Origin: Endomicrobium sp.
GTDB lineage: Bacteria > Elusimicrobiota > Endomicrobiia > Endomicrobiales > Endomicrobiaceae
Assembly (NCBI GenBank): GCA_031290155.1
Contig: JAITOB010000008.1
Span: 78,603-142,602 of the forward strand
Reading direction: 5' to 3'
Length of the DNA: 64,000 nucleotides
Part shown: positions 1 through 64,000 of the stretch, piece after piece
How the letters are laid out: each line of letters begins with the position of its first letter
Numbering within the stretch: the first letter of the stretch is position 1
Translations under genes and position numbers: made by a program
The notes under the pieces: model-generated
Databases searched by the model: none
What the model was told of the DNA's origin: nothing
The model's input: the letters and a program-made list of their open reading frames with translations, nothing else

Positions 1-408
1 ATGTACAGATATTATGAACTTCTTACCCAGACGGACTTAAATGTTGTTAAAAATATGCACCCTAAAGATGCAAAATCTGCATTAGCGTTAGAGATTGTGG
101 AAAGATATTATACAAAAGAAGCTGCTTTGCAGGCAAAAGAAGAATTTAATAAGGTTTTTGCAAAAAAAAACATTCCAAATGAGATTAAAAAATACAGTAT
201 AAAAGATGTCAATATAAAGCTGTCTGATTTACTTTTTCAAAGTGGTATGGTTTCAAGCAGAAACGAAGCAAAGCGTATTATAGCGCAGGGCGGTGTAAAA
301 ATGGATTTGAAAAAGGTCAAAGAAGATTTTGTAGTTAAGTCTGAAAATTCATTTATTCTGCAGATAGGCAGAAGAAAATTCGTTAAAATATTAAGGAGCG
401 AAATATGA
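1..408 (+). CDS. tyrS: Tyrosyl-tRNA synthetase, C-terminal part including S4 domain (gene starts upstream of window)
   Basis: ORF 1-408; C-terminal S4-like segment VKLSDLLFQSGMVSSRNEAKRIIAQGGVKMD...; truncated at window edge. Confidence 0.85.
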   Translation: MYRYYELLTQTDLNVVKNMHPKDAKSALALEIVERYYTKEAALQAKEEFNKVFAKKNIPNEIKKYSIKDVNIKLSDLLFQSGMVSSRNEAKRIIAQGGVKMDLKKVKEDFVVKSENSFILQIGRRKFVKILRSEI

Positions 409-1011
409 AATTGAAAAAATATTCGTTTATTTTATTACAGCGTTATTATCAGCAGGTCTTTTTGCGTGTTCTGGACCTCAAATTACAAGAGTTTGACTCT
501 AATGAGGAAATTAATTTGAGCAGAGATTGGAACGATATTGATTCGCAGCAGGTTGCGCAGGAAATGATCGGGGATTCTTCTACAGATAAGTGGATAAACG
601 ATTATAAAGCTAACACTGGCCGAAAAAAGCCCAGGGTTATTATAGGAAATGTTGTTAATAAAACAGAAGAACATATACAAACCGATACTTTTATAAAAGA
701 TCTTGAAAAAAATCTTATCAATTCGGGTAATGCGTTATTTATAGCTTCCAAAGATCAGCGTAAAGATGTAAGAGCAGAGAGACGATCAAGCAGTTAACTC
801 AAAACAGAAACTGCAAAAAAGAAAGGCATGGAAATAGCAGCAGATTTTATACTGAAAGGCCAGATCAACTCAATTTATGATATTAATAAAAGTCCAGGTT
901 AAATATTATCAGGTTGAAATAGAGCTTATCGATTTGGAAACAAGCGAAACTGTTTGGATGGGACAAAAAAAATAAAAAAAGTAATTTCCAAAAAGTCTTG
1001 TAAAGCGTAAA
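405..1011 (+). pseudogene. LpoB-like penicillin-binding-protein activator lipoprotein, frameshifted
   Basis: RPRVIIGNVVNKTEEHIQTDTFIKDLEKNLINSG then frame change to ADFILKGQINSIYD...YYQVEIELIDLETSETVWMGQKKIKK; lipoprotein signal LLSAGLFACSGPQ is in another frame. Confidence 0.7.
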
Positions 1012-1022
1012 CTTAAAATATT

Positions 1023-2424
1023 ATGTTTAAGAAAAAAGAATATTTATTTGTGATACTAATAATATTTCCTATAATTATGCCGTTAGGAGAGTGTTCGTCT
1101 AATTTAGCCAAATATTAGAGGTAATTTAAGAACTAAAATTGACTCTGGGAATTACAAGGATGCCGCTAAACTTGTTGATAAATCAAAAATAAATACGGTT
1201 CAAGAAATATTCTTATGTATTATCTTGATTCTGGAGTGGTAGATCATTTGGCAAATAATTATGAAATAAGTTTGAAAAGATTTGAAATCGCAAAAGAAAA
1301 ATTTCAAGAATATTATCAAAGTATTACGGCAGGTCTAGGGTCTATGGCTTTTATGACAGCACAACGCCTTATTGTGGCGAAAATTTTGAAATAGTCCACA
1401 TATCGGTTGTAGAAGCTTTAAATTATATTTTGTTGGGACAAAGTAATGAGGCGGTTGTTGAGGCAAGGCAAGCAAATACGCTTTTTAAAACTTTTGGGGT
1501 TGAAAAGAATTATAAAATTTTTATAAAGATGACGGTTTTATAAGGTATTTTATGGAGCTTGATATGAATGCAGGATATATTAATGATGCGCATATTTCAT
1601 ATTATGCGGCATTGAAAGCTTACAAAACGGTATTATTCAAATTGCGCCGCCCAAAGAATTGGTAAACGATGCTTGTGCTTCAGCTTTATATTTAGGAATG
1701 AATGATAGGGTGGATGAAATAAATAAAGAATATCCTAAAGTGCAAAAAATGTGATCCCAGATTGCTGCGGAGAATGTATAATAATAAATTATAATGGATT
1801 TATTCCTAAAAAAACACAAAGCGTATTTGGATTTGCTTTATGCGATATGTGGTATTATGTTGAACATGCTGAAGTAGCCAGTGAAGAACAAAAAGTTTTT
1901 GAAAGAGCAAAGTCAATAGGGACTTCTATTTTTGCAAACGATTATATAAAAATTGCTTTTCCGCAATATACAGAAATTAAAAATAAAATGAATTCTTTTA
2001 AAGTAAAATCGGATAAATATGAGGCATACGGCGTTCTGGTTCAGGATTTAGGACAAGTAGCCCGAAAATGTCTTGACGCTGATAATAAAACTTACGCAAA
2101 AACTTTAGCTAGAGCAGCGGTTAAATACATTGTTGATAAATCTGTTTCTCAGGCGGTTGAAGAAAATAAAGGCGACGCCTAGGGACAACTTTCACAAATT
2201 TCATTTAATTTATATAATTCTCTTTCTGAAACTGCTGGTATCCGTGCGTGGAATATGCCACCGGAAACAATTTTAACGGCAAGATTGTGTATGCCAGCAG
2301 GTATGCATACGCTTAAAGTTAATTTTTTAGGAAAAAACAAAGAAATTTTACAATCATATGATATAGAAATTAATATTAAAGTGGGGGAAAAGAATTTTAT
2401 TGTAGTAAGAAGCAGTATGATATG
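1023..2424 (+). pseudogene. COG3014-like lipoprotein/TPR protein, multiply frameshifted
   Basis: MFKKKEYLFVILIIFPIIMPLGECSSN lipoprotein start, then fragments VVDHLANNYEISLKRFEIAKEKFQEYY, VEALNYILLGQSNEAVVEARQANTLFK, DMNAGYINDAHISYYAALKAYK, LSETAGIRAWNMPPETILTARLCMPAGMHTLKVNF in different frames. Confidence 0.65.
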
Positions 2425-3578
2425 AAAAAACATATTGCGTTTGTTATAAATATATTTTTATTCCCGTCATTGGCGGCTTTTGCTTCTAATGTAAATATTG
2501 AGCGGAATAAAAATAATTTATTGTTGGCGCTTAAAAAGGACAGTCTTACATTCAGTACCGCATATATCAGCGGACATACAAATAAGCAATTAGTAAGTTT
2601 TAACTTAGAAGTTTTAAATACTTCAGACAGAATTCTAAAATATTTAAAAGAAAGTACAGAATATGAGAGAGGAGAAATAATTTCAGTTTTCTTATTGTTG
2701 TTTTATGTCAATTATAAGGCAGGTGTTGCGTTTCATGAAATTGGACATGGTTTGAGAAGTAAGTCTTTCGGGTTAGATTATGAGCTTATACAGAATTCTA
2801 CTAATGTTTATAATAATTTTGAAAAAGACGAGAATTTTTTAAGTTTTTTTAATAGAATTATTTAATACTGGAAGAACAGTGTGCAGACTAGATCCTGTAA
2901 AATACGGAGAATTGAATAACAGTTTAGATCATATTTCTTTTTGTAATTTCAATATTATTATTGGCGCGGGAGGAATGAACAATGAAATATATTTTGCGGG
3001 AAAAATCTGCGATAGTATTTATGACAGAAACGAAGATGACGTACTTTTGCCATATGTTGTGTACTTGAACTAGGCTATCTCCAATTTTGTATGATATTAC
3101 GGCATCTGAAGCTGGAGACGATCCGTTTAATCTAAGAATACGGTTTGCATTGAAAGATGAAAGCGCCTTTGAAAAAGGAAGCATATGTAGCGCAGGTTCG
3201 ATTTCTTTGTTCCTTAGCGCAACGACATATGCAATTTTTACAAAAGCCCCATTGAAAGTTTGTGGTTTTAGATTACCAGATGTTTTTCCTTATATAACAA
3301 CCAGGGGAATATCTTATAAAGTTGTTAGCGGATACGAAGTGAATAAATATCTAAAGTTGATATTTGGTTTTGAGAAGGTGTTTGAAATAGAACCAGCAGC
3401 CGAATATAATTTTGGAATAGACCATATTATAGAATCGCCGTTTACAATGCACTATAGAGGAATAATTACTTTTGGACAAGAATTAGATTTTGAAGCATCT
3501 TGCACAGTTCCTTTATCGGATTTGTTTTCCATAGGCATAGGCTGTGAAATATATTCTTGTAAAAGTTTGCAAGGGTAA
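2422..3578 (+). pseudogene. Secreted/membrane protein with HEIGHG (HExxH-like) motif, broken into at least three frames
   Basis: ORFs 2422-2865, 2879-3073, 3087-3578 read consecutively; signal peptide at N-terminus; AFHEIGHGLRSKSFG. Confidence 0.55.
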
Positions 3579-3696
3579 AGATACGCTGCGTCAAATATGA
3601 TAGATAAAATCGGTTCTAAATTGAACGAAACTGATTATTATAGCAGCGGTATATTTGCATTTATATCTTATAGATATTGAAAAAAAGAGGTGGAAA

Positions 3697-4542
3697 ATGT
3701 ATAAGATTGTGAGTAAACAAGAAGTTGGCCTAAAAGTACAAAGTTATGAAATTTATGCGCCTGAAATTGCAAAAAACGCAAAAGCCGGACAATTTATTAT
3801 ATTTAGAATTGATGATAAGGGAGAAAGAGTTCCTTTAACCATTGTAAGCACAAACCCTCAAGAAGGATTGGTTAGAATAATCTTTCAGGAAACAGGTAAA
3901 AGCACTGAACATCTCGCCTCTCTTTGCAAAGGAGATTGCATACGGGATTTTGTGGGACCTTTAGGACATCCTACTGAAATCAAAAAATATGGAACCGTTA
4001 TTGCTGTTGCAGGCGGAGTAGGCGTGGCAGAAGTGCTGCCTGTTATAAAAGTGTTGAGAAAAGTTGGCAATAAGATTATTACTGTAGTCGGAGCAAGATC
4101 TAAAGATTTGATAATACTTGAGAATGAATTAAGGCAAGAAAGCGATTTACTGCTTTTTGCCACAAATGACGGAACATATGGAGTAAGAGGATTTGTCACC
4201 GATGTTTTAAGGGATATTATAAGTAAAGAAAAATCAGATATGATGTATGTCATAGGTCCTGTGTCTATGATGCAGGCTGTTGCGGAACTTACAAGAGAAA
4301 AACGTATACATACTTTAGTTTCTTTGAATCCTATAATGCTTGACGGTACCGGTATGTGCGGGGCATGCAGAGTTACCATAGATGGTAAAATGAAGTTCGC
4401 TTGCGTTGATGGTCCTGAATTTAATGGGCATTCAGTAAATTGGGAAGAACTCGTTTCAAGGCTTGCATTATTTAAAGATCTTGAGAAAATTTCTGTTAAT
4501 AAATTTAAAAATGAACAGGAGCATAAATGTTACAGAAAATAA
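3697..4542 (+). CDS. nfnA: Ferredoxin-NADP+ reductase alpha subunit / NfnA-like FAD/NAD-binding protein
   Basis: MYKIVSKQEVGLKVQSYEIYAPEIAKNAKAGQFIIFRIDDKGERVPLTI..., Cys cluster MCGACRVTIDGKMKFACVDGPEF; followed by GltD/NfnB-like gene; ORF can be extended to 3655. Confidence 0.85.
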   Translation: MYKIVSKQEVGLKVQSYEIYAPEIAKNAKAGQFIIFRIDDKGERVPLTIVSTNPQEGLVRIIFQETGKSTEHLASLCKGDCIRDFVGPLGHPTEIKKYGTVIAVAGGVGVAEVLPVIKVLRKVGNKIITVVGARSKDLIILENELRQESDLLLFATNDGTYGVRGFVTDVLRDIISKEKSDMMYVIGPVSMMQAVAELTREKRIHTLVSLNPIMLDGTGMCGACRVTIDGKMKFACVDGPEFNGHSVNWEELVSRLALFKDLEKISVNKFKNEQEHKCYRK

Positions 4543-5909
4543 AGATGCCGGAAAGAGATCCCAAAATAAGAAAAAAAGATTTTAAACAAGTAAACTCAGG
4601 GTACAGTCAGGAGGAGATGCTTAAAGAGGCAATAAGATGTCTGCAGTGTAAAAACCCTATGTGTCGCAGCGGTTGTCCTGTGGAAATTAACATTCCCAGC
4701 TTTATAAAATTTCTTGCCAGGAATAAACCTGGTAAAGCTGTTGAAGTTTTAAAACAAAAAAATAATCTTCCCGTTGTATGCGGCAGGGTTTGTCCGCAAG
4801 AGAATCAGTGTGAAAAATTTTGTATATTGTCAAAAAAAGGGGAAAGTATTTGTATAGGGAACCTGGAAAGATATGCTGCGGATTTTGCAGCTGAAAATCC
4901 CGATGATAATATAACAATTAAAAAGAACGGTATAAAAATTGTTGTTGTCGGTTCTGGTCCCGCCGGACTTACATGCGGAGGTGATTTGTTAAAAATGGGC
5001 TATGATGTTACAATCTACGAATCTCTGCACGATAGCGGCGGGGTTTTACGTTACGGTATTCCTGAGTTTAGACTTCCTAAAGAAGTTTTAGATACAGAAA
5101 TAAATAGTTTAAAGAAACTTGGAATGAAAATAGTTTTAAATACTCTTGTAGGTAGAACAAAAACCGTAAGAGATCTTTTTAGCGAAGGGTATAAAGCCGT
5201 GTTTGTTGCGGTCGGAGCAGGCCTCCCTGTATTTCCAAGAGTTCCCGGTGAAAATTTAAATCGCATTTACTGCGCAAATGAATTTTTGGTGCGAGTAAAT
5301 CTTATGCATTCTTATGATTTTCCTGCGTACGATACGCCGGTTTATAAAGGCAAGAACGTTGTAGTTGTAGGCGGCGGAAATACTGCAATGGATTCTGCAA
5401 GGACTGCGGTAAGACTTGGAGCAGAAAGCGTTAAGCTTATTTATAGAAGAACTGAAAATGAAATGCCTGCGAGAAAAGAAGAAAGACTGCATGCAAAAGA
5501 AGAAGGGGTAGAATTTATAATTTTAACAAATCCTGTAAAATTTGTCGGGGATGAAACAAAATTTGTTAAATCTGTCGAGTGTGTAAAAATGGAACTTGGA
5601 GAGTCTGATGATTCCGGAAGAAGGCGTTCTCATAAAGTTGAGGGATCAAATTATACAATAGAAACAGATATGGTTATTTTAGCTTTAGGGGTTCATCCTA
5701 ATCCTATTTTACCTTCCCTTACTGAAGGTTTAAATACTGACAGCCAAGGTTATCTTGTAATTGATAATAATTATATGACTTCAATTCCCGGGATATTTGC
5801 AGGCGGCGATATTGTTGGCGGAAATACTGTAATTGAGGCAATGGGAATGGGTAAAAAAGCGGCAAAAGCTATGGCAGAATATATCCACCTAATTAAATGT
5901 AGTTTATGA
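4527..5909 (+). CDS. nfnB: NfnB-like / glutamate synthase small-subunit-like NADPH oxidoreductase
   Basis: CLQCKNPMCRSGCPVEINIPSFI, VVGSGPAGLTCGGDLLKMGYDVTIYE, VVVVGGGNTAMDSARTAVRLGA. Confidence 0.85.
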   Translation: MLQKIKMPERDPKIRKKDFKQVNSGYSQEEMLKEAIRCLQCKNPMCRSGCPVEINIPSFIKFLARNKPGKAVEVLKQKNNLPVVCGRVCPQENQCEKFCILSKKGESICIGNLERYAADFAAENPDDNITIKKNGIKIVVVGSGPAGLTCGGDLLKMGYDVTIYESLHDSGGVLRYGIPEFRLPKEVLDTEINSLKKLGMKIVLNTLVGRTKTVRDLFSEGYKAVFVAVGAGLPVFPRVPGENLNRIYCANEFLVRVNLMHSYDFPAYDTPVYKGKNVVVVGGGNTAMDSARTAVRLGAESVKLIYRRTENEMPARKEERLHAKEEGVEFIILTNPVKFVGDETKFVKSVECVKMELGESDDSGRRRSHKVEGSNYTIETDMVILALGVHPNPILPSLTEGLNTDSQGYLVIDNNYMTSIPGIFAGGDIVGGNTVIEAMGMGKKAAKAMAEYIHLIKCSL

Positions 5910-7723
5910 AAGTTTTTAAAACATTTTTTTAAAAAAATAGTATCGCTTAATTTTATATTTTTGCTGTTGATGTCAGCGCATAGATTTATATTTTTTGTAC
6001 ATTACGGCAAAGGTATAGACTTAAATAGTTTATGTTGCGATATTTTAAGGGTATTTTGTATAGGAGTACGGTTTTGATTTATCTGTTTTCCAGTATAAAT
6101 ACCCGGCGCTGCTTTTGTTTATTGTCTCGTCTGTAACAGGCAAACAAGATTTTTTTAAACCGTTTATTAAATTTCTAAAATATTATTATACAATTCTTAT
6201 TGGTATTCTTTTCATTCTATTTTCCAAGATCATTTGAATATATTAATTTACGGTTTTTTGAAGACGATACAAGAGCTTTAATAAAGACTTTTTATGAAAG
6301 CTATAATTTTTGATAATCCTTGTGTTTTTTTTGCGGCGGATTTATTTATATCAAAGTTTATTTAAAACCTAAAAATTACAATTTTCTCTTGCCTAATATA
6401 ATTGTAAGAATTTTAATATCAATTATATTGTCTTTTTACTTTTCTATTTATAGGAGGAAGCGTCAGCTGGAATGCTGTAGGCGTGTATTCAGACGTATCT
6501 TCAAATACTTTTGTCAATAAAGTTGCAATTAATTGTATATTCACTTTACAAAGAGCAGAAGAAAGAAAAAACATTGATTATGTTGTCAAGACGGGATATG
6601 GAAATAATATCATGCGGGGTTTTGTCGATTTTTTAAATAAAGATAAGAAATTTATCCCTAAAAAGCATCCTGAAGAATTTGTTATATCAAAAACTTCTTT
6701 TAATAAAAAAATTAAAAATTTAAAACGACTGTAATTCTTATTGTAATGGAAAGTTTTGGAGGAGATTTAATTAAGTATAATTCTAAAAACTTTAATATTT
6801 TATCTCTCCTAAAAAAACATTTTGACGAAGATATTGTTTTCTATAATTTTTCATCTGAAGGCAATATTACTGTAAATGCTGTGGAAGCTACATTTTTGAA
6901 TACAGCAATAAGACCAAATGCTTTTTATATATCTCAATCAAAGTATGTTAAAAATATCTTTTTGCTTCATTATATCCCTATAAAAAAAACGGAGATGCAA
7001 CGTTTTTCATATATGGAGACAATTCAAGCTGGCGAAATATTGGGACGTTTGCATTAAATTCAGGTTTTGACAAAGCTTTGAGCGGGGGGGGTAATAAAGA
7101 AAAACTTTCAGAGAGGTCCTTGGGAATATATGACAAATATCTTTTTGGTTTAGTATTTGAAACTTTAGCGCAGACTGACAGCAATAAATTTATTTATGTT
7201 TTAACTACTACAAATCATCAAATCATCCGCCTTATTCTCTCCCGGGTAATTATAAAACTGCCTTTGGAAATCCCGAATTCTTTAAAAGACCAGACATCAA
7301 ATATAAATAATTTGAAAAAAAAGATTTGCGGCGTATCAATATGCAAACGAAATGTTAGGGCAGTTTATTGATAAAATCAAAAATTCAAAATATGCAGACA
7401 AGGCAATAATTGCCGTAACTGGCGATCACAGTTATAATGCATACCATATTGAAAGCTTTTTTGACAATATATGCGTTCCATTCTATTTGTATATTCCTAA
7501 AACCATAAATCCTAAAAATATTGACACACATATTTTAGGCTCTCATTTGGATATAATGCCCACTCTTTATAATCTTTTACTTTCTAATACAGAGTATATG
7601 TCTGAAGGAACAGATTTATTATCTAAAAAAGCTTTAAATAATACCATACTTTTATATTATACTTTTGACAGTAAACAGCAATTAGTAAAGTCATCTAAAA
7701 AAACGAACATAAAAAACTTTTAA
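5906..7723 (+). pseudogene. LTA-synthase/phosphoglycerol-transferase type sulfatase, multiply frameshifted
   Basis: TM-rich N-terminus, VILIVMESFGGDL, then YGDNSSWRNIGTFALNSGFDKALSGGGNKEKLS, AVTGDHSYNAYHIESFF...GSHLDIMPTLYNLL in different frames. Confidence 0.75.
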
Positions 7724-7850
7724 AACGCTTTTTATCTATGATAGCAATTTCGGATTATTTGACTAAAAACACAGAAAAATAATATAAGTCTGGTGTTGCC
7801 GGTAATTATTTATTCTTTTATTTGATATTAAAAGTAACGTTAGAGGCAGT

Positions 7851-9086
7851 ATGAAAGCATTAACAATTCAAATCGGAATACTGGGAAGGATAAATGTTGG
7901 CAAATCATCGCTTATGAATTTTATGACAAATCAAAACACGTCTATCGTATCTTCAGTAGCCGGAACCACTACTGATGTAGTTCACAAACAGATGGAACTT
8001 AATCCTTTAGGCCCTGTGACTCTGTTCGACACTGCAGGAATTGATGACGCGTCTCTTCTGGGAGAAGCTAGAATAGAAAAAACACAGAAAGCTTTTGATT
8101 CTTCAGACATAGTGCTTTTAATGTGTGAAACTGGGAATTTTGGAAACTTTGAAAAAAGTATTATTAAAAAAACAGAAAAAAGCAAAACACCCTGTGTTAT
8201 TGTAATAAGTAAAACTGATTTAAAAAAGCCTGATGATTTGTTTTTAGAAAAATTAAAAAAATATACAAAATATATTTTATTATTTTCCGCTTTTACAAGT
8301 AATAGAGATAATTTTTTAAATGCTTTAAAAAAGATTCTTATGGAAATTCTTCCTGACAATTATATAGAAAATTATTTAGCTTTAAGAAATATAATTAAAA
8401 AAGGCGATACTGCTGTTTTGGTCATGCCTATCGATTTAGGAGCGCCTCGCGGAAAAATAATAATGCCCCAGGTGCAGATCGTAAGGCATATTTTAGATTT
8501 AAATGCCGCTTCTTATACTGTACAGGACACTGAATATGAAATTGCCCTACAAAATTTAAAAACCCCGCCTGTAATTGTAATAACAGACTCACAAGCAGTC
8601 AAACGAATTGTGTTAAAAACGCCGGCAGATATTAAACTTACGACTTTTTCAACAATTTATGCCGCAGATAAATCTGATATAGTTGAAATGGCAAAAGGCG
8701 CTGCTGGTCTTAATAATCTTTGTGATGGCGATAAGGTTTTAATTGCTGAGTCATGCACGCATCATGCATCTGCAGATGATATCGGAAGAGTAAAACTGCC
8801 AAAATGGATAAGAGAATACACGGGTAAAAATTTAGAAGTTAAGTATATGTCAGGGCAAAATTATCTAGAAGATATTGAAAATTATAAAATTATAATACAT
8901 TGCGGCGGGTGTACACTCAACAGAAAGGGTATGCTTTCAAGACTTAATAAGGCGGTTGAAGCCGGAATATCTATAACAAATTATGGCATTGCGATATCAG
9001 TTTTCCAGGGTGTTATAGAGAAAGTGCTTGAAGTTTTTCCAGAAGCACTGGCCGCTTATAAAAAGGCGTTGAAATTCCAATTTTAA
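7851..9086 (+). CDS. hydF: [FeFe]-hydrogenase H-cluster maturation GTPase HydF
   Basis: G1 GRINVGKSS, G3 DTAGIDD, G4 SKTD; C-terminal ESCTHHASADD and HCGGCTLNRK Fe-S motif typical of HydF. Confidence 0.92.
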   Translation: MKALTIQIGILGRINVGKSSLMNFMTNQNTSIVSSVAGTTTDVVHKQMELNPLGPVTLFDTAGIDDASLLGEARIEKTQKAFDSSDIVLLMCETGNFGNFEKSIIKKTEKSKTPCVIVISKTDLKKPDDLFLEKLKKYTKYILLFSAFTSNRDNFLNALKKILMEILPDNYIENYLALRNIIKKGDTAVLVMPIDLGAPRGKIIMPQVQIVRHILDLNAASYTVQDTEYEIALQNLKTPPVIVITDSQAVKRIVLKTPADIKLTTFSTIYAADKSDIVEMAKGAAGLNNLCDGDKVLIAESCTHHASADDIGRVKLPKWIREYTGKNLEVKYMSGQNYLEDIENYKIIIHCGGCTLNRKGMLSRLNKAVEAGISITNYGIAISVFQGVIEKVLEVFPEALAAYKKALKFQF

Positions 9087-9216
9087 TTTTATAACTACAT
9101 TGCATATTATTATGATATAATCATTTTACTACAAAAAAAACTGAAGGTCAGCTGTTACTAACTTGTTTACTGTGTTTTTTACAGTCAACATTATTATTGT
9201 ACCAGGAGAATACCTT

Positions 9217-9969
9217 ATGAGAAAACCGTTAATAGCGGGAAATTGGAAGATGAATAAGACTATTTCGGAAGCTGTACAAGTTGTAAAAGACTTAAAAAAT
9301 GCAGTTGACGGCGTAACAGATGTTGAAATTTTGATTTGTCCTCCTTTTACGGCGCTTTGTGCAGTGAATAATATAGTTAAAGACTCAAATATTAATCTTG
9401 GAGCGCAAGATCTTTTCTGGGAAACAAAAGGAGCATTTACTGGCGAAATTTCTCCATCAATGATAAAGGATGCCGGTTGTTCTTATGTTTTAATCGGACA
9501 TTCGGAACGCAGGCAGTATTTTGGTGAAACTGACGAAACTGTAAATAAAAAAATAAAAGCAGCTTTTTTGGCGGGACTTACACCGGTAGTTTGCATAGGC
9601 GAAACTCTTAAAGAAAGAGAAAATAATGTAACTTTTAAAGTTATAGAAAAACAATTTAAGTGTGGTTTAACTGGCATTCCCCCGGAATATGCATCTTTGG
9701 CGGTTGTAGCTTATGAACCGGTGTGGGCGATAGGAACTGGCAAAACTGCAACTCCGGACCAGGCTCAAGAAGTTCATTCTTTTATAAGAAAAATATATGG
9801 CAAAATATACAAAGCTGCTGCTGAAAAGTTGAGAATTCTATACGGCGGTTCCGTAAACCCTGGCAATGTGTCGGAACTTATGAAAAAATCTGATATTGAC
9901 GGAGGTTTAGTTGGCGGCGCGAGCTTAGATGCCGAAACTTTTGCGAAACTTGTTAAGTATTCCAAATAA
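9217..9969 (+). CDS. tpiA: Triosephosphate isomerase
   Basis: MRKPLIAGNWKMNK, IGHSERRQYFGETDE, AYEPVWAIGTGKTATPDQ; ORF extends to 9163. Confidence 0.96.
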   Translation: MRKPLIAGNWKMNKTISEAVQVVKDLKNAVDGVTDVEILICPPFTALCAVNNIVKDSNINLGAQDLFWETKGAFTGEISPSMIKDAGCSYVLIGHSERRQYFGETDETVNKKIKAAFLAGLTPVVCIGETLKERENNVTFKVIEKQFKCGLTGIPPEYASLAVVAYEPVWAIGTGKTATPDQAQEVHSFIRKIYGKIYKAAAEKLRILYGGSVNPGNVSELMKKSDIDGGLVGGASLDAETFAKLVKYSK

Positions 9970-10065
9970 CCGATATTATTTGCTTGATTTTTTATTTTTA
10001 TTAGCGTATTGAAGTAGCATTAAGAAATTTGGTCTTGAAGAATATTAACGAAAGGACGGTGTTAA

Positions 10066-10533
10066 ATGGATAAAATTAAAAAATTGGCGTTTGCTACAGA
10101 TCATGCCGCAGCCGCGATAAGAACTAAAATAAAAGAATATCTACAAAGTATGGGTTATGAAGTTGAAGATTTTGTTTTATGTGAAAACGGCGGCTGCGAT
10201 TATCCTGACTATGCGGCTAAGGTTGCGGATGCTGTTGTAAATAAAAGAGCGGACAAAGGTATTCTTATCTGCGGGACAGGAATAGGTATGTCCATTGCTG
10301 CCAATAAAGTTAAAGGAATTATTGCGGCTATCTGCTGGGATGAAAACACTGCAAGACTTGCGGCGCAGCATAACAGTGCAAATATTTTGTGTTTGGGTTC
10401 AATGACCGCTACCGTAAGCGAAATATGCAGCAGGATAACAATATTTCTTGATACTCCATTTGAGGAAAGACATTTGCGGAGAATAGAAAAAATTAAAGAA
10501 ATTGAAAAACAACAATCTGGAGTTAAAAATTAA
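10066..10533 (+). CDS. rpiB: Ribose-5-phosphate isomerase B
   Basis: LAFATDHAAAAIRTKIKEYL..., GILICGTGIGMSIAANKVKGI. Confidence 0.94.
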   Translation: MDKIKKLAFATDHAAAAIRTKIKEYLQSMGYEVEDFVLCENGGCDYPDYAAKVADAVVNKRADKGILICGTGIGMSIAANKVKGIIAAICWDENTARLAAQHNSANILCLGSMTATVSEICSRITIFLDTPFEERHLRRIEKIKEIEKQQSGVKN

Positions 10534-11085
10534 AAGATTAATTTTTCTTCTATTTTCTCTGTTTTTGTAATGTCGTCATGTGTTGTAAACAAAGCGATTA
10601 TAAAGCAGGATTATGATTTTTACTCAGTTAAAACAATAAAGGTGGAAAAATTTTCTTTAGGGGAAATATATGATGAAATTGATGGCGCTGTACAAAATGC
10701 TTTTATTCAATATCTTTTATCTAGGGGGTAATAAACGTAATATTTGATTCTAATGTCGGAGCCGATGCTGTGTTATAGGAGGGCGTATAACTGCTTTTCG
10801 TCCCGAAAGCGATGATGTAGTTTTTGTACAGACGGTTATATATGGGTATATCCTGATTATTTTTTTGAAAATGATTTATATTATCGTAGGAATTGGAGAG
10901 TATTTTTCCGTGACAGGGTCATTTTTAGAAATGCTGTGGTTGGAATTTCTGCATAAACAGGACGGGTGGTATGGTCAGATTCACTCACTTTTGAAAGTTT
11001 AAGTACAGATTTTGCGGTTGCCGGCGCAGTAAAAAGCATTTTAAAAACTATCCCGCACTCCAATATGGATGTTAAGATTAAATAA
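10530..11085 (+). pseudogene. Decayed lipoprotein of unknown family
   Basis: VMSSCVVNKAIIKQDYDFYSVKTIKVEKFSLGEIYDEIDGAVQNAFIQYLLSRG followed by stops and frame changes. Confidence 0.45.
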
Positions 11086-11303
11086 TTTTATTTGTGATTA
11101 TTATACGAATAAATTTAGATATATTAGTTTTTGGATAGTTGAATTTTATACGGGTAAAAAAATACTTAAATTGTAATATTTAGTTGAGTATGAGTTTGTT
11201 AGAATTATTGGGTATAAATTTGACATAATTAAATTTATATATAAAAAAGATATGGCTGCTATTGACTTGTAATGCGGTAAATATTATATCAGGAGATGTT
11301 ATA

Positions 11304-12155
11304 ATGGAAACGAGAGACTTGGAAATAATATCTGCGAATGTCAGAAAAGATATTGTTAAGATGTTGAATGTCTCAGGTTCAGGACATCCTGGAGGTAGTT
11401 TATCTGCGGTTGAGCTTTTGGTAGCATTGTATTTTAAGCACATGAATTTTAATCCTAAAGATACTACTGCTCCAGACAGGGATTATTTTATTTTATCTAA
11501 AGGGCATGTTTGTCCTGTACTTTATGCCGTTTTGGCACAACTTGAATGTTTTAACGCTGACGAATTGTGTACTTTGAGAAAAATTGGCAGCAGACTTCAG
11601 GGACATCCGTCTAAAGATGAGGGACTTCCTGGAATAGAGGTATCTACCGGCTCTTTGGGATATGGTTTGTCAATAGGAGCGGGAATTGCAATAGGTATGA
11701 GGCAGGTAAAGAAGAACAATAAAGTTTATGTACTTATGGGAGATGGAGAACAGCAGGAAGGAAGCATTTGGGAAGGAATAATGTCTGCAGCGCATTATAA
11801 GCTTGATAATCTTTGTGCAATTGTTGACGATAATGGCATACAGATAGACGGAGCTACAAAAGATATAATGAATGTTGAACCATTGGTGGATAAATATGGA
11901 GCTTTTGGTTGGAATGTTATGGCAATAGACGGGCATAATCTTGATGAGATAGACAAAGCCTATTTCCAGTTTAAAATGAACTCTAAAGGACAAGGAAAGC
12001 CTACAGCGATAATAGCAAAGACTGTTAAGGGAAAAGGAGTTTCGTTTATGGAGAATCTTGCTGCTTGGCATGGCAAGACTCCGTCAAAAGAGGAATTAGA
12101 AAAAGCATTAAAAGAAATTGATGAAAATTTAACGCGGAAACAAAAATTACAATAA
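11304..12155 (+). CDS. Transketolase, N-terminal subunit
   Basis: METRDLEIISANVRKDIVKMLNVSGSGHPGGSLSAVELLVALYF, GDGEQQEGSIWEGIMSAAHYKLDNLCAIVDDNGIQIDG. Confidence 0.94.
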   Translation: METRDLEIISANVRKDIVKMLNVSGSGHPGGSLSAVELLVALYFKHMNFNPKDTTAPDRDYFILSKGHVCPVLYAVLAQLECFNADELCTLRKIGSRLQGHPSKDEGLPGIEVSTGSLGYGLSIGAGIAIGMRQVKKNNKVYVLMGDGEQQEGSIWEGIMSAAHYKLDNLCAIVDDNGIQIDGATKDIMNVEPLVDKYGAFGWNVMAIDGHNLDEIDKAYFQFKMNSKGQGKPTAIIAKTVKGKGVSFMENLAAWHGKTPSKEELEKALKEIDENLTRKQKLQ

Positions 12156-12214
12156 TAATTTAATAATTTATTATATAGAAGTTTTCGTATTTAATAAAAG
12201 CGCTTCTTTGGAAA

Positions 12215-13117
12215 TGAGGAGTGGGATATAAAAGGATAAAATTATTGTGCCCTAATGGTGATAGTTTGGACATTACCGGGGCTGGTAACACTTGCGTAGC
12301 GGTTGGTTCAGGTATAATAACTTTAGAAAATGTCGGTTTGTGCAGTATAGGCACATCCGTAGTTTTTTATCTTATGAAGGCAAGCACTGTTAAAGATTAT
12401 AAAGGGTGTCTGCATTTTTTAATCATGTTGTAAAAGACTGTTACTATTCTATGGGCGTTACATTATCTACAGGAAGCAGTTTAGGCTGGTTTATAAAATA
12501 TTTTACCGGAAATTTAAGTTTTGAAGAGCTGCTTAGAGGTATTGATAGTGTAGAGGTAAGTTCAGATAATTTACTGTTTACTCCATATCTTGCTGGTGAG
12601 CGTACGCCTTACGCAGATAGTCAAATGCGAGGGAGTTTTATAAGCATAGATAGTAAGTTCGACTGCATTTTATAAGAGCCGTTGTTGAGGGGAATTACTT
12701 TTTCTCTTAAAGACTCAATGGAAATTATGAAAAAAATTGCCGATGAAATGTTTTGAATGTATAGTGTCTGTAGGCGTCGGTGCAAAAAATAGAGGTTGGC
12801 TGCAGATACGAGCAGATATTTTTATTCCAAAGTTACAAATCTTACTGTTGAGCAGGGACCGTCGTTTGGTGCTACAAATCATAGCAGCGGTTGAAATCGG
12901 CTGGTATAAAGATTTCAACTCTTGTGCTGATAAGTTTATTGCTTTTAGAGATACTTTTTATCCCGATAAAAAGAGAGTGGGGAAATACGAGAAAATATAC
13001 GAATTATACAAACAGGTATATCTGCCTACAAAAAATATCTGTAAAATAAAGTATAAAAGTATAGTTAAAACTAATAACGTGCTGAGCATTAAATATATTA
13101 ATGCTCAGCAATAAAGA
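12215..13117 (+). pseudogene. xylB: Xylulokinase remnant (N-terminal part missing, frameshifts)
   Basis: GAGNTCVAVGSGIITLENVGLCSIGTS / KGCLHFFNHVVKDCYYSMGVTLSTGSSLGWFIKYF / LLFTPYLAGERTPYADSQMRGSFI across frames. Confidence 0.82.
13080..13110. repeat. Perfect 13-bp inverted repeat with 5-nt loop
   Basis: TGCTGAGCATTAA-ATATA-TTAATGCTCAGCA at 13080-13110; no U-tract follows. Confidence 0.85.
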
Positions 13118-13132
13118 ATAGCAAAGGATGGA

Positions 13133-14460
13133 ATGAAAAACATCAAAAAAGTTTTGTGTTTTTTTTCGGAGCACTCGGAGGACTTTTATTTGGTTGTTTG
13201 GGAGTTATTTCAGGAGCTATTTTATTTATTAAGCCTGCAATGGGGCTGTGCGAATTTTAAGTTGCCGCCGTTGTAAGTTCCCTAATGTTTGGAGTAGTGA
13301 TCGGTGCGGCTACTATAAGCTCTTTATCTGATAAATCTGGCAGACGAAAATTAGTATTGACTACAGCATTGTGTTTTGTTTTGCTTCGCTTGTCAGTGCT
13401 TCTGCTATGGATTTTGTTTCTTTAACAATTTCAAGATTAGTTTTGGGTGCGGCGGTTGGCGGAGCTTCTGCGGTTGTCCCTCTTTATTTAGCGGAAATGG
13501 CGCCTGCAAACAAAAGAGGAATGTTGTCTGGCTTAAACCAGCTATGATTATGAGCGGATTTTTGTTGGCTTACTATAGTCAATCTTGTATTTGTAGAAAT
13601 CTCTGGCGGCTGGAGACTTATGTTGGAACTTAGTGCCCTACCTGCATCTCTATTGTTTTTACGAACTATTTTTTTACCAGAAAGTCCAAGATGGCTTAAT
13701 AAGTAAAGGTAAGGAATCAACTGCAAGAGATATTTTGAACAACTTAAGAGGCAGTGTCAACGAAGTAAAAAAAGAACTGAAGGAAATAAAAGATGGCAAT
13801 GCTAAAGAAGGTAACGGCGGATTTGTTATGTCAAAATGGGTCAGACCTGCGCTTATTATTGGCATAGAGTTTAGCGCATATTTCAACAAATAATATGGCT
13901 AATACTGTTCTTTATTATGCGCCAACAATATTTACAAATGTCGGGTTAGGTTCTTCTGTTGCTGTTTTAGGCACGGTTGGAATCGGCGTTTTAAATGTCA
14001 TAGTAACTTCGATAGCTTTACTTATTATGGATAAGTTTGATAGAAAAATGCTTATTGCGGGAAGTATTGGTATGATTGTGTCGTTGTTTGCATTAGGCAT
14101 GTTGTCGGAGTTTGTAGGCGCAAATTCTGCTGCTGCGTCTCGTGGTACTATAATATCCTGCTGTTTATATTATGTTTTCTGCGCTACTTGGGGATCAGTT
14201 GTGTGGATTATGGTAGGCGAAATATTCCCTCTAAAAGTCAGAGGGCTAGGTGTGAAATAAGCAGCGTTGCAAACCGGACCGCTAATATCTAATTGTATTT
14301 TTAACATTTCCACGGCTTTAAGTAGATTTGGTACTAAACTTTTTCTTCTTTATGCCGTTATTGCTGTTTTTTTCCATGTTGTTTGTAAAGTATAAAGTTT
14401 TTGAAACACGCGGACGCAGTTTAGAAGAAATAGAATCAACTTTACAAAAGGGTATATAGA
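13133..14460 (+). pseudogene. xylE: MFS sugar/H+ symporter (XylE-like), multiply frameshifted
   Basis: [100 protein letters not shown]. Confidence 0.85.
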
Positions 14461-14461
14461 T

Positions 14462-15540
14462 ATGAATTGTAAAAAACAACTTTTTTGGAGTTTGTAAAGG
14501 CCAGGATGTGTATTCTTTTATTTTTAGCAATGACAACGGATTTAAAATTGAGTGCATATCTTACGGAGCAATGTTAAAAGCTGCTTATTTCCGCGCTAAA
14601 GATAAAGGCTCCGATAGTGAAAACAAAAGTATTGTTTTAGGATACGATAATTTAGACGATTATTTAAAGGATACTTATTTTTTTTGGGTTCATCTCTGTT
14701 GGCAGAATAGGGAGCAAATTTTGAATTAGACGGCAAAATATATACAATATTGATAAAAATGATGGCATTAATAATCTGCACGGCGGCAAGAATGGATTTC
14801 ACTCTTTAATATGGAATGGAGAGATAATAGACGGCAAAAAAACAGGAGTGAAATTTTCTAAAGTCGTTAAATCTGACGAAGATATGTTTCCGGACAATAT
14901 GAGTTTAGAGATAACATATTTGTTGAACAATGAATATGAATTAGAAATAATTTTTAAAGCTTCTTCAGATAAAATTACTTTATTTAATCCTACAAATCAT
15001 GCTTATTTTAATCCTGATTTAAATCAGGATAACAGTATTTTAAATCATTATCTTACTCTCAATGCGGATTAAATGATTTGCAGACGTATAAAAATCTCAT
15101 TCTGTCAGGCAGTAGAATTGATGAAAATGACTGCGTATGATTTTACAAAAGAGCGTTTGATTGACGACAGTTTGAACATTTTAACAAAAAATATTCCGTT
15201 AAAGGCGCAGGACTTGATACTCCGTTCTGTTTAAATTCTTCTATTGCCGGCCTATACTGAAAATGCAGATAAAACTCGCTCTATAACTGTTACTACAGAT
15301 AGAAATGCCATAGTTGCATATACGTCAAATTATTTTGATAATAAACAATTAATAAATGGTATATATTCTAAACCTTATATAGGGATAGCGCTGGAAGTAC
15401 AAACTTTACCTGACGCAATTCATCATAAAGGGTTTGGAGATGTGATTACGAGGTCAAAAATAAAAGAATATAAGACAATTATAAAAATGTGTCAACATTA
15501 TTATAATTGTGAGAACATGATAAAAAGTATGGAGAGAAAA
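14462..15540 (+). pseudogene. galM: Aldose 1-epimerase, multiply frameshifted
   Basis: NDNGFKIECISYGAML, SIVLGYDNLDDYLKD, NNLHGGKNGFHSLIW, DKITLFNPTNHAYFNPDLNQD, PYIGIALEVQTLPDAIHHKGFGDVI. Confidence 0.85.
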
Positions 15541-15542
15541 AT

Positions 15543-16493
15543 ATGATTGAAACTTTTGGCAATAAGGCTACAAGGTTTGGTTTTGGAGATGCCCTTATAG
15601 AACTTGGAAAAACAAATCCCAAGGTTTTTGCTTTAGGAGCGGATACCACTGGCTCGGTTACAATGGGCAATTTTGCAAAAATGTTTCCTGACAGGTTTAT
15701 AAATGTTGGTATTGCAGAAACGAATTTAGTAGGCATAGCCTCGGGACTCGCCGTTGCTGGATTTATTCCATTTATATCAACTTACGGAGTTTTTGTAGCT
15801 GGAAGGCCGTGGGAGCAAATAAGAACAACTGTATGTTATTCTAATTTGAATGTAAAATTATGCGGTTCTCATGCCGGACTTATGGTAGGACCTGACGGCG
15901 CAACTCATCAAGCTTTGGAAGAAATTTCTATAATGAGATGTATTCCTAGAATGAAAGTTGTATGTCCATGTGATTTTCTTGAAACAAAAAAAGCGGTAAT
16001 GGCAAGCGCGTATTTAGAAGGCCCTGTGTATATAAGGTTTGGAAGAGAAAGTACGCCTATATTAACGAAAGAAGATAGTATTTTTGAAATAGGAAAAGCA
16101 AATGTTTTAAAAGACGGTAACGATGTTGCTATTATGGCGTGCGGTACGATGGTTTATGAATCTTTAATAGCTGCTGATATTTTAGAAAAAAAGGGTATAA
16201 ATGCGAAAGTTGTAAATATTCACACTGTTAAACCAATAGACGAAAAGGCGATTATTGATGCCGCCAAAGAATGCGGCGCAGTAGTAACTGCAGAAGAGCA
16301 TCAGCTTTATGGAGGATTTGGTTCTGCGGTTTCAGAAGTTTTAGTCAAAAATTATCCTGTTCCTGTTGAAATGATAGGTGTTAATGATAAATTTGGCGAG
16401 TCTGGCGATGCTATGGATCTGCTCTCTAAATTTGGATTGAGAGACGTAAATATTGTGGATGCGGTACTAAAGGTTTTAAAAAGAAAAAAGTGA
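15543..16493 (+). CDS. Transketolase, C-terminal subunit
   Basis: [70 protein letters not shown]. Confidence 0.94.
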
Positions 16494-16494
16494 T

Positions 16495-17640
16495 ATGCCA
16501 AAAGGAGTTATTTTAATTGTTTTAGATAGTGCAGGTGTTAGCGAACTTCCTGACGCTGCTGTTTATAGAGATGAAGGCGCAAATACGATAGGTCATATTT
16601 TGATTCAATGGGCACTTCTTTTTCTCTTCCCAATATGGCAGAACTGGGATTATATAAGCTTTTAAACGACAATAAAAAATCTTTTTTTGACGTAAATATT
16701 AATGGCTGTTTTGGTAAAATGGCTACAAAATCGCCTGTTAAAGATACTACGGCCGGTCATTGGGAAATAGCAGGTATAGTTTTGAGTAAATCGTTTCCTG
16801 TATATCAAAATGGATTTCCTAAAGAAATAATAGAAGAATTTGAAAAGCAAATAGGTATAAAATAATAGGAAATTATAGTGCTTCTGGTACTGAAATAATC
16901 AAACAACTCGGGTTAGGACATTAGAAAACAGGATGTCCGATTGTTTACGGTTCAGCCGATTCTGTCTTTCAAATAGCCGCTCACGAAGAAACTTTTGGAT
17001 TAAATAAACCGTATGAAATATGTAAAACTGCGCATGGTATTTTACGAGGCAAAAATGCCGTAGGAAGAGTTATTTATACAAGGACAATAAATAGAAGAGA
17101 TTATTCTTTAACTCCGTTTGAAAATACAATTTTAGATGAAATAAATAATTCTAACGGTAACGTTACTGCTATAGGTAAGATAGAAGATATTTTAACGGTA
17201 AAGGAATAACGAACTCTATCCATACCAAAGATAATTCAAGCGGTATGCAGGCAACTTTAAATGAAGTAAAACAATCTTTTGATAAAATAGCGTTAATTTT
17301 ACTAATCTTGTTGATTTTGACATGCTTTGGGGACATAGGCGAAATATATCTGCTTATGTAGAAGGACTTAAAGATTTTGATGATTTCTGCCTATACTTAT
17401 AAAAGAATTGAAAGATGATGATATACTTATTATTACAGCAGGTCATGGGCGAACCCGTCGTATAAATTTCATACCGCCCATACGAGAGAATATGTTCCTC
17501 TGCCGTTATATGAAAAGTTGAAGAAAAATATCAATTTGGGAGTAAGAGATACTCTGTCTGATATTGCGCGGACTATTGCTGATGTTTTCGAACTTTCAGC
17601 AATGAAAAACGGATTAAGCTTCAAAAATTTAATTATTTAA
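16495..17640 (+). pseudogene. deoB: Phosphopentomutase, frameshifted
   Basis: [122 protein letters not shown]. Confidence 0.88.
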
Positions 17641-18239
17641 TTCTCAAATTTTATATACATCTTGAAAGATGAAATAAAGTATATTTTAGTAAATTCAAAA
17701 TAATAATAACATTCTTTTCTTTATGAAGTTTTAGTTATGCAAATTAGTTGCCGTATTATTGTTTCATGGCAAGCAGGTACTTACATAGATAAAATAAAAA
17801 GGTCTTTGCTTTTTAAGATAACAGTGCAAGACTGACTGTGCAGTAAAAATAATTTTCTTGTTATGTGCCGTCAGCATCTTGATAATAGTAAAACATAGAC
17901 TGCTCGCCTGAATTTACTTCTAGGTTATGGTATCTCGCGAGTATAGGCAGTTTGTGAGGGAGTCGGGTATGAGAGTTTTATGATCTCCTTCCTCTTGTAC
18001 TTGGCGTAAAAAGAAAAGTTTATTAATATGAATATGATTTTATTCTATAAGAAATTCTGTTTCTTATAGTTTATTATTTTATATTACTTGAAAGCCGGAT
18101 TTTGTATATTTTGACAGCAGGTTTTTTGACTGTTATGAAATTCTTGAAAATAAATAATAATCTATAAATTAAAACAATATAAAAATACCGGTATTTATCA
18201 GCAGATTTAGGAGAATCAACATAAATAAGACCTTGCGAT

Positions 18240-19060
18240 GTGATTTATAAAAAAAAGAAATAGAGTTTATGGTGTTCAGTTATAATAACGAGGATATTTC
18301 GGACTATCAAATGTCGGCTTTTTTAATGTCTATATTTTTTACTGGTATGACCGATGAAGAGATATTTTTTTGACGGGCGTTATGGTAATTCTGATAATAC
18401 AATAGACTTGTCTAAATTAAATTTTATGTCTGCAGATAAACATTCCACAGGCGCAGTAGGAGACGGAACGTCTATCATAATTGCTCCCCCCTAAATTGTT
18501 TCAAGTACGGGTATTTGTGTGCCTATGATGGCTGGAAGAGGTTTAGGACATACAGGAGAGGGACGCTTGACAAACTACCAGGATTTAGAACTCAGTCCGA
18601 CAAAAAGAATTTTTAGAGTTTTTAGAATATTCAGGAGCAGCTATTATAGGACAGACATCGGATATCGCTCCTGTAGATAAAAATGTATGCGCTGAGAGAT
18701 ACAAAACTGCGGCGGTAGAATCTATACCGCTGATAAGCGCCGGAGTGAATGTCTAAAAAAATTGCGGAAGGCGTAAAAACTCTTGTTTTGGATGTAAAAA
18801 CAGGCGATGGTGCTTTTATGAAAGAATATTCTAAAGCAAAAGAACTTGTGCAAAAAATGATAATTATCGGCAAAAAGTTTGGAATAAATATGTCGGCTGC
18901 AATTACTGATATGGATACGCCTTTAGAAAATTGCGTGGGTAATTCGCTTGAAATTAAGTGGGCAGTAGAAATTTTGTTTTATAAAAAAACAGACGATTAC
19001 GTTGAGAAAAATGAAATTATTGCTGAACTTGTTTATAATTCTTTAAAAAATATAGAATAA
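18240..19060 (+). pseudogene. Pyrimidine-nucleoside/thymidine phosphorylase, frameshifted
   Basis: DLSKLNFMSADKHSTGAVGDGTSIIIAPP, VPMMAGRGLGHTGEGRL, GAAIIGQTSDIAPVDK, TLVLDVKTGDGAFMK, AAITDMDTPLENCVGNSLEI. Confidence 0.87.
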
Positions 19061-19136
19061 CCTGAATTAATTATGAACGATGCGTATATGATATCTGAAA
19101 ATAAAAATGAAAGCAGAAAATTAATAAAGGAAATAC

Positions 19137-21135
19137 TTTGACTATAAACGATGCGGGAAAAGAGTGGCAAATAGTTAAAGAAGACTCCTCGAAAATCTCT
19201 GCAACTTCTTCTTCTCTGCCCTTAGTTTCAAAGATTGCTTCAGTACTTGTAAACAGAGGCATTAATACTGTTAAAATCAAAAATATTTATTAACGGTGGA
19301 ATTGAAAATTACATAATCCATTTTTATTTGCTGATCAGAAAGCTGTTGACAGAATAAGAAGAGCTATAGATTTAGATGAGACTATTCTTGTTTATAGCGA
19401 CAGAGATGTAGACGGGGCTACGCGTAAATATAATTGTGAATACAATAAGACTTTTAGACGGAAATATGCAATAGTATGTTCCTACCGATGAAGGATATGG
19501 CGTTCACAAGGATATTTTTCAAAATATTTGTCTGAAAATGTTAAAGTTTTAATTACCGTTGACTGCGGAATTTCTGCCGTAGAAGAAATTTCTTATGCTA
19601 AAACGCTTGGTATGGATGTTATACTTACAGATCATCACTAACCTCCCTACTGCCTTCTGAATGCCGATGCTATCATAAATCCTAAAATTTACGGTTCAAG
19701 ATACTCTTTTAAGATATATCTGGATGCGTCGTATCTTTGAAAACTATGCAGGCTCTTATGCTTACTTTCAGCAAGGAGTACAATAAAGAGATCATGTTAT
19801 GTTACAGCTTAAAAAACGACGATGATTTTGAAGGTAATTATGTTTGCTTGAATAATGATTTGGAAACAGAAAAATCTGAATTTAAATCTATTTTGGAATA
19901 AAACAAATTATCAAAAGAGTTTTTAAAATTTATACCAACAGCATAGATATAAAAAATCTTTTAGTTCAAAGCAATGCCCTTTTAAAAGATAAAATAATTA
20001 TTATTGAAGATGTTGCAGATAATATTAACTGTCTTGTGCAAAAATACAAAATGAAAAAGTTTAGTAATGACTTTAGGCTTAAAGACTTTTTTGAAAAAAT
20101 CTTGATTTATGCGCTTTAGGGACTATTTCTGATTCTATGCCTTTAATTGATGAAAATAGAATTATAGTCAAAGAGGGGTTGAAAATAATTGAGACTAGCC
20201 CTTATGCATAGCCCGGGGTTAGGTCTTTTGATAGATGATGCGTTAATTTCAAAAGGCGCGTATAATATTCTGCGAAAATGGTTACACCTGTCTTGAACTC
20301 TTCAGGACGTATGGCAAGGGGAATGCTGCCTGCTCAGCTTTTTATGACAAAAGATACTTTTCAAGCAAAAATCTTTATACCGACATAATTAAATTAAATG
20401 AAGATAGAAGATGCCTTCAATCTGAAAATGTTGAACAGTTTAAACAGCTTTTAAAAGAGCAGTGCGACATTGAAAATGATAAAGTGTTGATAGCAAAAGC
20501 TTCAAACCTTAATCACGGCGTTACCGGTATTATCATCCATCGCAGATGGTAAAAATATATTCTAAACCTGCATTTTTATTTATTACAGACGGCAAAGAAG
20601 CAACAGGAGCGGCAAGATCTGTTGAAGACTTTGATGTTGTCGCCGCTCTTGAGAGCGTTAAAGATATACTTATAAAGTACGGCGGGCATAGTCGGCTGTC
20701 GGATTTACATTGGAACATTTTAAGATTGAAGAATTTACTAAAAGAATTTCAGAGTATGTGGAACAGAATTTAAAAAAAACGGTTTCCGGGAATACAATAA
20801 TTATTGAAGGCGAATTAAAAATTTCAGATATAAATATGGATTTCTATAAACAGACATAAATAATGAAACCTTTTGGAGTCGGTAATTTGAGACCTGTACT
20901 TTGTATAAAGGGTGTCACGCCTATTGAAATATCGGTTTTAGGAAACAGAGGAGAACATTTAAAGTTTAAAATTTCACAAAAAGGCAGTAGAAATGTTCAG
21001 GCTGTATTTTGGAATAAATCTAAACTGACAAAAATTGTTTGTTCAGAAAATTCTTTGGATATAGCGATATAGCAAGTAAAAATGGAAATAAAATAGCGCA
21101 GCTTCAAGTAATAGATATAAAACCTGTGTATTAAA
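19137..21135 (+). pseudogene. recJ: Single-stranded-DNA-specific exonuclease RecJ, multiply frameshifted
   Basis: VYSDRDVDG, DCGISAVEEISYAKTLGMDVILTDHH, NADAIINPK, VKIYSKPAFLFITDGKEATGAARSVEDFDVVAALESVKDILIKYGGHSRL, KPFGVGNLRPVL. Confidence 0.82.
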
Positions 21136-21262
21136 AAACTTCAGTTTATCAGTATTGCAGTCATACTATATTAGCGCGTAATTATAAAATATAAGTTACT
21201 GTGTATGTTTTTATATGTTTTAGCTATTAAAATAAATAAAAGTTTAAACTAGTGGAGATTAA

Positions 21263-21440
21263 ATGAACGCAGATTTGATAAAGATTGCATTTATAGGCGG
21301 CGGATTATATGAAATTGACGGTATTGAGAATATTGTTGAGAAATATATTAGCACGCCGTTTGGTGATCCTTCAGATAAAATAATTATAGGTACAATGTTT
21401 TTTTGCCTCTTTAGGCGACAACAAATCAAAAACCGTTTTT
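21263..21440 (+). pseudogene. 5'-end remnant of methylthioadenosine phosphorylase-like gene
   Basis: IKIAFIGGGLYEIDGIENIVEKYISTPFGDPSDKIIIG resembles the MTAP N-terminus; similarity ends abruptly after about 50 codons. Confidence 0.6.
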
Positions 21441-21788
21441 CCAACAATTTCGTTGCGGGAATTTAATCCGATGCTTTTTGCCTGAATATCGTTACAACCC
21501 ATATAGATAACCAATAAACATATCCTGGCAATTTTTGAAATAATATTTTTTCTCTGAACGTTCATTTATCAATAATTTAAACAAGTCATTTTTTGACAAA
21601 TCTTCGCTTATAACTGCGTTTAATAAATCTTCATCATCAACAAAATAACTGTGATTTTGTTTATTTTCATACTCTGTTTTAAAATCTGATATTTTTGCAA
21701 ATCTATTATTGCAAAAATAAGGAAGTAATAATCTGGTGGATTCTCTAAGATATTCAAATGTGGCAAACAATACAGCAATCAGTAACAT
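21371..21788 (-). pseudogene. Fragment with PAS-domain sensor-like sequence
   Basis: Minus strand: LPGYVYW.. (one frame) followed by YMGCNDIQAKSIGLNSRNEIVGKTVFDLLSPKEAKK (next frame). Confidence 0.45.
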
Positions 21789-22079
21789 TTATATATATTT
21801 GTTTGTTTGGGTATAGCAGCGGTAAAGTCAGTATCCATTCATTTCTTCAACGAGGTTATATGAAAGTCGTTTTTTCGTTTGTATTTCGTTTAACTGCATA
21901 GGTTCCAGCGCTTTTTGTATAAAGCCTCTTGAAAAGTTTATTATCATTAATGGTTTTTATAAGCAGTTCTCTGCAGGCAGTGAAATGAGGATTTTTAATT
22001 TTATTTACGCATTCTTGCCAGTTTATCTGTACGAAATTTTCTAGTTTAGGCTGAGTTCGCCTAGTTATTCTGTTTGTTC

Positions 22080-23570
22080 TGCTTCGCCTTTAATTACAGC
22101 TTCTTCTAACTCTTCAACTGAAGATTCATTTTTTTGTTTTAATAAATAATTACAACGGCTTAAATAGTCGGTGCGTATCTCGTATTTTCGCAGGTTGCCA
22201 AATCAAAATTTTTATTAATCAGATCTATTGTAGCTTGAATCTTTCTTTTGTCATCAGGATTTTTTGTATGAGAATCCCAAAATAATACGACGGGATTTCT
22301 TATTGGCACTGCCACAGGCAGATTATGAAAAGAAGCTACGGTTGCTTCAATTTTATTATTTGCTTCATACGTTATGCCATCGTTAGATTGTTTTTTTCTA
22401 TTCATTATTACTCTCTGGTTTTATTTTAAACTTCAGGAAAGAAAATTGACATAACAAATTAATTTTTTATGCCGTAGCCGCTATTGCTTTTGTATTCTTC
22501 ATTTCTATCAACAACGTCTAATATTTCCTGCCCCCTTCGTTCTTTCTTTAAAAGAAACAGCAAGTCTTTTGAATCTTCACCTAGCAGTTCTCTATCGTTT
22601 TTAATTGGATTTTCTAAAGCAGTTTTATTTATATCAAAAAGATTATTCTCTCCTTTTTTGGCTTATTGCAAGGTCTGTTTTAATACTTTTATTAAATGCA
22701 TTTCTGTTTGCTTTCGTGCTTCCACCAAGTATGTTCTGTATTTTTGATACATTAGAATAATTCAGTTTCTTTTTATTTATTAGTTGTTCTAACTCTGTGC
22801 CTTTGTTGTTTTTATCTTTTATAGCCAGCAGAATATCGGCTACTATTCTTATTATCTCTGATTCCTGATGAAGCTGAGCTAAAGATATTTTCTTATCTGC
22901 GTATATGCCCAGCACTTCTTGATATGTGTTTTATACGCTGCATTTATTATCACTTCTGTATTTGAATGCTCAGTTCCACTGTATAAGCTGAGATATTTTC
23001 ACAATATTGCTGAAATGTTTATCAACATTTTTTTGTGCCCCATCCAACCGCATAGGGGCAGCTAATTTTGAAAGCGCTATTTTACGAGCGCTGACCAAAT
23101 TTAGATTTTCTTGTCTTGCTATTGCTTCTAAAGATTGAGAATGACGAGCATTAAAATAGTTTTTAATTGCGTTGTTGTTATTGGCATTAGTGGACTACTT
23201 TTATTAGAAGTTATAAGTTAACACTTCAAGCATTTCTTTAAATGCGGCGATATCCCTAAAGCCTGCATTCCACATTTTATTTATAATATTGTTAATTTTT
23301 TAGCTTCAATACGTTCTAATTCTAAAGCTTTAGACTGCCATGCTAAAAACTGCGTAAATGCTGAGTTGTCATCAATGTATTGTTGGGCAACGTAAGCAAA
23401 CAATCTGTTTTTTGGCATAAGTATTCTTTCTCTTTTATCATTTGTGCGCGATAAGGAAGTATCTTTATTAATTGCGTCAATGTATGAATTGATAAGAATG
23501 CTTTGTTCAGCTATCCTTGACTTTACTGAATCTTGAACTAAAATACCTCTATGTGTATCTTCTGATGTTG
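22080..23570 (-). pseudogene. Unidentified decayed minus-strand coding block
   Basis: Minus-strand fragments: MPKNRLFAYVAQQYIDDNSAFTQFLAWQSKALELERIEAKKL; RQENLNLVSARKIALSKLAAPMRLDGAQKNVDKHFSNIVKIS; MLGIYADKKISLAQLHQESEIIRIVADILLAIKDKNNKGTELEQLINKKKLN; frames change repeatedly. Confidence 0.4.
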
Positions 23571-23574
23571 TTAA

Positions 23575-23616
23575 ATCTTCAATTAAAGCATAATTTTTTA
23601 TGGAAAGAGCGAGCGG
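23575..23616 (-). pseudogene. recN: 5' remnant of recN
   Basis: LSIKNYALIEDL immediately downstream of nadK on the same strand, as in common nadK-recN neighbourhoods; similarity stops after about 12 residues. Confidence 0.4.
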
Positions 23617-23618
23617 AA

Positions 23619-24440
23619 TTATACGCTCCAGTGTAATTTTGTCTTTAGAGTTTCAAAATAAGATCTGCTGCAGTTTTTTATAAGTTTAAGCGGCTTTTTA
23701 TATAGATAAAATTTTACTTTTGTTTCATTTGGAAGTTTATAATTTTCTTGACCGTCTATTGATATCATAATTTTACCGTTGCTGTCTTTGTTTTTTGTAA
23801 CAAATGAGATACTGCTTTTATCTGGCAGTATCATAGGTCTTTGCGTTAACGTATGCGGATAAATAGGTGTTAAAATAAATACCGGCAGATTTGGATACAC
23901 TATCGGTCCCGCGGCGGCTAGAGAATATGCAGTTGAACCGGTGGGTGTTGCAATAATCATTCCGTCACAGTTATATTCTACTATAAAGTTTTTATCTATG
24001 CTGACATCAACTGTAATAAGCTTACCTCGGGATAGAGATTGTATTACGCAGTCATTTGCGGCTAATGTTTTTTTTTTTTTGCCTTTATATTCAAACTCGG
24101 CAGCAAGTAAAACTCTTTTTTCAATTTTAAAGCCCGAAGATAAAATATTTTTTAAAAGCACAAATATTTCATTTGTGTCTGTGTCTGTTAAAAATCCAAG
24201 AGAGCCTAGATTTATACCCTTTACAGGTACTGATAAAGGAGAGAATGCTCTTATAACTTTAAGCATTGTGCCGTCTCCGGCTATCGATAAAACAAAATCA
24301 ACTTTTTTAGGTTTTATAGAGGAGGAATCACTTACAAATACTCTGCATTTATTTTTTCTAAGCCATGATGCAATTTCAAGTGCAATTTTTTTTGCATTTT
24401 CTTTTGATTTATTATAAATAATTCCAGCGCTGTAATTCAT
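23619..24440 (-). CDS. nadK: NAD kinase
   Basis: LSIAGDGTMLKVIRAFSPLSVPVKGINLGSLGFLTD, EYNCDGMIIATPTGSTAYSLAAAGPIVYPNLPVFILTPIYPHTL. Confidence 0.93.
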   Translation of the reverse strand: MNYSAGIIYNKSKENAKKIALEIASWLRKNKCRVFVSDSSSIKPKKVDFVLSIAGDGTMLKVIRAFSPLSVPVKGINLGSLGFLTDTDTNEIFVLLKNILSSGFKIEKRVLLAAEFEYKGKKKKTLAANDCVIQSLSRGKLITVDVSIDKNFIVEYNCDGMIIATPTGSTAYSLAAAGPIVYPNLPVFILTPIYPHTLTQRPMILPDKSSISFVTKNKDSNGKIMISIDGQENYKLPNETKVKFYLYKKPLKLIKNCSRSYFETLKTKLHWSV

Positions 24441-24699
24441 AATTTTACCGCCTTGACTTTAATTGTATATAAAAAAATAATAATTTTTCTGATAAACATA
24501 AATAGTATAGCAATTTATTTTGCCGTTATTTAAAAAATTATAACGTATATTATAATCCAAAAATCTTATTTCTTTTACTAATCTAGTAGTGTATTGATTT
24601 TATTAATAAAGCTATTTACAGATATCGCACTATATTTTTTTCACGTAATGTGCATGCGGGTTATTATGATTTTTTGTTCTTTGTAGAATAGTAAAAAGA

Positions 24700-26360
24700 T
24701 GATATATTATTAAAATTGAAAATCGTAGTTATCAATAAAAATTTTTTCAGCTGCAGTATCAATTGATACGGGATAACCGTTAATATGTAAATCAAGAATC
24801 TTTACTTTTTCAATTGCGCTGAAATTGAAATCTATTAAGTCAGAAGATATTTTTTGTATCAAAACCGACAGTTATTATATTGGGGTTTTTGATTTTTGAA
24901 AAAGCAATAAACCGTTTAAACGAATCAATATAGTATCTATCGTAATATTTGCTGTTGTTAAAAAGAATAAATGTGTTTTTAACTATTTTTTATATGTAAA
25001 GCGGTTATGCTGCTGCTTTTATATACATTAAGAAATATTTTGTTTCTTTCATATATTGTAGGAAAGATTATGTCGCGTAAAACAAGAAAAGAAAAAAAGA
25101 AAAAGCTGTGTAATTGTCGATTTTGATATTGAGATTACAGAAAATTTGAAACTTCCTAAATATATTGCCGCCGATGAAACAAAATTAAGAAGCAGCAATA
25201 ATCGAGCATAATCCTGCAGCGTATTGGGATATAAAAGTTAAAATATAAAAAATAATTCCCGTAAGTGGTACGATTATTATATTTGTTAAAAAAGATATTA
25301 TTGAGACCTTACCAAAATAGTATGTACAAACTGGAATTAAAATTAGCTGCGCAGAAATTGTAACTGATAATACTTTGCAGAAAAAAGCAGTATTTTATTT
25401 TTGACGTTTTGGAATAATCCAAAAATATTGCTGTAAAAATATACAATCCCCATTGTCGCTCTGTATGACATTTGAAAAAGACGCTGTAAATAATTGCTGT
25501 GGGGCTGGAATATAAGTATAATTGATGCAGACAAGGCAAGAGAATTGTATATAAAGGTTCTCTGTTTAACGATAAAGATAAAATTTATACATAAAGACAT
25601 TATTGCCGATCTTAGTGTCGGAGGGTTTGTGCCGGCTGCTAAAGAGTAAAAAATATTGAAAGGTGTGCTCAATAGAAAAGCTGTTTTAAGGGTATCCCGT
25701 AAGTTTAAAGTAAAAAAATAATTATGAAACCTACGTGTAATTCGCTTACAACTAAAATATGCATTACACCTGCATTTGCAAAACTATTTTTGATATTCTG
25801 CGTCAGTGAACTTTTGTCACCTACGATCAATGGTTTTAAAATGTTGGAATAAGGTTTTTAAAGTAAACGTCTATTTTTATTATATCTTGTTGCATAGCAA
25901 GAGCAAATTTTTTTAAAACGTTAGGTTTTGATTCTATATACTCAAAAGAAGATATATTCAAAACTGTGTAGATTTCATTTCTTGCAAGATATTTTTGATA
26001 GTTGAATATCAAAGGAATGGAGTTAAAAGGTTTTTTAATTTGCCCTCAATATTAATTATATCGCCGTAAGATATTAAATATCCATTAGGCGAATTTACTA
26101 TAATTTTTTCATTAACTGCCCTTCTATTTATACTGGCGGTTTTCAATATAAATCTTTTACCGTTTTTACAGACCGAGGTAAAGATACAACTTTTCCTTCA
26201 ATTGATACAGGCGTATCGGCATCAGTTAATTTTATAAAGAAAACTTCGTTTACAACAGGAAAAATATCCAAGAGAATCCAATAACTAATATAGAAGCATA
26301 AATAATAAAAATAGTTATAACCGGTCTTTTACACAATACCTTTAGTATAAATGTCATATT
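24700..26360 (-). pseudogene. comEC: ComEC/Rec2-type DNA uptake channel, heavily degraded
   Basis: Minus-strand fragments LKPLIVGDKSSLTQNIKNSFANAGVMHILVVSELHVGFI and AGFQLSF..MGIVYFYSNIF, typical of ComEC; many stops and frameshifts. The 3' boundary is uncertain. Confidence 0.75.
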
Positions 26361-26510
26361 ATATTTTATATTTATTATTTTATTTGTTATTGCAGATACC
26401 AAGCGTTTTGTTAATTAAGCCTTTTTATTACCGCACGCAGACAGCAGATAGAAGTAGTTTATGTTAATAAAACTGGAATTCGTTGTATCAAAATTGATAT
26501 AATTATAATA

Positions 26511-27500
26511 ATGAGCATCAAAAATGTTGCATCAATTGGCGAGTTTGGGCTGATAGATATAATTAAAACACGGTTTATAAATTTAAACAATAATGACAAT
26601 ATTATTGCAGGTATTGGAGACGATAGTTTTTGTTTTAAGTATGGCAATAAAAATATATGCATAACAAAAGATATGTTGATTGAAGACGTTCATTTTAAAA
26701 GACATTGGATAAGTCCGCAGGAACTTGGCGAAAAATCCATTGAAGTAAATGTAAGCGATATAGGAGCAATGGGTAATGTAAGGCCTAGATATGCGCTTAT
26801 AGGTCTAGGATTGCCACCGAAAACATCGGAATCATTTTTTACAAAGCTATATAAAGGTTTTAAAAAAGCCTGCGACAAATATGAAATGATAATAGTAGGC
26901 GGAGATCTTGTAAAAGCCGATAAAATTATAATATCCGTTATGATTGTTGGCGTAGGAGAAGGAAAAGTAACTAAGAGAAGTGGCGCTGAAGCAGGGGATT
27001 TAATAGGCGTAACAAACACTTTCGGAGATGCCGGAGCAGGACTTAATCTTTTGTACAAATATGGAGCAAAACATAAATATAATAAAAATGAACTCGGTTT
27101 GATTTCAAAACAGAATAATCCTAAGGCCAGACTTAAAGAAGCGTGGAAAGTAGCAAAATATTTAACTTCTTTAACAGACGCTTCCGACGGGTTATATATT
27201 TCTGTTGATTTGCTTACAAAACATTCCGGCAAAGGTGCAGAGATTTATATGGATAAAATTCCGATTTCATCAAATCTGAAAAAAATTTTTAAAGAAAATC
27301 AAAAGCAATTGAATTTTGCATTATTTGGCTCAGAGGATTATGAACTTGTTTTCACTGTGCCTAATTCAAAATCAGTTCTCTTAAAAAAATTAGTTCCTCA
27401 CATTTCTTATATAGGGAAAATAGACGCATCAAAAAAAATAAAGTACTTTTATAATGATAAAGAACAAAAAATTAAATATTTGGGATATAAACACTTTTAA
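26511..27500 (+). CDS. thiL: Thiamine-monophosphate kinase
   Basis: GIGDDSFCFKYGNKNICITKDMLIEDVHFKRHWISPQELGEKSIEVNVSDIGAMGNVRPRYALIGLGLP, SDGLYISVDLL. Confidence 0.92.
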   Translation: MSIKNVASIGEFGLIDIIKTRFINLNNNDNIIAGIGDDSFCFKYGNKNICITKDMLIEDVHFKRHWISPQELGEKSIEVNVSDIGAMGNVRPRYALIGLGLPPKTSESFFTKLYKGFKKACDKYEMIIVGGDLVKADKIIISVMIVGVGEGKVTKRSGAEAGDLIGVTNTFGDAGAGLNLLYKYGAKHKYNKNELGLISKQNNPKARLKEAWKVAKYLTSLTDASDGLYISVDLLTKHSGKGAEIYMDKIPISSNLKKIFKENQKQLNFALFGSEDYELVFTVPNSKSVLLKKLVPHISYIGKIDASKKIKYFYNDKEQKIKYLGYKHF

Positions 27501-27921
27501 AAAAAATATTTTTATTACAACAACTCCAAAACAAACAAGAAATTTGGGTGAAAAGTTTGCCGTTGTTTTAAAAAAAGGCGACATTGTTTTATTAAAAGGC
27601 GGTTTAGGAAGCGGAAAGACAACTTTTACACAAGGCGTTGTGCGGGCATTTAGAAACAAAGGTTTTGCAAACAGTGCAAGCTTTACGCTTGTAAACGAAT
27701 ATAATGCGAATGGAGCCACCAGACTTTTCCATATGGATTTGTACAGGCTTCAGCCGTCAAATGTCTGGGATATAGGTATAGAAGAATACCTTTACAGCGA
27801 CAATATTTCGTTGATTGAATGGCCTGACAGGCTTGTCGGAATTGAAAACTACAGTCAATGGAATATTGAAATTGAAAATATAGGTTTGGAGAGAAAGATA
27901 AAAATAGATAAGATAAAATGA
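27454..27921 (+). CDS. tsaE: tRNA threonylcarbamoyladenosine biosynthesis ATPase TsaE
   Basis: LLKGGLGSGKTTFTQGVVRAFRNKGFANSASFTLVNEY, LFHMDLYRL, LIEWPDRL. Confidence 0.93.
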   Translation: MIKNKKLNIWDINTFKKNIFITTTPKQTRNLGEKFAVVLKKGDIVLLKGGLGSGKTTFTQGVVRAFRNKGFANSASFTLVNEYNANGATRLFHMDLYRLQPSNVWDIGIEEYLYSDNISLIEWPDRLVGIENYSQWNIEIENIGLERKIKIDKIK

Positions 27922-28604
27922 AAATTTTAGCTGTTGAAACTTCGGGGAAAACATTTAGTTTAGCTTTAAATGAAAACGGCATTTCCATCGCATCATTTTA
28001 TTACGATTATGGTCATATACATTCTGAAATGATTGTTCCAGCAGTAGAAAGATTATTAAAAGATACAGGCAATGCTTTTCAAGATATAGATAAATTTGCA
28101 GTATCTACGGGTCCCGGAAGTTTTACCGGCATAAGAGTCGGTATGACCGCAATAAAAATCTTTGCGCAAGCGCTAAATAAGCCTGTTGCAGCGGTTGATA
28201 CTTTATCAATTCTGGAAAATTCTTGCATTGGAATAAAAGGAATAAAAATAGTAGCTGCAATAGATGCATTAAGGGGTGAAGTTTATGTTAAATCCGCTGG
28301 CAGAAATGATATTATAATTAAAAATATTGACGAGCTTATAAAAGATTTAAAAAGATATAAAAATAAAGTTTTGATAATAGGAAGTGCAGCCTTATCTTAT
28401 AAAGAAAAATTTTATAAAGAGCTTGGCGCGTACAGTGTTTCTTTGCCTTACATTGTACATATGCCAAAAGCGCAAGTACTGGCGGTAATGGCTTACAGCT
28501 CTGCAAACAGTACAGACTATACAAAAATAAAGCCGCTTTATATACGACGTTCATGGGCAGAAGAAAGTAAAAAAATACGTTCAAATTTTATACCCTGCTG
28601 TTAA
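27918..28604 (+). CDS. tsaB: tRNA threonylcarbamoyladenosine biosynthesis protein TsaB
   Basis: MKILAVETSGKTFSLAL, AVSTGPGSFTGIRVGMTAIKIFAQALNKPVAAVDTL. Confidence 0.92.
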   Translation: MKILAVETSGKTFSLALNENGISIASFYYDYGHIHSEMIVPAVERLLKDTGNAFQDIDKFAVSTGPGSFTGIRVGMTAIKIFAQALNKPVAAVDTLSILENSCIGIKGIKIVAAIDALRGEVYVKSAGRNDIIIKNIDELIKDLKRYKNKVLIIGSAALSYKEKFYKELGAYSVSLPYIVHMPKAQVLAVMAYSSANSTDYTKIKPLYIRRSWAEESKKIRSNFIPCC

Positions 28605-29161
28605 TATTAATTTATTAGAAACGGCGGTATTTTGTAAAGTCATTATCTGCTAAGAATTTCTTTTATCAAAAGCTGATAATTTTTTGGTTTATGTTGATTG
28701 TGGCATTGTCTTTCATCGCGTGTCATGGACTTTTACAGAGATGTCAAAAAAATACTGTAACGATTTGCCTGCTTCTTCTGCGTTTTTCTTGCATGTAGCC
28801 TGCTTTCTTTATCGTTTTTTAATTGCTTCTCTAACTTTCGCACTTATCGTTTGATTACTCTTTTTAAATGTTTTAGGTCTGTAATTTAAAAATATTGACA
28901 AAATTTAATTATTTAATGAATACGTATGTTTAGTAGAGTTATTGTTTATAGAATGATCAAGGAATAAGAAATGTTTGCATGGTATTAGAAAATTAAAATT
29001 AAATAAAAAAATAAAGCCATCCATATGCGGCTCTAATGTTATTAATGTTTATTTTTATTGCTTACAATTAAACGGAAATAATAAAAGAAATTTGTCAAAA
29101 AGCTGATTGTATATTTCGTTTTTACAAAAAATTATTTTGTATATTTAACCAAGACATAGCG

Positions 29162-29191
29162 TTGACATTTAGTTATACTGTAGTGTAAAAT
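29162..29191 (+). promoter_or_regulatory. Predicted sigma70-type promoter (TTGACA-N18-TAAAAT)
   Basis: TTGACA 29162-29167, TAAAAT 29186-29191. Confidence 0.5.
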
Positions 29192-29215
29192 AATGTCTTG
29201 AAAAAGAGGATATTA

Positions 29216-29344
29216 TTGGAAAACATTTCCTTTTTAATTTTATTGTTAACAATGTATAATTTAGCTTACGGAGAGAAAAGAGTTTATCTTAAAAATGCTA
29301 AACAAAATTATACACTAATCAGGATTAACTTTTTAACAGTATAG
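29216..29344 (+). CDS. Possible 42-aa signal-peptide-like small ORF (TTG start)
   Basis: MENISFLILLLTMYNLAYGEKRVYLKNAKQNYTLIRINFLTV; purine-rich RBS AAAGAGGA upstream; could be a pseudogene stub. Confidence 0.3.
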   Translation: MENISFLILLLTMYNLAYGEKRVYLKNAKQNYTLIRINFLTV

Positions 29345-29368
29345 TTTTTAAGGGTTAATTTACATAGT

Positions 29369-29440
29369 GCGTTCGTAGCTTAATGGATAGAGCGTCGGCC
29401 TCCGGAGCCGGTGATTCCGGTTCAAGCCCGGACGAGCGCG
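29369..29440 (+). tRNA. tRNA-Arg (anticodon CCG), CCA not encoded
   Basis: Cloverleaf: acceptor GCGUUCG/CGAGCGC, anticodon stem UCGGC/GCCGG around CUCCGGA, T-arm UCCGG-UUCAAGC-CCGGA. Confidence 0.93.
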
Positions 29441-29527
29441 GTTTTTTAAGGATGTTAACAATATATTGATAAGGTTGAGTAAATGTTATTAAAATACAAT
29501 ACTTTTTTAGTTTAATAAGCGCTTAAT

Positions 29528-30025
29528 ATGAAAAAAGAACAAACAGTAACTGTTAACCGTCTCTCATGGGACGAATATTTTATGAAACTTGCGTGGCTTG
29601 TTGCAGAAAGGTCCACCTGTTTACGTCATCATATTGGAGCAGTTATCGTAAGAAATAAAAGAATTTTAACAACAGGATATAACGGAGCCGCTGCAGACAT
29701 GCAGGATTGCATGTCTTTGGGATGTTTAAGAGACGCGTTAAATATTCTTTCGGGACAAAGACAGGAAATATGCAGGGCGATTCATGCTGAACAAAATGCG
29801 ATTATACAGGGCGGATACAACGGTATAAACATTAAAGATTCAACGCTCTATTGTACTCATACTCCGTGTATATTGTGTGCTAAAATGATAGTAAATGCAG
29901 GTATAAAAAGGGTTGTCATGAATATTCAATATCCGGATAATGCTTTTAAGGAACTTTTTTCACAAGCAGGAATAGACTTTTCCAGACTGCAAATAAACAA
30001 TTTCATCATAACTCAGCTTTTATAA
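29528..30025 (+). CDS. dCMP deaminase (ComEB family)
   Basis: SWDEYFMKLAWLVAERSTCLRHHIGAVIVRNKRILTTGYNGA, IHAEQNAI, CTHTPCILCAKMIVNAGIKRVV. Confidence 0.92.
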   Translation: MKKEQTVTVNRLSWDEYFMKLAWLVAERSTCLRHHIGAVIVRNKRILTTGYNGAAADMQDCMSLGCLRDALNILSGQRQEICRAIHAEQNAIIQGGYNGINIKDSTLYCTHTPCILCAKMIVNAGIKRVVMNIQYPDNAFKELFSQAGIDFSRLQINNFIITQLL

Positions 30026-30313
30026 TTAGTTTTGGTTAATTTTGAAATAAATTACAATTTAGAATAAAATTTGAAAATTTATATCCGCGGATATATTACG
30101 TTGTATTTTTATTTTACTGTATTTATTTAAGATTTTTATAAAAGCAGTTGAATAATAAGATTTATAAACAATGCAAAATATTTAGTTTAAAAACAGTGCC
30201 TAAATATAAATATTGTATAGCTGTCATACTTTTAAATGTATGTCCTATAAGTTAAAATGTAGTATCTTATTTGAATGCAAAAAACATAAATTAAATAGAA
30301 CAGTTATTGTTGT

Positions 30314-31198
30314 TTAGCCTCTCGGGTGAAATTTTTTATGCTGTTGTGTAATTTGTGTTTTATTAAGATGTGTATAAATCTGAGTTGTTGTAATTGAAGT
30401 GTGGCCCAGCATTTCTTGTACGAAACGAATATCTGCTCCGCCATCGAGCAGATGGCTTGCAAAAGAATGTCTTAAAGTATGAGGCGTAATATTTTTGCTA
30501 ATTCCTGCACTTTTAGCAATATTTTTAAGCTGCCGCCAAAATTCTATTCTTGAGAGTTTTTTACCAAGTCTTGATATAAATATGTGGTTTTCTTCTCCTG
30601 ATGACGGTTTTCTTTTTGAAAGATAGATACTTATAAAATATTTGGCTTTATCTCCAAAAGGGATAAGTCTTTCTTTAGAACCTTTGCCAATGACTCGTAA
30701 AAAGCAATCTTTCAAATTTATATTTGAAAATTTAAGATTTAAAAGTTCTGAAACTCTTAATCCCGTAGCGTAGAGAAGTTCTAACATAGCCCTGTTTCTT
30801 ATATGCATTTCGTCCTTAGCATTTACAGAGTTTAAAAGAAGGGTGACTTCATCAAAGTTAAGCATATCAGGTAGGTTTTCTGGAATTTTGGGAGATGCTA
30901 AATATGCGGTAGGATTATTTTTTACTAAATCTTCTGAATTTAGAAATTTATAAAATTGTCTTAGAGACTCCGTAATCCTGCAAATTGACCTTGGTTTTAA
31001 ACCTTTAGTTTTTATTTCCCATAGAAAATCAGTTACATCGGTATGTTCAAAATTTTCAAGATTCATTTGTTTCTTTTCAACGAAACTAATAAATTTTAAA
31101 ATATCGGCTTTATATGCCAAAGCAGTATTTTTTGATAAACCTTTATCGGCAACTATATAAGAAATAAAATCGTCAAGTAATTTTTTTGAGTCTTCCAT
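30314..31198 (-). CDS. Tyrosine recombinase XerC/XerD
   Basis: LLYATGLRVSELLNLK, HTLRHSFASHLLDGGADIRFVQEMLGHTSITTTQIYTHL. Confidence 0.92.
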   Translation of the reverse strand: MEDSKKLLDDFISYIVADKGLSKNTALAYKADILKFISFVEKKQMNLENFEHTDVTDFLWEIKTKGLKPRSICRITESLRQFYKFLNSEDLVKNNPTAYLASPKIPENLPDMLNFDEVTLLLNSVNAKDEMHIRNRAMLELLYATGLRVSELLNLKFSNINLKDCFLRVIGKGSKERLIPFGDKAKYFISIYLSKRKPSSGEENHIFISRLGKKLSRIEFWRQLKNIAKSAGISKNITPHTLRHSFASHLLDGGADIRFVQEMLGHTSITTTQIYTHLNKTQITQQHKKFHPRG

Positions 31199-31258
31199 AT
31201 AAAACCTTTTTGACAGCAGTTATTAATTGAATATAAACAAGTTTAAAAACATTCTTTT

Positions 31259-31912
31259 TTATTTTAAATATGGATTATGTCTTATTTCATTAGCCAATGT
31301 CGTACGGCTTCCGTGTCCCGGGTAAATAATAAGATGTGGGTTCAATCTTTTTAATTTAGCAAGGGAATTCATAATTTCTTCATAATTTCCTCCTTCTAAA
31401 TCAGTTCTGCCTATTGTCCCGGCAAATAGAGTGTCCCCTGTAATTAAAAAATCATCAAATAGTAAGCATATACTGCCTTTTGTATGACCGGGGGTGTGTA
31501 TTACTTTGAAAGTCGTAAAAGTTAATTTTAATTCTTGATCATCTTCAAGCGGTATTTCAGGTTTTTTTATAATCTCAGGCGAGCTGAAAAATCCAGATCC
31601 GTTTTTATAAGCGTTTGCAAGCATTTCAGATTCATTTTTATGTATTGCTAGTGAAATTTTAAATTCAGACCGTATTTGGTCATCCGAAAGTATGTGGTCA
31701 TAATGACCGTGAGTATTTATAAGAAGTTCGGGCTTTAGATTATCTTCTTTTATTTCGTAAATTACTTTTGTTCCATCTTCACCCGGATCTATAATTACTG
31801 CTTGTAAACTCTCGGAATTATAAACTACGTAGCAGTTTTCTTCTAAAATCCCTGATATTATTTTTTTTATTTTTAACATTGCGTTAAACCTCTCATAATA
31901 CTGATTTGCCAT
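31259..31912 (-). CDS. MBL-fold metallohydrolase (glyoxalase II-like)
   Basis: LINTHGHYDHI, VIHTPGHTKGSICLL, GDTLFAGTIGRTDL, YPGHGSRTTL. Confidence 0.9.
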   Translation of the reverse strand: MANQYYERFNAMLKIKKIISGILEENCYVVYNSESLQAVIIDPGEDGTKVIYEIKEDNLKPELLINTHGHYDHILSDDQIRSEFKISLAIHKNESEMLANAYKNGSGFFSSPEIIKKPEIPLEDDQELKLTFTTFKVIHTPGHTKGSICLLFDDFLITGDTLFAGTIGRTDLEGGNYEEIMNSLAKLKRLNPHLIIYPGHGSRTTLANEIRHNPYLK

Positions 31913-31990
31913 TTACAAATTTTCCAATATCCAAATGTTTAATTCTTACAATTATTGAGCTTGAAAATAGCATCTTTTATAAATACGCGG

Positions 31991-32449
31991 CTAGTGTATT
32001 ATTAATCTCAAAGCTTGCAATATTATATTGGCAAAAATACCTGCTATAATATCGTCTACAGTTACGCCCAGTCCACCTTTTATTTGTTGAACTTGTTTTA
32101 TAAATAACAGTTTTTTGATATCAGATATTCTAAATAATATAAACCCCAAAAATAAAAATATAAAAGTTTTAGGCAGAAACGCAACAGAAAACCATACTCC
32201 CACAAGTTCATCTATAACTATTCTTTGGTCGTCTTTTTTGTTGTAAATATCTTCAGCAAGTGAAGAAAACAAAACTGCGATGATAAATGTTATGAAAAGT
32301 ATAAAAATTTGAAAAATATAGTGATTAGGTGCAAATAATACCCATAATAAAATACCGGCTAAACTGCTAAATGTTCCTGGGGCATATTTTATATAACCCA
32401 AACCGGCTACGGAAGAAAAAAAAAGTATTATTTTATTCATCACTTTCAT
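31991..32449 (-). CDS. pgpA: Phosphatidylglycerophosphatase A
   Basis: GLGYIKYAPGTFSSLAGILLW, DDQRIVIDELVGVWFS, GGLGVTVDDIIAGIFANI. Confidence 0.9.
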   Translation of the reverse strand: MKVMNKIILFFSSVAGLGYIKYAPGTFSSLAGILLWVLFAPNHYIFQIFILFITFIIAVLFSSLAEDIYNKKDDQRIVIDELVGVWFSVAFLPKTFIFLFLGFILFRISDIKKLLFIKQVQQIKGGLGVTVDDIIAGIFANIILQALRLIIH

Positions 32450-33059
32450 TTAACAGTTTTCTGTATTTCCATATATAGTTAAAACCTGAATAAACGGTGA
32501 GCACAACGGTAATAAAAGCTGCCCAAAAAGGTATTTTGCGTATTATTACAGTCAAATTGGCGTAAAAGCTGCTATCGTAAAGTACAAGAGTATAAAATGC
32601 TGGGACAACGAACTTGAAAAATATTTCGTTCATTATTAAAATTGTCAGTATTAATATGATTACAACTATCTGTGACGTAGTTTTGAATTTTCCGACTTTA
32701 TTTGCAGATATTATTATATTTTTTGAAGCAGCGATTGATCGCAAACCAGTTATTAAAAATTCTCTTGTAATGATAGTGATAACCATCCATGCAGGGATAC
32801 CAAGCAATGGTATGTCAACAAAACATATAAAAGCAGCGGATATCAGTAACTTATCGGCAAGAGGGTCTAGAAATTTTCCCACAGAAGTTATTGTTTTGTT
32901 TTTTCTTGCTATTTGTCCGTCAAGAAAATCTGTAATTGCGGCAGCGCAAAATATAATTAATGCCAAAATACTGTTATAAACGCCGCCCATTTCCATAAAA
33001 AGAATAAAAAAAGGGACCATACATATTCTTGCTAGAGTAAGTTTATTCGGCAGATTCAT
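32433..33059 (-). CDS. pgsA: CDP-diacylglycerol-glycerol-3-phosphate 3-phosphatidyltransferase
   Basis: MNLPNKLTLARICMVPFFILFME, AAITDFLDGQIARKNKTITSVGKFLDPLADKLL; the open frame runs upstream to 33131 into the rimO remnant. Confidence 0.92.
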   Translation of the reverse strand: MNLPNKLTLARICMVPFFILFMEMGGVYNSILALIIFCAAAITDFLDGQIARKNKTITSVGKFLDPLADKLLISAAFICFVDIPLLGIPAWMVITIITREFLITGLRSIAASKNIIISANKVGKFKTTSQIVVIILILTILIMNEIFFKFVVPAFYTLVLYDSSFYANLTVIIRKIPFWAAFITVVLTVYSGFNYIWKYRKLLNESDE

Positions 33060-34341
33060 TTTATTACACCACCTTATATTATAACCGTTAACCGTTGTTA
33101 TTATAGATTTATAAAATGTACCCGTTGCCAAAGGTTTATTGTTTATTAGTATTGTATTGCCGTCAATTTCAGGCGATTGAAGAATGCTCTTCCTTTTATA
33201 TGGTATTTATCCTTTTTAAACAGCTTTCAGCCAAAAATTCAACAGAATATCCCTATTATCTTATAAATTTTTGCTTTAAAAACGTTATACTGAACATTTT
33301 CTATTGAAATTCTTCTTTTATTTGCATTAACGGCTTTTACCTGCTTTTTTAGTTTTGACGAGGGAGCTTTTTTTGTCGTGAATATTCAAAAACTCCAACA
33401 TACTGAAAATATCCATGATTTAAAATTTATAAGTTCCTTTATATCTTTTTCGGTTTCACCCGGGAAACCGGTAATTATAGATATCCTTAAAACAATATCA
33501 AGCAGTTTGATTGTTATTTTTTCAATAATTTTCGGTGTATTTAAAAGACGGTTTCATTGCAGATAAAATATTTTTACTTATGTGCTCTGTATGGGCACGT
33601 CTATATAGTTGCAAATTTTATGATCTTTAAACACTTCAAGTAGGTCGTCTGTAATGCTTGACGAGTGGGCATAAAGCAATCTTATCCATTTTAATCCGCT
33701 TATTTTGAAAGCTTCACAAGTAGTTTATCCAAAGCAAGAATGCCGTAAATATCCTTACCGTAATTTGTAGTATCTTGAGCTATCAATATAATTTCTTTTA
33801 TATCGCTCTCAGACAGCATTTTTGATTCGTCACCAAAGACTCTATTGTACGACTTTCATATTTTCCTCGTAATGCAGGTATTATGCAGAAGCTACATTTA
33901 TGACTGCCCCCTTCTTAAGTATGCTGACGGAATTGTTGAAGCCAGTATCCTGTAATTTGCATTATTTAGGCCGCCTGGAGACAGTAAAAACTTATCAAAT
34001 TTTTTATTTAAAATTAAATCAGGCAGGGATGCAATGTACCAGTGCCTACAAAACCGTCTATATCCGGAAAAAGCACAGACATTTTTTCTTTTAATAACTG
34101 AGGAAGACAGCCAGAAACATAATCTCGTAATCCGGTTTTTTTAATTTCTAAAATGTATACGTATACATTTTTCTGATTTTGTTTTTGCCGTTTTTATAAA
34201 AGAGCAGGTATGTATTACGGCAATGTTAGCCCTATTAATGTTATTACTTGCTGTGAAATTTTATTTTTTAAATCCCTAGCAATATTCGGCTTCAACCGTA
34301 TTTTTGGGATATCCTAAAGCTATTACTGCTACTTTTTGCAT
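33060..34341 (-). pseudogene. rimO: Ribosomal protein S12 methylthiotransferase RimO, heavily degraded
   Basis: Minus: [71 protein letters not shown]-like, C-terminal TRAM-like RKSILQSPEIDGNTILINN..ATGTFYKSIITTVNGYNI. Confidence 0.8.
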
Positions 34342-34348
34342 AATTGTC

Positions 34349-35081
34349 CTATTGTTGTTTATCTAAAATAATTGTATTAACATCTTGTTTAGCATTTGAA
34401 ACTACATCAACTTGTTTGTCGTTAAAGAATACTTTAATGCCAGGAGCATAACCTATTTTTAATATAAATATTTTATCAGCTTCCCATGATTTTTTGCTGC
34501 CAGAGGAAATAGTACCTTCAAAAACGATTTTATTATCAGAATATATTTTAATCCAAACATTGCTGACAGCCTCAATAACAAGTTTTTGTTTTGGAACAAT
34601 CACTGACGAGGCATCAGTATCAGTATTTTCTTCAATAATATTTATTGCACCTTTATTGTTTTGAGCGACCATATATGAAATACGTTTATTGATATATAAG
34701 AAAAATAGCAGAAGAATAGTTAGTGTTACGAATGTGATTGTTATTTTTTTAGAATTAATTTTTATTTTTTCAAAAAAAAAAATTAATTAATTTTGCTACG
34801 TAATTTAAAGATTTTTCGTTTTTAGCGGAAACCGTAGAAAGAGAATGCTTTTTTGTAGTATTATTATAATTCTCAATCAATTCTTCCGAATCAAAACCAA
34901 GATATCTAGCATATGTTTTTACAAAGCTTCTGTAATATACTTCTGCAAAAAAAATACTTATGTCATCGTTTTCAATAGCAGAAATGTATTTTTCTTGAAT
35001 TTTGGTAGATTTATGAACATCGTCAAGAGATATATTCATTGCTTCGCGTTTTTCTTTAAGCAGTTTTCCTATTTCTTTCAT
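34349..35081 (-). pseudogene. rodZ: RodZ-like HTH/TM protein disrupted by one extra base in a T11 homopolymer (possibly functional by slippage)
   Basis: HTH MKEIGKLLKEKREAMNISLDDVHKSTKIQEKYISAIENDD; stop directly after T11 tract (34772-34782); removing one T gives NFFFEKIKINSKKITITFVTLTILLLFFLYINKRISYMVAQNNKG... to the C-terminal domain. Confidence 0.8.
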
Positions 35082-35089
35082 TATTTCTC

Positions 35090-35785
35090 CTAATTGAGTT
35101 TTATTATTTCAACATTATCCGGTACATTAAATTTAAAGATATTTTTGTCAAATGCAGGATTAATAACATAATTTCTAAATATAATTTCTGATATAACTCC
35201 TTCGGATTCTGCAGTGGCTTTTATAGGATACATATTTGTTTTGGAAATATATATTTTTATACTACAGTTTTTGTTTTCAACCGGAGTAATTGTAATTACA
35301 GTATGTTTTTCACTATCTTCTATAAGACTTATTAAATTTGTTTTTTTTATTTTTCTCCAATTGTTTCCTAAATTTATGATAGTTGCCGGGACAAAATCAT
35401 CGTTAAATATATTATTTAAGCTGTCAATTACAGCCTGTTCATTTTCAGGAGTGTAGATCGTTATATTTTTGGCGTCAATATATAAATGCCGTTCTTGAGG
35501 TACTCTTTGTTGTATATAAATGCTGGTTGGTTTTTTTAAAAACAAAGTTCCAGAAGATTCTTGTTTTTCTTGTGTGGATATAAAAAATATTTTCTGAGTA
35601 TAATCTGCTTTTAAAGTATTTACTGTTTTGCCAACATCTTCCATTTGTGCAAAAAAAGTATTTATTTTAGTACCTGAGGTTTGAGTAAACCCTGTAGAAT
35701 AAACAATACTTAACGCAAAAATGTAGGATAACACGATAATTGTGTTGCTTCTCAATGACAAACCAACGTTACTTGCTATTTTCAC
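35090..35785 (-). CDS. lolA: Outer-membrane lipoprotein carrier protein LolA
   Basis: VNTLKADYTQKIFFISTQEKQESSGTLFLKKPTSIYIQQRVPQERHLYIDAKNITIYTPENEQ. Confidence 0.85.
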   Translation of the reverse strand: MKIASNVGLSLRSNTIIVLSYIFALSIVYSTGFTQTSGTKINTFFAQMEDVGKTVNTLKADYTQKIFFISTQEKQESSGTLFLKKPTSIYIQQRVPQERHLYIDAKNITIYTPENEQAVIDSLNNIFNDDFVPATIINLGNNWRKIKKTNLISLIEDSEKHTVITITPVENKNCSIKIYISKTNMYPIKATAESEGVISEIIFRNYVINPAFDKNIFKFNVPDNVEIIKLN

Positions 35786-37938
35786 TATCTGTCCCTGTCT
35801 TGGGTTTCCAAATATTGTTTGATTTTATCATAATCTATGTGCCATTTATTTGTACCATCAGGTTTTGTTATAAATCCTTCAGTCTCAAGAATGCTCAATA
35901 TATTTGTGGCTCTTGCAGAACTACCGAAATTTGCCTTAAGAAGATCTTGAGATATACGTCTGCGTTCATTTATAAGTCTAAGCGCCGGAATTAAATCTTT
36001 CATTCTTTTTTCTTCATTTGCAGTAAAACCGCTTTTATTCTCAACTTCAACGACTATAGGTTCATATACTCTGGGAAAATTTTGATTGTTAATAAATGAT
36101 ATAATTTTTTCAGCTTCTTTTGATGAAACATAAGCGCCTTGTAGACGAACAGGCCTTGCCTCTCCTGGAAGCATAAATAACATATCTCCTTTGCCCATTA
36201 AACATTCTGCTCCAAGCAAATCCAAAATAACCCTAGAATCTATTCTAGAAGTTGTTTGAAATGAAAGTCTGGCAGGAAAATTGGCTTTAATAATACCAGT
36301 TATAACGTTAACTGAAGGTCTTTGTGTTGCAAGAATCAAATGTATGCCTACAGCTCTTGCCATTTGAGCTAAGCGTTGTATAGAATCTTCTATCTCTTTT
36401 TGTACGACAAGCATTAAATCCGCAAGTTCATCTATTATAACGACAATATAAAATTCTTTTTCACCGCCGGTTTCGCTCATTTTGTTGTTATAATCTTCAA
36501 TATTCCTTACCATTTCTTTTGCAAATTTTGAGTATCTTTCGTCCATAACGGTTACAAGTTTTTTTAAAGCTGTTGCGGCTTCCCTGGGATTAGTTATAAT
36601 ATCTGCGTCAGACGCTAAAGAGCAGGGGTTATAGATATGCGGGATATCTTTATATACGGGCATTTCAACACGTTTGGGATCAATTAACATAAATTTTACT
36701 TCATCGGGACGCGCTTTATATAGAATTGAAAGTATTATCGTATGAATGCCGACGCTTTTTCCAGAACCGGTTGCACCTGCAATTAAAAGATGAGGCATTG
36801 AAGTCAGATTTGTCACATAACCCAACCCGTCAGTTGTTTTCCCTAAAGCCAGGGTAAGCAGAGATTTTGAATTTTTAAAAGCGCTGCTTTCTAAAATTCC
36901 TCTTAAGCCAACTATAATACTTGAAGGATTCGGCACTTCTATTCCGACAGCTGATTTTTCAGGTATAGGAACAATTCTTATAGATGCAGTGCGCATGGCA
37001 AGAGAAATATTGTCTATAATATTGGACACAGCCTGTATTCTTATCCCGGGTGCCAAAACCAAATCGTAGCGAGTTACTACAGGACCAGGAATAATATCTT
37101 TAACTTCTGCGCTAATATCAAAATCCGCAAGAGTGTTTCTTAAAAGCGCAGCTCTTTTCAAAAGTTCATCTTTGTTTGTTTCAAAAACTTCAGTAGAATC
37201 CGGTTTAAGTAAATCGGCAAGAGGGAGTCTGTAATTAAAAACTTTACTGTCTATTTTTTCTTGTTTAACAGTTGGCAGTTCAATATTATTCTCTTTTTTC
37301 TTTTCTTCATTTTCCTGTTTTTGCACAATATTCGGTTTTACAGGTTCTGATTTATAAATTTCTGGATTAAATTCTTGTTGCATTTCAGGTTGAGAGCGCT
37401 TTTTATTAGCGGGGTTTATTATATCTTCTTTTAATTTTTTTATAAAATGGGATATATGTGAGATTAGTGAAATTCTTAAAAGTTTTAATACGGAGAATAA
37501 AAAAATCGTCAATATTACCGCAAAACTAAGCCATACGTCAAAAAATTCTTTAAAAAATGGATATATATTGTAACCAATCCATCCTCCGCTTCCGCAAACC
37601 GTTGGCTTGAATATAAACTTTATTCCCTCAAGTAGTATTGACGAAGAGACAAGACATAAAAGAGACCATATAAAATCAAGTCTTTCTCTTAATTCTACAG
37701 ACTGCTTAATATGTACTATAGAATATCGTAAAAATATCAAAGGCAAAATATAAGACGATGTTCCGAATATGCCAGACATCACAGTAAAAAATGCCTGCCC
37801 AAGTATGCCGGATTTAGCTGGAACGATAAACGCATAAGCGCTCAGAAACGATGCTAAAATAAAAAATACCGCTGCAGTTTCTCTATTTATTTTTGAATTA
37901 TCTTTCTTTTTATTTTTGGTTTTGTTATTTTTTGCCAC
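35785..37938 (-). CDS. ftsK: DNA translocase FtsK/SpoIIIE
   Basis: N-terminal TM segments; MPHLLIAGATGSGKSVGIHTIILSILYKARPDEVKFMLIDPKRVEMPVYKDIPHI; C-terminal winged helix RRRISQDLLKANFGSSARATNILSILETEGFI. Confidence 0.95.
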   Translation of the reverse strand: MAKNNKTKNKKKDNSKINRETAAVFFILASFLSAYAFIVPAKSGILGQAFFTVMSGIFGTSSYILPLIFLRYSIVHIKQSVELRERLDFIWSLLCLVSSSILLEGIKFIFKPTVCGSGGWIGYNIYPFFKEFFDVWLSFAVILTIFLFSVLKLLRISLISHISHFIKKLKEDIINPANKKRSQPEMQQEFNPEIYKSEPVKPNIVQKQENEEKKKENNIELPTVKQEKIDSKVFNYRLPLADLLKPDSTEVFETNKDELLKRAALLRNTLADFDISAEVKDIIPGPVVTRYDLVLAPGIRIQAVSNIIDNISLAMRTASIRIVPIPEKSAVGIEVPNPSSIIVGLRGILESSAFKNSKSLLTLALGKTTDGLGYVTNLTSMPHLLIAGATGSGKSVGIHTIILSILYKARPDEVKFMLIDPKRVEMPVYKDIPHIYNPCSLASDADIITNPREAATALKKLVTVMDERYSKFAKEMVRNIEDYNNKMSETGGEKEFYIVVIIDELADLMLVVQKEIEDSIQRLAQMARAVGIHLILATQRPSVNVITGIIKANFPARLSFQTTSRIDSRVILDLLGAECLMGKGDMLFMLPGEARPVRLQGAYVSSKEAEKIISFINNQNFPRVYEPIVVEVENKSGFTANEEKRMKDLIPALRLINERRRISQDLLKANFGSSARATNILSILETEGFITKPDGTNKWHIDYDKIKQYLETQDRDR

Positions 37939-38165
37939 GAAAATAATCCTCTTAGATAGAAAAACTTTTTGGAAGTTACTTTAGAGAAATTCTATAGCTG
38001 TATTCAACTTGCTTTATTTTCTCGTGAAAGCCAGCCTAATGCAAGGCAGCATCGTACTGGACATTATAAGGCTTGCTTTTAATTTTATAGACTTAATAAT
38101 AGTTTAATAAACATCGCCATATTTCACCTGCTGCAAAGCCTATTTTCCATGACACTCCGCTCATT

Positions 38166-38627
38166 TTATACTTTTTCTACTTCAAATAAATCCTGCTCTG
38201 AGTTTACCGGACTACCGTTTTCTATTAATATTTTCAATATTTTTGCTTTAAAAGTAGCTTTTATTTCGTTCATAACTTTCATTGCTTCAATTATACATAC
38301 AGTATTTCCAATTTCTACGGTATCTCCCTCATTTGCATATACTGAAGTTGAAGGTGACGGAGATCTATAAAATATACCTGTTAACGGCGATTTTATTGTT
38401 GTTCCTAAAATTGCCGATTCTTTCTGACTATCTTCAGAGCTTGCAATAGTAGATTTAATAGCAGACTGTTGTTTTTTTAACGAAAGCTGTTCATTTTCAT
38501 CGTTATTTTTACGTTTTATACAAACATTATAATCTTTGAAGTTTATCTCAAGCTCTTGAATATTTTCTTCTTTCATCATCTCATAAAGAGATCTTACTTT
38601 CTCTTTAATATTATTAGTATTAGCCAT
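38166..38627 (-). CDS. accB: Biotin carboxyl carrier protein of acetyl-CoA carboxylase
   Basis: SPLTGIFYRSPSPSTSVYANEGDTVEIGNTVCIIEAMKVMNEIKA. Confidence 0.93.
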   Translation of the reverse strand: MANTNNIKEKVRSLYEMMKEENIQELEINFKDYNVCIKRKNNDENEQLSLKKQQSAIKSTIASSEDSQKESAILGTTIKSPLTGIFYRSPSPSTSVYANEGDTVEIGNTVCIIEAMKVMNEIKATFKAKILKILIENGSPVNSEQDLFEVEKV

Positions 38628-38641
38628 ATTAAACTTTTTGA

Positions 38642-40711
38642 TTAGTTAACCGCTTTTATGCTTAAATTTATTCTTCCCTGTTTATCAATCTCAATTACTT
38701 TCACTTTAACTTCGTCTCCCTCTCTTACAACATCCTCAACTTTTTTGGTATGCTGGTTTGAAAGCTGTGAAATATGGATTAATCCTTCTTTACCCGGCAA
38801 AATTTCTGCAAAAGCGCCGAATGACATTATTTTTACAATTTTGCCTTTATAAATTTTTCCAATTTCAGCCTCGGCAGTTAAAGATTCAACATATTCTTTT
38901 GCTGAATCAACTCCAATCGATTCAATCCCCGAAATAAACACTTTGCCGATTTCGTCAATATCTATTTTAACATTGTTTTCTTCTTGGATTTTCCTTATAT
39001 TTTTCCCGCCGGGACCTATAAGTTCGCCTATTTTATTTTGAGGGATTGTCAAAGTTGCAATACGAGGAGCGAAATTAGAAAGATCATTTTTTGGCACTGA
39101 AACCGCGGCATCCATTTTATCTAATATAAAAAATCTTCCGCATTTTGCCTGTTCAAGAGCCTGAATCATAATTTCAGTTGTAAGTCCTGAGATTTTTATA
39201 TCCATCTGGAGCGCAGTAATGCCTTTTCTTGTTCCCGCTACTTTAAAATCCATATCTCCCAGATGGTCTTCCATACCCATAATATCTGTTAAAATAACGT
39301 AATTGCTACCTTCTTTCATAAGTCCCATAGCAACGCCTGCGCAACTTGCTTTTACAGGTACTCCTGCATTAAATAAGGCAAGAGAAGCTCCGCAAACTGA
39401 AGCCATTGATGAAGAACCATTAGACTCTAATATATCCGACACTATTCTTATGGTGTAACTAAAATCTTCTTCATTCGGCAGAATTGCCCTTAAAGCTCTT
39501 TTAGTCAAATGTCCGTGTCCGATTTCTCTTCTGCTTGTAGATCTTTCGCTTTTAGGTTCGCCAGTTGCAAATCCAGGAAAATTATAATGAAGAATAAAGC
39601 GTTCTTTATATTCATCTGTAAGCTCATCCATAATCTGCATATCGCTTGGAGTCCCGAGAGTTACAGTAACCAAAGCCTGCGTTTGCCCTCTTGTAAACAA
39701 ACTGGAGCCGTGAACTCTTGGAAGTATATCAGTTTCGCAGTTTATCGGTCTTATTTCTTCCAAACTTCGTCCGTCCGTACGAACTTTTTTGCTTAATACA
39801 AGTTCTCTTGCTTTTTTATAAAAAATATCTTCCATTATTGCGTCTGCTGTTTCTGGCAATTCTTCGGGATATTTTTCAAGAAGTTTTGACGATATATTTT
39901 TTTTGAATGAAGTCCAGAAAAATTCTCTTTCTCCTTTTTCCTTAATCACAACAGCTTCTTCGGCTTTTGAAGTCGCTTCAGTTTCAATATCTATTTTTAA
40001 TGATGCATTATATCGAGGCTCTGTAACTTGGATTTTTGTTTTTACAGGAAGTGATTTTTGAAATAAACAAATTCCTTTTATTGTCTCCCTCGCGAGATTT
40101 AAAGCTTCTAGTATTTCTTCTTCTGAAAGTTCTTGCGCAGCTGCTTCAACCATTGTTAAAGCTTCTTCAGTACCGCTTACAACCAAATCTAAGCTGCTGG
40201 ATTTTTGATCGTCAATCAATGGATTTATAACAAGCTGCCCATTTATTTTACCCATTCTTACAGAAGCTACAGGCATTGTAAACGGCAAATCAGATGTATA
40301 TAAAGCAACTGATACGCCTAAAATAGCTGCTATTTTAGAATCATTTTGTCCGTCATGTGAAATAACAACAGCGGATATCTGAGTATCATTTCTCCAATAT
40401 TCAGGAAGGAGCGGTCTAATGCTTCTGTCTATTAATCTGCTTACTAATATTTCGCCGTCTCTGGGTTTAGCCTCTCTCTTAAAGAACCCTCCGGGGATTT
40501 TACCGGCTGCGTAAGCTCTTTCTCTGTAATCTACAGTTAAAGGTATGAAATTTATGCCGGGTTTAGGTTCTTTTGCAGCAACTGCCGTAACTAAAACGAT
40601 TGTTTCTCCGACTCTTACCGTACAAGAACCATTTGCCTGTTTTGCAACTTTACCAGACTCAATAATAAATTTTTTTCCTGCAACTTCAACTTCTTTTTTA
40701 AAATATTCCAC
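38642..40711 (-). CDS. pnp: Polyribonucleotide nucleotidyltransferase
   Basis: KEVEVAGKKFIIESGKVAKQANGSCTVRVGETIVLVTAVA, PGGFFKREAKPRDGEILVSRLIDRSIRPL, KH and S1 domains; GTG start at 40711 preceded by aaggag. Confidence 0.96.
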   Translation of the reverse strand: MEYFKKEVEVAGKKFIIESGKVAKQANGSCTVRVGETIVLVTAVAAKEPKPGINFIPLTVDYRERAYAAGKIPGGFFKREAKPRDGEILVSRLIDRSIRPLLPEYWRNDTQISAVVISHDGQNDSKIAAILGVSVALYTSDLPFTMPVASVRMGKINGQLVINPLIDDQKSSSLDLVVSGTEEALTMVEAAAQELSEEEILEALNLARETIKGICLFQKSLPVKTKIQVTEPRYNASLKIDIETEATSKAEEAVVIKEKGEREFFWTSFKKNISSKLLEKYPEELPETADAIMEDIFYKKARELVLSKKVRTDGRSLEEIRPINCETDILPRVHGSSLFTRGQTQALVTVTLGTPSDMQIMDELTDEYKERFILHYNFPGFATGEPKSERSTSRREIGHGHLTKRALRAILPNEEDFSYTIRIVSDILESNGSSSMASVCGASLALFNAGVPVKASCAGVAMGLMKEGSNYVILTDIMGMEDHLGDMDFKVAGTRKGITALQMDIKISGLTTEIMIQALEQAKCGRFFILDKMDAAVSVPKNDLSNFAPRIATLTIPQNKIGELIGPGGKNIRKIQEENNVKIDIDEIGKVFISGIESIGVDSAKEYVESLTAEAEIGKIYKGKIVKIMSFGAFAEILPGKEGLIHISQLSNQHTKKVEDVVREGDEVKVKVIEIDKQGRINLSIKAVN

Positions 40712-40775
40712 TTTTAATCTCCTTACCAAAACAACCAACACAAAAACCCAAATAAACGTTTTATAAACAAAACGT

Positions 40776-41036
40776 TTATTTTCTAATGCCTAACTTTTTA
40801 ATTAATAAAGAGTAATTACTTTTATCATGTTTCTTGATATAATCTAATAATCGTCTTCTTTGTCCTATCATTTTAAGAAATCCTACTCTTGAAGCAAAAT
40901 CCTTCGGAGATTTTTGGAAATGTTCTGAAAGATACTTAATTCTTGTTGTAAGAAGAGCAACCTGAACCTCCGGAGAACCCGTATCGGTTGCATGTGTCTT
41001 AAACTTTTCAAGTATTTCTTTTTTTTCAAATGCCAT
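40776..41036 (-). CDS. rpsO: 30S ribosomal protein S15
   Basis: HATDTGSPEVQVALLTTRIKYLSEHFQKSPKDFASRVGFLKMIGQRRRLLDYIKKHD. Confidence 0.96.
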   Translation of the reverse strand: MAFEKKEILEKFKTHATDTGSPEVQVALLTTRIKYLSEHFQKSPKDFASRVGFLKMIGQRRRLLDYIKKHDKSNYSLLIKKLGIRK

Positions 41037-41458
41037 ATTCGCTTACTCCTTAATTCTGTAATTACTTTTTGACGGCATAACCTTGAAAAGTATTATATCA
41101 AATATTTTATTATCTGTCCAACACCAAAACACTTATTGTGTTTATATTATGCCACTTTTACATTATTGTGAAATTTTTATACGGAATAAAATTAAAACAT
41201 TAAAAAAAGAAATTGTATAATACAAACAAAAGTGATAAGTGGGGTTAAGATTTTACAGGATGTTATAAATTTATGTACTAGAAAGCCAGTAAATATTAAA
41301 AGTATTTGAAATAATTAAAATTAGTACAAACAGTATTTTAAAGTCTATATCATTTTAATTGAATTTTCAATATTTTCTATACTTTTTAATATACCGAATT
41401 TAAGAAAAATACAATACTTTAATTTAATATAAAATTATTTAATTATTATGGAGGAGTA

Positions 41459-43744
41459 ATGGTACAGGATACAAAAGGAAAGCTAATTTCTGAAAATATT
41501 GTAAAACTGAATAAAAATGCGAGAACTGTTCTTGAAAAAAGATATTTGAAGAAAGATGAAAATGGTAATTTAATTGAAAACCCTGAAGATTTATTTTACA
41601 GAGTTGCAGAAAATATTGCACAGGCAGATAAAATCTATGATAGTAATGCAGGCGTGGTTGCATTGACAAGAGAATTTTACATTTCTATGTCTTCTCTTGA
41701 TTTTTTGCCCAATTCCCCTACTTTAATGAATGCAGGTAGACATTTACAGCAGCTTTCAGCATGTTTTGTTTTGCCAGTAGATGATTCAATGGATTCAATT
41801 TTTGAAACGCTGAAAAATACTGCCCTTATACATAAATCCGGAGGCGGAACAGGTTTCTCTTTTTCAAAACTTCGCCCTAGAAATGATACAGTTAAAACTA
41901 CAAGCGGTGTTTCTTCAGGGCCTGTATCTTTTATACAGGTTTTCAATGCCGCTACAGAAGCTATTAAACAAGGCGGTACAAGGCGTGGCGCAAATATGGC
42001 AATATTGAGGGTGGACCACCCCGATATTTTGGATTTTATAGTTTGCAAAGATAAAAATGGCAGTTTAAATAATTTTAATATATCTGTTGCGGTTACAAAA
42101 GAATTTATGAATGCTTTGGAAAATAATGAGGATTATAACCTTTATAATCCTAGAACCGGAGCAACAGCGGGTACATTAAATGCAGAGGAAGTTTTTAATA
42201 AGATAGTCAGCCAGGCATGGAAAAACGGCGAGCCGGGTGTAGTTTTTATTGATAAAGTAAACGATAAAAATACTACTCCTAAAGTAGGGCAGATAGAATC
42301 TACAAATCCATGCGGGGAGCAACCGCTTCTTCCTTATGAATCTTGCAATCTAGGCTCTATAAACCTAGGCCATTTTTTAAAAGACAACGATGTTGACTGG
42401 GAAAAACTTGCTGGGATAATAAAAACTGCTGTGCATTTTCTTGACAATGTTATAGATATGAATAATTATCCTATAGTTAAAATCGGAGAAATTACCCGTT
42501 CTAACAGGAAAATAGGACTTGGGATTATGGGTTGGGCAGATTTGCTTTTGCATTTAGGCATATCTTACGGTTCTGATGATTCTTTAGCGCTTGCTGAAAA
42601 AATTATGAGTTTTATTAGACATAAATCACATCAAGCTTCTGAGGAACTTGCGGTTAAAAGAGGAGCTTTTCCCAACTTTAAACAAAGTATATACGCAAAG
42701 AGCAATCCTATAAGGAACGCAACGACGACTACAATCGCTCCTACTGGGACAATCGGTATAATAGCCTCGGCTTCCGGCGGTATAGAGCCGATTTTTGCAC
42801 TTGTTTATAAAAGGGCGCAGTGTCTTGATAATGAAGAAATGTATGAGGTAAATCCGTATTTTGAGAAACTTGCAAAAGAAAAAGGTTTTTATTCTTCAGC
42901 AATTATGGACAAGATAGCAGAAAAAGGAAGTATCCGCGAATTCAAAGAAATCCCTGAAGAAATAAGAAAAGTTTTTGTAACTTCTCATGACATTACTCCG
43001 GAAGATCACATAAAGATGCAAGCTTCTTTTCAAAAATTTACAGATAATGCCGTATCAAAAACCGTAAATTTTCCTAACTATGCCACGAAAGAAGATGTGG
43101 AGAAAGTTTATATTCTTTCGTATAAAATGAACTGTAAAGGAGTAACGGTTTACCGCGACGGAAGCAGAGATGTGCAAGTATTGAACCTTGCAAATAAAAA
43201 AGAAAATCAAATACAAAAACCTTTGCAGGAAATAAAACCAAGGCCGCGTCCTAAAAAAACAAAAGGTTTTACATTTCTTATGCATACCGGATGCGGTAAA
43301 ATGTATGTTACTGTAAATGAAGACGACAAAGGAGCGTGTGAAGTTTTTACTCAGCTTGGCAAATCCGGAGGATGTACTTCGTCTCAGGCCGAAGCTATTA
43401 GTCGTTTAATTTCTTTGGCATTACGGTCTGGAGTTGACCAGTATTCAATTATAAATCAGTTAAAAGGAATAAGATGCCCTTCGCCTATTCTTTCTGAAGG
43501 CAGTGCAATTTTATCATGTGCAGATGCTATCGCTAAAGCTTTAGAGGCATGTAATAAAGAAAAAATAATACCGCCTCTTTTTACTCAGGAAGTATCTTAT
43601 GAGATAAAGTATAAAGAATATACTTCAGATCCGGATGCTAATTTAGCAGGAGCATGTCCGCAATGTCCAGAATGTGGGGAGATGTTGACTTTTGCAGAAG
43701 GCTGCGTTATATGTAGAGCTTGCGGATATTCTAAATGTTTTTAG
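41459..43744 (+). CDS. nrdJ: Adenosylcobalamin-dependent ribonucleoside-diphosphate reductase
   Basis: LPNSPTLMNAG, SGGGTGFSFSKLRPR, NPCGEQPLLPYESCNLGSINL, ATTTTIAPTGTIGIIASASGGIEPIF, C-terminal zinc-finger CPQCPECGEMLTFAEGCVICRACGYSKC. Confidence 0.95.
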   Translation: MVQDTKGKLISENIVKLNKNARTVLEKRYLKKDENGNLIENPEDLFYRVAENIAQADKIYDSNAGVVALTREFYISMSSLDFLPNSPTLMNAGRHLQQLSACFVLPVDDSMDSIFETLKNTALIHKSGGGTGFSFSKLRPRNDTVKTTSGVSSGPVSFIQVFNAATEAIKQGGTRRGANMAILRVDHPDILDFIVCKDKNGSLNNFNISVAVTKEFMNALENNEDYNLYNPRTGATAGTLNAEEVFNKIVSQAWKNGEPGVVFIDKVNDKNTTPKVGQIESTNPCGEQPLLPYESCNLGSINLGHFLKDNDVDWEKLAGIIKTAVHFLDNVIDMNNYPIVKIGEITRSNRKIGLGIMGWADLLLHLGISYGSDDSLALAEKIMSFIRHKSHQASEELAVKRGAFPNFKQSIYAKSNPIRNATTTTIAPTGTIGIIASASGGIEPIFALVYKRAQCLDNEEMYEVNPYFEKLAKEKGFYSSAIMDKIAEKGSIREFKEIPEEIRKVFVTSHDITPEDHIKMQASFQKFTDNAVSKTVNFPNYATKEDVEKVYILSYKMNCKGVTVYRDGSRDVQVLNLANKKENQIQKPLQEIKPRPRPKKTKGFTFLMHTGCGKMYVTVNEDDKGACEVFTQLGKSGGCTSSQAEAISRLISLALRSGVDQYSIINQLKGIRCPSPILSEGSAILSCADAIAKALEACNKEKIIPPLFTQEVSYEIKYKEYTSDPDANLAGACPQCPECGEMLTFAEGCVICRACGYSKCF

Positions 43745-43762
43745 ACTAAGGGTTAAAGATAA

Positions 43763-44392
43763 ATGGTAAAGAATGATAAGTGGATAAAAAAAATGGCTGT
43801 TAAATATAATATGATAAAGCCATTTGAACCGTTGCAGGTAAGGGAGATTGAAACTGTATCGGCGTTACCGGAAGGGAAAGTAGACTTTTGCCGTAGTACA
43901 GATATAAACAGTAATCATAGGCGAAAAGTAATTTCTTTTGGAACTTCTTCTTACGGGTATGATGTGAGGCTTTCAAACGAATTTATGGTTATGAAAAAAA
44001 GGACAAAAATAATTGATCCTAAAAAATCATACGAAATATTATTTGAACCTGTTATAGTTAAAGATTATATAGAGGTACAGCCGAATTCTTTAGTTTTAGG
44101 TAAGACAATAGAATATTTTAGAATTCCAAGAGATATTGTAACAATTGCATTTGGAAAATCAACTTACGCTAGATGCGGAATTTTTGTAAATGTTACTCCT
44201 TTTGAACCGGAATGGGCAGGATATGCTACTCTCTCAATAGTAAATACGACGTCGGCTTTAGTAAAAGTTTATTCAAATGAGGGAATAGCTCAAGTTCTGT
44301 TTCTGGGAGCAGATGAAATCTGCGAAGTTTCTTATTCGGACAGAAAAGGAAAATACCAATCACAAAAAAATATAACCTCTGCAAAAATTTGA
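43763..44392 (+). CDS. dcd: dCTP deaminase
   Basis: NDKWIKKMAVKYNMIKPFEPLQVREI, ISFGTSSYGYDVRLSNEF, FGKSTYARCGIFVNVTPFEPEWAGYATLSIVNTT. Confidence 0.94.
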   Translation: MVKNDKWIKKMAVKYNMIKPFEPLQVREIETVSALPEGKVDFCRSTDINSNHRRKVISFGTSSYGYDVRLSNEFMVMKKRTKIIDPKKSYEILFEPVIVKDYIEVQPNSLVLGKTIEYFRIPRDIVTIAFGKSTYARCGIFVNVTPFEPEWAGYATLSIVNTTSALVKVYSNEGIAQVLFLGADEICEVSYSDRKGKYQSQKNITSAKI

Positions 44393-44522
44393 TAGAATGA
44401 ACTCAGGATAAATATTTTTATTATTTTCAAAAAGTGGGGTTTATTATTTATTTTTTAAAGATATAATATTTTTCTATCTCTGTTCTTTGTTTTATTTGGA
44501 GAACTTGACAAAAAAATAAAAA

Positions 44523-46073
44523 ATGTCAACAAAAGGAAAGAAAATGATCTTGATATTGGATTTTGGTTCGCAGTACACTCAGTTAATTGCAAGACGCGTA
44601 AGAGAAGAAAAAGTATATTGTGAAATATACCCCGGCAATAAACGTATTGAAGATTCCTCAAGATTTAAAGATTTGAAAGGATTGATTCTATCTGGCGGCT
44701 ACAACAGCGTCTATTCAAAAGACGCTCCTTGGCCTGATCCCAGGATATGGAAACTCGGCGTTCCTATTCTGGGAATATGTTACGGTATGCAGCTTATAGC
44801 GGAACATCTCGGCGGTAAAGTCAGTCCCTCAAAGAACAGAGAATTTGGCAATGCAAATGTTAATGTTGAATGCAGCTGCTCTTTATTTAATGGTCTTGGC
44901 GCAAAAGAGACTTTGTGGATGAGCCACGGTGATAAACTTTCAAAGATTCCAAAAAATTTTAAGATAATAGCAAGTACGGAAAACTCTCCTTATGCGGCAA
45001 TAGAAGATACAGCAAAAAAAATATATGGCGTTCAGTTTCATCCCGAAGTAAGGCATTCTATTAATGGGAAAAAAATTCTTCAAAACTTCATACTTAAAAT
45101 CTGCAACTCAAAACGTGACTGGACTATGAAATCTTATATTGTTGATGAAGTTAAAAGAATTCATGAACAAGTAGGGGGAAGTAAAGTTTTATGTGCTTTG
45201 TCAGGCGGGGTAGATTCTTCTGTTGCGGCTGTAATGCTCAATAAAGCAATAGGCAAACAGCTTTTTTGCGTTTATGTTGACCACGGGCTGCAGAAATTCG
45301 GCGAAACGGAAAGGGTACGCAATGTATTTGGAAAGATATTTGGTAAAAACCTTATAATAGTAAATGCAAAAAAGATATTTTTGTCAAAACTGAAAGGAAT
45401 AATCGATCCTGAGCGTAAAAGGAAAATTATCGGTCATACTTTTATAGAAATTTTTGACAAAGAAGCAAAAAAGCTAAAAGGAATAGATTTTCTTCTTCAG
45501 GGAACAATATACCCTGATGTTATAGAGAGCGTTTCTATAAAAGGTTCAAAAGTATCAATTAAAAGTCATCACAACGTCGGCGGACTTCCCGAGAAAATGA
45601 AAATGAAACTTGTTGAACCTTTAAAATTTTTATTTAAAGATGAAGTGAGAATTTTAGGAAGAGAATTGGGAATTCCTGCAGAAATTATAAATAGGCAGCC
45701 TTTCCCAGGCCCCGGTCTTGCAGTAAGGACTTTAGGCGAAGTAACGGAAAAGAAACTGAGTATTTTAAAAGAAGCAGATACTATAGTAACAGAAGAAATA
45801 AGAAAAGCAGGACTTTATGAAAAAATATGGCAGTCTTTTGCCATAATACTTCCGACTAAAACGGTAGGCGTTATGGGAGATGCGAGAACTTATGAATATG
45901 TAATTGTAATCAGAGCTGTAAACTCTGAAGATGCAATGACCGCAGATTGGGTAAAACTTCCCTGTGAACTTTTAGGCAAAATGTCTTCGCGTATTATAAA
46001 CGAAGTCAAAGGTGCTAATAGGGTAGTTTATGATATTTCCAATAAACCACCGGCTACTATAGAGTGGGAATAA
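44523..46073 (+). CDS. guaA: GMP synthase (glutamine-hydrolysing)
   Basis: ILDFGSQYTQLIARRVREEKVYCEI, GICYGMQLIAEHLGG, LCALSGGVDSSVAAVMLNKAIG, RQPFPGPGLAVRTLGEV. Confidence 0.97.
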   Translation: MSTKGKKMILILDFGSQYTQLIARRVREEKVYCEIYPGNKRIEDSSRFKDLKGLILSGGYNSVYSKDAPWPDPRIWKLGVPILGICYGMQLIAEHLGGKVSPSKNREFGNANVNVECSCSLFNGLGAKETLWMSHGDKLSKIPKNFKIIASTENSPYAAIEDTAKKIYGVQFHPEVRHSINGKKILQNFILKICNSKRDWTMKSYIVDEVKRIHEQVGGSKVLCALSGGVDSSVAAVMLNKAIGKQLFCVYVDHGLQKFGETERVRNVFGKIFGKNLIIVNAKKIFLSKLKGIIDPERKRKIIGHTFIEIFDKEAKKLKGIDFLLQGTIYPDVIESVSIKGSKVSIKSHHNVGGLPEKMKMKLVEPLKFLFKDEVRILGRELGIPAEIINRQPFPGPGLAVRTLGEVTEKKLSILKEADTIVTEEIRKAGLYEKIWQSFAIILPTKTVGVMGDARTYEYVIVIRAVNSEDAMTADWVKLPCELLGKMSSRIINEVKGANRVVYDISNKPPATIEWE

Positions 46074-46930
46074 TGAAGTTTTTAAAATTCTCTCTATTAA
46101 CATTTTTCTTTTTCTGCGCCTGTACGCCAGCGCAATACAGCGGTGGTAGCCGTATTGCGTCTATACAAATAAAAGGCTCTGATACTATCGTGAATCTCAT
46201 TCAAGCATGGACAGAAAAAAATCCAGTATTTTTTAATGTAAGCGTTACGGGAGGAGGTTCAGGAACAGGGTTTGCGTCTTTAATAAACGACACGTGCGAT
46301 ATTGCAATGTCTTCCCGCCTAATGGAAGAAAAAGAAAAGATATTGGCAAAAAATAGAAATGTAAATATAGTTGGATTTAATATCGGACTTGACGGACTTG
46401 CGGTGCTTGTAAATAAAAACAATCCCGTAAATGAATTGACATTAGACCAGCTGCGAGATATTTTTATGGCAAAAATTACAAATTGGAAAGAAGTTGGAGG
46501 AGAAGATAGAAAAATAGTAATTCTTTCAAGAGAAAGTAACTCTGGCACACATGTGTTTTTTAAAGAGCGGGTTTTAAGGCGAAATAATAAAAACGCCAGA
46601 GATGAATTCGCTGTTCAGTCTCTTATGTTGCCGTCTTCACAGACTATATACTATGAGGTTTATCAAAATCCCAATGCTTTAGGATATGTAGGTATGGGTT
46701 TTGTAAACGACAAAGTAAAAGCTGTTTCAATAGCAATAAATGCAGATAGCAAATATGTTTTTCCGACTCCGGAAAATGTAATAAACGGCACATACTTAAT
46801 TTCAAGACCTTTATATTTATATACGAATGGAAATCCGCAGGGTGTTGTAAAAATGTTTATAGATTATGCTTTATCTGACGCTGGGCAGAAAATTGTTCTA
46901 GAAACTGATTTTGTGCCTTTTAAAATATAA
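46073..46930 (+). CDS. pstS: Phosphate ABC transporter substrate-binding lipoprotein
   Basis: Lipoprotein signal MKFLKFSLLTFFFFCAC; IKGSDTIVNLIQAWTEKNP, SVTGGGSGTGFASLINDTCDIAMSSR; start overlaps guaA stop (TAATG). Confidence 0.9.
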   Translation: MKFLKFSLLTFFFFCACTPAQYSGGSRIASIQIKGSDTIVNLIQAWTEKNPVFFNVSVTGGGSGTGFASLINDTCDIAMSSRLMEEKEKILAKNRNVNIVGFNIGLDGLAVLVNKNNPVNELTLDQLRDIFMAKITNWKEVGGEDRKIVILSRESNSGTHVFFKERVLRRNNKNARDEFAVQSLMLPSSQTIYYEVYQNPNALGYVGMGFVNDKVKAVSIAINADSKYVFPTPENVINGTYLISRPLYLYTNGNPQGVVKMFIDYALSDAGQKIVLETDFVPFKI

Positions 46931-46951
46931 AATGAAAAATAAAATTAATAC

Positions 46952-46995
46952 TAAAAACAAGAAATAAATATGTCATATTAACTTTCTTGTTTTTA
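46952..46995. terminator. Hairpin (13-bp perfect stem) between pstS and pstC
   Basis: TAAAAACAAGAAA (46952-46964) ... TTTCTTGTTTTTA (46983-46995), T-rich 3' arm. Confidence 0.55.
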
Positions 46996-47170
46996 TTAGT
47001 TATGGAATATAAATTTATGGTTTCATTTGTAAATATTGTTTGTTATAGCGTGTATAATATTTAACTGTGGTAAATTTAGCCGCAGTCGGGGTTTTAAATT
47101 AACTAAGATGAGAATGGATTTATTATAATCAAGCTGGATACATGCTTTGTTTTTAGAATTAGGTAAATAA

Positions 47171-48040
47171 ATGAAAAAAATTATAAATACCATTATTGAA
47201 ACGATAATTTTTATATGCGGGATATTGTCTATCGTTTTTGTTGTTTTAATTTTTGGTTTTTTGTTTAAGGAAGGTTTTGCTTTTTTTAAAGATTACAATG
47301 TTATAAAATTTATTATGGGGCAATTTTGGTATCCGGATTCAAATCCAGCCTTATTTGGTATTCTTCCTATAGTTATTGGATCTATTTTAGTAACATTCGG
47401 GGCGTGCTTAATAGTGGTTCCTATTGGTATTATGGATGCGCTTTACATTTCAGAAATTGCTCCTAAAGGTATACGTGATGTTTTAAAATCTTCAGTTGAG
47501 CTTATGGCTGCAATTCCAAGCGTAGTGATAGGTTTTGTCGGAATGGTTACGCTTGTTCCTTTTGTTAAAAATCTTTTTGATATTCCTACCGGACTTACTG
47601 CTTTTTCAGGATCAATAACGCTTGCGTTTATGGCCATGCCAACAATAGTGACAATATCTGAAGACGCAATACGTTCCGTGCCTTGGCAGTATAAAGAAGG
47701 AGCGCTTGCCTTGGGAGCGACGAAATGGCAGACTATAAGAAGGATTGTATTGAAAACAGCGAGGCCAGGTATAATAGCCGCAGTAATGCTCGGTATAGGA
47801 AGAGTAGTGGGCGAGACTATGGCTGTTATGATGATAACAGGAAATTCTGCGCATATTCCTAATTCAATTTTTGAGCCGGTAAGAACTATGACTGCAACAA
47901 TAGCCGCAGAAATGGGTGAAACTGTCAGAGGCGATATGCATTATAAAGCGTTATTTGCTATAGGGCTTGTACTTTTTGTGATAACTTTTATTGTAAATTT
48001 TATAGCAGATTTATTTCTTGGGAAAAATAAAAATAAATGA
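47171..48040 (+). CDS. pstC: Phosphate ABC transporter permease PstC
   Basis: ALYISEIAPKGIRDVLKSSVELMAAIPSVVIGFVG, EGALALGATKWQTIRRIVLKTARPGIIAAVMLGIGRVVGETMAVMMITGN. Confidence 0.93.
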   Translation: MKKIINTIIETIIFICGILSIVFVVLIFGFLFKEGFAFFKDYNVIKFIMGQFWYPDSNPALFGILPIVIGSILVTFGACLIVVPIGIMDALYISEIAPKGIRDVLKSSVELMAAIPSVVIGFVGMVTLVPFVKNLFDIPTGLTAFSGSITLAFMAMPTIVTISEDAIRSVPWQYKEGALALGATKWQTIRRIVLKTARPGIIAAVMLGIGRVVGETMAVMMITGNSAHIPNSIFEPVRTMTATIAAEMGETVRGDMHYKALFAIGLVLFVITFIVNFIADLFLGKNKNK

Positions 48041-48891
48041 TAAAACTAAGTCCTAAATTATCGCAAAAACTTTCATATTTAATTTTATTTTTAGCGACTA
48101 TTTTAGCTGTTATTCCTGTTGCTTTAATTGTTTTTATAATAGTAAAAAACGGCGTATCTGCTCTAACTTGGGAATTTTTGACGTCAATGCCTAAAGATGG
48201 AATGCGCGGAGGCGGAATTCTTCCAGCTATACTTGGCACTCTTTCAATAGTTATGAGTGCTATTTTTTTGACTCTTCCAATTGGGGTATGCGCTGCTATA
48301 TACTTAAATGAATATGCGAAAGACAATTTACTTACCAGAATAATTAAACTTGCTATTGTCAACTTAGCCGGCGTTCCGTCAGTCGTATACGGATTGCTTG
48401 GTTTAGGTATTTTCGTCATGTTCCTAAAATTAGGCGTTTCTATTATCGCAGGAGCTTTAACTTTATCTATAATGGAACTGCCAGTTGTCATAACTACGGC
48501 TCGCGGCGCGTTAAACAGTGTTCCTTACTCATTTAGAGAAGCAAGTTTGTCGCTCGGAGTAAGCCGTTGGCAGACTATAAGGTATATAGTTCTTCCAAAT
48601 GCTCTACCTGGTATTTTAACGGGCGCAATACTAAGTATCGCAAGAATATCGGGCGAGACTGCGCCTATATTATTTACTGCTGCGGCTTTTTATATTCCAT
48701 ATTTGCCGCATTCTATATTTGACCAAGTAATGACTTTACCTTATCATTTGTATATTATTTCAACGCAGATACCTAATATGCCGAAAAATGTGATATTTGC
48801 TACGGCACTTGTACTTTTAATGATAGTTTTAACGATGAGTGTTCTTGCAATAATTGCAAGAATTTATTTTAGGAAATACAGAAAATGGTAG
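48037..48891 (+). CDS. pstA: Phosphate ABC transporter permease PstA
   Basis: GGILPAILGTLSIVMSAIFLTLPIGVCAAIYLNEYA, NLAGVPSVVYGLLGLGIFV, GVSRWQTIRYIVLPNALPGILTGAILSIARISGETAPILFTA. Confidence 0.94.
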   Translation: MIKLSPKLSQKLSYLILFLATILAVIPVALIVFIIVKNGVSALTWEFLTSMPKDGMRGGGILPAILGTLSIVMSAIFLTLPIGVCAAIYLNEYAKDNLLTRIIKLAIVNLAGVPSVVYGLLGLGIFVMFLKLGVSIIAGALTLSIMELPVVITTARGALNSVPYSFREASLSLGVSRWQTIRYIVLPNALPGILTGAILSIARISGETAPILFTAAAFYIPYLPHSIFDQVMTLPYHLYIISTQIPNMPKNVIFATALVLLMIVLTMSVLAIIARIYFRKYRKW

Positions 48892-49637
48892 ATAAAATTA
48901 AAGTTGAAAATTTAAATTGTTATTACAATAAACAGTGTGTTTTAGAATCATTAAACATTAACATTGCGCAAAATGAAATTTTAAGTATCATAGGTCCGGC
49001 AAACAGCGGCAAAACAACATTTTTAAGAGCGCTGAACAGAATGAATGATTTAGATGCAAATTATTCGCGCAAAGGCAAAATTTATCTCGATGATGACAAT
49101 ATTTTTTATATGAATATGGAAAATTTAAGAAGACGTATTGGCATGCTTTTTGCGATGCCTATACCTTTGCCTATGAGTATATATGAAAATATCGTATATG
49201 CACCGAAACGTTTGGGTCTTATTTCAAATAAATCAGAACAGGATGTTATAGTCGAACAGGCTTTAAAAGACGTTTCATTGTGGGATGAGGTTAAGGGCAG
49301 ATTAAATTCGTCTGCTATGAAAATATCCGGTGGCCAGCAGCAAAGACTTTGTATCGCAAGAATTCTTGCGATTAATCCAGAAGTTATTTTATTTGATGAA
49401 CCTTGCTCGGGGCTTGATCCTATATCTACGGCAAAAGTTGAAGAATCAATTATCGAGCTTAAACGAAAATATACCATAGTGCTTGTTACAAATAATGTAA
49501 AACAGGCGTCACGCGTCAGCGATAAAACGGCGTTTTTCCTTATGGGTAAACTTATAGAAATTGATAAAACAGGCAAACTATTCGTGTCTCCTCAGGAAAA
49601 ACAAACAGAAGATTATATAACAGGCAGGTTTGGATAA
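48885..49637 (+). CDS. pstB: Phosphate ABC transporter ATPase PstB, copy 1 (Walker A, Q-loop and H-switch altered; signature intact)
   Basis: Walker A GPANSGKT (N at 4th position), Q-loop region MLFAMPIPLPMS, signature ISGGQQQRL, Walker B VILFDEPCSGLDP, H-loop LVTNNVKQASRVSD. Confidence 0.9.
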   Translation: MVDKIKVENLNCYYNKQCVLESLNINIAQNEILSIIGPANSGKTTFLRALNRMNDLDANYSRKGKIYLDDDNIFYMNMENLRRRIGMLFAMPIPLPMSIYENIVYAPKRLGLISNKSEQDVIVEQALKDVSLWDEVKGRLNSSAMKISGGQQQRLCIARILAINPEVILFDEPCSGLDPISTAKVEESIIELKRKYTIVLVTNNVKQASRVSDKTAFFLMGKLIEIDKTGKLFVSPQEKQTEDYITGRFG

Positions 49638-49685
49638 ACATAAGTCATAGTGTTTTCATTTTATTTAGTTGTGTTTGGGATATAA

Positions 49686-50441
49686 GTGTCAAAAATAGAA
49701 ATAAAAAATTTCAATTTATATTATACGAATTTTCATGCGCTTAAAAATATTAACATTAATATTGCAGAGAAAAAGGTTACTGCTATAATAGGCCCGTCTG
49801 GATGCGGCAAATCTACTCTTTTAAGATCAATAAATAGGATAAATGATACAATAGAGGGCGTGCATACAAGCGGGGAAATCAATATTTCTGGCGAAAATAT
49901 TTATGATGAAGAGATTGACGTGGGTATTTTAAGAAGAAATGTGGGAATGGTTTTTCAAAGACCAAATCCTTTTCCGCTTTCAATTTATGAAAATGTTGCT
50001 TTTGGTTTAAAAGTCAACAGAATATATTCGGATAGAAATATTATAAATGAAACTGTAGAAAAAAGTTTAAAAGCTGTTTTGTTGTGGGATTATGCTAAAG
50101 ATAAACTACATAAGTCGGCGCTGGGTTTGACTTTGGAACAGCAACAGAGGCTTTGTATCGCGAGGGTTATTGCCGTAGCGCCAAATATTATTCTTCTTGA
50201 CGAACCATGTTCTTCTCTTGACCCTGTTGCAACGCAAAAAATTGAAGGGTTGATGATTCAGTTAAACAATAAATACACTATTGTGATAGTAACGCATAAT
50301 ATGCAGCAGGCGGCAAGAATTTCGCATAATACTGCTTTTATGCTTCTTGGAAAACTTATAGAATTTGATAAAACTGAAAAAATATTTACGAATCCGTTAA
50401 TAAAAGAGACGGAAGATTATGTTAGTGGCAGATTTGGATAA
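49686..50441 (+). CDS. pstB: Phosphate ABC transporter ATPase PstB, copy 2 (signature altered; other motifs canonical)
   Basis: Walker A GPSGCGKST, Q-loop MVFQRPNPFPLS, signature LTLEQQQRL, Walker B IILLDEPCSSLDP, H-loop IVTHNMQQAARISH; start codon GTG or ATG near 49686. Confidence 0.9.
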   Translation: MSKIEIKNFNLYYTNFHALKNININIAEKKVTAIIGPSGCGKSTLLRSINRINDTIEGVHTSGEINISGENIYDEEIDVGILRRNVGMVFQRPNPFPLSIYENVAFGLKVNRIYSDRNIINETVEKSLKAVLLWDYAKDKLHKSALGLTLEQQQRLCIARVIAVAPNIILLDEPCSSLDPVATQKIEGLMIQLNNKYTIVIVTHNMQQAARISHNTAFMLLGKLIEFDKTEKIFTNPLIKETEDYVSGRFG

Positions 50442-50608
50442 AAAGCAGATTTCAAGGCATAATTTGACAAATGTGGTGTTTTGTAAAACACGTCGGATAA
50501 GTGGGTGTAGAGAGTATTGTTTCCGAATGTTTTAACTTTGTTGTCTTGAGCAGCTTGGAAAATCAGTTTTTTGTCTTTCATCTCCGCTTTATTTTAAGGG
50601 GGGAAAAT

Positions 50609-51325
50609 GTGCGACGTTTGGATTTTAAAATAAATGATTTACAAAGTCATCTGAATATGCGTCATTTTGACGTTGAAATGAACGATTTACAAAATCGCCT
50701 TCTTGATATGGCAGGATTTGTTCAAAAAATGATAAGAGCTGCAACGCAAGAACTTGTAGCCAGAGATCCAAAACAGTCCGATACTGTATTCTCCCTTGAA
50801 AAAGAAGTTAATATTCAAGAAATCGTTATAGATGATAAATGTTTAAAACTTATAGCTTTAAACCAGCCTGTTGGGGCTGATTTAAGATTTATAACTTCCG
50901 CAATGCGCATTAACAGCGATTTAGAAAGAATGGGCGACGAGGCAGTAAATATAAGCGAAAAAGCCGTGCATTTAATAAAAAATACCGAACTTAAACCTTT
51001 TATTGATATACCTAAAATGGTTAAAATCGTACAAAATATGATAATAGATTGCATTAAAGCTTTTAATACAAACAATTCTGAACTTGCATTATCAGTGCTT
51101 ATAAAAGACAATGAAGTTGATGACTTAAAAAATAGAGTTTTTGATGATATTAAAGATTTAATGGTTAAAGCTTCGGATATTGGTACTATCCAAAAGGCTA
51201 TAGATTTAATGTTTGTTGCAAAAAGTATAGAGAGACTCGGCGATCATGCAACAAATATCAGTGAAGATGTTATTTTTATGATTCACGGTAAAAATATACG
51301 TCATCCAAGAACTTCTTGTAAATAG
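50609..51325 (+). CDS. phoU: Phosphate transport regulator PhoU
   Basis: FDVEMNDLQNRLLDMAGFVQKMI, NQPVGADLRFITSAMRINSDLERMGDEAVNISE, IERLGDHATNISEDVIFMI; GTG at 50609 preceded by AAGGGGGG; ORF open from 50501. Confidence 0.9.
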   Translation: MRRLDFKINDLQSHLNMRHFDVEMNDLQNRLLDMAGFVQKMIRAATQELVARDPKQSDTVFSLEKEVNIQEIVIDDKCLKLIALNQPVGADLRFITSAMRINSDLERMGDEAVNISEKAVHLIKNTELKPFIDIPKMVKIVQNMIIDCIKAFNTNNSELALSVLIKDNEVDDLKNRVFDDIKDLMVKASDIGTIQKAIDLMFVAKSIERLGDHATNISEDVIFMIHGKNIRHPRTSCK

Positions 51326-51368
51326 ACGCATACATATACATTGATAACTTTTCAACAATTTTGTAAAA

Positions 51369-52018
51369 TTCATCCACGACAATCTCAAATATTGAAGAAA
51401 TTAAATGTCCCAATGGACATATATTTAAAGCAGGGTTGCTTTCTGCATTAAGCGTTTCAGACAATCCTGAATTAAAAGAAGCATTAATAGCAGGAGAAAT
51501 AAATCTTGTATCTTGTCCAAAATGCGGTGAAATGTTTTATGCCGAGTGTTTTATTCTTTATCACGACAGCAGAAATGAACTTATAGCTTTTGTATATCCG
51601 CTGAGTTTCCAAAATCAGGGAGCTCAATGTAAAATGAAAATGCGTAAAGAGTTTGAGCTTGCGTTAGAAACTTTGAAGAAAAACAAAAGATAACCTATGG
51701 ACCGCTTCTTTTATTTGGGGGGGGGTTGAAGATTTGGTTGCGTTGTTGCGCTCTGAACAGGGTATTGAAGATGAAGAATCTATTTTGAAATATATTGCGC
51801 CGAAACTCTCGTTAGATACTTTAAAAATTACTCCTAGTTTTGCTAGAAAGTTGGAAATTCCAAAAATTATTCCGGTTCCTAAGGGACAAAAAATTTTTGA
51901 GGCGAAGCTTTTAATTTCTGGCTTACAGTCTCTTATAAAATATAGTGCAAATCTTGAGCATTACGTTGAATTTCTGAAAAAATATCAAAACAATAATCAC
52001 AGTTTTGCAAAAAGATAA
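51369..52018 (+). pseudogene. CpXC-domain protein, frameshifted (one break at a G9 tract)
   Basis: IKCPNGHIFKAGLLSALSVSDNPELKEALIAGEINLVSCPKCGEMFYAE; then YGPLLLFGG and VEDLVALLRSEQGIEDEE in other frames. Confidence 0.65.
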
Positions 52019-52065
52019 TAGGTTAAAGCATTCAAAATTTTGTCAAAAATTATAAAAGTGTACAT

Positions 52066-52575
52066 ATGAATATAAAGTTCGTTAACATACTTAAAGTCTT
52101 ACTATTATTTCTGGTTGTTTTTCTTAGGGCTTATTCATCTCTTTACGCCGGATTAAAAATTACAAATATAACTCAAGACAACAAGTCTTTCGTTTTAATT
52201 TTAAATGATGATATTAAATTAAATATATTTTAAAATAATGATATTGAGCTGCCTGTGTATAGAAATGCGGATAAAGTGTATAAGCAGTTTAGTATTTAAA
52301 AAGAGAGAACTCGCTATCCCAGAATAAAAAGTCTTTAAAAACCGAAAATACTGCGACGTTAAAATTAATAAACTTTCAATCTTAAAAAAACATTCAAAGA
52401 TAAAAGCTTTTGCGTCGGTCATTTTTAATGATGATATTGAAGTTGAATGTCGTATTATGCAAAGCGCAAGCGGTTTATGGATTGCTTGGCCTTCAACTAA
52501 AAAAGCGGTATATGGGAAAAAGATTTTGAATTTATGAATAAAGATTTAAAAAAGTCAGTTGAAAAAATTAATTAG
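52066..52575 (+). pseudogene. Signal-peptide protein with SpoVG-like segment, frameshifted
   Basis: MNIKFVNILKVLLLFLVVFLRAYSSLYAGLKITNITQDN; SKIKAFASVIFNDDIEVECRIMQSASGLWIAWPSTK. Confidence 0.45.
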
Positions 52576-52646
52576 CAGCTATAACTCTGTTGTTGTTTAA
52601 TAAAGATATGCTTGTATAAAAATAAGAAACGTATAATGGAAATGTA

Positions 52647-53705
52647 TTGAAAACCAAAATAAAATCTTTAGCAAAAAAAATTTTTGATAAAAAAAATAAA
52701 TCCGACAAGATTTTAGAAACAGATAAAATCAAATCTATATTATTCTTTAGAGATGATGATAAAATCGGAGATATGACGGTCTCAACTCTGCTTTTTAGGG
52801 AAATCAAAAAGAAATACTGCGACGTTAAAATTATAGTTCTTTGCGGTAAAAATAACAGAGAAATAATAAAGTACAATAATAATGTTGATGAAATATATGA
52901 GGTAGGAGGAAGTTTTTTTCAAGATATTTTGATTTTTAAAAAACTGGCAAAACCGCGTATAAATCTTGCCGTTGATTTCTATCAGTTTATGCCGCGTTTT
53001 AAACATTTGTTGATGCTGCGTCTTATTGCTCCGGAATTTCTTATAGGTTTTTATAAGCAGTCGTATAATATTTACGATTTCTCAATAGATGTGGATTTTT
53101 TTGACGTGCATATTTCAAAAAAATATGAATATTTGCTAAAAATTTTAAAAATTGAAAATCCTGATTTAAAATATGATATAGTTTTTACCTCTAAAGAAGA
53201 GAAAAAAGCTTTTAGTGCAGTAAAAAATGGATGCCGCAGAAAATATAGGTTAGTTTTAAATCCTTTTGCCGCAAGCAGACATAGAAGCTTCGATTACTGT
53301 AAACTCAAAGAATTAATCAGTCTTATAGAGAATAATCTTGACTGTTGCGTGTTTGTATTGTGTAATGCGAAGAATACAAAAAAGATAAAATCTTTGGCTA
53401 ATGATAGAACTTTTATAGTTTGTTTCAAATCCGTGTTAGAAACTGCGGCTTTAATAAAACAAGCTGATGTTGTGATTACCCCGGACACTTCTATAGTACA
53501 CATTTCTGCTGCATTTAATAAAAAAACAATAGCTTTATATTTGGATTATTCAAATACTTATGAAAAAATTAATTTAATTTGGGGTCCTAATAATCCAAAC
53601 GCCGTTCAGCTTTCTGTTAATACAAAAAATAATATTGTAAAGAATGATATAAAAAGTATAAGCAGTGACTTAGTAGTAAAAAAATTAAAAGAATTTTTAG
53701 GATAA
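52647..53705 (+). CDS. Glycosyltransferase family 9 (heptosyltransferase-like)
   Basis: ILFFRDDDKIGDMTVSTLLFREIKKKYCDVKIIVLCGKNNREII; ALIKQADVVITPDTSIVHISAAFNKKTIALY; predicted TTG start. Confidence 0.85.
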   Translation: MKTKIKSLAKKIFDKKNKSDKILETDKIKSILFFRDDDKIGDMTVSTLLFREIKKKYCDVKIIVLCGKNNREIIKYNNNVDEIYEVGGSFFQDILIFKKLAKPRINLAVDFYQFMPRFKHLLMLRLIAPEFLIGFYKQSYNIYDFSIDVDFFDVHISKKYEYLLKILKIENPDLKYDIVFTSKEEKKAFSAVKNGCRRKYRLVLNPFAASRHRSFDYCKLKELISLIENNLDCCVFVLCNAKNTKKIKSLANDRTFIVCFKSVLETAALIKQADVVITPDTSIVHISAAFNKKTIALYLDYSNTYEKINLIWGPNNPNAVQLSVNTKNNIVKNDIKSISSDLVVKKLKEFLG

Positions 53706-54130
53706 AATTAAAAAGAAAATATTTTTATTTAAATAGATTATATTATGCCGATTATGCTTTAGGAAAATTTCTTAAAAAAGCCCAAAATGAAAAATGGTTT
53801 GATCAAGCCATTTTTATAATGTGCACCGATCATCAAGCTTATGGCATGGCGGAATTAATGGAACTTTTGAAGAGACAATAGGATAAAAATATTTTAAAAT
53901 ACCGTCAATAATTTATTGTCAAAAACCGTTTAAACCTACAATAAGCAATATGCTTGGTTCTCAGACTGATATTTTGCCGACTGTAATAGATATTAGATAT
54001 TCTTAATATAAAACATCCTATTCCTCGTTAGGGAAAAGTTTGTTCTCAAAAAGTAAAAACAGCCTTGCTTTTTTATCTTATGAAGGCGAGCAAGTGTACA
54101 TTATAAACAATGACAAAATTGTTGTATAGG
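53705..54130 (+). pseudogene. Sulfatase/LTA-synthase C-terminal remnant
   Basis: RLYYADYALGKFLKKAQNEKWFDQAIFIMCTDHQAYGM, GSQTDILPTVIDI across frames. Confidence 0.7.
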
Positions 54131-54293
54131 ACCGGGGTAACAGACAGCGTTAGAACCGATATTGAAAAAATAATGTACGGTTTTGTTTTGCAATAGAAAA
54201 AACAATTTACAACCTAATTACAAAAGATATGACATAAAAAGTCTAAATTAAAAAAATAAAGTATATATATTCATATAACCATGCTGCAAATAT

Positions 54294-54321
54294 TTGACCA
54301 TCGATAAATATTTGATATAAT
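54294..54321 (+). promoter_or_regulatory. Predicted sigma70-type promoter (TTGACC-N16-TATAAT)
   Basis: TTGACC 54294-54299, TATAAT 54316-54321 upstream of the decayed surface-protein gene. Confidence 0.5.
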
Positions 54322-54329
54322 AGCGAGGC

Positions 54330-56465
54330 ATGAAAAATGATAATGTTGATACTATGAATTTTATATGCAACAGTTTTCGGCGGTATAATTTATGCCGAAT
54401 ACATTTCATCTTATGGACCTAATGCAGTTTCAATCTATCAAAGATTCAATGACGGCGTTTTTTTGTGAATAATGGATTTTTGCGACTATGGTTCTATTCT
54501 TGCGCTTGGCAGCAAAACTATATCAACAAGCAGCAGAGATAATTGTCCTGAGTGATAAATGATTATTTCCAAGAATTTGACTATGAACCATCAGTTGATA
54601 TGCATGTTCTAAAACCGCTGCACTGCCAAAATAATTTCTCAATATGCGGAGAAAAGGCTGTTTTTAGTATAGAGTATAACAATTCTTATCATAGTCTTCA
54701 AATGAGTATTGTCCTAAGTTTCTTTTAACGTTGCCTGACGGGTCAACGTCAGCTTTCTCAATGCAACAAGACGTGCTCGGTTGTGTTACTTATGCTTTAT
54801 CTTTAGATAAGGGAGAATATAAATATATTGTTGAAAATGAATATTGTCCGCAAAAAAATTATGAAATATCTGTAATGTTGGTATGTTACTACAAAACCTT
54901 ATAATTTTGTTAGTAAATACTCGGTTTCAGATGTTGAAATTTCCCCTGATAATATTATTTTTATGAGATGTAAGCAGTGATGAAACGGATGACTCATTAT
55001 ATTACGAATTATATCTAGGTACTAGCTCGACGGAGTCAAATTTATGTAAATTTAATGAGTGTCCGAAAGTTAATTCATCGTCGTTTACCGTTTAAATCTT
55101 GCTCACAAAAGCTCTTATTATTGGTATATGATTGTAAAAAATAAATTTGGGGATTATATTAGAACTAATTTATATTCTTTTAAGACTGGAGGAATGATAA
55201 AAAGTTTTATAATACTTCAAATCCTTTTAGTCCTGCAAAAGGCATTAAAACTGATTTTGTTTTTCCTATGCATAATGACGGAACTGCTCAAATAACTGTT
55301 TACTCTGAGCATGGCGGTACAGTGTGGGAGTCAGAATCTTTTTCAAAGAATAATCCGCAAACTATAAGATATGACGAAAAGATAATCCCGAACAAATACT
55401 TTATAATGGCACATATCTGGCAAGATTGACAAAACAATACTCAGATAAAACGGAAATAGAAAATTGCAGAATTCTTATAATAAAATAGCGGTACGGTAGT
55501 ATTAATATCTTTGATACTTATTGTTACTAGTACTCGAGTTTCTTACAGTGCTTCGGGAAGAAGAAAACATTTTTTATCGCATGGTCCAAGCGTAGCGTCA
55601 TTTGGAGCTGGAGAAACTGTTTTTTGCGGCTTATAACGCCGTCAGTTATTCAATACAATCCATCGCTTATGGCGCTTTTTTCTGGAAATGCCTTAAATCT
55701 ATCCAGATTTAATTTGTTTAAAGGAAGTTCTTATAATTCAGGTTCAGCGGTTGTTGAACTTTGGGAAAAATTCTTTATTGGTATTTCTGCTGCAAATTTA
55801 TCAAGCGGAAATATAGAAATTAGAGAAGGTATATATGTTTGGGGAAAGTTATTTCCGTAAATACTTGGGACTGCGTTCTGTCTGCCGCAGGATTTGTTGA
55901 TTCTTTAGATATTGCCTACGGATTAAATGTTAAATATTTATATTATAAAAGAAATGGTGCATATATTTTTGACACTGGATTTTTTAAAAATATTGATGTC
56001 GGCGATATTGTAAAAATAAAGCTGGGAATATCAGTGCAAAATTTTATTTCTGTCAAAATAAAAATTGACAATTTTCCAGATGAAATACTCGTTATTTACA
56101 GATTAAGTTCTGCTTTTATTTTACTGTTATATTAAGATTTTAAACAAAGGATACAATTAATATTTACGCCGATTTAAAATATGAAGATAATTTTACAGAT
56201 TTTTGCGTTGGTATGGAATATTTAATTACAGACAAATATGCTTTACGCGCGGGCTATTATCCCCAGTATTTTACTTGCGGTTTAGGAATAGATTTTTACT
56301 CATTTACAATAGATTATGCTGCAGATTTTAGTAAAATAGATATAATTAACAGATTGAGGCTTACTTACAGGTGGAAGTTTGTAAAGTCTTATGAACTTAT
56401 AAAAGAATCTGAAAATGCTTTAAATAAACAGATGATAGATTTAAAAAATGCAGAAAAAGTTTAAA
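54330..56465 (+). pseudogene. Decayed exported protein(s): Fn3/FlgD-Ig-like region then PorV/UPF0164-like outer-membrane region
   Basis: TDFVFPMHNDGTAQITVYSEHGGTVWE (FlgD-Ig-like), ITPSVIQYNPSLMALF.., LNVKYLYYKRNGAYIFDTGFF, MEYLITDKYALRAGYYPQYFTCGLGIDFYSFTIDYA; many frameshifts. Confidence 0.5.
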
Positions 56466-57208
56466 ACAGCGAGAGATTATATAAAAAAAGAGTATTTAAA
56501 AGCTACTGATATGCTTTCTAATATAAATATTATTAGGTTATGATTCTTCGCACCATTTATATAAAGAAATTGTTAATATGATGAAAAAAACGATAAATAA
56601 TAATGATGGATTAGATTTTGCTAAGATAACTTATGCAAGAGCTTATGTCGCTTATTGTAATGCAAACTATAAAGAAGCTCTGAACGAGTGGCTAAAATAT
56701 GTTAGTTTTAAAGGTGAAACGGAAGAAGTAAAGGAATATATACAAAAAATAAATACAGCTGTTAAGCTTGAAAAACTTGAGAAAAAAGAGAAAGAATTTG
56801 ATGAACAAACCGAGAAAATATTAGCGGACGGAATTGAAAAATATAATTTTAGGAAATGGGTATTATGTATAAAAAGAATAGAAGAACTTGAAAATTTTGC
56901 AAGCGAAAATAAGTTTCCAAAAGCTGTAAAATATTATGCCAAAGCAAAAGAATATATTGGCGAAGCTGTATCTGAACTTTCAAAGTTGGTATCGTATAAG
57001 AAAAATGCAGATATTCAGTCTGAAGGACTTCAGGAAAAGCTTGAATATAATGAATTATTGCCGACAAAAATATACAAAACTTGTTTTATATGCGCAAGGG
57101 AAGCATTATGAAGCCGAGCGTGCGTGGGAACTTGCATTAAGACTTAATCCTAACCATCAAAAAGCAATAATTGCTCTGGAAAAAATCAAAAATTCTGCGT
57201 CAAATTGA
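56450..57208 (+). pseudogene. TPR-like periplasmic protein, frameshifted near the C-terminus
   Basis: ITYARAYVAYCNANYKEALNEWLKYVSF; then YAQGKHYEAERAWELALRLNPNHQKAIIALEKIK in another frame. Confidence 0.5.
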
Positions 57209-57334
57209 TGTATATCGCCCTGCAGTATAAAATTAGTTTGTTTTTTGTGTTTTTAAAGCCGGTATATATTCAAAATTTTTTGTAAATAATATTTACTATA
57301 GTAATTATAGACGTATAAAAATCAAGGGATTTAT

Positions 57335-58186
57335 ATGAATTTCCAGGAAATGATTATGGCATTATATAAGTTTTGGTCAAAAAAAGGATGCCTTATATTA
57401 CAATCTTATGATTTAGAAAAAGGAGCTGGAACATTTAATCCTGCAACATTTTTGCGTTCTTTAGGACCTGCCCCATGGAATGCGGCTTATATTGAGCCTT
57501 CCAGAAGACCTTCCGATGGACGTTACGGCGCTAATCCTAACAGATTGCAGCGTTACTATCAGTTTCAAGTTATTATGAAACCTGCTCCTAAAAATATACA
57601 GCAAATTTATTTAGATAGTTTGAAATCTGTAGGTCTTGACCCTAAAAAACACGATATAAGATTTGTTGAAGATGATTGGGAATCTCCAACGCTTGGTGCA
57701 TGGGGACTCGGCTGGGAAGTTTGGATTGACGGTATGGAGGCAACACAATTTACATATTTTCAACAAATAGGCGGTATTAGCTTAAATCCGATTTCGGTTG
57801 AAATTACATACGGTACTGAAAGGTTTGCAATGTATGTCCAAAAAAAGAATAATGTTTACGATTTAAAATGGAATGATAATATAACTTATGGAGATGTGCA
57901 TCTTGAAGATGAAAATCAATGGTCATTTTATAATTTTGAAAAAGCTGATATAGATATGTTAAAGAGGCATTTTAACGATTGGGAAAAAGAAGCGAATAGA
58001 CTCACAAAAGAAAAATTTTCGCTTCCGGCTTATGATGCCGTAATGAAATGCTCCCATTTATTTAATATTCTTGATGCAAGAAGAGCTATTTCGGTTTCTG
58101 AAAGAGTTGATTATGTTCTAAGAGTGCGTATGCTTGCTAAAACCGTAGCTGAAGAATATTTAAGAACTATAGGATCCGGCAAATGA
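57335..58186 (+). CDS. glyQ: Glycyl-tRNA synthetase alpha subunit
   Basis: [73 protein letters not shown]. Confidence 0.97.
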
Positions 58187-60294
58187 TTGGGGAAAATACA
58201 AAAAATGCTTTGCTTGAAATAGGTACTGAAGAATTGCCTTCTTTGTATATTGAGCCTGCATTGAGACAGATTGAAGATTTTGCTTCAAAAACTTTTAATG
58301 TTTTTGGTTTAAAATACAGTTTACTGAAAACTTATGCTACTCCCGCAAGACTTGTCCTTATAGTTGGCGGTCTTGCACGAAAAAGCGATGATATAACTGA
58401 AGAATTGTTAGGACCTCCGTTTAAAACTGCTGAAAATAAGCAAGAAAATCGCTTGAAAGCATTGGCAGGGTTTGCTGCAAAGCACGGCGCAGATCCTAAA
58501 GAACTTATTGTAAAAACAACTGAAAGAGGCGAATATTTTTCTTTTATAAAAAAAATTAAGGGTGAAAAAACTGAAAAACTTCTTGTTAATATATTCCCTG
58601 ATATAATAAAGAACATATCATTCCCAAAAACTATGTTTTGGGAAGAAAGCGGCTTTAAATTTGCAAGACCTATAAGAAACATAATCGCACTTTACGGTGA
58701 AAAGGTGATTAAGTTTAAAGTTGCGGATGTAATTTCTTCAAACTTTACCATAGGACTTCATACGTATGACAAAAATAAAATAAAAATAGATTCCCCTGAA
58801 AATTATCTTTTAATAATGAAAAACAAGTCGGTTATTGTCGACCAGAAAGAAAGACGTAAGACAATAAAACAATCAATACAATCCGTTTCTGAAAATACCG
58901 GCAGTGCGGTTTTTGACGAGAATCTAATTGACGATATAAATTATCTTGTTGAATATCCGTCAGCTGTACTTTGTAATTTTGACAAAAAATATCTGGATTT
59001 ACCTCAAGAAATACTTACTGTATGTATGAAAAAAAATCAAAAATATTTTGTATTGTATAATAAAGAAAATAAAATTTTAAATTATTTTATAAGTGTTAAA
59101 AATGGAGTTTCACAATACCAGCATATTGCAAAAGAAGGGTACGAAAAGGTTGTTGCCTCAAGACTTGCAGACGCTGAATTCTTTTATAATAATGATTTAA
59201 GGAAAGGGCTTTATTCAAATATAGAAAAATTGAAAGGAATTACTTTCCATAAAGAAGCCGGAACAATTTATGAAAAATTAGAGCGCGTTAAACAAATAGC
59301 AGCACTTTTTAACAAAAAGTTTGATATGAATATAGATAATGAAACGCTTAAAAAAGCGGTAATGCTGTCAAAAGCCGATTTGGTCAGTGAAGTCGTTTTT
59401 GAATATCCGGAACTACAAGGCGTAATGGGAAAAATTTATGCGCTTAAACTAAATGAAAGCGAAGATGTTGCCCTGTCAATAGAACAGCATTACTGGCCGT
59501 TGAGTGCCTCAGGACAGCTTCCTTCAAATAAAACAGCACTTTTAATCTCTTTGGCTGATAAAATAGACACTTTGGCGGCAGACTTTTCAATAGGACTTGA
59601 ACCTTCAGGTTCAGCAGACCCCTATGGTTTAAGAAGAACAGGCATAGGTTTCATTAGAATGGTAAAAGAAAAGCTGCCTGATCAAGATTTAGAATATGTT
59701 ATAGAAAAAGTTTTCAGCTTTTTGCCTGACAATGTGAAAAATAATTCTAAATCAAAAAATGCTTATGAAAGGCTTTTAAAATTTTTATGGCAGAGAATAG
59801 AAAATATTTTTGAATCCGAAGGTTATAATTCTGATGAAATAAAAGCTGTTGTAAACGCATCAAAAAAAAATAAGTTTAAATCTCTAGGTACTTTGCAGCC
59901 GAAACTTAATGCGCTGAGATATGCCAGAGAAAAAGGTGATTTTCTACCTATTGCGGCGGTATTTAAAAGAATAACTAATATTGTAAATCAGGCAAAAAAA
60001 CAGAATATGGATATACCTCAAGCGGTAAATGAAGAATTGCTTATTGAGGAAACCGAAAAAAATCTTTATGCTGTTTCTAAAAAAATAAAAATAGAAGTTG
60101 AAAATTGCATATCAAAAAATCTACATGAAAAGATTTTTGACAAAGTATTAGAGATAAAACCGTTAATTGATGATTTTTTTGAAAAAATTATGGTGATGGC
60201 AGAAGACGAATCAATAAAGCAAAACAGAATCTCTATTTTAAAATATATAAAAAATATATTTGTCGGATTTATAGATTTTTCATCTCTGCAGTAA
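58183..60294 (+). CDS. glyS: Glycyl-tRNA synthetase beta subunit
   Basis: [82 protein letters not shown]. Confidence 0.96.
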
Positions 60295-60461
60295 TAAACT
60301 CTTACATTTTGCAAATCTTTTGATTTTTATAAATGTCAATCAATTTATAGCAGTTGTTGCATATGTTGGTTGAATAAATTAAGTACGAATTAAATCATTA
60401 ATAATAAAGTCTGGCAGTTAATATATTAAAAAAATTTAAAAAAGCGGGAAAGCAATATATA

Positions 60462-60490
60462 TTGCAAAATAGAACTTTTTTTGATAAAAT
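60462..60490 (+). promoter_or_regulatory. Predicted promoter for rpsB operon (TTGCAA-N17-TAAAAT)
   Basis: TTGCAA 60462-60467, TAAAAT 60485-60490, about 140 nt upstream of the rpsB ATG. Confidence 0.5.
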
Positions 60491-60635
60491 GGTCAACGTT
60501 TAGATTTGCCAATGGTCCCTAAACTAAATTAAGGGTTTGGATATTGAAAATTGTGGAAGTCCTGAAGATGGAAATTAGCCATCTGAGATGAGAACTGTGT
60601 AATGAACGTAGTAAAAAACCAAAGGAGAGAAGTAT

Positions 60636-61376
60636 ATGGCAAACATAACAATGAAAGCTTTATTGGAAGCCGGAGTCCATTTTGGACACCAAACTAGAAG
60701 ATGGAATCCGAAGATGGCTAATTTCATTTTTGGAACAAGAAATAAAATTCACATCATTGATCTTCAAAAAACCCTCAAAGAATTGAAAAAAAATTATAAA
60801 ATTGTAAAAGATTTTGTAGCGGAAGGGAAAGATATAATATTTGTAGGAACAAAAAAACAAGCGCAGCGGCCTATAAAAGAAGAAGCATTGCGTTGTGGCG
60901 CATATTTTGTTTCTGAAAGATGGCTTGGCGGGACGCTTACAAATTTTGAAACGTTGAAGAAGTCAATTGCTAGATACGGAGAAATACAAAAAATGAAAGA
61001 AGATGGGGTTTTTAAACTTCTTTCAAAAAAAGAACAGTCTCAGATTGAAAAAGAGAGAACAAGACTAGAAAAATCTTTAGAAGGTCTTAAAAACATGTCA
61101 AGCATTCCTGGCATTATGTTTGTCGTAGATCCCCATGAAGAAGCGACTGCTATCTTGGAAGCAAGGAAACTTAATATTCCGATTGTCGCAGTTTGCGATA
61201 CAAACTGTGATCCAGATTTGGTTGATTATCCTATTCCCGGCAATGATGACGCTATAAGAGCTGTAAAACTATTTTGTTCTATTGTTGCAGACGCTGTTTT
61301 AGAAGGCAAAGGTATTATAGAAAAACGAGAATCGGAAATAAAAGAAGCTGATGGCGGCGAAGGAGAAGTAAAATAA
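60636..61376 (+). CDS. rpsB: 30S ribosomal protein S2
   Basis: [46 protein letters not shown]. Confidence 0.97.
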
Positions 61377-61975
61377 TGTCAACAGAACTTATAACTAAAT
61401 TAAGAGAAATGACAGGTGCGGGGATAATAGACTGCAGAAATGCATTAAAAGAATCTAATAACGATATAAATAAAGCCTGCCAGTGGCTTAGAGAAAAAGG
61501 AATGGCAACAGCCGTTAAAAAAGCAGGCAGATCAGTAAAGCAAGGTCTCGTATGTTCATATATACATTACAACGGAACTCTTGGCGTTTTGGTTGAAGTC
61601 AATTGTGAAACTGATTTTGTTGCAAAAACCGAAGATTTTAAAAATTTAGTTAAAGAAATTGCAATGCAGATTGCTGCAGTTGCTCCAACTTATGTTTCAC
61701 GCGAGCAGATTTCCATAAGCGTTATTGAAGCTGAAAGAGAAATTTATAAAGCTCAGCTTAAAGAAGAAGGAAAGCCTGAAAAAGTGTGGGATAAAATTAT
61801 TGCAGGCAAACTTGAAAAATTTTACAGTCAGATATGTTTATACGACCAAAATTATATAAGAGATACGGCATCCAAAGAAACAATAAAAGATTTAGTAACA
61901 AATGCTATTGCGAAAATAGGTGAAAATATAGTAATAAAAAGATTTGCAAGATTTAAAATAGGGGAAGAACAATAA
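61376..61975 (+). CDS. tsf: Elongation factor Ts
   Basis: LITKLREMTGAGIIDCRNALKESNNDINKACQWLREKGMATAVKKAGR, EVNCETDFVAKTEDF. Confidence 0.96.
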   Translation: MSTELITKLREMTGAGIIDCRNALKESNNDINKACQWLREKGMATAVKKAGRSVKQGLVCSYIHYNGTLGVLVEVNCETDFVAKTEDFKNLVKEIAMQIAAVAPTYVSREQISISVIEAEREIYKAQLKEEGKPEKVWDKIIAGKLEKFYSQICLYDQNYIRDTASKETIKDLVTNAIAKIGENIVIKRFARFKIGEEQ

Positions 61976-62670
61976 TGCCGATAAAGAGGGTACTTTTAAA
62001 ACTTTCAGGAGAAACTTTTTCTGATAGCTCCTCTTCAATAAGTAAGAATAGTCTTGCAAGAATTGTAAATGAAATTAAATCTGCTGTTAGCAGCAAAGTG
62101 CAGCTTGCAATTGTGATTGGCGCAGGTAACATTTGGCGAGGCACAGACAAGTTTATAGAAAGAGTTACTGCGGATAAAATGGGGATGTTGGCAACAGTTA
62201 TGAATTCTCTTGCTTTAAGCGACGCTTTGGAAAAAGCAGGTATAAAATCAAGTGTATTTTCAGCAAATGGTATAAGCGGTTTTGCTGAAAACTTTAATGG
62301 GGAAAAGGTTATCAGATGTATTGAGAAAGGCAACATAGTTATTTTTGCAGGTGGAACCGGGAATCCTTTTTTCACAACGGATACTGCTGCAGCTTTAAGA
62401 GCCGCAGAAATAAAAGCCGATATGCTTTTAAAAGCTACGCAAGTTGATGGCGTTTATGATGCGGATCCTAAAAAAAACAAATATGCAGTTAAGTTCGATT
62501 CTTTAACTTTTAAAGAAGCTTTAGATAGGCATTTAAAAATAATGGATATCCACGCTTTTTCATTGTGTATGCAGACAAATATACCAATTACCGTATTTGA
62601 TTTTTACAAAGACGGTAATTTAAAGAAAGTTTTAAATGACGAGAAAATAGGTACACTAGTGGAGGCATGA
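61975..62670 (+). CDS. pyrH: UMP kinase
   Basis: KRVLLKLSGETFS, QLAIVIGAGNIWRG, DKMGMLATVMNSLALSDALEKAG, IFAGGTGNPFFTTDTAAALRA. Confidence 0.96.
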   Translation: MPIKRVLLKLSGETFSDSSSSISKNSLARIVNEIKSAVSSKVQLAIVIGAGNIWRGTDKFIERVTADKMGMLATVMNSLALSDALEKAGIKSSVFSANGISGFAENFNGEKVIRCIEKGNIVIFAGGTGNPFFTTDTAAALRAAEIKADMLLKATQVDGVYDADPKKNKYAVKFDSLTFKEALDRHLKIMDIHAFSLCMQTNIPITVFDFYKDGNLKKVLNDEKIGTLVEA

Positions 62671-62671
62671 A

Positions 62672-63232
62672 ATGCAAGCGCGGGGTTTTTTTGCTGTAGC
62701 AGAAGAGACCATGAAAAAAACGATAGATAGATTAAGAAGCGAATTGACTTCTATAAGAACCGGCAGAGCAAACAATTCCATAATTGAAAATATAAAAGTT
62801 GAAAGCTATGGCTCAATTATGCCTATAAATCAGATTGCAGGGATAAGTATTCCCGATGCAAAAACAATAGAAATAAGACCTTGGGATATTTCTCAAATAG
62901 GAGCAATAGAAAAAGCAATACTTAAAGCGGATATAAGATTAACGCCTATAAATGACGGAAAACTTATACGTATTTTTGTACCTCCTCTTACGGAAGAGAG
63001 AAGAAAGGATATAGCCAAATCCATAAGCAGAATGGCGGAAGAGTTTAAGGTTGCTGTAAGAAATGAAAGAAGAGTTTTAGTTGAAAATATTAAAAAACTT
63101 GAAAAAAATAAAATTATAACTGAGGACGATAAAAAGAAGTTTGAGATAGAAGCCCAGAAAATTACAGATACATATATAAAAAAAATAGATGAAAGTATTG
63201 TCGTTAAAGAGCGGGAAGTTATGCAAATATAA
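62672..63232 (+). CDS. frr: Ribosome recycling factor
   Basis: RLRSELTSIRTGRANNSIIENIKVESYGSIMPINQIAGISIPDAKTIEIRPWD. Confidence 0.96.
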   Translation: MQARGFFAVAEETMKKTIDRLRSELTSIRTGRANNSIIENIKVESYGSIMPINQIAGISIPDAKTIEIRPWDISQIGAIEKAILKADIRLTPINDGKLIRIFVPPLTEERRKDIAKSISRMAEEFKVAVRNERRVLVENIKKLEKNKIITEDDKKKFEIEAQKITDTYIKKIDESIVVKEREVMQI

Positions 63233-63308
63233 TATAAAGTTTGTTATTTTGATGTTAATTAAATTTGTGGTTTGTTGTATAAAAGCTAAAGAAAGGAGGA
63301 ATATATAA

Positions 63309-63482
63309 ATGGTTTATCAGATTGATAAAAGTGTATGCGTAGGATGCGGAGCATGCGCTGGAAATTGTCCTGTTTCGGCTATTGAGCAAAAAGAAGATAG
63401 ATATGAGATTAATCCTGATATATGCGTAGGATGCGGAGCATGCGAGTCAACTTGTCCGGTAAGCGCAATTTCTCGGAAGTAA
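63309..63482 (+). CDS. Small 2[4Fe-4S] ferredoxin (57 aa; not in supplied ORF track)
   Basis: Own translation: MVYQIDKSVCVGCGACAGNCPVSAIEQKEDRYEINPDICVGCGACESTCPVSAISRK; RBS aaaggagg upstream. Confidence 0.93.
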   Translation: MVYQIDKSVCVGCGACAGNCPVSAIEQKEDRYEINPDICVGCGACESTCPVSAISRK

Positions 63483-63492
63483 GAGAAAGTTT

Positions 63493-64000
63493 TTGATACC
63501 TGCACACGTAGCTATTATAATGGACGGTAACGGTAGATGGGCAAAGCAAAAATCTTTACCTAGAATTCTTGGTCATAAGCAAGGGGTTAAAACCGTAAAA
63601 AATATTGTCAAGGCTGCAAGTGGTCTTGGAATAAGGGTTTTGACTCTTTACGCTTTTTCAACTGAAAACTGGAAAAGACCGCAGAGTGAAATAGAAGCAT
63701 TATTTTCTTTACTTAGCTTTTTTATAAGAAAAGAATCTAAAGAATTAAACGGTTTAGGCGTTTGTCTTAGAATACTTGGCGATTTGTCAAAATTCCCTGA
63801 AAATATAAAAACTGAAATTGAGAATGTTTGTAAAATTACATCTAAAAATACAGGGCTTCTGTTAAATATAGCTTTAAATTATGGAGCAAGGCAGGAACTT
63901 ATACGCGCTTTTGGAGAAATGTTAAAACAGGGCGTTAAAAATCCTACGCAGGGAATTGTGTCGTCTTTTTTATATACTGCGGGTCAGCCCGATCCTGATT
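63493..64000 (+). CDS. uppS: Isoprenyl transferase / undecaprenyl diphosphate synthase (runs off window)
   Basis: Own translation from TTG 63493: (M)IPAHVAIIMDGNGRWAKQKSLPRILGHKQGVKTVKNIVKAASGLGIRVLTLYAFSTENWKRP. Confidence 0.92.
   Translation, partial: MIPAHVAIIMDGNGRWAKQKSLPRILGHKQGVKTVKNIVKAASGLGIRVLTLYAFSTENWKRPQSEIEALFSLLSFFIRKESKELNGLGVCLRILGDLSKFPENIKTEIENVCKITSKNTGLLLNIALNYGARQELIRAFGEMLKQGVKNPTQGIVSSFLYTAGQPDPD

Follow-up and report, generated by a model that had tools for sequence, protein, structure and literature searches.

A one-base frameshift in an eleven-T tract interrupts rodZ in an Endomicrobium genome: a probable recent null allele

Results

Organization of the interrupted rodZ locus

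The window, i.e. the whole stretch of 64,000 nucleotides analysed here, comes from contig C32; the assembly comprises 1.11 Mb in 36 contigs and is ~85% complete. The genome belongs to an Endomicrobium/Endomicrobiellum endosymbiont of termite-gut flagellates, and a search with the RodZ alignment found, as named relatives, MAGs of Endomicrobiellum/Endomicrobium from flagellates and termite guts. The gene order pnp-accB-ftsK-lolA-rodZ-rimO-pgsA-pgpA is common to the window and to two relatives (G002 and G021). Within this order, all window genes are intact except rodZ and rimO. The features of the locus are collected in Table 1.

Table 1. Features of the interrupted rodZ gene and its two neighbours, with positions in the window.
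Feature	Position	Strand	Basis
rodZ, interrupted gene, 733 bp	34349..35081	-	Between lolA and the rimO wreck
Upstream ORF, 103 aa, RodZ HTH domain (HTH_25), ends KLINFFF followed by the stop	34770..35081	-	ORF and Pfam
T11 homopolymer, site of the frame break	34772..34782	-	Sequence; missing in 15 intact relatives
Downstream open frame, from 2 codons before the tract to TAG 34349	34349..34786	-	Frame scan
Predicted transmembrane (TM) segment ITITFVTLTILLLFFLYI, downstream frame	34691..34744	-	Hydrophobic stretch; aligned to the TM segment of relatives
RodZ_C domain (PF13464)	34373..34579	-	Pfam profile match
lolA, intact upstream neighbour	35090..35785	-	Pfam, gene order, comparison
rimO remnant downstream of rodZ, ~12 frame-breaking indels and 3 stops, old-pseudogene contrast case	33060..34344	-	Gene order, comparison

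The gene resembles RodZ in domain order, sequence and gene neighbourhood, and it aligns over its full length with the intact genes of relatives. Pfam profiles detected an N-terminal HTH_25 domain in the first half (E 6.5e-21) and RodZ_C in the second half (E about 1.9e-15 to 2.4e-15), with one hydrophobic, TM-like segment following the cytoplasmic domain. Unlike RodZ, however, the window gene lies in two frames and not in one, the T11 tract running into a TGA stop.

An earlier note on this DNA had placed the end of the HTH half exactly at the T11 tract and had read on from there, with one T deleted, through a TM segment and the C-terminal domain to the end of the gene. Both observations were confirmed. 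The last T of the tract is the first base of the TGA that ends the HTH ORF, and removing one T yields 243 stop-free codons. The 140 codons beyond the tract comprise a basic stretch, the TM segment and the RodZ_C domain. A TAA shuts the downstream frame just 2 codons ahead of T11, so that the two frames can be joined solely inside or right at the tract; the break therefore sits in the tract itself. T11 is the longest A/T run of the window rodZ, and its occurrence is unremarkable for the composition (~5.7 matches expected in shuffles versus 4 seen); what sets it apart is its place at a lone frame break. No intrinsic terminator was found at the T run, and a search of plasmid records for the rodZ gene gave no match.

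The window contains many wrecked genes. Fragments of such genes lie at 6483-7723, 12406-14260, 15244-15546, 18749-19060 and 25343-25672, and the types represented are sulfatase, sugar kinase, sugar transporter, aldose epimerase, glycosyl transferase family 3 and ComEC-like.

Conservation of the gene and age of the lesion

When compared with the intact G021 gene, the window rodZ carries the tract as its sole frame-breaking indel, as against ~12 in the adjacent rimO remnant, in agreement with the earlier note's contrast between one lesion here and many in neighbouring pseudogenes. Neither this comparison nor the reading with one T fewer revealed any stop or indel beyond the tract. Thus, the window rodZ would be at most a very young pseudogene. 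In 15 other genomes of the genus rodZ occupies a single frame, and none of the 15 has a tract at the T11 position, the longest A/T run in these genes being 7-9. The tract is thus common to no relative in this comparison, which covers other species of the genus.

The part of the gene behind the tract is well conserved. It retains every one of the 19 residues invariant in relatives (19/19). Constraint was assessed by Nei-Gojobori counts of pN/pS together with invariant-site counts and a simulation, which replaced a formal branch-wise dN/dS. Between the window and relatives, pN/pS of RodZ_C is 0.35-0.38, close to the values for an intact-intact pair (0.40) and for the neighbouring pgsA (0.34); these values cover the whole branch, from which the share after the lesion is inseparable. 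In the simulation of neutral drift, which for simplicity starts from the present window sequence, the chance of acquiring no stop while keeping the invariant residues falls below 5% after ~0.04 substitutions per site. The stop-free frame alone limits neutral drift to 0.1-0.15 substitutions per site (<~6% at ~0.15). These limits are small beside the synonymous divergence from the nearest relatives, which is ~0.8-1. The conserved downstream half, set against the decayed rodZ of G041 and the decayed rimO, indicates that selection on the window gene ceased only a short while ago, or still acts, or that the gene is misassembled by one base.

Decay and loss of rodZ in relatives

Wrecked rodZ genes with multiple lesions occupy the syntenic place in G041, G019 and G020. 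The G041 copy, although 92% identical in nucleotides to the intact G021 gene, contains 8 frame-breaking indels. In eight further genomes (G013, G003, G030, G028, G031, G004, G009 and G034), rodZ was not detected behind ftsK. Whole-genome searches with HTH_25 and RodZ_C agree with these losses at the syntenic site. On the FtsK tree, in which several deep forks are weak, at least 5 changes between intact and broken or lost rodZ are needed. MreB is retained in nearly all genomes of the genus, including those devoid of RodZ. Since rodZ is wrecked or missing in relatives that keep MreB, it is dispensable in the genus, and a null allele is therefore tolerable.

The rodZ of G008 was not counted as a broken copy. 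In G008:C113 its start region occurs as an inverted duplication accompanied by a run of Ns, a pattern that is typical of assembly chimeras and probably arose in amplification or assembly.

A/T runs across the genome and mismatch repair

All 86 A/T runs of at least 9 in the genome of the window were examined, by pattern searches and in the stretches surrounding the runs. The majority leave the frame of the open gene that holds them undisturbed; among these are an A13 in nadK, several T10 and dozens of T9. The signature of a frame break was seen at three of the 86, and only at rodZ is it the lone lesion of its gene. The other two breaks, in a TPR protein (C10:66456) and in a BatA-like VWA protein (C18:59313), were set aside because both genes carry further frameshifts. 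That rodZ is the sole lone break argues against a systematic homopolymer error and also against a genome-wide reliance on slippage.

The nadK run (24068-24080, in the intact NAD kinase gene at 23619-24440 on the minus strand) is the longest in the window and exceeds the rodZ tract. The longest runs of the genome sit in multi-lesion pseudogenes, namely an A14 in a radical-SAM gene (G000:C15) and a T18 in a MATE-type transporter (G000:C34).

MutS loss raises indel rates in homopolymer runs. MutS is present in 28 of 42 genomes of the genus, among them the nearest relatives by FtsK (G037, G021, G002 and G041), and was not found in the ~85% complete assembly studied here. Its absence is likely but not certain, because the assembly is incomplete and the gene could lie in a gap; a missing MutS would favour homopolymer indels. 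MutS is also missing from the G018/G019/G020 clade and from G008, G028, G031 and G033, and several of the MutS-less genomes of the genus are also without an intact rodZ.

Discussion

The rodZ lesion is of a kind already known from Buchnera and Blochmannia. Single homopolymer frameshifts in these insect endosymbionts are reportedly corrected in part by transcriptional slippage (Tamas et al. 2008; Wernegreen et al. 2010). The window gene shares with them the AT-rich endosymbiont genome, the single indel in an A/T run of ~10-11 and the conservation of the rest of the gene. It differs in that the run is poly(T) on the coding strand, whereas theirs are mostly poly(A), and in that the gene is dispensable in relatives. 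Moreover, Blochmannia has several single-lesion tract genes, whereas just one was found here. The gene also resembles the young, slippage-started pseudogenes of reduced genomes, in which a single lesion in a run is accompanied by independent losses and wrecks in kin. Unlike these, however, rodZ has been caught before a second lesion. Of the marks of a decaying pseudogene, it shows dispensability in relatives but not accumulated lesions.

We consider it probable, on balance, that rodZ is a recent null produced by replication slippage, and likely that some transcriptional slippage correction accompanies it as a by-product. One recent slip of +1 base during DNA replication would have occurred in the T run of the cytoplasmic linker, in an endosymbiont lineage that has apparently lost MutS and in which rodZ is dispensable. 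The main product would then be a presumably inactive, soluble HTH fragment of 103 aa that lacks both the membrane anchor and the periplasmic domain. Some slippage of RNA polymerase at U11 is probable, and full-length messages may thus make up a minority; such corrected messages would be expected as a by-product. If this is so, the locus captures the initial step by which a cell-shape gene is lost. The later stages (G041, G019 and G020, then absence) are visible in the same genus beside intact rodZ copies, with MreB retained. The locus would be a usable natural case in which to ask whether slippage on long runs postpones gene loss in symbionts, provided only that T11 is confirmed in reads and that its transcripts are measured.

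The earlier note had proposed that the frameshift is rescued, i.e. that it is fixed but rodZ still functions because RNA polymerase slips on T11 and leaves one U out of a useful share of the messages. The note's single lesion at a slippery tract stands. The lesion coincides with the longest A/T run that the gene has, and the downstream half is constrained over the branch as a whole. As in slippage-rescued genes, it is a single frame-breaking indel in a homopolymer of at least 9. Other genes tolerate long runs in frame, such as the A13 of nadK. There is also precedent in insect endosymbionts, where 12-50% of transcripts from long poly(A) runs were corrected in two species (PMC5009743) and where eight genes of Blochmannia vafer have homopolymer frameshifts that are slippage candidates (PMC3017870), although the authors of the latter study pointed out that such frameshifts may merely be recent. 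A need for rescue is argued against, however, by the relatives that keep MreB while their rodZ is wrecked or missing, and by the lack of a second lone-lesion tract gene among the 86 runs. Furthermore, a rescued frameshift would be expected to be conserved across strains or species, whereas this tract is kept in no relative within the genus, and in Buchnera a survey of the whole transcriptome detected no transcription indel that restored a frame (PMC5574713). Taken together, the precedents and this null survey lead us to expect some U10 messages and to keep functional rescue as a candidate, one of three possible readings and not the most likely; we regard it as unlikely. Downstream conservation does not establish it, because a mutation that is very recent, or an assembly error of one base, predicts the same conservation equally well. 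Sequence alone cannot choose among these three, and a young null and a rescued gene look the same because conservation fits either. An extension of the rescue, in which slippage on T11 in a MutS-less Endomicrobia lineage yields full-length RodZ beside the soluble HTH fragment and thereby sets a lowered RodZ dose, seems doubtful to us. If true, Elusimicrobiota would have its first slippage-rescued gene.

It is also rather improbable that the lesion is not fixed at all, the tract length being wrong in the assembly or the population carrying T10 and T11 side by side. Nothing in a draft MAG is harder than a homopolymer of 11, the rest of rodZ is intact, and mixed tract lengths would be expected if MutS were lost; however, the other long genic runs (A13 in nadK, the T10 and T9 runs) are in frame, so that errors are not systematic. 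A split of rodZ into two proteins, one with the HTH domain and one with the TM segment and RodZ_C, would agree with the conservation of both halves. It was rejected as scarcely credible because none of the codons ATG, GTG and TTG occurs in the downstream frame ahead of the TM segment; the first ATG of that frame, at 34672, lies behind the segment and would give an unanchored, cytoplasmic RodZ_C. Very little more can be said for a +1 shift of ribosomes at UUU UGA, in which the P-site tRNA would re-pair on UUU while a slow stop occupies the A site. As in the programmed +1 frameshift of prfB (CUU URA), a slippery codon is directly followed by a stop; the zero frame meets UGA directly behind UUU, re-pairing would be perfect, and a prfB-type site does occur in this genome, where AGGAGG stands 3 nt ahead of CTT TAA. 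Unlike the prfB site, however, that of rodZ has no Shine-Dalgarno-like stimulator upstream and is conserved in no relative, and no stable RNA structure flanks it (fold z +0.6 upstream and -1.3 downstream). We therefore hold this to be highly improbable.

The usual prfB frameshift site is CTT TGA. The prfB gene of this genome, at the end of G000:C4, has its programmed +1 site at CTT TAA, with AGGAGG just upstream.
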